Shown: one piece after another, positions 1 to 64,000 of the stretch | Position numbering within the stretch: position 1 is the first letter of the stretch | Layout of the letters: each line of letters opens with the position of its first letter | Assembly: GCA_026874595.1 (NCBI GenBank) | Contig: CM049306.1 | Coordinates: 100,826,642 to 100,890,641, forward strand | Length of the DNA stretch: 64,000 nucleotides | Source: Sipunculus nudus | Taxonomy: Eukaryota; Annelida; Sipuncula; Golfingiida; Sipunculidae | Direction of reading: 5' to 3' | Translations under genes and position numbers: made by a program | Notes under the pieces: generated by a model | Database searches by the model: none | Seen by the model: the letters and a program-made list of their open reading frames with translations, nothing else | Told to the model about the DNA's origin: nothing

Positions 1-794
1 ACACCAAGGGATTATCTTTAGTTTATAAAGGTAATTGAGGTGTTTGGCCCCTTTAACTGTATCAGGGATTGGGCGTTTCAGGAACATTTCATTCTCTATT
101 TACAACATAAATGCTCAACAGAAAAAAAAATATAAATTTGAATCCAGGACAAATATTCACAGGAAAATGCAAAATGTCAAGATGCATAACTTAAGAGTGA
201 AGAGTGGCCAAATTTCATACTTTATGGACTGCAACTATCGTTTGAAATTTAATAATTTACAAATATAAAATACAAATCAAGGGTTTATGTACCTTTATGT
301 TTCGGTCAATTCTGATAAGGGTTTCATGGAGAGATATGACAATTTTTTAATGAGTATATTTTTCATAACTATATTCCCGAAACATTTTTTACACTGAATT
401 TATTCAAGAAATTAAAAAAAAAAATAAATAAATACTCAGTTTTAAAATATTACTATTTTTCTGATATAATAAATCCTTGACATAAAGATAAAGGCTACCG
501 ATGACTTTGAAACTTTTATTCACAAACTCCGTGTCAGCTGGGGTTAACTATAGTTGGTTATTTTAATGACTTCGGCAAAAGTAATCCTAACGTATGTATA
601 TGTTAAACGTTTGCTGATTATGAAAAAAAATATTGTGCAGAGTCAGTATTTCAATTCAACAACTGATCTTTAATAGCTCCCTGCAATGAAGACAATACTT
701 AATTATAAACGGAATCAAAGTTTTTATTTTTATTTATCTAATTGAAAGACTTATTTTTTTTATTATTTGATCATGAAAATCAGGGCTATTAAAA
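1..794. other. 5' flank, no gene recognised
   Basis: AT-rich DNA left of the first gene. I see no convincing exon, RNA gene or repeat array here; the short open frames have no coding character. A signal-peptide exon for the gene starting at 795 could lie here, because CTGTCTCAG ending at 840 resembles a splice acceptor, but I could not find a matching exon. Confidence 0.5.
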
Positions 795-1241
795 ATGGAT
801 TTATATAAAAACTGTTTAAAAACAAAAATCTCTGTCTCAGGTTTTCTGCTGATCGTCAAGACGACGCTGGTCTCCGCTGGATGCCACCCTCTGTGTCTAT
901 ACCGGGAAATCAATGATACGTTCAACATCAGTTGCCCTTTTGGCTTGAGGTACGAGCTTCAGTATCCAAGAAACAGATGTCTGAATGATACAAGCGGCCA
1001 GGATCAGACACAGCTCATCACAAGCGAGACGGACAGGCTGAAGGAAATTATGACTTGGCTTGAAGGGTACTACGTAAGTAGATTCATTTTAACAGGAACT
1101 GTTTTATCATTATTACTAGGTCTGGGTATCGGTCCGACTCTTCCGATACAATACGTATTGCGATACAGTTAATTCGATACCGATACGTATTGACGATACG
1201 TTCATTTTTCTTTCCATTTCTAAATAAAAGCTCAGTTTCTT

Positions 1242-1295
<54 letters not shown>

Positions 1296-4200
1296 ATTTT
1301 AACATACAACATATTTACTATGCTATGCTTCAGCTTGATTTTAAATAGATAATCAGACCAGTTGATTTTAATTGTCAAAATCTATCTAATCAAGACTTCC
1401 AAAATCTGGATGTTCTTTGTGCCTTTAGCTCCCCCCCCCCCCCCCCCCCCGTGCACAAACACTTATTTATAGCGTTTGGTGGGGAAGATCAAAGGCTGTG
1501 TTTTTATGTCATGTAATTACACAGTTTTGTATATTTCTGTGAATATGAATCCCATTAGTCACTCTCTTGTTTTTACAGGATTTGTCCCCAGGCTTCAACC
1601 ATTTATATGACATCTGATGTCCAACGCGGGAGTTCCGAGTAACCTATGACTTGCTGCGTAAAGATTTTCAAAGTAATTCATAATCTAAGTCCAGTGTATT
1701 TTAAACAGTACTTCACTACACCTATTTCTGGCTGTGTCACTAGACTAGCTAGCTATGGACCGGCAGTGCTGGTTACAAATAGAGTTTCGGATGGAACCCA
1801 CTAGCTAAAACATTTTACTATGCTATGGAATCCTCTTCTGATAGACTAAAAAAATCAAGAGTCCCTTAGAGCATTCAAAATAAAGTTATCGTACTGTAAA
1901 GGGGTATCCTGCGGTTGTTATCTGCGTAATACTTAATATCACTCTGTAAAAATTGACATCCTTCTTTGGGCCGTATGCCATTTCCAATTTGTTTTGTCAC
2001 TTCATGCCTTATTGTGATTTTTTTTTCAAGACTTGTGATACTTATTTTTATGTAAGTTAATGTATTTTTATTATTATTTATAGTATTTTAAATTATTTAA
2101 TTTTAATTAATGTATGATAAGAGTGTTGTCGGTCATAATAGCCTATGGTTAATGTTGTCTTTGTTTGTAAAAACCAACATAAAATAAAATATTTGTATTA
2201 TAACTAATTGTCAGTATCATTCTCCTATTATCGCTCACATGTGCCTGCTTGTCATTAAAGTACTGATGTGCATGCGTATATACATTTATTAACAAGTCTT
2301 AAAAGCCAAAGCAACAAATATACAGTGCATTTAAATTTATAAATCGTCATGGTTATATTTAAAGTTAGAGATATATCCCTATGCATTACCAATCAATCGA
2401 TACGACCAATACAGCATGCAACGCATTTCGATTATCGTACCGACGTCGTGTATGGATTCGTATCGATATATCGATATACTGACACAGCCCTAATTATTAC
2501 TACTAAAATAATACTACTAGGCCTACTTCTACAGCTACTAATAACAATCAGCAATAACAATAATGTTGTATCAAGTATCAAAGTGGTCAAGTTTACCGCC
2601 AATTAATGTTTTTACCCTACAGAGTCGGAGCCACCCTCTACCAGTGTCGCTGACTGTTAACACATCTGTGACTGACAGGATAAAGAGAATAACGGTATGT
2701 AAACGATATCACGTAAATAAGTGAGATCGTCATAATAACGGTATGATAATGATATCACGTTAATATGAAGGATATCTATAATACGGGTATGTTAATGATA
2801 CCATGTAAATATAAGGGATCGTCATAATAACGGTATGTTAATGATATCACGTAAATAAGTGGGATCGTCATAATAACGGTATGATAATGATATCACGTAA
2901 ATATGAAGGATATCTATAATACGGGTATGTTAATGATATCACGTAAATATAAGGGATCGTCATAATAACGGTATGTTAATTATATCACATAAATAATTGG
3001 GATCGTTATAATAACGGTATATTAATGATATCACGTAAATAAGCGGGATCGTCATAATAACGGTATGTTATTGATATCGCGTGAATGTGAGGGATCATAC
3101 TTTTAACGGTATGTTAATGATATCACATAAATATAAGGGTTCTTCATAATAACAGTATGTTAATGATATCACGTAAATATGAGGGATCGTCATAATGACG
3201 GTATGTTAATGATATCACGTAAATATGAGGGATCGTCATAATAACGGTATGTTAATGATATCACGTAAATAAGAGGGTTCCTTATACTAACGGTATGTTA
3301 ATGATATCACGTAAATAAGTGGGATCGTCATAATGACGGTATGTTAATGATATCACGTAAATATGAAGGATATCTTTAACACGGGTATGTTAATGATATC
3401 ACGTAAATATAAGGGATCGTCATAATAACGGTATGTTAATTATATCACATAAATAATTGGGATCGTTATAATAACGGTATATTAATGATATCACGTAAAT
3501 AAGCGGGATCGTCATAGTAACGTTATGTTATTGATATCGCGTAAATATGAGGGATCATCATTTTAACGGTATGTTAATGATATCACATAAATATAAGGGT
3601 TCTTCATAATAATAGTATGTTAATGATATCACGTAAATATGAGGGATCGTCATAATGACGGTATGTTAATGATATCACGTACATATGAGGGATCGTCATA
3701 ATAACGGTATGTTAATGATATCCCGTAAATAAGAGGGTTCCTTATACTAACGGTATGTTAATGATATCACGTAAACATGAGGGATCGTCATAATGACGGT
3801 ATGTTAATGATATCACATTAATATGAGGATCTTCATAATAACAGTATGCTAATGATATCACGTAAATAAGAGGGTTCCTTATACTAACGGTATGTTAATG
3901 AAATCATGTAAATAGGACGGATCGTCATAATAACAGTATGATAATGATATCACGTTAATAGGACGGATCGTCATAATTACGGTATAATGACATGAACGGC
4001 GATGTACCTTTTATTATACTGGAATAAACTTCTACTGGTAGCAGTTGGAATGTTGGCATCGTACCTATAATTGATTCACTGGTATTCCTGTCAATTTGGA
4101 TGACAAGACAGTTAAACTCATTTTAATAATCAATTTATTGTCATAAAAGTATAATCAAAATACCTCTTGTCGCGACTGGAATTGCATATTTGATGTACGT

Positions 4201-4671
4201 TATGGTTATGTAAAAAACAGCGATTGGGAAGTAAATCCAATTTTATCAAACGTATAACTTTATAAAACTTAATGTTTAAATGTTTATCTTGTTTTACAGA
4301 GTTGTGGGGTAATTAGGAAGGCCTTGCACCAGGCATCAAAACACAGGATTGGTCTTCTACTTCAGATAATGACAAACGAACAAAGACACCATCTGGTAAG
4401 GATCAACGAATCCCGGATTAACCCAAAAACAACCGTTCTGGATAACATGGAACAAGCCGAAGAGGCATTCTGTAGAATATGGTCGATTCTTCAGAACCTG
4501 CGAAAGTCTTGTCGAACCAAATACACAAAGCGGAAATGCCGGAGAAGCAATGCATCATGGTTAAAGCGAAACGTGTGCATGGAGACATACCATGGCAACA
4601 CCGGACGTAATCATAAATTCATCAAAATGATAAAACGTTGGTTAGTTATTTTGAAACACATAACGCCCTGA
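795..4671 (+). CDS. Secreted N-glycosylated cysteine-containing protein, family unknown
   Basis: Three coding exons fit together: 795-1073, 2623-2694 and 4300-4671 (stop TGA). Donors are TAC|GTAAGT and ACG|GTATGT; acceptors are CCCTACAG and TTTTACAG. Both introns are phase 0 and the joined frame stays open for 240 residues. Residues about 14-30 form a hydrophobic signal-peptide-like stretch ending near VSAG before a Cys-rich start (CHPLC). The mature part has nine Cys (four in exon 1, five in exon 3) and six N-X-S/T sequons (NDT, NIS, NDT, NTS, NES, NAS), which supports secretion. The rest looks largely helical, with a basic KYTKRKCRR segment. The start is uncertain: TATATAAAA lies just inside the frame at 802-810 and an acceptor-like CAG ends at 840, so the signal peptide may come from an unseen exon. 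A polyadenylation signal AATAAA lies at 4819-4824. Function is not recognised. Confidence 0.6.
1244..1291. repeat. (TA)n microsatellite
   Basis: Uninterrupted alternating TA over about 48 bp, within the hAT-like insertion. The Ile-Tyr frame it generates is meaningless. Confidence 0.95.
1431..1450. repeat. Poly-C run (20)
   Basis: Twenty consecutive C, one of many long G/C homopolymers in the window. Confidence 0.95.
1579..1617 (+). other. Possible alternative 3' terminal exon of the first gene
   Basis: A TTTTTACAG acceptor is followed, in the phase-0 frame of exon 1, by twelve codons (DLSPGFNHLYDI) and TGA at 1615-1617. Joining exon 1 to it would give a 105-residue short isoform that lacks the C-terminal helical part. 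AATAAA signals follow near 1879 and 2184. The exon lies inside the hAT-like insertion at 1117-2492, so it would be an exonised transposon segment. The splice join is inference. Confidence 0.35.
2688..3990. repeat. 46-bp minisatellite in intron 2 of the first gene
   Basis: About 28 tandem units of 46 bp, each carrying AATAACGGTATGTTAATGA followed by TATCACGTAAATA and GGGATCGTCAT. Units are grouped: the segment around 2991-3280 recurs 460 bp (10 units) further on, for example AAATAATTGG at 2991 and 3451, and AAGAGGGTTC at 3271 and 3731. The array begins at the exon 2/intron boundary, and each unit repeats the AATAACG|GTATGT splice-donor context of exon 2. Confidence 0.95.
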
Positions 4672-6180
4672 CTTTATATGCTATACAGGATAAATCATGA
4701 AACTGTATCTGTTAAGGGGATTAAAACATATGATTTACTTGGTACGACTCACTAGGGGGCGTTAGCTGCAAGGAACGGATCCCTTTTGGGAAGAATCTCG
4801 ATTCATTGGCAAGAATTAAATAAAACTATACGGTGTATTCAGTGTATATATAAACTGTATTTATTAGCATTCACATGTCTGATTATAATATGTGTATCCA
4901 CGAACATACCGAGATGGATCCCTTGGAGCTTTGTGCAAACTTCTACACATTTACGACATTATTATGAAGATGAAAGTTGTTTAAATGAAGGAGATGTATT
5001 TTTTTTTATTCAGGTCGATTTGTTAATATACAAATGTTAGTTACAGACATCCTATCAGTCCCACAGATTAGTTTGAAAAAATTTTAACTTGTAATGGTGA
5101 TATCACTACATTTCTCACGCAGATTGCAAAAAAAGTGTCATTGTTGCTTTAACAATATCATGTTTTCTATCAAAAGGCTTACATTGTATATACTAAATCT
5201 ATTTTTAGATACATCTATATATCCAAACACAAATCATATATACCTATTCCGTTTGTTTCAGGTAGTGGGACATATAACTGCCTGATCAATAATATTTCAA
5301 TGTGTATTTATTTTGCATGATGTTTATATATTGTTTGTGTGTTTTTTAAATAAAATTTTCTAACATAGGTTCCGTCTTGAAAATTTCTATTATGTTATTA
5401 ATCTGATTTCATCTCCACTGGCTCCCTCTTTCGGCCATAACACCGTTGAGGCCACCCTTCCGCAAGAGGTCGCTTTTACTCAGAACTAACCACTTGAGAC
5501 AACTTGTCTTAACTGTCAAACTTTAAAATAAAAATTTGTTACATTTCAAGGAAACACCTTCTTTTTACTTTTCAAATGCGCAAACATGCAAAATATTACT
5601 TACGCCGTGAAGTCCTTACCGCAAAAACACCCATTTTAATATAAGTTGCCCTGACTCGAAACAGGTCTTATCCAACGTATTTGAACGGATTCCATTACCC
5701 TCTTCACTTCGTTTATACTACGTCATATATGTTTGTAGAAGCATTATGGTCCTTTGGTAAAAAAAACTCTAACCAGAAGAGTCGTGCGATTCTGTGCAAT
5801 GTGGCTCACTCTATAGGTCGCAACACCACCGGGCCTCGTGTGGCTCCTCCTATCAGTCAAGTATCTGACTGACTTCACAGGTCCCGAAGCTCAACACTCC
5901 TCACACAGAGGTCAAACACTGCATTACCTTTCGCTCAACTACTGCTTCCTTTATAACAGTTTGCTGGGTTTTACTCCCAGGCGGCTGGCACATGGCCAAA
6001 AACTGATAACTACGTACGACGCAGACATTAATCACGCCATTATATTTTCATGTGTATTGTATGGTATTTGAAAGTTTCATATATCCCACTTCAATGTTAT
6101 ATACACGGCCAAATATCATATGTAAAAATACATACATTTAATAGAAGATACAATATGATATAATGTTACCTTACATTTTT
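4672..6180. other. 3' flank and intergenic DNA, no gene
   Basis: Contains the likely polyadenylation signal of the first gene (AATAAA, 4819-4824) and a CTCF-like motif at 4749. A GC-richer patch at 5400-6000 has open frames, but no splice sites or protein family that I recognise. It may be transposon-derived. Confidence 0.5.
4749..4763 (+). promoter_or_regulatory. CTCF-like motif
   Basis: TCACTAGGGGGCGTT matches most of the bilaterian CTCF core CCASYAGRKGGCRSY, with two mismatches. It lies 78 bp after the stop of the first gene. Binding is not shown. Confidence 0.3.
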
Positions 6181-7882
6181 ATGCCCCCGCCACAAAGTGG
6201 CCGGGGCATATAGTTTTACCCATGTCCGTCATTCAGTCATTCCGTCATTCCGAAATCAAACAGTTGTACGGACTTTTTTTCGCAGTGCCTGCAGATATTG
6301 GCCTGATTTATGGTGTGTGGGCAGATAATGACCAGTTACAGATCGAGTTCGCGTTTCGTCCCCGTTGACCTACTTTTGACCGTTTTACGGCTCCTAAACT
6401 TAGAAAATTTCATGAAAAATAGAAATTTTCATGACAAATACACATGTACGGACTTTTTTTCGCAATGCCTGCAGATATTGGCCTGATTTTTGGTGTGTGG
6501 GCAGATAATGACCAGTTACAGATCGAGTTCGCGTTTCGTCCTGGTTGACCTACTTTTGACCGTTTTACGGCTCCTAAACTTAGAAAATTTCATGAAAAAT
6601 AGAAATTTTCATGACAAATACACATGTACGGACTTTTTTTCGCAATGCCTGCAGATATTGGCCTGATTTTTGGTGTGTGGACAGATAATGACCAGTTACA
6701 GATCAAGTTCGCGTTTCGTCCCGGTTGACCTACTTTTGACCGTTTTACGGCTCCTAAACTTAGAAATATTCATGAAAAATAGAAAGTTTCATGACAAATA
6801 CACATGTACAGCCATTTTTAGCTCTCAGCTCTTAGGCTGATGGGCTATTTTCGTCACCCAAGCTGTCCGTCTGTCCATCTGTCTGTCCGGTGTCTGTCCG
6901 TCCGTCCGTCCGTTCCGCGTCTGTTAACTTTTACCTTGTGAGCGGGATATCTCTAAAAGGATTCATTGTTGGAATTTTATTTCATCAGTGAAGATGTATA
7001 TTGATAAAATCTCGGTCAAGTTCGAAGATGGGTGACCTTGACCCATTTTTCTACATTTTATAGCTGATTATAGAAAAACACTCAGAAGTTTATATCTCAG
7101 GAACCATTGTGTGGATTTTCACAAAACTTACTATGATCATTGGGACTTATGGTCTGTATGTGCTGCACAATTTTGGTGGCGCCACCTGCAATTTCTGATT
7201 TTTTAATGAAATTTTATCGGATTTTTTCAATTTTGGCCTTTTGTGCAGGATATCTCCAAAGGTATTCAACACAGGAACTTCATTTCTTCAGTGCTATTGC
7301 ATTATATTTACAAAATCTTGGTCAAGTTCAAAGATGGGTGATCTTGACCTACTTTTCAAGGTCACAGAGCTTAGTATAGAAAAAAACTTAGGAGCTTATT
7401 TCTCAGGAAGCATTTGGTGGATTGTTATGAAACATGGTATATGCCTCTCCAATTTAAATTTATAAATGATTATCAACTTTTGCTAATATTCTAGTTTTGC
7501 AATACAATGCTTACAGATACTGGCCTAATGTTAGATCTGTGGGCGCATAATGACCACTTACAGATCGAGTTCGCGTTTCGTCCCAGTTAACCTATTTTTC
7601 ACCATATGACAGATCCTGAACATAGAAAATTTCATGAAAGACAGAAATTTTCATGAAAAATGCACATATATGGACTTTTTTTCACAATGCCTGCAGATAC
7701 TGGCCTGATTTTTGGTGTGTTGCTTGATAATGACCCTTTACAGATCGAGTTTGCATTTTGCCCTAGTTGACCTACTCTTGACCATACAACACTTCCTGAA
7801 CTTAAAAAATTTTACAAAATTTAACAAATGTTTCTAAATTGCACCAGGCGGGGGCATTCGTGTCGTTCCGACACATCTAGTT
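6181..7882. mobile_element. Composite repeat with ATGCCCCCGCC/GGCGGGGGCAT ends
   Basis: Begins ATGCCCCCGCC (6181) and ends with its exact inverse GGCGGGGGCAT (7848-7858) plus TCGTGTCGTTCCGACACATC. Inside are three near-perfect 180-bp units, a different block at about 6810-7490 starting with GTCCGTCTGTCC-type motifs, then two diverged 180-bp units. I recall such GGCGGGGGCATTCGTGTC ends from mollusc repeats. No transposase was seen. The middle block looks like a nested insertion; it contains GGTGGCGCCACC, also common in the repeat at 34.6-35.4 kb. Confidence 0.7.
6266..6805. repeat. 180-bp tandem repeat, three copies
   Basis: GTACGGACTTTTTTTCG recurs at 6266, 6446 and 6626, and the copies are almost identical. 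Diverged copies without this precise start lie at about 7500-7660 and 7670-7840. Confidence 0.95.
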
Positions 7883-8901
7883 TATTTCAAAAGAATTACT
7901 TGGATATAACTGTGTTAATGATTTGTTCCCGCTAATTATTGCGTGGGAAACATTAAAATTGCACATAGAAAGTTGTGTTATCAAGATGCAATAGTTGTTT
8001 TCTTTGGGAGGGGGGGGGGGGGGGGAGGAAGAAGTGAGAACATTCGAATAGAGAGTCAGCGAGCAAAATCAAGTCGATTCACAGCGCCCTCTGTCGAGCA
8101 TACACTTAACAACTTTTTAATTCTTCAAAATGACAATTCACGTCTTTGGCGCTTTCTCCTCCTGAACACACGCACACACACACACAAAGTGCTTATATCA
8201 GGACCGTACTGAGAAAATGGATGATTTTTAATGGCCAAAACATGTACGGATGCAGAATCATCTCATCCAGATCATTAGTTCATTTACTGAGACAGCAAGG
8301 AGACCTTGTTACTAGTAACCGTTAGTACGTGCATAATCTCTAGTAGCTCGTCATATCACCATAACCTTCAAGGCTGGCAACACACGCACGCATAAATCCT
8401 GGTTAAAAACACAAACACAACGTCGATATAAGGAAGACTTTTTATATCAGTATTCTGAACGTCCGTTTATGTAACTGTAAAAAAGACATTTACTCGAGGA
8501 ACATGTTTACATTACTTATGTGTAACAAAGTGTGACAATAGATATATAAATATATTTTCAGGAATCATGAATCATGAATTATGAAATAAGCAAACAATTC
8601 CTTCGGTATTTTCACTAATCAAGTGCTGTTTCAGGTCCATATATACTTACAGCATCAGGTTCAAGAAAGGAATAATTTAAAAAGGGATAAATAACTGAAG
8701 AAAGAAACGTGTAATTCTAAACTCTAATCAAATTATAAAATCAACTTATACGCCATAAGATTTGTACCTACTTTGTGTCTGCAGGTTTTAATATACTATT
8801 TAAGCAGATGACCAATGGAGTATATACATACTTGAATGTATGATACAGGACGGAAACACAGGTCAAACTTAAACAGATGCAAAATATGCATCAATATCTC
8901 A

Positions 8902-8977
<76 letters not shown>

Positions 8978-9048
8978 GAGAGCTGAAATAGCACCACAGA
9001 GCAAGCTGAAATCTCAATAGATTTCAAAACAGCGTCAGAATGATTTGA
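7883..9048. other. Intergenic DNA, no gene
   Basis: No exon seen. It holds a poly-G run (8010-8025), a short CA repeat near 8168-8186, a CTCF-like motif on the minus strand (8081-8097, ACAGAGGGCGCTGT) and a long (TA)n. This is the 3' flank of the CNBD2-like gene, which runs on the other strand. Confidence 0.5.
8903..8974. repeat. (TA)n microsatellite, ~70 bp
   Basis: Pure alternating TA just downstream (on the minus strand) of the last CNBD2-like exon. Confidence 0.95.
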
Positions 9049-10104
9049 TCACGTGGTCTCTTGGAAGACGTCCCCGTCTTGGCCATCTTTGACTGATGCA
9101 AATTCATAACTGAAATATAAAAAAAAAGAATATATAATAAGAAGATCCGTTTCTCTTAACGGTATGATTTTGTTTTACTGCGAAGTCAGTTTGAGTAAAT
9201 AAAGTTTATTTTTTAATAATATATTTTGAGATGGTCTGTTATCTTAACCAGTCCGTTACCTGTAACACTGCATGATCTCGATTGAACTTAGATTGCTCGA
9301 CAGTTTTCTCTTTTATCAAGTTACCTTTAAGTTAGGGAAAAAAATCCCTTAATTTAAATAAGTCCAAAGGTAAACTGTTTTATCTTCATACAAGATCCCA
9401 CAAAATATATACAATTTTATAATTGGTACATTATTTTCTGGTGACATTCTCAGCAGTATATATATATATATATACTAATATATATTTTTTATATATTGTA
9501 CACATAGTAATGACATAGATCACACAGAGTGAAGTGATTATTATAGGAAACAGTTAGGTTTAAAGAGATCAGATGGCATGCAGGGTATGAGTTATAAACT
9601 CTTGTTCAAAGGTGAAAATCAATAAGAGTGAACAGAAAATATTTACATCAGTTTATACAGGACATGTTATTTGAATGAACATGCAGATTTTTACGCTAAA
9701 ACAATATAATCCTTTATAGACATAATGAATCATAGTGAGTTCCAATTATATAAGATATTATACATCTGTACAATAACTGATGTCTGATATATATTTTACA
9801 AATATTCTTTCAGCCATACCATATACTTAATAAAGTAAACATAAATGAATGAAAAATCAAAGAAATTGAAATAAATGCAAAAATAATATATTGATGCATA
9901 TGAAAAAAATCAAAGATAAGCATACTCACTAAAACCGCAGGGGTTCAATAAAAAAAGATAACTGAATAGAGCAAATAATTCATATAATTCTTTGCACTCT
10001 TCGCGGTAAAGCAAGCAAAAGCAGCCAATTGACCTTTCCTAGATGTAAACGCCCCTTGGTGGATAGGGTCAAAACATGGTCGTTACAAAACAAACATATG
10101 TTTG

Positions 10105-10165
<61 letters not shown>

Positions 10166-13100
10166 AGTATGTAGAAAATAATTTACTAAGGGCACAGAAT
10201 CGTATGGAGGAAACTTATATTGGTTGTTTGTTCTGCATGACATCTTGGAAAGGTCCATTGTTTTTACATTGTTGTCAGGGGGAGCGAAGTAACGATGTGA
10301 AGGGTCTCACACAGGATCACGATAGTTACATTTAATGTGAGATTGACACGTTATTCTCACCCATATATCGAGGGATATGCTACTGTACTGTATACACCGT
10401 CCTACAAAATACCCAACACGGTACAAATGTAGACATACAAATGTGTCTGAGATACATTCACTGACTTCCTATATTTGTAATAAGTGGTTTTGTTTTACAA
10501 TATTGACTACATACAATGGTTTGCGACAATGGTTACCTTCCATAAAGACTTTATTATAACCCTAATCAATCTAAAGTTGTATAAATAATAAACTCAGCTT
10601 TATAATGTGGAACTATCCAGTACAGTGAAATAAATGTATTTGAAGGAAAACAAGATTATTTTAACATACAGTAGGTTTATGTATTAAGCGATGTGACATG
10701 TCGTTTTCTGTCCACGTCCTTTGTGCATACTTCATCTGAAACCAAACATGTCTGTCTTACCCAAGCACTGCGTGTCGAATGAATCTTTCCTCGCTACCAT
10801 CTTGTGATATGTCACTAGGTGGCGCCGGCTGATATTGCATATGTTTCGGCCTCACTCTGACTTTGGCACCGGGACGTAGGTCATTTACCTGAATGTGAGA
10901 AACTCCTAACTAGAACCTGGTCTACACTGAATAATCTTATTTTTATCCACAGGATAAATATGTTCCCTTGTTATAAGAGTAATACAGCTGAAACATTTAG
11001 AGAGGTGTGAGACTGAGAAAGATAGGGAATATTAATCTTGTGCAAAATAGGTGAAAAATGGTGTCCATAAGTATTGTTTCCCAGATTTTAAACAGGAAAT
11101 CACCTTCCAAAGAGAAATTGAACATCCACAAATTTAATTTATTTCACCTCAACTGCGAATCTTTCGTTTCTGTGAATACGGTCATTTGCGGTCATTACGG
11201 CCTCTTTCAAAACCATTATGCGCACCATGGATTGGGAGCTTTCTGATTTTGTGCGTGTGCTGCCAAAATAGAAAATGACCGAGGAGAAGACGGTAAATAT
11301 TAAACTGGATAAAAATGAATTCAATATTAGGCTGGATATATACACGCCCAATACAACTGCCTTAATTAAAATAAGAAGCCCCCTCTGTCAGTAAACTAGT
11401 TTTACGTTCGCACTTTCGCATATTTACAAAATTACTCATTATGCATTTATATGTACATTTTAATGTTAAGCAGTCAAGCTAGAGCAACACACAATATTAC
11501 AAATACTCACTAGTAACTAAAGGCGATATAATCAATAATTATTAAAATACCTTGTATCAAACCATGATGTTGAATATGATATGTAAGTTAAGTTCTTAAT
11601 TATGGTCACAGTAAGACAGAAACTAATAGCTGATATGTCCTATAAGCTGGAGCAAAAGAAACCTCACAAGTTCTCCACATCAAAAATTAATCTGAATGAT
11701 TTTTTTATACATGTCTGATCAGAAAACAAAATTCCGTGCGCAAAATAAAACAATCGCTTATAAATACGCTCGTCACGCAGCGGCTACAGACTGCTGTCGT
11801 CATAAATATCCCTGGCTTTACCCGCTGATGTTTATAGTAAGATTCTCTGGGTCACACCCAAAGGGTTGCCACAGAGCAAAGACTTGTGATAAGACCATTC
11901 AGAGCGCGGTATCGCAACGTGCATCCAGCTAAAAGTTTAAACATGCGACACCTGCTCTCATTATTCTGATCTCACCGAGACACCCACTCTCATTGGTCCA
12001 GTTCTTAGCTCTGTGTCAAAATCAGTGTAATCAGACCATGTTTAATATTGGAGCTGGATACAAAATGCGATACCACAACCTGATTGGTTTGATTACAAGT
12101 CTTTGCTCTGTAGCAACCATGGTGGTTACACCCAGCGAATCTTGTTATAAAAAGGAGCGGTTGAAGCCATATGAAATGGGTAAAAGCTTTCAGCTTATCT
12201 AATTGTGTTTTTTTCTCAAGCATGTTGTGATATTAAGAAATTGAGTGAGGTTGAACATGGAGAACCTGTGGCGTGTATTAGCAGGTAATAAGCTATTCTA
12301 CCTCTGTTTGTGATCGTTGTAGCTTCATTACCCTTGGAGGAGCTTTTGAGCCGTCATTAGCCAGCCACGCCTTCATCCTGTCCTCCAGGTTTGAGAGCAC
12401 TGGGTCACTCGTTTGGTAATCTACAGCTTCCGTCCCAAGCCGGAAGGTGTCACCACCATTCATGTTTGTGATATCAGATTCTGCGGGATGAATGTCTTGT
12501 TCTTTAGATAAAGTAGCTGCCGCAAGTGCAGCGAATCCCGGGCCGCCCCGAAATCCTTGTAGCGCCCTCGGCTTCTTTTTCCTCGCCTTTTCTCTCTCTC
12601 TTATTTTATAAAACACCGTACCCGGACCGTGGATATCTATAAGAGGACCTCGGTTGGGGATAAATTCATCAAATGATTGTGCCATTGTTTTTGAGCTTCG
12701 ACCATGGTCTCCTTTGTGTCTGTTTTGTCTGGCCTCGTTTTGGAGCTGTTTCTGCTCGCGGTATTCCTCCGCGCGGCTGAGTAAATGGGTCAGGAGTGGG
12801 ACTTGTTTTTCTACGTGTTTTGATATCCTCGATTTTAACCTGAGATCTAAGTCTTCTTTCATGGCTTCTATTGTTCGAGGGTTTCTCTTGACCAACAATC
12901 GTTCCCAGTGCTTCATTTCAAGGACAAGAACCTCAGTTTTTTGAGTACACACCGTGGTCTGCATACACGTATCCAGGTCTAACAGGACTTCCATGTCTCC
13001 TGCGGAAGAAATGAAACGATAAATTCTAACCAATGTGAAACAGACCTTTGTGAAAAAGATTATATTCTCCATGTATTTTTGTTTCGTTGCATGATTCACT

Positions 13101-16100
13101 ATAGTTTCATGGCTGTTATTTGATATTACCTTAATAGTAAGGAACAGAGTGAATACAGTTCTTTTTGTTAAAACCTTCCGTGAAACCTTAAAAATTACAC
13201 AGCAGACGGATTCAGTTCAAAATGCCAGATACATACAAAAATATATCAAAACAATATATCAAAATAATAATAGTAATTTTAATTATAATTATTACAATAT
13301 ATTTAAATATTAATATAAACTTTATATTCATATAAACTACAATATAATGTACGTGCTAAAAAAATAATAATAAAAAAATAGAACGACAGGAGATATAAAA
13401 TGGAAACTTGTATGCTCTTTGGACATGTACCTATGCACTCGTTGACCCCGAGGAAACATATTTCCAACAACTGTTTCTTCTTTTCTGCAGCCCGGCGGTA
13501 CCTTGCTCTGTCAGTTGCAGAGTGATTTTCCCCAGCCATAGTTCTGTAAAAAAAAATAAAATATTTAAGTTAGGGATAAATAGGGCGATCACAACGCGAA
13601 ACCCGTTCAGCAGGCTTAATAGGAAAGTTGTGTGCCACGGCTGTATATCACAAACGAGTGCGTCTTTGGGACGTTCCTCAGGAATAGGGGGGGGGGGAGG
13701 GGGGGGGGGGGGGGTTACACACCCAGGTCCACCAGAAGACAGAAGACACCGGGCCTAGGTGAAACTAGAATATAAAATATGTGGAAAGAAGCGAGTGCTA
13801 ACGCCCTGTCATGTACTCCCAAATTGAAATGGAGTTCACCCTGCGGATGAACATACTTAGATTAAGAATTTGAAAAGTCAAAAAATGGAGAAAAAAAGAA
13901 TTGTCCTTACTTCATAAGTTCTTCAGCATTTTGTTCCTCTGCCGACTGCTCCTTTGGTTCCTTTGCGTGTCCATTCTCCAATATGTTGATCTCTTGGTGG
14001 AATAATTTCGGATACTGTGAACGATGTTGTAAGGGGTCCATGACGACCTTGACCTCACCGCTGTAAAAGAAAACAAGTAACGCTGTCTCAATGACCCAGT
14101 AGCTGGACAGCTTGGCAGGTATTATCCCGTATTTAATTTCAAATATGGTCTTTAACCCATTTTATAAAATAAAATGCTTATTAATGGGCGTTCAGTAATA
14201 TAATGGGCAATGCGACGCCCTTTTTTACACTATGATAAATAAAATATAATTGTAATATTAAGGGCGAATATTATCCTGTGTGTATTTTTGTACTGCTCGC
14301 AAATTAAAAAAAATAAATTTGCTTCAAATTTATTTTCATTTCTAGTTCATCATTAATAGTCCCGGTTGAAATAAATGTTCCCAAATTGTTACTTCTTGGA
14401 AATTTTATCAGTTTCGTCAATAATACATTATTTTATTCACCAACCTGATAATGAAATACATAGCGCTCACAGGTTCCCCCTGACGAGTCAAACATCCATC
14501 ATAGGCAATCGAATCCTTCTGCAGTGCCATGGTTAACTGCTTCTTGTATTTGGGTGACCAGGATTTGAAGAAAGGGTTACTCGACACAAAGTTCGACTTA
14601 TCTTCAAATTCTTTTTGTAGCACGGTTTTCACTGATCGGTTATACAACTCTCTGTCCACAATTATAAGGTCTGAAATCTCGTCCGTAATTATGGAAGCGG
14701 TTCGGATACAGTCTTCACTCAGCAGGGCAACTTCACCAAACGTGGCACCCTGGCCTGTTCAGAAGAAAGCAGCAGAAATTCAGACACAGGTCTGATTATT
14801 ATTTTATACAACTTTTCCTTAATGTGACCGTGTGTGTTTTATGTATAATATACTTCTCAAAATGTTCAGACTAGATCTCTGTGTTTCATTACACATCACT
14901 ACAATTGTGGACTTTTTTTAAAGTGCCTCCTGAACAAGTGGACTTGGAAAAATGAGGGCAGGAATCTCAAGGATCATATAAAATATTATCAAAAAATATA
15001 TATATAAATACTGTAGGCCACCTGGGTACTTCTGGGCCTATTTTTACTGTCCTGCTGAAGCTTAAGCTAAGAAACGAATTTTTAGTTTTTTTGTATAATT
15101 ATTCTTATATTTTCACGATGTTTTAATGATTTTACTCTAAGTATTTCTTAAACAGCCAATAGGAAGAATAATTATATACTTATCTTTAGTTCTGATTCTT
15201 TCGTTTGGCCGAACTTAGTAATAAATAGTAAAGAAATTGTTCGCATCAAGTATAAGCACAGTTTGTGACCCTTCACTAACACACCTTCAACGTCAATTAT
15301 ATTCATTTTACTTCACTTTGTGTTTTATGAGTCGGAAAGCGAGGAATTTAATACTCAATTACGATAGATATTATTTACATGATTGGTGAGGCATACACAT
15401 CAAAGTACCCCGCATATAGCAAACCGTGCTGAAGCAAATCCACACACAGCATAGGTGATTCAATAGCAAAAAGCAATGAACATTTAAGGAATTTTTTTTT
15501 GTATTTCGGACCCGCCATAAAATAAAGTTTCCTCGATGTAATTTTTTTTCATCAGCCCCAGTCAGCCGATTTTAAAAATATAACAAAACGTTAAACATCC
15601 ATTTACTTAACCATGGGCTTGTCCACAAAAAAATGGGAAATAGAACACGCGTAATACCCGATTCCATACCCCTCCCCCTTTCGCGCCTGCTTGGCCTGTG
15701 AGGTTTCGTGGTCTCTCTTTATGAATATCCTGACATTCTAATATAAATCCACGATCCACTTTTATCACTGCGGAAATTATTTTGGTGCAAAATCCTGGAA
15801 TTGTTCCCTGGCTTGATTAAAGGATCCAGTCGGTGGTAGTAATACCTGATGATAGTAATTTTATCTATATCTAAAACTATAATTTATCACCTCAGGATAT
15901 AAAATACCACGCCTTTCTCTGTGTTAAGCTTTGTATGCTTTGTGAAACAGACTGTACCCAACCACTGTAAGATCAGTGGACGTATATGCAATGTAAAGTA
16001 GATCATCTGCTGTGTTCAGGATGCGCCCGACTACCCTCCCCCCCCCCCCCCGACATTTTGTATCCCGTGCCGTTCTCTAATAGGTCTAGCTATACAGAAC

Positions 16101-19100
16101 TTGAAAACTTGTATCTTATGAATGGAATATTAACACTCTCATTTTGATGTTAATATATCCACGGACATGCAGGTTGTTAACCAGCTTAGCAATGCGGCGG
16201 GGACATCCGGGTTACTTACCAAGTGAGGTCACAAATGTACCCAGTGATTTCCTGTCTAAAATATCAAAGATCCTACTAGACAAAAGTTAACCTTTTTTCG
16301 CTCAAACAGAAACTGCAATAAACTAATAAGCCAAAATTACCTAAAATATATATATTTATGAAAAATCGAGGAACTTTTGTTTAATTTCTGAAAGAACGCT
16401 AGTAAATATATGCACGAATAAATGCATACAGAAACGCACGCACGCAAACACGCACACGGTCTTCATATGTATTTACCCAATGACTCTCAGAGCATATGAG
16501 ATGAAACTGAAAGGCTATTCACATGTACTGTAATAAATCATATTTCCATCGAAAACATCGGGTGAATGGACATAATTGGACAGTTCAATTTGATATTATA
16601 TTGCAATACACATAAGCTCAACAAGAGGATTTTTTCCTATCAATTATACAAGAAATGCTTTTGAATGAAAAGCTTTGTTGCCATTAGACGACAATGTTCA
16701 TTGATAATAAATAGATGTAACTTTATCTGTGAAGGATTTACCTGACACAAATTTACACTCGCACTTATTTACAACAACATCCACCCTTATCTTAGATATG
16801 TGAATCTTATGAATATATTACATCTGCCAGTACATCTTCCAAGGTTACTTACCTAGACTGACCACGAAGGTACCGAGCTGGGCTCTCTCTGATTCGCCCT
16901 CCTTCTTCGGTGGAGGGGGCGGGGCCTTCTCCTCCTCAGTGTCACCCTTATTTGCATATTGGATATAGATGGTCACCTTGCCTCGCATCAAGATGTACAT
17001 ACTTTTAAAATACAAAGTAAAAGATGAACAAACATATCATAATACCCATATCATAATACAATTATTTTGACAAGGTTATTATATAATATCTAAAGGAAGA
17101 AATTACTCAGAAACTCTCAAGGAACTGTAGATAGGATTTTGTAAAAATAAATGTATGCTGCTATTTTCACCTGTGGCTTTGTGTATCCTTTATTTTTTAG
17201 GGTTATGTAACATCTGTAAATGAATGTTATCAGCTATCATTGTAGACATATAGGAACAAACCCCTTCTGGTTAGACTTCCGTTGAACTTTATTTTAAAAT
17301 GTCTGCCAGCTTTGGGTCAAGAATTCGGCCAAGGAATTCAGAGTGAAAATAGCTTCTGAAAAGTGAAGAAAAATATAACGGCATGTAACAGTTTAACTTA
17401 CCAGTCTCCTTGTTCCCCCTGCCTTATGAATACGTCATCTTTTCGTTTTGTAACAAACTGGCAGTGTTTGATAACATCAAATAGGATATCTGAAGGAAAA
17501 AGAAAGAAATACGACAGCTATCCATCTTGTTTACTTCCTATCTATTTATTTCAGTTAAAAATTTGCAAAGTACGGTAACCAATATACACAAGGTGTGTAA
17601 GGTAGGAGAGCCGCCAGGCCCCTCCTCAGATCATTAATGAGTGCTATACCTGATCTAGAACAGACTTACAGGCCACCTCAGTAATAGATAATTGTTGTGA
17701 TAAAATATGGTCATTTAGTAATTGACAGATTATATAACAGAAGATCACTTAGGACTCATTTGGTATTATTGGGAATGCTTTATGACCGGTCATACTGTAG
17801 GATATTTCATGGATCTACAATTACATGTATAAATAACACCTCCTTTACTTAAAGTGGAATAACCAATTACCACCCCTATGATAAAGTAGGCTGCCCGATA
17901 GGTCACTTGTCCACTTAGTTGGCCTAGGGTAAAGACCCCGTCCTTATAGGAAAGCCACTTAGTTAGTAGCTAGGTTCACAGCTGATTAAGTTATGCACAG
18001 GCGAAGTTTAGTATCAGTAAAACGCTAACCAAGAACTAGAAGTATAAGCATGTTTGGCTTTTTTTAATATCCCCTAAAAATTCGAACAGATCATTCAGCT
18101 TTTGTGATGATTTTAATCTAAATTCCTGTGTTGTTGTATATTATCCAATATAGGAATTATACAATACGAGCACATGTATAACAAACGTAAGTTTTACCTC
18201 TGAAGGGAGCAGAGGGGATCATTCTATGTCAGAATGGAATGATTTCTGACATATATGAAAGGTCCTTCCTGATTTATGAACAAAATTTCTAATCGCTTGT
18301 TATCAGCAATTATGTGTGGAAGCAAAGCAAAGCATTCACAAACATACACGTTTCTTTGATCATGGAGTATGGTGTAAGTTCTGTTTTAGCAAATATTCAC
18401 GCCAAGTGCTACGACCGTGAAAACACTTGTTATCTGAGGGACACCGAGTTATTTAACTTTGGGGCGTATACCGGTCTCCTCAAGAGGTTCGACAACAGTC
18501 CTGGGTTTGGGAAGTCAAGATGTGTGAAGCAGGGTTTGTATATCAAACACTTGAGTGTAGACAAGCAATAGAAACGTATATAAATTACGACAGTAACACC
18601 TCTTAGCTAAGATTCATTGTTTAATTGACTGTAAATTGATACCTGAGATCATCCTGTACAAGTCAATTTTGATTAAGAAGCTAGGCTTCTGAGATACTAT
18701 AACTTTGTACTTCAAACTTCATAAATGTATTTATTTTATTTTATTGCAACATTCTGCGTTTATAACATTTGAGAAATAAACGCTGTTTTGGACTATATAT
18801 ATTCAAGTATTTCTAGTCTTCGAACGTGCTTCAAGAAAAGTCAACGACGGAAAAAAACATACAACTTCACGAACCTTCAAGTGAGCAGTGTTTAGTACAA
18901 ACAAGCAAACACTTTGGTATGACGTTATTTTACTCTGCGCCTGCTTTACATTGGGAAACAGCTGATCATCTGTCTAAAGTCAACGTAGTTTTTCTCTCTG
19001 TCTGTTGATAACATATGATACTCCTGGTTGTTTGGTGAAAAAATTCATAAAGAAGGGTCGGTGAGGTTACCAGGTTTTATAAATAATGATTGTTCTATAG

Positions 19101-19678
19101 TCGTCTGTTTTATTGGAGGTGTTTAAGGTGTCATGGCGACACTGCTGGTAGTACCTTGGTGGTGAAGAAATAAATATTGACGAGTGAATCTCAAACAGAC
19201 GAGATCAAATGTTAATAGCTTTAGTTTAAACATAAAAGGTTAGCCAAATAGTGTGTCTGCAGTTGTGGTATTCACTGTGCTATAAATTGCTTTTAAAAAC
19301 AACTTAACTTATCAACTGACTCGAATTTTTTCAAAACGTGTTTTGACAGAACATTCATACATGTTTTTCGCGTTCAGAAAAAAATGCAGGACTTGGTGAC
19401 GATTACCATCGGTCCCTTTTGCCGAGATGACACCTACACATTTACACATCAGCTAACGTAGTGTGACTCAAAATTTAAAATGTATCCATAAGATTTCTAA
19501 AACAATTGTTTTAAAAATAATTATTTATTAAACAACTTAGCCCAGTTTTGTTAATTGTGAAAGAATTACAGATTCTAATGGCAAAATAACAGCATTGAGT
19601 CAAATTCCTGAGTGAACCCTTCTGCAGATTATCTTTTTAATTAGGCTGCATGTACATATGTTTTGGGATAATTAATTA

Positions 19679-19717
<39 letters not shown>

Positions 19718-21108
19718 CTTTGCTTATTGTGCGTAAATAGTTATTGTCTATTTATTGACATACTCGCGAGTGTAAGGAGCCCGAATACACAAAGTATGAC
19801 CCGGACCTGTCGGTCAAGGAGCCGTAAAGATTTGGCGCATGCGGTTACGCTGACAAAGTGGGCCAATCTGTGATCACGGGGACTTGCTTAAAAGGATTTA
19901 CCAAATTGTTCCTTTGTTCACATACATGTCCACATATTTTTTTAATATACATTCGTTCTTCTGTGCGTGTTTTTTTTTCAGACATCTCCATTATTCAACG
20001 GTTCCCTATTGCTTGAGTATTTTCGTGTAATATGGAATATGTTTCTTCTCTTTATTAATCCTGTGACATTAATGGTTTATGTTTCAGATTCAGGCGTGGC
20101 ACTTAATATCAACATTCGTGGATTACTTGATTTTTTTAAACTTGTCATAATATTAAGTCGATGAAAATAAAGAATGGACTTGCATTCCGAGTATCGAACA
20201 TGGACTTTCAGTTTCTGCTGGATAATAACCAAGAAACTAATTATTGTTTTGGTTTGTCCTTGATTTGGAAGTTTCATGGTGTTGGTGTATCTTTGAAAAA
20301 CAGGTAGAGACAAGGTACAGTCTGTTTGCTGGTTAATGACAACTTAATTGTTTTACTTGCTTTCATCAATTTAAACAATTTTACCTGATTTACCTTTTCT
20401 TTCACACCATCGCTTAATACTAATTGACCGTTCGTATTGATTAAAGACAAGAGAGGTGTAACTCTAAGATTGGGAACAAACATCCATAAATATTTAATGT
20501 TTTATTGCTATGGCCGAATACCAAGCCTGTGTTGTGAAGAAATCAAATGAGCTTTATGGTGTGCCGATTGAAAAGTTACCATGTGTTTGTAAAAAACTTT
20601 TCATACACGCATGCGCACTGCGCGTAACGGTCGTCTGCTGTGTTCGGGTCCTGTGAGCCAGAATTCTTATTAAATAAAACAAGATACTTTCCAAGAAGTA
20701 ATCTTGCCGTTAAGGAAAAGTTTAAAGGTATTTTCACTGTTGTCTTGGGATTTAAATAAATACGATCTTTCTATGTAGACATATCGAACCCGAACACTTG
20801 GATACATCGCCAACATTGATTGCAAATGATTTGTTTTGGCATAGTCCATGTTCTTGTACCTGCTTTGTCGGGATAACAAGACAACTTGTACAGTGCAAGT
20901 CATTTATATATGACTTATTTTTACTTATTGAAGATATTTCATTACAGATGGATTTGATAATGGAAACTTTCTCTCCATCCAATGTTATGGATCAGTTGAT
21001 CGACTTTCCATTTTTCTCTATTTGAGCAGTATAGGTATATTACAAAATCTATTCGATTCCGCATTCAAACTAAATCCAAATCTTAAGGGGAAATATACAA
21101 AATTCGTT

Positions 21109-21164
<56 letters not shown>

Positions 21165-23940
21165 TTATATATTTATCAGTCTGCTTATTGTGGGTACACA
21201 CATACCATTAACCAATTAATGTCTATTTATTGACATACTCGCGAGTGTAAGAAGACCGAATACACAAAGTATGACCCGGACCTATCGGTCAAGGAGCCGT
21301 AAAGATTTGGCGCATGCGGTTACGCTGATAAGTGGGCCAATCTGGGATCACGGGGACTTGTTTAAAAGGATTTACCAACTCATTCCTTTGTTCACACACA
21401 TATCCCTCTGTTACATTCACACATTCGGACTTCTATAGGCATGTGATACTCATGTTGTTGCTATAAATAACAAGTACCCTTTCTAAATTGAATACCCTCT
21501 TATATACAAACAGAATGATTCATCAAATTGGTATATACATCTTACATTTTACTGATATATTTTACTTGAGCTATTTTCTCGAGTCACACACAAAACCGGA
21601 TTAGGAGTAGAACAATAAATGACATTGCAATTTTAAATCACTGATAATCATAATCGAGTAATTGGGAAGAAAATAATAAGTTTTTTATTTAACAAAAATG
21701 AAAATGCTTACTCACATGCATAGTTCAGCATTTACACATTCAATTTTAACAGGACGAAAAGTGAAGAAACCTAAATTGTTTTGGTGTAGCCTTGATCTGG
21801 AAGTTATACATGGTTTTAGTGCTCCTCTGCCCGACAAGTTAAGACAGGGTACATAGTCTGTAGGTTGATTAATGACAACTTAATAGGTTTACTAGCTTCG
21901 CCACGCCTTTAAGCATTACGGAGGTGCGTATTTTACATGCGCTGCCGGTTTTTTCACACCTAATGTCGCCACTTAATGGATCTTTTATGCTATTTAAAGA
22001 TAAGAGGAGCGCAACCCTAAGATAGGGAACAAAATCCATAAAGACTTAATGTCTGGTAGCTATGCCTAAATACCAAAGTATATATGTACATAGTGATGAA
22101 ACAAGTTCATGTATAAGGTATAGTACACCAATATGATGCATCTTACATATCGGTCTACCAGCTAGAACCACTTTGGAATTCCTGTGTGCATGACCAACAG
22201 AAAACATAAAAAAAAAATACGAGCATGCGGCAATGCCTGAAAGCCAATTTCCCATCCCCAATGGACTCCTTATAGCGCAACATCAGCTACCAAGTACATA
22301 CTGTTGGTTTCTTTAAATTGTTCACACGAATCTTAAAATATGCTGGAAATTTATTTTTAGGCCAATAAAATTCGTTTAATTTATTTGTACGTTTTTTACG
22401 TCAATATCTGTAACGTATAAATGAACGTTGTCAGGTAACGTTTCATACAGAATGCGAAAAAAAACTTTACACATTCCTTGAACCTGACATTTTTCTCCTA
22501 GTTATGCCAAAAGAGTTCTACGGACATTATTAGTAAAAAATAAGGAACGGTGATTTTTTCTTGAAAATTTATCCGTTCGAGGTAAATTGTCTGAAAATCA
22601 GCCAACGTACAGGAAGATTAAAGAATATTATACATATAATTTAAAATCAAGAATGCCTATAGACTACACAACGTCATATATGTATATTTCTATTTTAAAA
22701 TAATACTTGTATGCTTGTATGAATTAAGATTTTATGTTAAGTCAACGTGTTTACTTCTTTTAAGCAAAAGCAGCAGTAATAATGTGGACTAAGTGCTCAT
22801 GCGCAGTCAAAAATCATGCGTGTAAAATACTGGGAGAGGGGCAATGGGGTGGCAATTTCATTGATCTTATAACTTTCTATTTTACCTTAGATGGACCTTT
22901 ACTTCTCAAAGTTTGAATAATAAGCGATATAGTCATTTGATCCTTCGGTATAGGGACCCATGCTTTGCAGTCGAAAACCTCGCTTCTCTGCCGAATGGTT
23001 AACATGTTTTATATTGTATTTATACCCTCCTGTAAATAACTGCTTTCCCGAGTTCCCTTAATTAATAACATAAAATGTTAAGGTCAGAATTTTGGCTCGA
23101 ATACCATTGATTAACGTGTGACATACGTAAATGGTTCTATTTCAGAAACCAGTCGGAAAATATCTATTTTTTATATATGCAACGCATTCGAAAAACATAA
23201 AAAGTATTAATGATAGAGTCAAAATTGCGGATGCATGCATGCTCTAGTGGGTCAACATCAAACAAACATGCAAAATATACATGAATCTTTTGGTCTGAAC
23301 AAAAAAAGAATGAAATAAAAACATGTAGACATTACGGATGGATTTATGAACAAACAAAGTCAGTCTTGAGGAGTGATTACTGATTCAGTGATTCAATGGG
23401 TTCAGTCAAGTTGATTTTTTATGTCTCTAAACGTAAAGCATGAACAGAGGACAATCTCTTTAAGAAGCCCATTAATGTTTGCAGTTAGGTTAAACATGTA
23501 TTTTTGCCTACGCGCACATTTACCATATATTGTATAAAACACAAATGGGTTTTCTCATTTACGAGATACAGGCACTGAAATACTAGAAGAAAATCAATCA
23601 GGTAAACACAAAAAACTGAAAGCTAACAATTATACAGTAAACCGTTTCTGCTTTACTGCCTAACGTAAATGAAGAAAAGGGAAATTGGAAATAGTCCAGC
23701 ACCTATTTGGTTTATTGATCCATTTGTGCGTCTCATATTGAATTCATTCAGGAGATACAAGGAAAATTTAATGAAGAGTTTTTGTTCCTTTGGTGCTATG
23801 TATGTATACATGAATGCAATTCGTTATGCAAATAAAACCGAATGAAGTGTTAGGATAGATCAAGAGATGAATTAGCCAGTTGGGGCGCCAAACTAACACA
23901 GCAGTGGCTTTATATCTAACGTTTTCATTTAAGCGTGTGA

Positions 23941-24002
<62 letters not shown>

Positions 24003-25864
24003 CTTTGATGAACGCAAAGGGTAAGCTAGAAATATATTTCGGAATCTCCTTCTGAAACGCGCGAATTTCTTGCTGTGGGACCGAGAGGATCAATTTGATT
24101 TCTTGTAGCAGCCACTGGCCATTGCCCAATACCTGGGACAAACGGTTTCCTTTGAAAGTAAGCTGAGTTCCTTTGACCATTGTTAACATTGACAATATAT
24201 ATACAGTGAAACCTGTATTATAAGACCACCCGTGGTCTTAATTCACAGGTTGTCCTATTAGACAGGCCATTTATTATATTTATAACCGATATGGAAGTTG
24301 TCAGTTCAGTCAGGGGTGGTTTTAATGGACAGGTGGTCTTAATAGGCAGATGGTCTTTCTGATAGGTTCTTCTGTATATATAAACATATAAAAAATCGTA
24401 CATAATCCACGTAATGAGTAATGCGTCCAGCATATATCAACTCAATTTTAGGCATGTTGACAGAGTTCGGTTTGATAAGATCATGCCCTGCACGAATAAA
24501 TAGTTAAGTGAGATGTAGGAACATCACTTAAGGCGAAGTTCATGAGATAAACAAGTATAATTATATTCGTGAGGTATTATCGCATCCAGATATGTACCTT
24601 GTGACCTTACACAGTATAGCTCATGAATACCGGACAGTTCCGACCATATGGCCGCCTATACACGTCACACCGGATAATTTATATCACCTCTTACAGGTTA
24701 CAGGTTATCACTTGTTGTTATTTATCAAGTTAAATGGCTTCTCTTAGTTATGCAATAAACGGGTCAAATAACATGTAGAAACTCAACTAAGCACGAAGAT
24801 TTTGAAATTACACTATAAAACAGAACAACTTTCTGACACAGTTTCGAGTGTTTACAATCCTGCATACCTAAACCTATTTGATTTTCATAGATAAATCATA
24901 CCATTTGTAGAGTACCACAGATAACGTCAGTTTGCATATACGTTATATTCAACGCACTTAAGATAAACACGTTTTCCAAAAACAAACATATAAGATATAT
25001 TGCAGGTCTTGAAAGATTCAATATACCATTATACGCAATTTATGTTCAGCTTCATTTATAAGCGTTTTGAAATAACCATAATAAATATTATCCAGACCGT
25101 CCAAGGTCGACTGACACACTTGCATCATTCCGATTAGAATCACTCTAATGATTTTGTGTGAAAGAACGATGCCTTTCTATTTTTAATGTCCATATATACA
25201 ATACACAGTACCTTCCTTAACCGTATCATAAAAAGATTATTAATCAAATCAGTCCTTGCTCCCACAAGAACTATTTACACTTAAAGTTGTAAGAAATATA
25301 CCGAAATACAGGAGTCACTCTGCTGTTAACTTAACCGTTATATTATGACGTCATACGAAACATGTGTGTGCGTGCGTGTGTGTGTGTGTGTGTTTATATG
25401 ATCTTGGAATATAGGATTTTTTGGGGGTATATGGTGTTTATTGTCCTTGCTTCAAGGTTGCCTCAGTAAAGATACAAAATTGTTCGAAATAGCTTACCAC
25501 ACTTAATTCTCTGTTTATTCCACTGTTCTATTGCCGGATTATTATGCCCTCATATTTGACGGATTCTTTTTCGACGCACACAAATTGCACGAGCGATAGG
25601 TTAACACCTTGATGATCGAGAATAACGTTTGGAGGCCAGATTCAGGATTATTATCACAGTCACAAAGACTGAAATATATTACAATATACTATTTTACTAG
25701 GTAAAGAAAATGGTAAAATAAAGAGAAAACTTACCTGTTTTCAAGCTCTTGAAGAGGTCCGATTTCTTCCTGAACCACGGGAGTAGATTATTGACTTCGA
25801 AGTCTTTTCTTGATCTCGGCTCTTGGCTCAATACGGCTATAACCTTTTCATAGTTCAGAGCCAT
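9049..25864 (-). CDS. CNBD2: CNBD2-like cyclic nucleotide-binding protein
   Basis: Minus-strand exons, all phase-compatible: 25735-25864 (ATG), 17402-17489, 16853-17001, 14445-14754, 13911-14060, 13431-13543, 12302-12999, 10761-10888 and 9049-9109 (TGA), about 608 residues. If the GAG|GTAGAA donor at 12302 is not used, the frame stops at 12293 (548 residues). The N-terminus (LLPWFRKKSDLF) precedes cyclic-nucleotide-binding domain A. Its phosphate-binding cassette GATFGEVALLSEDCIRTAS (125-143) keeps the Gly-Glu and Arg140 that bind cyclic nucleotide. Domain B (about 187-345) has the degenerate cassette IGDMEVLLDLDTCMQTTVC, with Gln327 where Arg is expected, so it probably does not bind ligand. 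A charged, coiled-coil-like tail follows. In mammals CNBD2 is a sperm/testis protein; the same role here is inference. Intron 1 is 8.2 kb and full of repeats. Confidence 0.93.
10105..10161. repeat. (TA)n microsatellite
   Basis: Alternating TA in the last intron of the CNBD2-like gene. Confidence 0.95.
11795..12200. mobile_element. Foldback (inverted-repeat) MITE
   Basis: The left arm (11843-11932: AAGATTCTCTGGGT ... ACAGAGCAAAGACTTGT ... GTATCGCA ... ATCCAGCT) is the imperfect inverse of the right arm (12048-12146). Similarity continues outwards to about 11795 and 12200. It lies in intron DNA between the two last large CNBD2-like exons. A diverged single arm occurs at 44580-44680. Confidence 0.75.
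13610..13780 (+). mobile_element. SINE 3' fragment
   Basis: GGCTTAATAGGAAAG ... CACGGCTGT ... CGAGTGCGTCTTTG ... GAATATAAAAT resembles the 3' half of the SINE at 47030-47345. It lies in the 366-bp CNBD2-like intron and carries an expanded poly-G tract (about 13687-13713). Confidence 0.6.
16038..16051. repeat. Poly-C run (14)
   Basis: Homopolymer inside a CNBD2-like intron. Confidence 0.95.
16220..16255 (-). other. Duplicated 36-nt exon (candidate alternative exon) of the CNBD2-like gene
   Basis: The sequence between a TTTTAG acceptor and the donor TTG|GTAAGTAACC reads, in phase 1-1, RKSLGTFVTSLG. This copies the end of the exon at 16853-17001 (QLGTFVVSLG|GTAAGTAACC). Most differences are silent (CTC/CTG, ACC/ACA, TTC/TTT, CTA/CTT). 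As a 36-nt phase 1-1 cassette it would insert 12 residues just before the phosphate-binding cassette. With the alternative acceptor GACAG (16220-16251, 32 nt) it could join exon 2 directly and replace exon 3 in frame. Use in mRNA is unproven. Confidence 0.5.
19684..20560. repeat. Intronic duplicated segment, copy 1
   Basis: Starts with a (TA)n tract. The core at 19748-19910 (TGTCTATTTATTGACATACT ... CACGGGGACTTG) recurs at 21221-21385 with roughly 95% identity. Later pieces (TTGATTTGGAAGTTTCATGG, GGGAACAAACATCCATAAA) recur more diverged near 21790 and 22025. Part of CNBD2-like intron 1. Confidence 0.85.
21112..22090. repeat. Intronic duplicated segment, copy 2
   Basis: Second copy of the preceding element, about 1.48 kb downstream, again led by a (TA)n tract (21112-21153). 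The order of shared blocks is kept. It could be a tandem segmental duplication or two insertions of one unclassified transposon. Confidence 0.85.
23942..24002. repeat. (TA)n(GA)n compound microsatellite
   Basis: Alternating TA to about 23980, followed directly by GA repeats. Confidence 0.95.
24202..24378. mobile_element. Small MITE, CAGTGAAACCTGTATTA type
   Basis: The ends TATACAGTGAAACCT and (inverse of right end) TATACAGAAGAACCT are inverted. Inside are repeats of TGGTCTTAAT(A/T) and GACAGG, typical of the invertebrate repeat ending AGGTTTCACTGTA. Related to the larger element at 38760-41331. Confidence 0.6.
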
Positions 25865-28319
25865 GGTTAAAACTCCGGCTTACGGTCCCTGTGGTTTTAG
25901 GATCTTGATTTAATTTCTTCCGTTAATTGTCTATTGGGATTAATGGATATAAGATTTCTTCAGGTCATCATACGGTCTCCCGGCGTGACGCATGGTAAGC
26001 ACCGACCCAAGACGCACTGTTGCTAGCCTCTCATCTGCCGAGCGACCTGCGTGCAGAATAAACTAACATTATTATATAGCTCGCGATTTGGATAACTATC
26101 GGTACATTGAGGTGGGCCAGAGAAAGTTTGACGAGTTGTTTACCTTCTTCTTAGACTGGTTCTCCCCGCCGTGTTTGCTCTGGGAGTGAATTATAAAGCG
26201 CCCCGTGTTGCCTCGTGGACACAGCGTTTTGCTATGTTTAGGTCGTGCAATGGTTCTTGATCGATTATGAAGTGTAATGTGTACACATCTTTATGGGTCA
26301 ACCAAACGGGCCGGGATTTACCAGAGAACAGAGTCCTCTGATAACGCTGGCCGCCTATGGAGCCCTCTTGGCGGAGTCGACAACGGGCCAGAAGATACCA
26401 GTGGATTTACACAGACAAAGAAAAATATCTCCGCAAACGTGTCACACAAATTAATTTATCAACCTTTGGTCTGGACCAGTTTAATGTTGGTCATGGGAGA
26501 AATATAGCTTTGTCTTGATTCAGTGAAACGGTTCCTCGTACCCATTTCCTGCACGAATTTTATGACTTTCAATTACAATTATTAATAAATATTTATTGAT
26601 ATATGATACGAACAGGTGTTTTACACCTGCAAACAAGTACAAATGTAAGCCTTGTGGTTCACTGATTGTGCAGAATATATAAACCATGTTAAGAATACAT
26701 ATATTTAATCCAGGCTAAATATTAAAGGATGAGCATTTTTTACTGAAATAAAACTACCAGTGTGTACTGCCAGGAATAACCTTTACCGTTCTAAAGTTCC
26801 TAAACCGAAAACGCTAGAACGTCTATATACACTGACACTTATCCTTCAAGGGACTCAGAATGCAGTTAACACATCAATAAAATATTGATTTTTCTCTCAC
26901 AAACAGCGCAATTTTAGGCCTGTATATGGCCTCTTGAGTCCATTTCATATTTAATGAAGCATTAATGTTCTGTTGAGGCTTACATGATCTATTACTTCAC
27001 CGTAACTTCCCTCATACAAACGCTGGCCATGTATAATACTTCCACGCACTTGACCTTGAATTTAATTATTGATAATATTTTTTTATAAAACCGATGCTGC
27101 TAAACACACACAATGGTGTAGTCAAAATGCTTTGAATATAACTAAAACGTTACGTCAACGATAATTCATTAAAATTCAATATGGCTAATAGTAACGATAT
27201 AATTTATTGATGTCAACAAAGCGCCGATAAATAGTACCATTTATCCTTCACTTTAATTTTGATCGCAATTGATTAGGAGCAATTTCCTGTCGATTTAGCC
27301 GGGCCATTATACCTGACTGACCCGCTATGCTGTAGAACAAAAGACTCGTTTTATAGGGTTTGGGTAATGCAGGCCAGCTTAATTAGATAAAGTGCGTGGG
27401 TTGCTAAGTAACCAACGCTAGCCAGGGTGACAAAATGAACCGAGTAAGATTTTGGCTAACCCCGCGTCAGCTCACAACCCTAGCTTTGATGAATTTGTCT
27501 GGATTCCTGTGGGTTTAACGCCTTATGGAAAATCTGTTTTCCTGGCACTTGTGGATGGCAGCTTATCTCTGTCTTGACAAGCTGAATCCGGGTAGATATA
27601 TGACGGCCAAATCGGAGTGCATATTACGACCATATGGCCAAGAGAGACTGGTCAAGTGTCCAGAGAGTAGAATCTGTTACAACATGAAATCACTGACCGG
27701 TGCCCTATTTTTGTAACAGTTTAAATAGATCCAATGATTGTTATACAAACTATTAAAGTTCAAACGAACACATCGGTTTTTTTTCCCCGAACTGCCCAGT
27801 GTTGTAAGATTATCTGTGCGGCTCTACCAGAATGATCTTTGGTTTTTTTAACAAAGCAGTCTATGTCAAAAGAGGGAATATGCAATGTATAAGAACAGGT
27901 GTTATCAATTTTACTAACCGGATATAAAAAGGTTGATGATGATAAACAAATTTATTTAAGCGAAGAAAGCTGGTTTTATTGCAAAGTCGTTAAGCAGTTT
28001 TCTGATCTGATGAAAATAAACTTGACAGCAGTGGAAGAATACGTGTTTGATAACCCTATCCTGGTGTTTACTACCTATTTTGTAGGTCATTTTAGACCGA
28101 AACGGATTCTATATAACCCCGTGTTTGTTGTTATGTTGTTGACCACTTCATCCTAATTGGAACGGTTAAATGCACGTTTTCATATCCACGTGTGGCTCTT
28201 TGAAACTGCTTGTCAGTAAAAATCTGATTTGACAGAGAGCATTATGGGTCCCCGGATCTCTAGGGTATCGTTTTATGAAGGACTATGAGAGGCTTTTACA
28301 ACATGGTTTGTAACCTCAG

Positions 28320-28546
28320 GTGGAGACCATAAAAGCTTTTGTTGGTCAACATTTACGGTTATTTGTAGCGGCACTTTTACGGTGATTGGGCAGACCAACC
28401 AGCAGTGCCTGAGGCCCGACCGTCCCGATCGTTTGAGTAAATGCATCGAGAACTGCATGCGAGATTTAATGGACATGGAAGAATACGTCGGGATTATAAC
28501 ACACTGGGTGTATTCACGATCTGGTCTCGGAGGAAATAACGCGTAA
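28320..28546 (+). CDS. Candidate orphan exon, unknown protein
   Basis: A GTAACCTCAG acceptor opens a phase-1 frame of about 75 codons ending in TAA at 28544-28546. It has five Cys and a coding-like stretch (SKCIENCMRDLMDMEEYV). A donor-like GC|GTAAAA sits just before the stop. No family is recognised and the opposite strand is open too, so this may be chance. Confidence 0.2.
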
Positions 28547-30821
28547 AACCTTGTATATAAATTCGAAATCAAAAGGGCTTTAACAGCTCTTAAAATCTGC
28601 AGGCGCATTCACCAGGCATGTATGTCACATATCGCGAAAGGTCGTAAGGACAATATCCTCACTAACCATGAGGCCATAAGGAATTTTCAAAGACTCTGCG
28701 AAAGATCATCTTCCAAGAATGTGTTCTATATGACTAACAATTGTGTATATTGCATAATGAATGGGGTATGTTATTCTACCTGTGATTACGGCATATCTAA
28801 AACAACGTAACCGTCAAAACAATCACGACCTGGAGATTTGCTAATTACAGACAACTAAGCATACCCAGACGAGACTGTGTGTTTTATAAACTGTCTTTTG
28901 AAAATCTAGTACATGAATGACACGGTGGTTCATCTGGGTATAATTAGTCAGAAAAGCATTCATTAACGGTAAAACCTATTCAGCATTAGTACAGGAAGTC
29001 CGGTTATATTATGATTTGTATATTTTACACAGGCTCAGAAAAAAAAAACATAATTTGTTTACCCAACAATTGTATCCCGTGCGCTCCAACCCTAGCAGCA
29101 TTCCTTTCTAAGCCTACGACACGTTCCGCGATCTTTTTAGGCTGTATTTTTTGTACCTGTCTGACGTGTTAGGTAAAAAAAAAACAGCCTTTAGGTAGTA
29201 TACCCGTGGATTAGCAGCTTGTCAAGTGACATTAGATACGAGTATACATCATCATTCACTGTGCGTCGTTGGACCGTTCGTCTGATACCCATTTGGTAAC
29301 TGTTATAGTTCATTATATATGAATTTTGGGTTAGAAAATACCCACCTTTCACATATGCTCGTTATAGATGGGATGGTCCTGAATCAGTCACAGATGTGTG
29401 ACCAACAAACGTTCACAGGGGACAAGATTCGCTGTTTTGCGCACACTTCATTGTAATTGCATAGATTAATGACCCTATATTATTAGATAAAATGAATTAT
29501 ATAACTTTATATTCAGACGTCCGGTTTATATAATTACCTTGTGAAACACTGTAAAAAATTAATACATTTTGGCAGATTAATGTTACAAGACTTTGTGTGT
29601 CCTAAAACATTGAATTTCTCATCAATATACAAGGCATTACAATATACTACAATATACTATGCATTACATTACTTACTGAAATCATATACACTGAAGCCAA
29701 TGTCCAGAGGTAAACGCGGCGTTGTGTAAAAATAAAAAAAGAAAAAAAAAGATAAAGAAAGAAGCCCTCATCAGACCATACTTTAATAAATCTTTAACTA
29801 TGCCTGCATGACAGGGCAGTCTTGGTCAAGCCTAAGTTAACACTAGACAATCGATGTCGTGTATCTGCAAATATTAATTACTTTGACCGGGATAATTCAA
29901 ATACAACATGGACGGACAATGCCCTTTTACACATAGTCTAACAGATTATTTACATCAGACAAATAAGGTTCAATCCACGAGAACAGGAAAATCTATAAAA
30001 ATCAAAGACGACTCTATACGTTCAATTATACTGAAACTGATGTTACAATACAGCGACCGAAGGTATAACAAGAATACAGGATGCAAAATCTCTTGTAAAA
30101 GAGTAGATAATAAGTGATCACAAAGCCACCGCTCGACGTCCCTGATTTTTGGGCATAGCCATTAGAATGCTGTGACTGTGTTTTTGGTCTAAGTGCTAAA
30201 TTTTTATTCTACTGATCCATAGAATGGCAAGACTGAACATATCGTATGCCATATCTGTCATCTGTCGAAACTTCCGATGAAATCAATGTGACCGAATTTA
30301 TGTAATGACGTCATCTTGTATTGGGGGTATGTCTCACTCAACATGTTTTCCATTGTTCAAACCCGCGTTACGAATAAAATCACGTTCGCTGATGAATTGA
30401 CATCAGCAGGTGGCTTATCTTGTACGTTTCATACAAATATAGTGGGATCTTCTGATTACATTCTGATAACTTACGAATAGGCTATAGCACCAGATCTAGG
30501 ACCCCCTTATACACCACCTTTGTCTTACACACAATCGATCATCAAGTGAGGTTTCTAGAGTGCCCTGGTTTTCTAGACATTAGTCTTCAGCTCATTGACG
30601 CCCCTAACGACAACCCAGTTCTTATACATCCTATCGACCAGATATATTTTTTTTCTTTTAATAATTTTTGGACCATGTTCAGGTTTAGTTGTTGAAGGTG
30701 AATATAACTAACACAACCGCATAATAAAGATATTGATTGACATATAAAAAAGAGGAAACATTGCACTTCAGATCTAAATATACCGGTTTTATGTTAGTTC
30801 AACAGTATAAAATCGGTATAC

Positions 30822-30827
<6 letters not shown>

Positions 30828-30863
<36 letters not shown>
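30828..30863. repeat. (GA)n microsatellite
   Basis: Alternating GA of about 36 bp. Confidence 0.95.
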
Positions 30864-30866
<3 letters not shown>

Positions 30867-31374
30867 TCAGTCTCTGACAGAATCATACTCATATTTTTAA
30901 CAAAATGGACCGGGAGGTAGTCTCCTATGCATGTGGTTGTGTGCCGGTCTGTCCCTCCGTACATATATAAATATGCGTTCAGTGAGTTGAACTTGTTTAA
31001 AAGGTATTTGCTATGAAACTCCACGCATTAAGAATAAACAGATAAGTGATCAAAGAAGAAATGCATGGTTGAATAGTTAACTAAAGGCCAATGCAGGTCA
31101 GTGTCACAGGTAGTCTGTCAAAAGCAGTTTACAGTATCTTTAACAGGGTCCAGTGGTAAAATGCTTGCAACTCGGGTTAGATTTCCATCAGAGCCATTGA
31201 GAATGCTTGTCATTAGTTATGATAATTAACTAGTTGTATAATCCATGTCAAATAAATAAGGTTTACATTCAATAATGGCTTGCGCAAAGACTCATATTCT
31301 TACCTGGCGCGAGTCGTTGTAAGTAACCGTGGTTCCAGTGTATTCTGTATCCCTCACCACGTGCCGATGGTTAG

Positions 31375-31616
31375 AATGCAATGTTGTGAATGAGACTTGT
31401 TACATATGCTGGCGGTCTGTTAGTGACGCGTTGTACGTTAGAGACCAGAGCTTACTATCAACACATGTGCACATTCACGTGGCCTTTGATACCATTAATG
31501 GCACCTCGACCACACTGTATACGTCTCCTTTAGATAAGGGTGGTGGCGTGTCGGGCACTTACAACTGTTCTCCAGATCAGATTCATGTCATCTTAAAGCC
31601 TATGAAGAAGGATTAA
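31375..31616 (+). CDS. Candidate terminal exon, unknown protein
   Basis: After GATGGTTAG the frame reads CNVVNETCYICWRS..., runs about 80 codons and ends at TAA 31614-31616. It contains three sequons (NET, NGT, NCS), four Cys and a basic end (LKPMKKD). The codon choice looks more coding-like than its surroundings. A matching upstream exon was not found, so it may be a relic or a chance frame. Confidence 0.3.
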
Positions 31617-31902
31617 GGGATTATATGATAGACATCTAACAGTATATCTCTGTATTTTTATACTCACAGCGACTCGTCTACGCTTGTCTCTAGTAGTTAC
31701 ATACACATTATCATAGTAGATCTAGACTGGGCGGGAGTGTCGAGAGTGAAAATAAGAGGTCATCTGTATCACAAGACAGCTACATGAGTAAATGAAGTAA
31801 GGCAAAGTATATAGGGAAGTTTAATTACGGTAGAAACACCAGTAGTAGTACTAAGATGGATAGGTAAAATAGTAATAGCAGCAGCGGTAGTGTTAGTGGT
31901 AG

Positions 31903-31926
31903 TTATAGTAGTAGACATAGTAGTAG

Positions 31927-31962
<36 letters not shown>

Positions 31963-34139
31963 CAGTAGTAGTAGAAGTAGTAGAATTAGGACCAGTAGCA
32001 ATAGTAGGAGTAGTAGGAACATTAGCAGAGTCATAGTGTGTTGGACTTGTTGCAGTTGTAATAGTAATAGGAAGAAGCAAGGCAGGAGTAGCAGTGGAAA
32101 TAGCGAATATTGCAGCAGTAGGAGAAGTAGTTTGGTAGCATCCCTGTGGCAGTTGAGTAACAAAAGAAGTTGAGTAACAGAAGAAGAAGGATTAATAGGG
32201 TTGAAGGAGTAGTAGTAGAGGTAGTAGCTAGCAGCAGTGGAAGAAGTATAGTTGAAGTAAAAGTAACATAGTAGGAGTAACAATAGTAGTAGGATTAGTA
32301 GAAGTCGAAGGAGTAACAACAGTAGTAGGATTAGAAGAAGTAGAAGGAGTAACAACAGTAGTAGGATCAGTAGAAGTAGAAGGAGTAACAACAGTAGTAG
32401 GATCAGTAGAAGCAGAAGGAGTAACAACAGTAGTAGGATCAGTAGAAGCAGAAGGAGTAACAAGAGTGTAGGATCAGTAGAAGTAGAAGGAGTGACAACA
32501 GTAGTAGGATCAGTAGAAGTAGAAGGGTTAACAACAGTAGTAGGATCAGTAGAAGTAGAAGGAGTAACAACAGTAGTAGGATCAGTAGAAGTCGAAGGAG
32601 TAACAACAGTAGTAGGATCAGTAGAAGTAGAAGGAGTAAAAACAGTAGTAGGATCAGGAGAAGTAGAAGGAGTAACAACAGTAGTAGGATCAGGAGAAGT
32701 AGAAGGAGTAACAACAGTAGTAGGATCAGTAGAAGTAGAAGGAGTAACAACAGTAGTAGGATCAGGAGAAGTAGAAGGAGTAACAACAGTAGTAGGATCA
32801 GTAGAAGTAGAAGGAGTAAAAACAGTAGTAGGATCAGTAGAAGCAGAAAGAGTAACAACAGTAGTAGGATCAGTAGAAGTAGAAGGGTTAACAACAGTAG
32901 TAGGATCAGTAGAAGTAGAAGGAGTAACAACAGTAGTAGGATCAGTAGAAGTCGAAGGAGTAACAACAGTAGTAGGATCAGTAGAAGTAGAAGGAGTAAA
33001 AACAGTAGTAGGATCAGGAGAAGTAGAAGGAGTAACAACAGTAGTAGGATCAGGAGAAGTAGAAGGAGTAACAACAGTAGTAGGATCAGTAGAAGTAGAA
33101 GGAGTAACAACAGTAGTAGGATCAGGAGAAGTAGAAGGAGTAACAACAGTAGTAGGATCAGTAGAAGTAGAAGGAGTAACAACAGTAGTAGGATCAGTAG
33201 AAGCAGAAAGAGTAACAACAGTAGTAGGATCAGTAGAAGCAGAAGGAGTAACAAGAGTAGTAGGATCAGTAGAAGCAGAAGGAGTAACAAGAGTAGTAGG
33301 ATCAGTAGAAGTAGAAGGAGTAACAAGAGTAGTAGGATCAGTAGAAGTAGAAGGAGTAAAAACAGTAGTATGATCAGTAGAAGTAGAAGGAGTAAAAACA
33401 GTAGTAGGATCAGGAGAAGTAGAAGGAGTAACAACAGTAGTAGGATCAGTAGAAGCAGAAGGAGTAACAAAAGTAGTAGGATCAGTAGAAGTAGAAGGAG
33501 TAACAACAGTAGTAGGATCAGTAGAAGCAGAAGGAGTAACAACAGTAGTAAGATTAGTAGAAGTAGAAGGAGTAACAAGAGTAGTAGGATCAGGAGAAGT
33601 AGAAGGAGTAACAACAGTAGTAGGATCAGTAGAAGTAGAAGGAGTAACAACAGTAGTAGGATCAGTAGAAGCAGAAGGAGTAACAAGAGTAGTAGGATCA
33701 GTAGAAGCAGTAGGAGTAACAAGAGTAGTAGGATCAGTAGAAGTAGAAGGAGTAAAAACAGTAGTAGGATCAGTAGAAGTAGAAGGAGTAACAACAGTAG
33801 TAGGATCAGTAGAAGCAGAAGGAGTAACAAGAGTAGTAGGATCAGTAGAAGCAGTAGGAGTAACAAGAGTAGTAGGATCAGTAGAAGTAGAAGGAGTAAA
33901 AACAGTAGTAGGATCAGTAGAAGTAGAAGGAGTAAAAACAGTAGTAGGAGTAGCAGAAATAGATGGAGTAGTTGAAGTAGGAGTAGCAGCAGTAGAAGGT
34001 CAAACAACAGTAACAGGTGAAGCAGACGTTTGAGTAGTCGAAGTAAGAGCAGAAGGAGTAACAACAGTAATAGCCGTAGTAACACTTGAAGTAGTAGCCG
34101 TAGGACTATCAGCAGTAGGATGAGTCGTAGGTGCAAAAA
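31903..34139 (-). pseudogene. Mucin-like PTS-repeat frame on the minus strand (broken or non-coding)
   Basis: One minus-strand frame of the 36-bp array translates to VVTPSTSTDPTT repeats, preceded by non-repetitive Thr/Ser/Pro-rich sequence (APTTHPTADSPTATTSS) after a CATTTCAG acceptor near 34139. This is the composition of an O-glycosylated mucin domain, and repeat variants change mostly among T, P, A and S. The frame is interrupted by TGA at 34000-34002 and shifted by a 2-nt loss near 32469, after which it reads Leu. It may be a decayed mucin exon or a minisatellite with a fortuitous open frame. Other frames (poly-Leu on minus; TTVVGSVEVEGV on plus) are less plausible proteins. Confidence 0.3.
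32283..33955. repeat. 36-bp minisatellite, ~46 copies
   Basis: The unit GTAGGATCAGTAGAAGTAGA plus AGGAGTAACAACAGTA is repeated in tandem. A 10-unit block is duplicated at a 360-bp offset (AGAAGGGTTAACAACAG at 32521 and 32881; GTCGAAGG at 32591 and 32951). Degenerate AGT/GTA-rich sequence flanks both ends. Confidence 0.97.
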
Positions 34140-34649
34140 TCTGAAATGACCCATGTTTTCAAATATTTTTATCATAATAAAATGAAACGTGCTGAATCAG
34201 AAACATTAGATACTGGAATAAATTCATTGTTGAGTCTGAAAAGGCTTGACGTCCAGCCGATGTTTGAACCTCACGTATTTACTAAAATGCATTCATAACG
34301 TTAGGACCTAGCAAGGTTTATAACGTAAATAATAACATATGACAAATTGTGATCGTGACGACTTAAATATCATAATTATTTCCAAAGCGATCAAGAGTAA
34401 CTTCTGATCCAAAGTATTTAAGAGGATAAAAGGACCGACGACTCCACCTTTGTACACCACGCTTACGCAACGACTTCGTACGTCATCTAAACATGCGGCC
34501 AACCAAATCCTGAGACCAGGACCAGTCAGACCGCCCTATGCCCTAAAGAAAAATAGAATACGAGTAGTCGACAAGCGACTACGTGTATCGGCCGAAATCA
34601 GAGTGGGATGACTGGAGATAAGTCAAACCACTACTGAGATATTAGTGAT

Positions 34650-35450
34650 TTTGGCCCACGGCAGACAAACAGACGGACGCTGTGCAAAAATGCTGGCAGT
34701 TGGCGCCACCAATTTTGTGTATGATTAAGAACTATGTGAGATTTATACACATGCAAAATTTTCAGGGGGATATGTCAAACAAGTCCTGAGATATAAGCCT
34801 GAATTAGTGCAGAGTAAACCAAAATGTAGGTGGCGCCACCTGTCTTAAAATCAAGAAAGCTGTCCAGGATGTATGAACCTGCAAAATTTCAAGTGGATAA
34901 GTCAAACCACTGCAGAGATATGAGTAATTTTATCCCAAGGCAGATGAACAGATGGACACTGTGCAAAAATGGTTCCAGGTGGCGCCACCAGTTTGGCTTA
35001 TAATAAAGAGCCATGTGAGATCTATTCACATGCAAAATTTTGGCCCAATCGGTCAAACGGTTCCCGAGATATGAGCTTGGACGTCTGCAGCGTAAACGTG
35101 AATGAAGGTTGCGCCACCTGTCATAAAATCAAGAAAACTGTCCAGGATGTATACATATGCAAAATTTTAGGCTGATAAGTCCAACCAATACAGAGATATG
35201 AGTGATTTTATCCAAAGGCAGATGAACAGATGGACGCTGTGCAAAAATGGTTGCAGGTGGTGCCACCATTTTAGTGTATGTTATAAAGCTACCCAAGGGC
35301 TACATTTGTGCGAATTTTTTTAGCCTGATCGGTCAAATGGTTCCCGAAATATGTGGGTTTATGTGTGGAAACAGACGCATAAATGGACGCTTGACAGAGA
35401 GGAAAGGTCAGAGGTCAACCAAAAATGTGGGCGCAGCGGTTCCCATGTGA
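34650..35450. repeat. ~280-bp tandem repeat, about 2.8 copies
   Basis: CAGATGAACAGATGGACGCT-type starts recur near 34663, 34943 and 35220, each followed by GTGCAAAAATG and GGTGGCGCCACC-like palindromes. The motif also occurs in the block nested in the 6.2-7.9 kb element, so it belongs to a dispersed family. Confidence 0.85.
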
Positions 35451-38139
35451 CCAGATAATAATTCCGAATTTAAAAAAAATCCGCTCAGTGGTTACGGAGG
35501 AGTTCTCCGGAAACCTTTGCGGCGGCGGCGACGGTGGCGTCCGACTGAAAACATAGTATCCGCAAAACTCTGTTTTGGCGGATACAATTAAAAGTACGAG
35601 AAGTGTGTTGAAAAGCGCGGAAGGCCATGCCGCTTTGTTAATATATGTGTCAATCCTGACTGTTGGTTCCTTTTGACGAAACGTCATATTCGTAAAAGCA
35701 GGTCTTCGTTTCAACAATTTCTAAATGGCTTCACCTCAAACAGCCATTTGGAATGTGAACTATTTCATTTTTTGGATATATCTGTGATGCTACATGTCTT
35801 GTTGTCTGCTTTCTGGTATAAAGTAAACTAATGAAAATTAAATGATATGAACATGTGTTTTATTATGGTGAAATTTATCTGCTCAAATCACGGGAGCAGT
35901 AGACATTATTTGTCAGATAGGACAGACAAACAGGGAATAATTTGCATTTAATGTTCATGTTCGTATGAATAATGCTTGAACTACTCCCTACCCAACATTG
36001 TTACTACCTGCATATAAGATTAATTATCTTGCAAGAGTTACTGAGGATGTATTTATTAAGAGAAAAATTCATAGTACACCACACGCAAAACCATGTAAAA
36101 GCAATTTTTGCCGTTACCTAGATCTTCATCAACAATTTATTGGCTTAACATCAACTGAAGAGCATTTCAGCTGATGCGCACAACCATGGAGGTCGACGAT
36201 ATCTTAATATATCTAAGCCAAAAAGCTCACTTTTGAAGAAGATAACTCACCCCCGTCACTGAGCCAATTTAAATACATAAACAATAAGCTGAAGGCCACC
36301 TTCAATACTCAGTGAACAAAAATACATTGTACTTCTACATTGTACTTCTATCTGGTTGGCAATCAGTTGTGATATCAAATGACGCAGTGGCAACCTAAGT
36401 AGTCATAACCCGGTCATATCAACAATCCTCTGGGAAAACCTTCAGGTAGTTGCCAGTTTTCGAGACATACGGCAATAACGAGATATACCGAAAGAACAAA
36501 TTAAAAAACTAAACAGCCAAGAGTATCAGGAGTCACTTTTCCTCTAACTCTGTGTTTTTGCCTTTCCTTCAATAGATACGGGACATCCCCAAATCGTTAT
36601 CCATATGAATACTTAGAATCCTTGATCGTACGCAACCTTATAAAGAATACATTCCGAGAGTAGTCCTCCGCCTTCACCCAGACTCCTCGCTGAAAGTTAG
36701 CTTGTCAGTCCGACTTCTCGCCCAGTAGCCATGACCAAATGCTAATTTGCCACTCGGAGTCCTAGGGTATATACCATCATTGCTCCAAGGACTCAATAAT
36801 CCTCAACTTGCGAACTGTATCCAAACCCTGAACTTGGTCACTCTTTTGGAGTTTGCAGTATGTCAGGCAAACCGGGCAAAAACACACATTTCCATTTTCC
36901 CCCATCTTAATCTTTGCCTTTTTCCTATTACTTAAATTAAATTAATCTGAGAGAGATACGGAGCGTGCATGGGGTTATATATTTTGTACGTTTAAAAGTG
37001 CATTACCTGAATTATCATTGAGATCGACAATATATGTTACTTCTTACCTCGACTAGTCTTCTCCGGATTCCGCTTCTTGAGTTGACGTATACGTTAAATT
37101 TCAATTTAGTTTTTGTTTACTGTCTGGTCAAATATTCCGCGACAGACACCCGCAATATCCGTTTTTATCAGCTCCGATCTGTTTACCGGCGCTATGGTAA
37201 TCGTCAGATGTGGGTTTGCTCACACTGCTCGGTAGCCAATACGACAGTTATATGATCATCTCTTGTTAAGTTGCCTGAACAAATTGAATGATACAAAGAC
37301 AGCGTTATGTCTGGTACTTGTCCTTTGACCACACGCTCGGGAACGCAGAGACTACAAACACCTTTTTAGGGACCCTATGTTTGATGAGCAAACACATCAA
37401 TATAAATAAAACACTTGCACGGACTGGATGTTAATGCGTGTTTAATAGGTTTACATACGACACGCTTTCTGTCAACACTCGATCTTTTTTATGTGTCCTA
37501 GTGTCAGTAGTGGGAAGTACAATAGAAGACGAGGAGGCACGATCAAAGTGATGTAGGCTGGCTATAAATAGGAACATTGTCAAACATAGTGAGTAAAACT
37601 GTTATTCATAATAAGACTAAATCCGCGTAATAGTAAAATCTGTAGACTGATAAACATTCCTTTCATTTTATCCGTTTTCCGTTCGTATACAATCACAATG
37701 ACCCAAATATTGCATGATAGCATAACAATTGTTGAACCAGCTTACTTAAATTACGGCAAAGTAATGAATGTTTGGTCTTTTATTTGACAAAAAAAGGCAT
37801 TTTTAGAAATTTAATCATCTCTAATTATCCATCAGATGTCGCCCCTGCACATTCACAGAGACACCTTGTGGCGTAAAGCATTCTGGTCACATCAACATGC
37901 ACGACCGATCTTTTAGAGGATGACCCGGTGCAACCCAACGTGTTACCGGGGGGTAATTTACTGCTGCTTACTGCCATAAAATATAGATATTTTTTCATTA
38001 TACTTTTTCAAGATAACTGGGGTTGGACGAAGCCTCATGGTGCAGGCTCTTTAACATGGTAAGTTCTCTTAAATATTTTATCATGGTGTTTACTGCACCT
38101 GCGGGTCTTAGGTATGTAATTATCCACATCGCTGGGTCA
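35451..38139. other. Intergenic DNA, no gene
   Basis: No exon, RNA gene or tandem array that I can support. The short open frames at 36747-36935 and 37034-37255 show no recognisable protein. Confidence 0.5.
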
Positions 38140-38334
38140 TAACACCAAGAAACCCCTAAAACACTCCCTGGGAGTGTGGGGCACGCCCTTTTATTAAACC
38201 TACAGAGCGCTCACCCTGGGTGGTGGCCGACCTCACAAAATCTCACCGCTCCTCGGTTGATATTTGACCTCACGACCTCCCGGCTCTGAGTCCTGTGCTC
38301 TACCCCAAAACCACAGGAGCCGGTCAAAGTAAAA
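38140..38334 (-). mobile_element. tRNA-derived SINE copy
   Basis: Read on the minus strand: GACCGGCTCCTGTGG, an A-box-like TGGTTTTGGGGTAGAGCA, a B-box-like GAGGTCAAATATCA, then GCGGTGAGATTTTGTGAGGT and CCACCCAGGGT. The head aligns with the SINE at 47030 in the same order. Confidence 0.65.
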
Positions 38335-38759
38335 TTGACAAAAATTGCTAACAGACAAGACAACCAACTGATTAACCTTCTAGATTACAACATAAACACA
38401 GTATAGTTTAATAGATCGGTCCCAAGTTAAGAAGCTCTTGGGCTCGTATCGATTATAGAAAAGTGGGAAATCATGTTCAGAAAATAGCACTCAGGTTTAT
38501 TAATACTTTAAACATTGGAGTATAATAAATAATGTAAAAACCGGTTAAAAATTTAAATTCTGCAGATAATTTCCGTAAAAGAAATCAATTCTTCTGGGTA
38601 TGTCGTACAACATCCCCTGTTAATGCACTCTGTTTCGCGATTTTGATGCGATAACGAAAGCGCATGGCAGACTGGAAAAAGCCGTTCTCACCGTTTATAA
38701 TAGTTGATGTCTGGGAAACATTTCACTCCCCTGCATCTAAACATAGTAACTAATTAGTA

Positions 38760-41331
38760 CAGTAGAACGCCTGTATTACGGTCACCATCGGGACTGGATG
38801 AAAGTGGCCTTAATACAGGAGTGACCGTAATACAGGACTTTACCAGGATAGGGGGGTTAAAATATAACACGAAACCAAGTTCAAATCTTCATTACAATCA
38901 ACAAAATAAATGTTTATACAGGGTATAAGTATAATTACTGTTATCAATAAAAAAATAAAATATTTACAATCACGTCAACCCTTTTTATAACAATTACCAA
39001 CAATATATACAAATAAAGTGTTTGTTATTAAGTTAAAAACATATTGTATATCCATAATATTTGTACAAATGATGAGAAGCTCTTTGTATCCGTAAAGCAG
39101 AAATATAGCAGAAATATGTGAACATTCACAAAATACACTCTTTATATCTGGTTAAAGAAAGCAGTTATGGAAGACTGGTTGTTACACACTTTCGAGTCCA
39201 CAATTTCATTTTGATAGGCAAAGTCCAAACTCTTGATAGCCATATAATGGTCAAAGTGATGGGGACAGAGTATGCGTAACATTTTAATACATGTAACATT
39301 GTTCATTTTCATTCATAATAATTCATGTATGATTAAACTGTGCGATTTTTGCCGCACTGTTTTCGTTTGATGAACGTGTTTACAAGGGGATTAAAGAAAG
39401 TTTAAAGATCAACAGTTTGCCTAAAATTTTTCTGATGACCTTATCATCGGGACCCGCTGGTTGTCATTCGTTAATTAATTGACAAACCCTCTGATCGCGA
39501 GGCTGATTCCCAAACATACACGCAGGTGGGAACACATGCCTTACTAGTGTGTATACTAATGAGGCTGAGTGGGGTAGTACGACGCTGGCTACGTGTAAAA
39601 CAACTCAGTCACGGTCGATTGGTTACCTGTCCCTGGCCGTAATTGAGGCGTTTCCCGGCCTGCGGGACCGAGAGACCTGGCCGTAATACGGAATAGAGGA
39701 GTGGCCGTAATTGACAACAAAATGATTATGAAATATAAAGCCCCGTTCCCACTTTCACGAATTTGACGCCGAATCGCCACGATGTTTAATTCGTGGCGAT
39801 TCGTGGCCAATCGGCCTGTCGAGTGATAAAAATTCCATCACGACCACGATATTGTACGAAAGGAGTACGATGCCAGTACGATTGGCTACGACAGTGACAC
39901 GAAGCCAGCACGATATGACAGGCCACTTTTAAGAATGTTCACGGCTCCGTGACGACGTCTAAGATACTGGTACGATATTTCCACGATTGATCTGCGACTT
40001 GTGGACGATACTCCTACGATCATTCAATTTTGCTACGGATTGTTAGATAGCTGTATATGTGATATATAGCTATTGTAATTTCACAAAGAAGACGATATTA
40101 GTAAAAGGACACCATAACAACACTTTACTCAACTTCTCCAGATATTTTAATTTGACAAAAGTTATCCAGTTTAAAACACTGATAAAATATGTCTCATTTT
40201 ATTTGAGTAATTAGACAATTACAAACTTATTTATGTGGTGGCAAATACGACGTTAACTTCTTTAAGTCCAAGTAGACGACCGTCTTAATCGGATGTAAAA
40301 TATCTGTATTCTCAAAATAATGGTTAAAATATCTTATTGATTCAGCTCTCAATGTGATATAAGATTCTGTTAATATCAATTTGTGTTAGGCTCAGTTTAT
40401 TCTCCCATAGTGAAATAGGAAATTCATGATTTATTATATTGACCATATGTTTAAGTATGACGAAACTGTATAATATATTCATCTTCTTTAAACTGTTTTG
40501 GTTCAAATTTATTTTGTCAACCAATATCCACGATAAAAAAATCTTTAAAACAAATTAACGAAACTACATGGTTTATTCACTGCATAAACTTCCTTGCTTG
40601 TTTACAAAGAAGTTACAAATTACAAAGGAAACGTAATTTGATTCAGCTTCTTCAAATTATTTTAGTTCAAAGTTAGTTGGAACCAATAACCACAATACAA
40701 ATCTTCTTTAAAACAAATCTACAAATCTACACAGTGTTCTTACTTCTAAACCTTATTCCTCATTTGTTTGTAAAAAGTTAAAAATCACTAAGAAAATAAA
40801 ATTGTTCGTTACATTATGATGTCAGTTCTTGATGATTCGTCACCAAATTCGTGGAAGTAGAAGGGGCTTTATGAACGTGACTCTCTCTTGAGAGGTTCTT
40901 GTGGTAGTCGTATTGTAGTCATGTTGAAGTCGTGTCGATGTAATTGTCCATCGTGAGCATTCGTGACATTGTTTTACATCACGAATTTACAAGAATTATG
41001 AAGACTCTCATACGACTTACCAAGAAACTGTTACGACTTAGCTACGACTTGTGGCGACAAAGCTTAATTTTTGAACATTTCAAAAATAGCGCCACGAATT
41101 CTGAGTGCTCAAGACCTCGCTACGAAAATTACCGAATGTTCAAGACATCATCTACGACACTCCCACGACGTCCCTACGAATTTTAATGATGTAAGTTCGT
41201 GGCGATTCGGCGTCAAATTCGTGAAAGTGGGAACGGGGCTTAACGGTCGAAAATTCGGGACCGGAAAATCTGACCGTTATAGACGTATATTGACCGTTAT
41301 TGAGGCGTGGCCGTTGGCAGGCGTTCTACTG
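38760..41331. mobile_element. Large TIR element with TA target duplication
   Basis: Terminal inverted repeats CAGTAGAACGCCTG (38760-38773) and CAGGCGTTCTACTG (41318-41331) are exact, and each is flanked by TA, as in Tc1/mariner-type insertions. Subterminal GACCGTAATACAGG/TGGCCGTAAT motifs repeat inwards. No transposase is visible; a second element occupies its interior. Confidence 0.8.
39738..41241. mobile_element. Nested foldback element with 45-bp perfect inverted repeats
   Basis: The segment 39738-39782 (AAGCCCCGTTCCCACTTTCA..., ending CGAATCGCCACGA) is the exact inverse of 41197-41241. A third, diverged end lies at about 40836-40872 (CAAATTCGTGGAAGTAGAAG then GGGCTTTAT). This suggests two related copies fused or inserted in one another. 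TACGAC/CACGA-rich sequence adjoins both ends. It lies wholly inside the TA-flanked element. Confidence 0.8.
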
Positions 41332-42238
41332 TAGTTACCTTACATGTTCTATGAGCAGGTGGAAAATATATATCCACACCTGTAAATTATGAGATCTTAA
41401 CATACCTCGATTAGCGGAAATTGAATGAAATTGATTTAAATAAATACTTTTTAAGTGTTGCTATTTTTAAAATAGACGTGTTTCATGTTTATGTCTAAAT
41501 TGACATCCGTTGAAATGTCATATTAAAATGACAGTGGCTTTGGCAATTTGTTGTGTATATTGTGAGGCTCAATCCAGCTCCATGAACATTTTCTACTATA
41601 TGACCCCCTCCCCCCCCCCCCCCCCCCCCCAGATTGATGTTATACCATTTTGTGCGTTAACCGCATGACAATATATCACATTATTTCATTCTTTGACTAA
41701 TCAAGACCTTCAATCGTTCGTGCAATTTTCCCATAGACCAAAGTGCTATTCTCCAACTATTGCCCTAACCCTGTTATTAGTTAAAGACCACCGTATGTAT
41801 AGCCTTTGTTGTGGTCCGGTCTGAGTGTACCTTTTTAGTTTCATCCGATGCTCTCGCCGGACCATTTACTCCAAATTAATTACATGAAATCAGCAACGTA
41901 TTAAAGCTGGCAACACGAGATCACGATGTAACATCGAACACCGCAACTTTCCACCGCAACTATCTATCATTTTGACAATAAAATCTTAATCTCCTTATTA
42001 TCAGCCACAGATCCTTGGCCTATAAGTGGCACTGTCTATTGCATAAGTATGACGGTATATCAGTATTATCAGAGTTATTTCATGTTTTCTTTATGCACAT
42101 GTTAGAAAACAACCAAGAAGTCATTACATAGGTCGTATACATTTGAACCAATATTTGAAGTTATGTTAATGGTAAATTAATTATTTTGGCTATTCAGACA
42201 CTGATTAGGAGAGCTGTAATGTTTCACGTCATAGCTAA

Positions 42239-42264
42239 CCCCCCCCCCCCCCCCCCCCCCCCCC
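42239..42264. repeat. Poly-C run (26)
   Basis: Twenty-six consecutive C, the longest homopolymer in the window. Confidence 0.95.
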
Positions 42265-44579
42265 AGCGTTGTAAACCACAAGCCTCCGTCCCTCGGCCAA
42301 TAGACACAGCCAAAAGCTTCCTGAATAAGTCAATGTTCACCCGTGATCTAAAGCCCAAACGGCCGGCGCTCAGCAGATTATATTGCCTTGGCGTGCTGCA
42401 TCTCTTAAAAGGACCACCAACAATGGCGAAACCATGGTATAGACAATATACCAACAAACAGGAAAACGTAGCTATTGAGGATATGACGGCATTTTAAGAT
42501 TTGCAGTTATGGATGTAACACCTTGTCCGATACATAGAAGCAATGGTGAACTGATCTTATGAGAGCCAGTAATTACCTGTGAACTGAAACCACGTCGATC
42601 CAACAAACATTGCCTATACACACAGATCAACTCTCAAGGACTGAGTGTATAAGTTTTATACCTTAAAAAAATAAAATAACCTACCTTTAGCGACGTCCAA
42701 GTATCAGCTCATGTGGTGGCTGTGTTTGTTTCTTAAACAGGACACCACCGTAAGCATGACGGCTGTTTTGAAGTGTGAGACAGCAAGTTGCGGTTCTGTT
42801 TGTACTATATCCCTTGCCTGTCGCAGTCAGATTGATCAGTAAACACAGCTGAGCTGCAGGGCCATGCAGCTTGCGAATGACTAAGACTGCTGCCAGCAAG
42901 GTTCTGGGAAGCGACCCTTCTAGCCCTGAGAGGGCCTTTCAATAAACATCCAGAGTTAAGGGCGCAGCCAGGAATTTTATAGATTCAGAAATCCTATTAA
43001 TGAAATACAGGTACCTTTTCATAGAAGGATAAGGTATTTACCTCCGTTCTTTCGTCCTAAAGCAGCCTAGCTGTTTTGGTAGATTTGATATCTTAGTATA
43101 ATTAAATACCGCATATATATATATATATTATTTTTATATGATAACGTATTTTTAAGTGATATCCGTTCCCTGAAAATGGTCATGACGGTGGTGTAATACT
43201 TTTTTTATCTCTGAGAGACAGCGACAACCGTTAACAGTAGAGAAAAAAATCTCTACATCAAAATGGACTTCACATGTAGCCCGTCCATCATAATTCCCTG
43301 CAGCTTCACGGCGCTACAACTTTAGATTATAGACTGTGATTCTTTAATAATGAAAAGCTAAATCGAACCACATCGAGCAGACTGTGGGCAGATGACAAAC
43401 GTGGTTTCTGTTGGCAAATCGATGGACTTCTCGTGTGATGTACTATTTAGTGAAACCTAAATGGACCCATTTTCCGTCTAGCAACATATAACAGTGTTTT
43501 TTAATTGAATCTCTTTGAGCAACATAATGGATCACGATTTGAGCTTATAGATACAAAAATTGTCACTTGAGCGTTCATTATTAACTAATGGAGAATTTCC
43601 TCCGGTATATAGATTTCTCCAATTTTCCGATTCCCGTTCTATTTCCGTTTTGCCTGTTATTTTTCTGCTTTAGGGTTTCTTTTAAACATCTGTTAGGTCC
43701 ATATACAGCCAACGTTTCTTTCACCAGTGTACCAGATTAGGCCTTGATTTCAAACATTGTTATTCAGGGGATGTAACCTACAGTTATTGACCGACCAAAA
43801 CTTTGCAGACGGAAGAAAAACAAGGGTTTCTGTGACAGGTTTCAAACAGAAATAATTTACATCATTATAGTTGTTCAGTTAAATTGTATTCCCACGAGGA
43901 TCCCATCACTGTATAAAAAAAATACAAATGCTAAAAATAAATAAACAGCCACCATGCAGAACTCTTAAGAGTAAAAAATTATTTTATTTCCTGGGGAAAT
44001 GTATTATCTGACGGGCCTATGAATGGAATGGGGATATAGCTATTGTGGCCAAAATTAATCAGATCGTGCGGACACACTGGAAAATACGTAACGTCATATA
44101 TACGTGTATGAAATAGTTTAGGAATTCTTAATCAAGTTGAAAAAATGCGCTGTTATGTCTGCTTGCACAGAGAGCGGTAAATACCTAAAATAGATGGGCC
44201 TTGGTCGGCAGGTCACATATTAAAAAATTGTCTCAATCTTTTAGAAAGAAACCTTTCTAGATACCCGCGACCCCGAAGCCCACTTAAATAAAACGCATGC
44301 ATAACTCATGACACACATGTAGTTTATTCATAGATCAAACATTACTTCTGAACTCTGACCTTGCACTGAGCACGCGGGTTTCCTACAGCAGACACATGGC
44401 TTTGTTTGTTGTTGCCAATAGTACCTTGGCCTCCATCATCGCTCCAGCCTCCATTTGTCCGCCTTTCAACTTTACAATACACCAACATTGCGCCTTTCCC
44501 TTAAACTCCTTATACGCAGGGGTTCAAGTACACTGCATTCGTTCAATAACTCCTTCACATTAACCGCTGCTTTGTACAG

Positions 44580-44680
44580 CAAGTTTTGCTGGATTTCACG
44601 ACCAGGGCTGGCACAGAGCCAAGAATAGTCAAAGCGTGGTATCGCATTCAGTATCAGACCAACGAGAGCGGGTTGTCGCG
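44580..44680. mobile_element. Diverged single arm of the foldback family
   Basis: TTTTGCTGGATTTCACGACC, CACAGAGCCAAGA and GTGGTATCGCATT follow each other in the same order as in the arms at 11843-12146. Confidence 0.5.
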
Positions 44681-46715
44681 GGTTTGAAATTTGGTGTTGG
44701 ATGCTATACAAAGCAGCGGTTTGAGCGAAGGAAATATATACGACCACAGTGTATAACCCCTGCGTGAGATGTGTACTTTCTCCAATAAGAGAAAATCCAT
44801 CCATTTACCCGAATCCGCACCAAAATTCAATTTTGCCACACAGGTTCATGGAAATGGGTTTACTAGTTTCATACAGTCTTACTAACAGGCAATCGACCAA
44901 ATAAACAAACAAAGAGGGGTAGCATAACATATTCGGTAGAAGTCATTATTTTTTTTTTCTCTCAAAAAGCCATAACATGGGTAACATTTACAGCCGAATG
45001 TCGCATCATTATGGTTTCATAATCCGGGTGCTGTATGCAGTCAGGATAATCTCAACACTTTAAAATACATTGTGAAGAATCAAAATTACGCCGAAAATAA
45101 GAAACCCCCAAAAGAACTCTTGATCGGAATTGACCTGTAAAGCATGCGCAGCGGTCACTATGGATTCGTTCTGATACACTTATCAACTGCTTGTAAAAGG
45201 TCTCTTGGGCTTATCCGACCCAAAGTACACTTTCACCATGTCAACATTATTTATTCTAACAGTGCATGTACCAGTGTATTTGAAATTAAGTTGAATTGAG
45301 TGGGGCCATTGTGTCCACTGTATAGGGTTTGACAGAAGTGTCAGTATTGTCTTACCAAGACTTATCAAGACTTAAGAACTGTCGTGACTAATGTAACTCA
45401 AAAGGTTATAAAAGAAAATATGACTAAGTGCATCAACACATTCGTAAAGCCCTCATAAAACCTACCAATCACTTTGTCGTCACCACAGATAAACCTTACA
45501 ATACCACTCGTCAATCAGTGACGTCTGTACATAACTGCATTGTCCGGTCTCAATTTAAGCAGTTATAAGGAACACTTAAACCATATTTAAGGGTTCTTGA
45601 ACTTTACATCCCTTTTCAATAGGTGTCAGCTAAATTTGGCCTCTACTACAACTTACGCTACAAAATCTGCAATAATTGGCAATAACACTAAGGATATATA
45701 AGGCTATTAATAGTATCATGAGCTTTAAGCATTATCCCGGTAATTCCATACGTGCAAACTTGGTATTTATCCACGTCGCCGCTTGCAATCAAACAAGGTC
45801 CAACAGACGCGTTATTACAGCCTTGTCATGATCAAGTCCTCAATGCTGTCGACTGCTGGGCTGGGGGTCACGTGGTTTATTCATATCACCGTGCAACCAT
45901 TCTCACGGAGGGCTCATTAGTCCAATTACTTTCTGACAGCTATACGAGTTGGGCACGCAGCACACCTATACTAGGGAATTATAACCCCTTTGAAGTATAA
46001 ATACATTTCATAGAGCAATGAAAATGAAAGGGACAAACAAATTCAACCTTGAAAACTGTTATTTTCATATGACGACAGCGGATGCGAACCAATAAAGGAC
46101 AAAAAATACACCTGATGGCCTGTCAAAATGTATGTAAGTCACGGGGATTATGCACACTTTAATTTCGGCTCCTGACCTGAAAATAATTACTTGACAATAA
46201 GTTCTTGCAGAATGGGGTCATAAACGTGCATTGCATGGTCACATGCAATATATCCCAACATCAAGAGGAATATTAAACGTCGTAATTTTGACCTGATTCC
46301 CTTAAATGGTCAGATATGACCCACGGTTTGGTTAATATGCTTTTACATCTTATTAACCTACACCAATCCAGTTTACCTAACATTTTTTGTGCTGATTTAA
46401 ATGTTACGTCTACTTTACAATATAACTCCAAAGGATCTGAAAAAGCTGCATTTGACAAGACACGTCTTGTGACATCAGAATTGCCAATAAGTAAAGGTGA
46501 GCCTGATCGATAAAAGCTGCTTAAGTAAACTCATATACATTCATCCATCACATTTTACATTCAATGTCATTATGAGAGTTCCATCCAGTTCCGTTTTTTA
46601 CAATAGGTTAGGAGAATATTTTTAATCACTTATAATCATTTTGGCGTTCAGAAATAGGTCAAGAACAATGCAACTACGGCTAATGGAATGAAGCCATAGT
46701 AAGGTATGCCCTGGG

Positions 46716-46749
<34 letters not shown>

Positions 46750-47029
46750 TGTAATAATTTACCGACGATATTATTATGTGTTTTAATATAATTCATCCTT
46801 CTCGGCCGATTCGGGTTCAATTGACACCAAAATCTCTTGTATTAAGAGTGTCCTCGGAGTACCTTCGCATCAAATTTCCTTGCTCATATCAACCCTGATT
46901 ATATCATTCCTTGCAAATATCTGGTATTGCCGATGTGTCACTATCTTTTGTTTAGACGAAAACCCGGATATAGCAGAGTATAAGGGTATACCACGAGTAA
47001 AAATAATAAAAGGAAGTAGAAAATGTTAA

Positions 47030-47345
47030 GACCGGCTTCAGTGGTCTAGGGGTAGACCCTAAGAATCAGAGCCTGGATATCATGAGGAACCTATCGAGAA
47101 GCGGTGAGATTTTTCACTGTCGGTCCCCACCCAGGGTTACTTGGAAGGCTTAATGGGAAGACTGTGCTCCACAGCCGTTTCTAACACTCAAATAATAATA
47201 CGAGTGCGCCTTTGTGGTTTAACTTTGTTTGTGTTCCTTGGTTTGGATGACCCTGAAACGGGAGTGGGGGTGGGGTAATATCCCCCATGGCCGTAGGTGC
47301 GGAAGTCACTGGGACTGGTTAACCCCGGAATATAAAATTAGAGAA
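47030..47345 (+). mobile_element. tRNA-derived SINE
   Basis: Begins GACCGGCTTCAGTGGTCTAG then GGGTAGA, an A-box-like tRNA head, followed by GCGGTGAGATTTTTCAC, CCACCCAGGGTTA, GGCTTAATGGGAAGACTGTG and CGAGTGCGCCTTTG, ending GGAATATAAAATTAGAG. Shared with the copies at 38140-38334 and 13610-13780. Confidence 0.7.
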
Positions 47346-48761
47346 AACGTGCATTGTCAAGTAGTTATAAACCGAAATTGATAATATGCAGCTGTATATA
47401 TACAATTATTAAATCAGGATTTAAAATAAAATAAAATAGATAAATAAAGAATATATAGTTAAAGCAAAGAAAATGTTAAAGTAGCGACAAGAGTAAGTAT
47501 TCCCATCAGTAAAAATAGGTGGAAATCCATCATACAATAGCTGCTCCACTCTCTCAATAAAACAGCTGTCATCCTTAAGTGGTAACCGTCAGACGGCATT
47601 TTGTAAGTGTTACAAGACCACTATCCATCAAATCAAAGTCTGTGATATCAAATTGTCGCATACTTCATCCTCCTTTTAACTGACCTTAGGTAGACCCTAT
47701 GTCATTGTAACTGAAGATAATTAACTACAAAAAATATTCCCTATACTTGTTTGCGTTCAACAAACTATGCATTTTTTTCACAGGTGTGATATATAGACGG
47801 TGAAATAAAGTGGTGATATCAGTTTTATTGTTGTTTATACGTATGCTCAAATATATATGTGTGTAAGTATGCTTGTGTAAAATATTTAGTTTTTTGTTTG
47901 GTTTCCTACTGTAAATTCATGTTAATAGAATGTTTTATGATTTGAAGTCTTATTTACCTTATGGCTTGGAATCTTGAGTTGCTTGGAACACATTCTGTGT
48001 ATACATGATAATGAATAGTACAGAAGTGGTGCACGGGCCACAGTAATACACTAATCTTACCATACAGACCAATGTACACAGCGGTACACGTTCTGTGCAG
48101 AGCCCGATCTCAATATCACAAACATTCTTTGTGGACTGTATTAGTCACATTTCACGGTCTGGCAGCGACTGTATATACAATGATCAATACCCACAATCAA
48201 TTCTATGTATAGAAAAACCAGGTCTGTATGAAGTGCTCCTTATCTATTAAAGTGTTTATACGCCTCACAATGATGTTAAAGTTCTCCTGATGACAGATAT
48301 AAGGAGGGCAAGCGCAGTCACCTTATAAACATGTCATGTGAAATCATTATTGTGTTGTGAATTTTAAAGTAACTGTGACAAGGAGGAAAACTAGGGCGCA
48401 ACTTAATAACAAAGAAAGATACAAGGCTGGTGTCAAAGTTGTGAAGCTTTCAAACGACGGTGAATATATTTATACACGGACCAAAACACCTTAGATTCCC
48501 ACCTGTAAATGAAAATTAAGAATCTTGTTATTGAAAATTGTAAAAGTACACATCATCCGAATTGCACAAAAGCGCCACCATGTGTTTGTTCTGTGAAGCA
48601 CAAGATCTTCATGTGTTTTTGTATAATGATTTGTCAAAATAAAATGGGTTTATGTGTGTAAGCGTAATGCAAACACCGATCAAGTGTAAGCAGGTTTTTA
48701 GCACACAAATGTTGTAGAAGACATAAATGTCAATCGTTTTGAATTTTATTTAGCTTTTTTA

Positions 48762-48866
48762 GGGGGGGGGGGGGGGGGGTTGCGGGGGGGGGGGGGTCAT
48801 ATACACAAAATATTCATTCGCATTCACACCAACCCGATGACAGGGGCGTCAATACAGGGGGAAGCC

Positions 48867-48897
<31 letters not shown>

Positions 48898-48914
48898 ACT
48901 CACACACACACACA
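48762..48914. repeat. Clustered poly-G, poly-C and (CA)n
   Basis: G18 (48762-48779), G13 (48784-48796), C19 (48865-48883), then (CA)n to about 48914. The G and C runs on one strand could pair as a stem or form G-quadruplex/i-motif structures. Confidence 0.9.
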
Positions 48915-51840
48915 AACTTTAGCAAGGGGGATAATCAATGTAACTATCGCCCCCCCCTGATATTAGGAGAATAATATCTATATATTGAAAATGAAATATA
49001 TTGATAATAAATTACAGACTTTGTTACATTTCTGAGTTTACTATGAAATATATATATCTAAACCTGGTTCAGAATCAACCTATACTGGAAACATAATACC
49101 TTATTTTTCAAAACCTTTTGCATAATTTTAATATATTTAAAATATTGTGAAACATGTTTAGATAAAAACATTGTCCCAACTTTTATTACCCTCCCATTCC
49201 TACGAGTTACCCCCACACTTGATGATAAATTGACGTAATTGCTCGATGATAAATTGCTGATTCCTCTGTGACGTCATGATATCATGAAACCTTAAGAACG
49301 CAACCCGTTTTATAATCTTTGATCGGCACCCGGGATTTGTAACACCCGTATTAATAAATAAATGATATTAAGAAAAATCTATCGGTAGTCCAAATAGATG
49401 GAAGGAGAACCAAAATATAGTGTTATACGTATTATATATACAAACAAATCATCTACCATCATATTGTGTTGAGAATTTCTCAAATCGAGAAGGACCTCTC
49501 TTTGAATCAAACGTACATAACCGACAGGACTACAAAACAGCTGAGGAAACTTTGACCTCTCATTCATTTCAAATCTAGTCTTTGATTCTGTAAATTCATA
49601 AGGAATATAAAAATCCTCTATCTAAATGGATGTCTTAGTAACAGTCCATTGTATGCAAACAAAACATATTCGTTTATACATCGCGGCTAGGTAACTGTGA
49701 AAACTAACTGCAATAGAACCTTAAATACTGGCGGTCAGTTTCTCCATGATTTCATAATGTTTCTCAAACCAAGATAATATTGACCTGCGTCGTAAATTCA
49801 TGATATATTGACAAAGCCAGCTCAGTGAATGACATCAGTCCTTGGACAAAATCTAGGTGTGTATACTGTGGATAAGGTAATGTCCATTTTATGTTTATAT
49901 TTACGTCAGTATGACCATCTGATGTTTGTTTTGACTTTAAACCTGCACCTAAACACACAATCGGATAGCTTTTACACCGATGGCCTATCATTCATAGGCG
50001 TATGTAAAGGTATGTGTTGAATAGCTTATAGCTATGCTTGAAGATTTATACTTAAGCTAGAATTTGGAAAAGGAAATAGAGAGTGTTTGTTGTTTTAATG
50101 TAAACTTTCCGCAAGTACTTCGCCGTACACACTTAGTCCCAAGGGGTTAGGATCAGTTTTATTAGAGGCACAGTATGCACAAACCTGACAATTATATGGC
50201 AAACGATTATATAAAATATTATTTCATTATTTGTCTTGCCAGACTCAGAACTTATAAGTTCATTGCAATTAAGGCTGTAGACAAAACCATTGACATCATA
50301 TTCGATGATACATTTTACGTTTAGGGTCAATAGCGCAAACTGTAAATAGACCGTTCCCTTTATACTAGCGACACCTGTCAGTCACGACTGACACTTTTTT
50401 TAAGTATATTAAAGTGTCAAATTCACTGTACTAAAATACAATAGCTCTACTGCCCTGTGCACAATAAGATACAAAAGGATAATTAAATCAGTTAAGACAG
50501 TATAAAACACTAAATGTTCGGGTCATGTGGTAAAAGTAAAATTATATCTGCCTGATCCCTCCGCTGGAAACTGAATTCATCTGTGAAAACTTTCACTGCC
50601 GTTCTTTTCATCCGAACATAGCATATAAAACATTACGCGCACTGCGCATGCCCGAAGAATGGGTGAAAATGGACACACAATCTATACATGTACGTGGATA
50701 TGAATATACATACAGTGATGAATGACGTGTTATTTATAGGTCGTCCCGATTTCAGGCCCATGTGCATAGGTACAGAATTCAGAAGTCCTAAAGTCTTATT
50801 CCTAAATGAAAATCCAAAAGAGATCGTAAAAAAAAATCTGAAATAAAAAGATTTCCAAATTTCAGTGGTCAGTGAGTCCATGAGATCTTATTTTTTTCAT
50901 TATTAGGCACTGTTTTTACGAAGTTATTCTCGATGGTTGGTTGGAAACAGAGATGTTTAACATGATCAGACTATTACTAATACTCACACACTTTAATTGT
51001 TAGTTGCGGTGAAGCACCCCCCCCCCCCCCCCCGCGCGCGAGATCTCGTTTATGAAAGGGACAGATCTCTGCCAACCAAAGTGAACAAGGCACTAAATCT
51101 AGTCGAACGCAAGCTATATCACCTGCAATTAAAAATTACAATTATTAAGGCAAATAGTAAATATAAAGGATTGATAACATCTATTCCAAATATAACCAAC
51201 ACACGGCATTTGTCCGTGAAACATATATTTTATATGGATAAACCTGCCGACCTATTTGCGGTGTAATATGTGTTGCCCGGTATTGTAAATATAACAGAGA
51301 AACTTGTGCACGTGCTACCATTAGTAGTTTATAATTGGCAGTACCTGTCCTAGGGTTGCGCATTCTTTACACATGAGATCTGTCTGTGAACGGTCAAGGG
51401 TAGATCACATGCAAACATTCTTGCGCTCAGCACCTGTGGATCTATATAATATTTGTGACGCAGTATTGCAAATGTTAACAGAAACTTATGTTTCCTTGGA
51501 TTAGTTTACGTGATACAACTGCTGCCAGACTTGTTGCAAACATAAATGCACAATGATAGTCCAGGGACATTTGTGGTGTTTTCAACATTATGCAAAAGGT
51601 TTACCTGCATAAATTGGGGGATAAACTATTATTGCATGCATAAATAAGACATGAGTCCCAAGGGATCGAGAGTCACTAGTTATTTACAATTACTGATCAC
51701 CCAAGTGGGGCTTTGAATTGGTCAAATGTCAGGTCAAACAGGTTTTAGTCCGTATCAAATGGCGGGGTCCATTATTGGCTCAATAGACCTTTGACCCTGT
51801 ACGGAGGTTGGCGGTGAAGTCCACACTTGTTCACAGCCTC

Positions 51841-51856
51841 TCCCACAGGGGGCGCC
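51841..51856 (+). promoter_or_regulatory. CTCF-like motif
   Basis: TCCCACAGGGGGCGCC resembles the CTCF core (AGGGGGCGC). It is the closest such motif left of the secreted-protein gene pair. Binding is not shown. Confidence 0.3.
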
Positions 51857-52335
51857 ACCGGACAAGAGACTACACTTATTTAGTTCGTCAGATACGTGAT
51901 AGATGGCGCCCATGTTGAAGAACGCAATGTTTATCGCTCGAATATAATTTGTGCATGCCGGTGTGAAATCATTTTTATCAAGGAAAAAATAAAATTTGGT
52001 AATACATTAAACTTCCCTGAAGTGGATAATTAATTAAGTGCCATGTGGGATAGTTTTGAAACAAGGAAAATAAGAATGAGAAATAAATTTCCCCATTAAA
52101 ACCCAGGGCACAATTTCTTAAGTAAATGAAAGCATCCATGTTGATACAACTGTGCAAGTGATGAAAAGGGAAGCTCATAAAGTTGACTAAACATCACTCT
52201 GCATCGCCAAAATGTAAATGAGACTCAATATATCTCAAGACACGTGATTCTGTACGTAATATGCAGGATTTCATCCAGACTACCAACACAACAATGCGCA
52301 TGAATTAAATCATTTTCTTATATAATATGACGTGA

Positions 52336-52436
52336 TATTATATTATATTATATTATATTATATTATATTATATTATATTATATTATATTATATTATATTA
52401 TATTATATTATATTATATTATATTATATTATATTAT
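52336..52436. repeat. (ATATT)n array, ~20 copies
   Basis: Perfect pentanucleotide repeat. Confidence 0.97.
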
Positions 52437-53085
52437 AGAAGTAAAAGCATATCTGCAAAGTCCTTTCGTAATTGATATTTATAAGTTAACCGAAACGTAT
52501 TTTTTGCAGAAGATATCAAAATGTCCATCGCTCAAGGTAAACATTGAAGCATATGTCGCAATGACCTTAAATCTAGACTATTAACAATTTATTTCGTAAG
52601 TAAATACATTAGGCCCATGTCAAAGTAATAACCAAACTTCTATACACTTTTTGTGCGCAGTGCATGGCCTATAGGTGGGTCATGTGACCTGAATTCAACA
52701 AATCCTGCCATATACATTTCAGTGTCACTGCTGTTTTTTTTTATTTGTCATGTCATTAGGTACAGGTGCAACGATGTTAATTTCATTTCGCGTTCTTATC
52801 TGGATGTAATGGGAGATCTATGCGTCAAGCCACGATTCTTTAAACCGTGGATGCTTTTAAGCTATTATGAATTAAGTTAAACAAATAATGCTACTATTTA
52901 GATTATTAAACATTAAGACAATTTTATCCGTTTGCATGCGTTTGCGATCAGATACAAGCTGCCTTAACACATTTCCTAGGGGCAAATCCTCCACTAATAG
53001 CTCAGATTAGTAAATTACATGACATTACTAATTAAAAGCCCGAAGCCAGCAATAACGATTACAATGTACATATAGGTCTATACAC

Positions 53086-53240
53086 AGTTGCTCGAATCGC
53101 TCTTTATGGGATTATTATGCAAGGAAAAATGTTGTTTTCTTGCATAATAACCCTATAAATAGCAATACGAGCAACTGTGGTCTTTGTTTATTTTTTTAAT
53201 AATAACCCCACAAATAAGGATTCGAGCACTTGTGGTCTAT
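53086..53240. mobile_element. Hairpin MITE with an extra half copy
   Basis: CAGTTGCTCGAATCGCTCTT ... ATTATTATGCAAG is the near-inverse of CTTGCATAATAACCCTATAA ... CGAGCAACTG ending near 53178, forming a stem of about 45 bp. A third half copy (AATAATAACCCCACAAATAA ... CGAGCACTTGTGG) follows to 53240. Confidence 0.7.
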
Positions 53241-54316
53241 CCATGGTGCTGCAAGCACATGATGTTTGATCTATATCTTAAACTGCCCATATTTTCATTG
53301 CTATAGTAGTTATCCGTTATTATTCAATCGCTCAGATGTTAACGTTCCTTAGAAGTGGTCAACCCTGTTTCAGACTTGGTCTGACCCAGCCCACATTGGT
53401 TGGAAACAATAGTGGTAAAGCAGTGGTTAAGCGAAAGGAGTCACTGAACGAATGTATTGTTATCACTGCATATAGAGTGTACATAGATGTGGAATATGTT
53501 ATTTTGTATCTATAACGTGTTTATGTACTCAAAAATGATTTATTTGTTGTTTTACAAATATACCCGGCTAATAGCGATTCTTGTATGTATGTTCTGATTT
53601 ACGCTGATTGGTGTTTTAAAATTAAAAAAAAAAAACAGAAAAAAATAGACATGGTCGAAAGGCCACAAAGCTGCATGTTAAATTGAATATACTATGTTAA
53701 ATAATCTAAGGACTGGAAGAATTAAATGTTTGAATTCATATTAAATATCGATTGTTAAACACTGCCAATGGTAAAAAAATGCAAATCTTAGACACACAAT
53801 GTCGGAAACCCTATATAAGTGTGTATTTTACCATGATATTCTGGAAGTCTAGCAAATTGGTGTGCTCGAAAAGCAGTCATTACCTGAAAATAAATTTATA
53901 TAGTCAGTGCATATCGGTTTATTGAGGACCTAAAACCGACAAATCCTGTATTGTCCGTTTCAGTGTAACATCTTTTTTATTTCATACCATTTAATATTTA
54001 TGCGTCTGAAGTGATACTCAGTTAATACAATTATCTATTTAAGAGTTTACATTTTCTAGAAATAAAATCGTGAATGAATCCTATCAAGAACACACACACA
54101 GAATCAAACATGCATACATAAATGGCTTGTTGTCTGCATTTTATCAGTGATAGTGTATATATGGTACTGCATGGTCAATGCCAGGTTCTGCCAAATCTTG
54201 TTCACCATGAACAAAATCAATCGATATCAACTGTGTATTTAACCTTTGATCTTGTATGTATCATTTCTCAATACTAAATGACTGTTATGTTGTTCTATGG
54301 ACGGTGATCACACAAC

Positions 54317-57300
54317 ATGCCGCGTTTGGTTTTGTTATGGTTTGCTTTGCAAGGTCTGTATCGAATTATGTTAATTATGAATTACAAATTTTCATTTCAT
54401 CATGCAAATGATGATATTTATCGATATGATCTGCTTTAGTCATTTAGTCGTATTACTTGGTTGACATTGACCTAATACTAGTATTCCCCAATATACATTC
54501 TTAATCGCAAGTTATATTTACCCTTTGTATTATAATTATTGTGAATCCACGGGTTTTGAAAAATTCGATCTTTCGTTCTTTTTTTCAGGCTTACACTCCG
54601 TCTCCCATGGCCGTAACTCAAATTGTCCTCCGCCGGACCAAGGAGTCCCAAAGTTTCTCGAATGCTTGAAAGAAATAGTCCCACATATGGACCACCCTAT
54701 ATACGCGCCAATTATAGGAGGGGCAGACCTCGATTATGCCAAAGACATGTGCAAGTAAGGAATTTTGATTATGTTTATTTAGAAATGGTAGATTATTCGA
54801 AAAACATTTAAAGAGAGTTGACCATTTTTTTAAGGGAATCCCGGAATATTGTATCCCGGATTATTGAATCAAGAACTTCATCTTCTTATTGTATCCTTCT
54901 AGGTGGCGTATAGAAATATTACCAAGAAAAATTATGAAATGATTTTGATGATAAGGATTAGGTGAGGGTTAGGGTAACACCCTAAGGACACTTAATTAAA
55001 TATTCAAGGTAACCTGGATCACCATTATTATTTTTTTTAATTAAAGAATTCTGTATCATTCTTTATCCCGACAGAGGGCCATGGCCATTCAATGGTATTA
55101 CAGGTCTGCCTTTCTTCTAGAGCTCACTTTTAAACAAGCTATGCGGTGGATGGGCCGCGACACACTTTACTCTGGGCTTGCACATATTATTTTATATGTT
55201 TAGGCGTCTTCCTGAGAGTCAGGCCTCTTGCTTCTTTGCGCAGAGACCTTGCTCCAGCTATCAGATAAACAGGCGGACATGATTTGTCCAAAATTATAAC
55301 GGCCAAACAAATCAAACTCTTTAAAGGTCAACAATTCAATAAATCAAAGCTGTTCATACCTGATATCAACAAGAACACATGCACCAGAAGTACACTAGGT
55401 TTACAAGCCTTTATATTATCGGCCAATTATCGGTAACGTCATTTCTCGCCAGACTATTCATGATCATCATGATCTAAAAATAGCAAACGATGTTTTCTTG
55501 GTCCATTGCTGGGTGAATACACGGACCTTACTCCAGTCACCTGATTGGTTCAATTGGCTCGTTCATAATTCATGGTATAGCATTCTAGTGAGCCCTCTGC
55601 ATGCAGCAAGTTTCTGCACAACGAAGCATTTCGTAAATGCAATTTATAGAAATTATTAGTTACATTCACAACGTCTAGCTCTTTTATATCCTTTTATCTG
55701 GCGTTCGACTGGGTTAAGACTGTTCAACACTTCTGCTGGGCCACCGCAAGTGACCGATTGCTTTCATGCACAACATATAAGTATATCTGCATATTGAGGT
55801 ATCGTGTTTGATTAATTTTGTTTTGCAAATTAATTATACGTATAAGATATGTCTTTCCTGGTGTTTTGTAGAGAATACAAAAGTATGGTGTCCCTGTATA
55901 ATTATACAAGTTTTATTTTTTAAATAATTTCACTTAAAAACTAATAGGTTTTTAATTCTTTTTTATTTATTACAAAATGGCACGTAAAGCATTCTGTAGT
56001 TTCCGCTTGTCACTGTTTAAGGTCTGAATCGTGGACACGTGGAATTGAGTGTCTGGTACAGCTGTCGAGGGACTGTACCAGCGACCCGAAGTGGTCAGCT
56101 TACATTAACGCCATGTTCAATAAAGAGCAGTTCGAGAACAACATACGGAACTTCTGTAACCGACTCAATGGTAAGAATTAAAAAAAAACGGACTCGTCCG
56201 GGACAGAAAGCACAAAGGGTTTTGAAATTTCTTCTTCTGTGTTATTTAAAAAACATGTAATATTATTTTGAAATTTTTTTATCAATCAGCAAATAATTGT
56301 ATTTTGGAATATGTCGCTGTGTAACGAGCAGATAATCTTATGAAGGTTTTATTGGTTAATTTAAACAGTCAATAATACATTTTTTTACAAAGTTTTATCG
56401 TATGGAGAACCATGCAGATAAAACAATTGTTTCTTGTGCAAAAGGATTAGCCTTGGTTATAAGGGTCTAGTCATCTTTTGTCATCTAGCTACCTAAATCT
56501 TTGAAGTCTATAAACCATGTAATAGGCGGCATCAAAACTATCCTTCAATGCATCTTTATTGTACGTAAGGTTTTATGCTGTATCTTCACTCGGCAGCAAG
56601 GGAACATCTAATTGGTATATCAGTTCATGTTTGAGAATATTATGAAATGAACAACATTAATTATTGTTCTTAACACCACATTATATACAAACAGTAAGAC
56701 CCACCTGTGGTTTATATGTTAACCAGAATACAGTCCTTACGTGGAGTGTTACTTCGAAAACCGTGACCTGCTCTCAGACTGCGTCGGTAATGGACTACGT
56801 GACACTTTGTTGTACCTCACCACTAACGTCAACGCGTCTGTTAGTGACTGGATCTCCGTTACATGCAGGTATGTCACCAGATAGTATGGTATTTCAGGTA
56901 GTCTTTGGCTGAAGGTGTATCGCTAGACCTTTCCCATCAAACTAACGCCACCTATGGGACACTATTGACACTCAGTGTTCAGGTCCGTTTTATTGAGAAG
57001 AAACCATGTTGTACTTCAGGTAATAAAAGTAATATACCTTATTCTTAATGTGATGTTCTCACGGGGGTTTCTGGTTTGAATTTAATGACATGTGACGAAA
57101 ACATTGAAATTTTTGCCCCGTACATTAAAAAAAATTAACAAGCCGGCGCATTTCATTATATATTTTATGAACCTTCAGGAACCTCAAACCGGTAAGCAAA
57201 CGCGTGAACAAACTGGCTATGATTTCAGACAGAGGGAACTTACGTTTACGTTTTAGTTCAAGATCACATTACATTAGTTAAGTTTTCACGAGACATTTGA

Positions 57301-57593
57301 TGGGAGGATGGGTTTTATACTACTTTACACTGTTATGCTTGAGTCAAGACATGTAATTACTTTGAAGTAAGTCATAGCCACCATCATGTAAACATTATTC
57401 ACTCAGGTATACCGACGCCAGGAACCAGTGTCAAGAAGACGGGATGAGATACACTTGTGGCGCCGCCTCTGGTAAATTTCTGCGAGATTTCAACCGAGGT
57501 TTCAGATCATCAAGCTGTAACGATGCTCAAAGAGGACGCCTGTCAGGGATTCTCGTTTCGGCGTTGGTGCTGATCAAATTGTTTATGTTATAA
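54317..57593 (+). CDS. Secreted 12-cysteine two-module protein, probable GPI anchor (paralogue A)
   Basis: Five exons: 54317-54353, 54589-54754, 56022-56170, 56727-56868 and 57407-57593 (TAA). Phases alternate 1,2,1,2, giving 226 residues. Exon 1 (MPRLVLLWFALQ) is a signal peptide; its donor CAAG|GTCTGT is weak, so this exon is the least sure. Each of exons 2-5 carries exactly three Cys, and exons 2+3 and 4+5 look like two copies of one module. Exon 2 includes HPIYAPIIGGADLDYAKDMC. The C-terminus ends in a hydrophobic tail (GILVSALVLIKLFML) after a small-residue, hydrophilic stretch, as in GPI-attachment signals, so the product is probably displayed on the cell surface. The next gene is a tandem paralogue. 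The family is not recognised; a disulphide-rich helical fold such as the nematode DUF19 type is only a guess. Confidence 0.85.
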
Positions 57594-57878
57594 CGGGTGT
57601 GTGATACCGTCATGGGTCATTTTTACGGATTTCTTGAAATTTCTTGAATGAGCGCACTGCCTACTGCTAATATTAAGGTAGAGGTCAATTTGATACGGAC
57701 ACAGCCATCTCAATGGTCAAAAGAATATGTAACTCTTCAATATGACTTGTGACAAAGTGCTTGCTCTGAAGGGCCATCATCTGCACAAAAAACTTACGTT
57801 TATATCACTTCATGCACTTGGCTGGAATTTTTTTTCTGTGGAAAGTCTTGTTTAAATATCCATGTATATTATTACCGC

Positions 57879-57879
<1 letters not shown>

Positions 57880-57940
<61 letters not shown>
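57880..57940. repeat. (TA)n microsatellite
   Basis: About 60 bp of alternating TA, 3' of paralogue A. Confidence 0.95.
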
Positions 57941-57946
<6 letters not shown>

Positions 57947-58789
57947 TAATTTTACCCCAACCGGTTGGTAAGGGAGTGGAATTAATTATTTTTAACTATA
58001 TCCATAAAAGCATGAGGTTTTTGAATCCGTTGGTCAATTTTCAAAAAATAATAAATTATTATATAAATATAACATGTCTGTTATCGGTACTAGGTGCAAG
58101 AGCAAGAAAGGGGGTGGGGTTGTGTGGGTAGGGGGGAGTGGAGGTAGGGGTATGATATAATTTTCTCCTAAGATTACCCTCCAATCATTTACCACACTGC
58201 GCAGTATCGGACTCACAGGAGTACGACTCTGCTGTCCATGGTTTGCCGGCTTTGGGATCGGGCTTTATACAGATTAAATACTTAGTTCACTGAATACCAC
58301 GTCTACATAAATAGAGACACAAAAATAAAAGATTATACACACAATAATTCAGGGAGCATGATAAAGACAAAACCAGACAAACAGGTGCGACATCTGTTGG
58401 GGGATTCATGCTGCGGGGTCTCTATTTTCTGAGGGTCTAAACCTCCAACCAAGATCACTGTCCCTCAAATTAACATTGATTACGTAAGGAGAGTATTTTC
58501 TGAATAAAATGATTAGACTTGGTACCAATTTCGAGATAACATTTAAACTGAAAACATTGTTACATTTATGAATATCAGACACATTCTGCAAACTGTATAT
58601 AATTAAAGGGGATACATCTGTGTAATCCAATCATCCCATAGAAAATTATAAAACAAGTCAAAAGCTTTAGGTGTTATGACGAGGTGAAATGATCAAATAC
58701 AAGAAACGCATTTAGACTTCGTATCGATACTCGGCAGTCATCAGATCTGTACAAAATGTTTCTGTTACAGGCCGTGTACATGTAGAGCT

Positions 58790-60005
58790 ATACCGGAGTC
58801 CGCGTTGTAATGGGACGCTTATTGAGTGGCTAGGAATGTGACGGCATTTGTGAGTCCGCGTTGTAATGACACGTTAATTTAGTAGCTACACATGTGACGG
58901 TATACCGGAGTCCGCGTTGTAATGAAACGCTTATTGAGTGGCTAGAAATGTGACGCTATACCCGAATCTGCGTTGTAATGACACTTTGAGCGGCTAGACA
59001 TGTGACGCTACACCCGAATCCGCGTTGTAATGACACTTTTATTGAGCGGCTAAAAATGTGACGCTAAACCTGAGTCCGCGTTGTAATGACACGTTTATTG
59101 AGTGGCTAGACATGTGACGCTATACCGAGTCCGCGATGTAATGACACTTTTATTGAGTGGCTAGACATATGACGGTATACCGGAGTCCGCGTTGTAATTA
59201 CACGCTTATTGAGTAGCTAAACTTGTGACGGTATGTGAGTCCGCGTTGTAATGACACTTTTATTGAGTAGCTAGAAATGTGACGCTATACCTGATTCCGC
59301 GTTGTAATGACACGTTTATTTAGTAGCTAGACATGTGACGCTACCTGAGTCCGCGTCGTAATTACATGCTTATTGAGTTGCTAGATATGTAACGGTATAT
59401 GTGAGTCCGCGTTGTAATGACACGTTTATTGAGTGGCTAAACATGTGACGCTATACCTGAGTTCGCGTTGTAATGACACGTTTATTGAGTAGCTAGACAT
59501 GTGGCGCTATACCCGAATCAGTGTTGTAATAACACGTTTATTGATTAGCTAGACATATGACGCTACCTGAGTCCGCGTTGTAATTACATGCTTATTGAGT
59601 AGCTAGACATGTGACGCTATACCCGAATCCGCGTTCTAATGACACATTTATTGATTAGTTAGACATGTGACGCTACCTGAGTCCGCGTTGTAACTACATG
59701 CTTATTGAGTAGCTAGATTTGTGACGGTATATGCGAGTCCGCGTTGTAATGACACGTTTATTGAGTGGCTAGACATGTAACGGTATGTGAGTCCGCGTTG
59801 TAGTGACACTTTTATAGAGTAGCGAGAAATGTGACTCTATACCTGATTCCGCGTTGTAATGACACGATTATTGAGTAGCTAGACATATGACGCTCCTTGA
59901 ATCCGCGTTGTAATAACATGCTTATTGAGTAGCTAGAAATGTGACGCTATACCCGTGTCCGCGTTGTAATGACACGTTTATTGAGTGGCCAGACATGTGA
60001 CCGTT
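58790..60005. repeat. ~55-bp minisatellite, about 22 copies
   Basis: The unit is GAGTCCGCGTTGTAATGACA followed by CGTTTATTGAGTAGCTAGAC and ATGTGACGCTATACC. The CGCGTTGTAAT core recurs every 52-58 bp from 58801 to 59960. Copies are diverged by point changes and small indels. Confidence 0.95.
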
Positions 60006-60931
60006 GGACTTGATTGATATATTGATTCACAGTGCCATGCTTGTATCGTAGGAGTAAAATAACTATTCTGAATTAAACATGGTAAATGCGTGTATGTGTG
60101 TGCATGGGGTTGCAAATCCAAGGTCTGTGGTTTTCTCCTGGTTCTCCATTTCACCCTCGCCTTCAGGCCTCCGAATTCATTATTTCATTCTGTCTGTAAG
60201 CTTTGGATATTTTAACTCTATTGGCATAAAATGTGGCGACTCACTAATGAGCATTTCTCGTGGCAACAAATATTTCGCATGACTGGTACGGTATCGTGTG
60301 TGATGAAAGAATAATAGCTCTTTATTATTAAGGTTTGATAAAGATTACGATGCCCTTCGTATCCCTTCTTTACTGCTTGGACATACTGACACGTGAAAAT
60401 GATGGAATGTGGTGACCGAGTTGTTTGCTGGGACATAAAAACCCACGGTTTCAATGTTCAATTTTATGCATTTTAACGATTCTTAGGATTAACGGCACGA
60501 CAGTGTGTGGTTCATGATTTTTTACATGGCTCAAAACAAAAGCATGGCGTCCCACTTCGTCTGAGGCAAACTAGGCGTGTTTTTTTTTACTCCATGCGTA
60601 TTCGGTCATGCATACATCGAGGGAAAACGTTTACATTAGCGAACTTCCTCTGACCACATTCCACTGGAAATAGAGTATGAGGTAGGCCTACTGTATGAAA
60701 CCGTATGAAATATTGCCCAGGAACCCAGTTTACAGAATGCATGCAGTCTCCTTTTTATAAGTATATAACATGATCTGATGTTTAATTTGTCACATTAATC
60801 AAGATTATATTTTAATGGCATCACTGATAAACATTTAAACGTAGATTGTTTAACATCTTCACATGACAACATAAATAATTTATCTGTAAATTTATCCATA
60901 AATCACATACGTAAATGTTACCACGAGACCC

Positions 60932-60938
60932 TATAAAT
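60932..60938 (+). promoter_or_regulatory. TATA box of paralogue B
   Basis: CTATAAATTA lies about 80 bp before the ATG at 61015. Transcription would start near 60960-60970, leaving a 5' leader of about 50 nt. No equally clear TATA box precedes paralogue A. Confidence 0.5.
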
Positions 60939-61014
60939 TAACGCGATAAGAGCAAATGTGTTTAAAGGTCGTCCAAGTCAGTCTACAGGCGCTCAGTGTC
61001 CACAGAAACTCAAA

Positions 61015-63386
61015 ATGGGGTGTCCGAGACAAATATCAGGAACAGTAGCCATATTTGGTAAGTATAATCGAGTGTATATATATATATGTATGAGTGTGTG
61101 TTTGTGTGTGAATTTGTTCTATCCATAAAAGTAACAGGAGCCACCAGAATACGTGGCCATATCAGAATTTAACCGATATACTTCACAGATGTTCATGTGA
61201 TTTAGCTGCAGGATTCACAGAGCTGTATAAATAACTCCCTTTATTGTTTTAAAAATATGTGCAAAATTAAAATTAAATCTTAGCACAATTTATATGAAAT
61301 TAGGTTTGGGCTACGAATGAACTTTGACATATTTTTGAAACACGTGTAGCCTTTTACAGTAACAAGTACACACGTCCAGTAGTAAAGTTATAAAAAGAAC
61401 ATGTCCTTTACCCCGCACCTGCATGCAAGTAAAATGGCGTGTTGAAATCAGCCACTTGTGTGAAGCGTTACATGCAAATCCTCTGATTCTGAAGGATTAA
61501 TCCCGACAGGTTCATTTCATATATTTTATGAATAAATATGATGATGCCCATATATGATCAAACTTTGACTGTTACTTTTTCTTATTTTATTACACGAATA
61601 TCCAACATGTCGTTGCATTGAGCAGGCCAAGTTCGGAAGGTTAAATCCCCAATAGGTTCATTTCATATATATTATGAATTAAATATGACGATGCCCGTGT
61701 ATGATCGAACTTTGTAAATTGTTCTTATTTTGTTAGACGATTACCCAGTTCGGTACGTTTTTTACGCTACGATACACCACGCATTTCTTTAAAATACGTT
61801 CGATTGTTTGCGACTGTCCACGTACTACAGCGACCACTCCAAGCACATGTGATTTGATACCATTCGATACCATATCCTACCATAAGGGGCGGATCCAGGA
61901 TTTAGGAAAGGGGGGGGGGTCCAACACAGTAGGACTAATGAAAACTCTAAAAAAACGTCCAAAGGTCCGGAAGGGGGGGGGGGTCCAGGCCGCAAAATTT
62001 TGTCTGATGCCCTTAAAGAAAGGTTGCTTCGGATGAAATCCGGACACCTGATCAGCTTCTGTACCATATGCCACGTCTGACGCATCCATAATCTTTGAAC
62101 AAGCCCAGAATCCCATGATTTCCAAAGGTTTCCGAAACTACGAATTACTACGATTTCTCACAACAGAACCCGGTCTACTGTTCCTTCGCACGCTAAACAT
62201 TCCATCCTTTGAAGAAATAGCACCGCGTGAGGCTTACTTAAAGCTTCTGCAGCGAACCTAAAGAAAACAGGATTGAGCAAGGCCTCGTATAAAGTCACAC
62301 AGGACAATAAGCACCAGGACTGCTGAACGGTGCATCTCTGTTGAATTTTTCATCATTTTGGCTCTATCGGCAAACATCCAAAACACGTTATTTAATGCCT
62401 TTCTTTTGGTCAATATTATAATTATATTCCATGAATAAAGACGATTTTATTCAGATGTTTGTGGTTGTTACATTTCAGTGCTTTTGGTGGCTCAGTATCC
62501 AGTCCAGGCCCAGTCAGACAGCTGCCCGAATGCAGACGAGCTGCTTCTAAACTTGGCAGAATGTTTGATCAAAATATTTCCAGACGCTAACCACCCTCTG
62601 TACGCTCCAATCATAGGGGGCGCTGACATGAACTATGCAAGGGATATGTGCAGGTAATTTTACTTAGGCCTGAGTGTTTACAGACCTTGGTGCTGAAGTG
62701 TAACAAAGCTGATCATGTACAAACGGGGAAATCTCGTGACCGAGAAATCCAGTGAAGTTTAATTTACTTTCACAGGAACCCGGGAAAGTTACTGAAGCTG
62801 GACGATAATGGCGGAAAATGAGCTCTTTGAGTTCACTTCAGATTACTTGGGAGAGTACATTTTAGCCCAATAGTAGTTCCAATTAATATAATTGACATAC
62901 AAGTATGATGGCTCTCTAGTTCATACAGTTTGATAACCACTTCCAGCTGAAGTCCACCATGAAAAAATCCAAGAAATAAAACATAAGTTTCCGTTGTGTA
63001 AAATTTGCAATGTCAACCAAAGCACCACCTGTTGTCGGTACCGAAATATATTAATTATATTAATATAATAATGTTATTCATTATATTGTTATTAATTATA
63101 TTATATATATATAAATTATATTAATTATAGTAATAATTTAATTTTATTTATCAAATCAATTATTTTATATGCAATATATTGGAAAAATGCAGATATTTTA
63201 TCACAAAAGAGAACACATTGTATGTTTCCTATGTCAGCTCCAACGACTGGCGAGACGGTGTGAACTGTGTGATAAAACTGCTTGAGGACTGTGTCGGTGA
63301 ACCGAAGATCTCTGACTTCATGAAGGCCGTGTTTCCGCCCCAGAGAATATCTAATGGGGTCACCAAGTTCTGTTCCAGACTTGACG
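61015..63386 (+). CDS. Secreted cysteine-module protein, 5' part (paralogue B, runs off the window)
   Basis: Exons 61015-61057, 62479-62653 and 63193-63386, joined in phases 1 and 2 and ending in phase 1 at GACG|GTACGT. The rest lies beyond the right edge. Exon 1 plus the start of exon 2 give the signal peptide (MGCPRQISGTVAIF then VLLVAQYPVQAQ). Exon 2 has three Cys and HPLYAPIIGGADMNYARDMC, which matches paralogue A at 16 of 20 positions. Exon 3 has three Cys in the same order (NC, DC, FC). Exon 3 begins with about 17 extra residues (YFITKENTLYVSYVSSN) absent from paralogue A, whose acceptor lies further in. By analogy two more exons and a hydrophobic C-terminus are expected. Confidence 0.85.
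61883..62045. mobile_element. GGGGCGGATCCAGGATTT-type repeat with G-runs
   Basis: GGGGCGGATCCAGGATTTAG followed by GGGGGGGGTCCAACA, and a second G-run GGGGGGGGTCCAGG 64 bp later. I know GGCGGATCCAGGA-type starts from short DNA transposons that are common in invertebrates. It lies in intron 1 of paralogue B. Confidence 0.5.
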
Positions 63387-64000
63387 GTACGTCAGGGGTA
63401 GTTTGATCACATACCGACAGGGCGTTGTTAAGCCGTCTATATTTGTGTGTGCGCGGTGGGGGGGGGGGGGGGGGGGGGGGGGTTCGTGGGTCTTTTTTAC
63501 TTTCGTACTTTACTTCATCTGCATGATCAGCAGTATCCGAAGTCAAGATTTAAATAATTCCTCAGTTCTTAGTAAAGACCTACATTAAGGCTATGGGATA
63601 TTTTTACCTTTTCCACAAAATCGTAATTGAAGAATAACTGTGACCACACTTGTTCAGTTCTTACTTCAGACCATAAGATCAAACTTGTAAGTTTTGTATT
63701 AACCAACCACGTTATAACACCCTTTTAAATAATCTATACATTACCATTATAAACACCTTTAATTCGCAGCGATCAAATTTAATCCAGAAGTATGTTTTTT
63801 TTAAATTAACCTGTACAGTTACCCATAGAACAAAGGACCACCACATTATAACTTACAATGGTATGGAATATTTAAAATAACCTTAATGAACTCAATTCCA
63901 GGAGGGAAAACATTTTTCTATTTATTTTTCCACAACAACAAAAAAAATGATGTTGTGTGATTTGTTCAAAACCAGTGACGTCACACACGGGGAAATCTCC
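63387..64000. other. Intron of paralogue B to window edge
   Basis: Contains a G25 run (63458-63482). I see no fourth exon before the window ends. Confidence 0.5.

Follow-up and report, generated by a model that had tools for sequence, protein, structure and literature searches.

Why would a tandem repeat begin at a predicted 5' splice site and carry that site into the intron in unit after unit? The question is raised by a 46-bp minisatellite of Sipunculus nudus, located in the intron after the second exon of a predicted gene within the 64,000-nucleotide stretch of DNA analyzed here (the window). Its answer depends on whether the exon is real, how good the repeated sites are as donors, and whether selection has acted to keep them.

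The predicted gene and its second exon

The gene model is ab initio and consists of three exons on the forward strand (795-1073, 2623-2694 and 4300-4671), with 93, 24 and 123 codons, respectively, and the stop codon in exon 3. Together the exons form a phase 0 open frame with GT/AG borders that encodes 240 amino acids. The donor of exon 1 is TAC/GTAAGT, and exon 2, in phase 0 on both sides, follows a pyrimidine-rich acceptor (CCCTACAG) whose final bases are TACAG. Inspection by eye showed a hydrophobic, signal-peptide-like N-terminal stretch in exon 1, as well as six N-glycosylation sequons and phase 0 introns for the predicted protein as a whole. Searches with the 240-aa protein against Pfam and PDB sequences returned no matches up to E = 10, and none were found in Pfam for exons 1 and 3 searched separately (limit of E = 1 for exon 1). 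Exon 3 alone, predicted with AlphaFold2 without an alignment, was helical at low confidence (mean pLDDT 56.7, pTM 0.43). The signal-peptide-like start and the low-confidence helical model of exon 3 give the predicted protein the outline of a helical cytokine, although it matched no family in these searches.

If exon 2 were not a real exon, exon 1 would be joined in frame to exon 3, giving 216 amino acids, and the array would be an intronic minisatellite of the ordinary kind, with no more than a resemblance to a donor in unit 1. Skipping of exon 2 does preserve the reading frame, and the exon is short (72 bp) and without a homologue in Pfam, PDB sequences or the local flanks. To test exon 2 by way of paralogues, the window, 21 genome stretches and stretch L001 were searched at E up to 5, which recovered only self matches and a single chance-level match (E 2.9, in stretch L011). 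These observations are countered by the quality of the acceptor, the 24 codons open in phase 0 on either side, and the strength of the donor. The 9-mer donor score is 7.62 for exon 2 and 5.49 for exon 1, with close computed U1 pairing (-7.1 vs. -7.3), on a donor matrix and U1 5' end that are mammalian approximations, not fitted to this genome, for which ranks among units weigh more than values. We therefore consider it unlikely that exon 2 is an artifact of prediction.

The array and its donor-like sites

TRF placed the minisatellite at 2688-3985, with a period of 46 bp, 28.2 copies, 83% matches and a score of 1750. In a wraparound alignment, 28 units were full and a final one of 11 bp was partial (29 units in the counts below), with a one-base gap in unit 25 as the sole gap and no insertions. 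The GC content of the array is 31%. The sequence-only reading had described a donor-derived minisatellite starting at the end of exon 2, and such an array is indeed present and carries the exon 2 donor; its left edge lies at exon position -7, so that unit 1 takes in the final 7 bases of the exon. Exon 2 ends in AATAACG/GTATGT, and the predicted donor AACG/GTATGT sits inside unit 1 (2688-2733), its GT at 2695-2696. On the ab initio gene model, the array is a donor-spanning minisatellite, with the predicted exon donor contained in its first unit. At the other end, the partial last unit (AATTACGGTAT, 3975-3985) agrees with the opening 11 bases of the array at 10 of 11 positions.

A GT was kept at the donor position in 28 of 29 units (27 of the 28 later units), the exception being unit 19, which has TT. 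Units 2-18 and 20-29 thus hold 27 decoy GT donors in the same place (2741-3983); the sequence-only reading was right that many units are donor-like, and its figure of about 28 decoys becomes 27. GTATG is kept in 25 of 29 units and the 9-mer ACG/GTATGT in 16, but the 12-mer AATAACGGTATG, earlier said to recur in nearly every unit, is found intact in only 9, which makes that statement too strong. The array contains 21 occurrences of GGTATG, compared with a mean of 0.39 and a maximum of 3 in 500 mononucleotide shuffles.

Scoring of every unit with the donor model, as had been proposed from the sequence, showed the later units to be donor-like: relative to unit 1, three of the other 28 units had a higher 9-mer score (units 3, 6 and 16), 15 had the same score and 10 a lower one. 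An off-register site at 3087 also exceeded unit 1, with a score of 8.02. The 9-mer score is blind to position +7, where the A of unit 1 adds a U1 pair. In computed U1 pairing, unit 1 surpassed 25 of the 28 other units, including the 15 with which it is tied on the 9-mer, and units 3, 6 and 16 reached -7.6; the remaining 25 units pair more weakly because A at +7 occurs in unit 1 alone. Weakened donors were observed in 8 of 29 units, through loss of G at -1 (units 11, 21, 26 and 28), of G at +5 (units 8, 18 and 29) or of the GT itself (unit 19), and some of these losses are copies of a single event. The donor of unit 1 is good, though not unique.

All 27 GT-keeping decoys lead to one common stop, an in-frame TGA in unit 1 (2722-2724) that ends the product after 126 amino acids instead of 240, and retention of the intron reaches the same stop. 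The product size is the same for all decoys because the stop is already present in unit 1, a sharper form of the early in-frame stop that had been predicted to follow decoy use. The distance from this stop to the new exon junction is 16 nt for unit 2 and 62 nt for unit 3. By the usual mammalian rule on stop-to-junction distance in nonsense-mediated decay, transcripts spliced at unit 2 may therefore evade decay, and those spliced at later units would not.

Two other kinds of splice signal were sought in the array and rejected. Recursive splicing sites are AG/GT ratchet points, and no AGGT is present in the array, to which this scoring was confined; the U12-type donors ATATCCTT and GTATCCTT are likewise absent from it. 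TACTAAC, the yeast branch-point consensus, is present at 3285-3291, 3745-3751 and 3882-3888, just before a decoy donor.

Origin of the array and selection on its decoys

Minisatellites are common in the local sample of 264 kb, which comprises the window and stretches L003-L022 (L013 shares 641 bases with the window). With a period of at least 15, at least 5 copies and a length of at least 200 bp, 12 distinct arrays were detected (15 rows, three of which report an array again under a second period). In 4 of the 12 arrays, the exon 2 array included, the consensus unit contains a site that scores at least 7.6 on either strand. Sites of this strength numbered 540 in the 528,000 strand positions of the same DNA, roughly 0.05 for every 46 bases of a strand. 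By chance, few units of 46 bp would hold such a site, whereas its presence is expected if the founder segment held a donor. Extrapolation to the 1.43-Gb genome gives about 65,000 arrays, of which about 90 edges would fall by chance within 10 bases of a donor on its exon side, an estimate that takes the local sample as representative, assumes 200,000 introns and ignores selection against exon damage. This estimate shows no more than that the layout does not require selection.

Other repeats were also observed in the window. At 32269-33970, a 36-bp array of 47 copies has a stop-to-stop frame of 698 aa on the minus strand, with repeats resembling TPSTSTDPTT that may encode a mucin-like sequence; further frames are open as well. 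A 56-bp minisatellite of 1.2 kb lies at 58789-60001, for which TRF gives a 110-bp period as well, and a 180-bp unit is present in three copies with 97% matches at 6265-6809, downstream of the predicted gene. Apart from repeats, a fragment on the minus strand at 14417-14758 is similar to the cyclic nucleotide-binding domain PF00027 (E 2.4e-05), at 24.6 bits against a curated cut-off of 27.5.

Comparison of the units of the exon 2 array revealed a block duplication of 10 units (2826-3791), in which units 4-14 and units 14-24 differ at 17 of 506 aligned positions. At an offset of 10, the mean was 4.11 differences per unit; elsewhere between offsets 1 and 20 it ranged over 5.87-8.3. This arrangement of variant units in duplicated blocks is as expected of an ordinary minisatellite that evolves through slippage and the duplication of blocks. 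A search for an older, decayed unit upstream in exon 2 was negative, since 173 of 1000 shuffles resembled the unit as well as, or better than, the 46 bases before 2688, and the left edge of the array therefore appears to be real. Both this edge and the 10/11 match of the partial unit would fit slippage between flanking direct repeats.

The array is thus probably a neutral minisatellite, whose founder straddled the donor by chance and which grew by block duplication, with no selected function needed. The founder would have been a tandem duplication of a 46-bp segment spanning the border of exon 2 and intron 2, and probably started by slippage between short direct repeats at both ends of the segment (AATAACGGTAT ... 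AATTACGGTAT), with block duplications within the intron accounting for later growth. The donor-like site of the units would then be inherited, because the founder segment contained the donor. We infer that the unit 1 donor is the main site used, as it marks the in-frame end of the exon and pairs with U1 better than most other units, and that occasional splicing at unit 2 or later would yield a truncated or decayed product. As in the reports on the ABCA7 VNTR, array length may influence how often an exon is skipped or how strongly the gene is expressed, and leaky or length-dependent splicing is possible at the predicted gene. Of the two outcomes proposed in the sequence-only reading, spread of the array under strong donor choice or a role in regulating splicing, the first would fit a neutral origin.

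The second outcome corresponds to a selected function, in which decoys would divert some transcripts into a truncated or decayed product or slow removal of the intron by binding U1, and array length would tune expression of the secreted-looking protein. Such a function could draw on 27 decoys, 18 of which have a 9-mer score at least equal to that of unit 1 and all of which lead to one stop, and in ABCA7 array length tracks exon 19 skipping and lower expression (in excerpts of PMC5954066). If the decoys were kept by selection, the donor columns should vary less. The donor 9-mer columns, however, took 3 of the 17 differences in the block duplication, compared with 3.3 expected, albeit in a small sample. 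Among 46 windows across the 28 full units, donor columns 5-13 ranked 21 in conservation, columns 8-13 ranked 7 and the GTATG core (columns 8-12) ranked 2, ranks that are uncorrected for the choice of window and derive from related, non-independent units. The ranks of GTATG and of columns 8-13 are a hint of constraint and argue weakly against neutrality. On the other side, 8 of 29 units have weakened donors, even allowing that some are duplicates of one event, and the ABCA7 isoform that retains a unit was described as unchanged with length (in the same excerpts). Evidence for selection on the decoys is at most weak, and we regard a selected role in splicing as improbable. Appreciably more doubtful is the further proposal that a length-variable decoy array could serve as a selected dial on a secreted, possibly immune-like invertebrate protein, the regulated outcome being the 126-aa product or unproductive transcripts.

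That the array arrived within a mobile element, its first unit being recruited later as a donor by the exon, is very improbable, since dispersed copies were not found: the array DNA matched one place in the 1.43-Gb genome (a lower bound, as very common words were skipped), three array units had no matches in the window outside the array, and 3986-4299 matched only itself in the window.

Donor-spanning minisatellites in other genes

The sequence-only reading knew of no described system of this kind, but at least two human genes precede it. Excerpts of a study of ABCA7 (PMC5954066, Acta Neuropathol 2018) describe a VNTR in intron 18, with 23.7 copies of a 25-bp unit directly after exon 18, in which the GT of the exon 18 donor forms the first two bases of the first unit. 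A cryptic donor lies one unit downstream, and retention of one unit (2 +/- 1%) leads to a frameshift and premature stop. With increasing array length, exon 19 skipping rises and expression is lower, and the retained-unit isoform does not change. As far as these excerpts extend, the two arrays are alike in that each borders an exon, supplies the donor from its first unit, and offers in the next unit a donor that leads to a frameshift and stop. They differ in that the ABCA7 unit is 25 bp, C-rich and located in a known gene, whereas the exon 2 unit is 46 bp, in an array of low GC content within a predicted gene; the exon 2 array begins 7 bases inside the exon, whereas the first ABCA7 unit begins with the donor GT. 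For ABCA7, transcripts and length variation were measured, while the exon 2 array is known from its sequence. Length-dependent splicing is accordingly documented for ABCA7 in those excerpts; for the exon 2 array it is possible by analogy.

The second precedent is the minisatellite of human IFI6 (6-16, G1P3), cited as a source of several splice donor sites (Turri, Cuin and Porter, 1995, Nucleic Acids Res 23:1854; via passages of PMC2572611, PMC4526556, PMC2915984 and PMC3618361). According to one of these passages, two downstream repeat units serve as donors, resulting in three mRNA species (PMC4526556). The downstream units of IFI6 reportedly encode different isoforms, in contrast to the 27 decoys of the exon 2 array, which share one stop. 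Given ABCA7 and IFI6, the layout is of a known kind and the claim of novelty fails. Excerpts on intron gain by tandem genomic duplication in potato RdRp (PMC4974935) offer a looser parallel: there too a tandem duplication alters exon-intron structure, but the potato gene gains an intron, whereas the exon 2 array multiplies an existing donor inside its own intron. Minisatellites of C. elegans have been tied to multiple splicing decisions through intronic motifs, with the word 'donor' absent from the portion of that article consulted (PMC4039745). Among the papers listed on minisatellites with U1 snRNP, or on minisatellites and intron splicing in bivalves, none appeared relevant.

The exon 2 array would therefore be a new instance of a donor-spanning minisatellite, a layout already known from human genes. 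It offers a further natural experiment, outside mammals, in how the spliceosome chooses the first among many near-identical donors, a question already posed by the ABCA7 and IFI6 arrays, and if length alleles exist, the number of decoys could be compared with the isoform ratio in a clean test.
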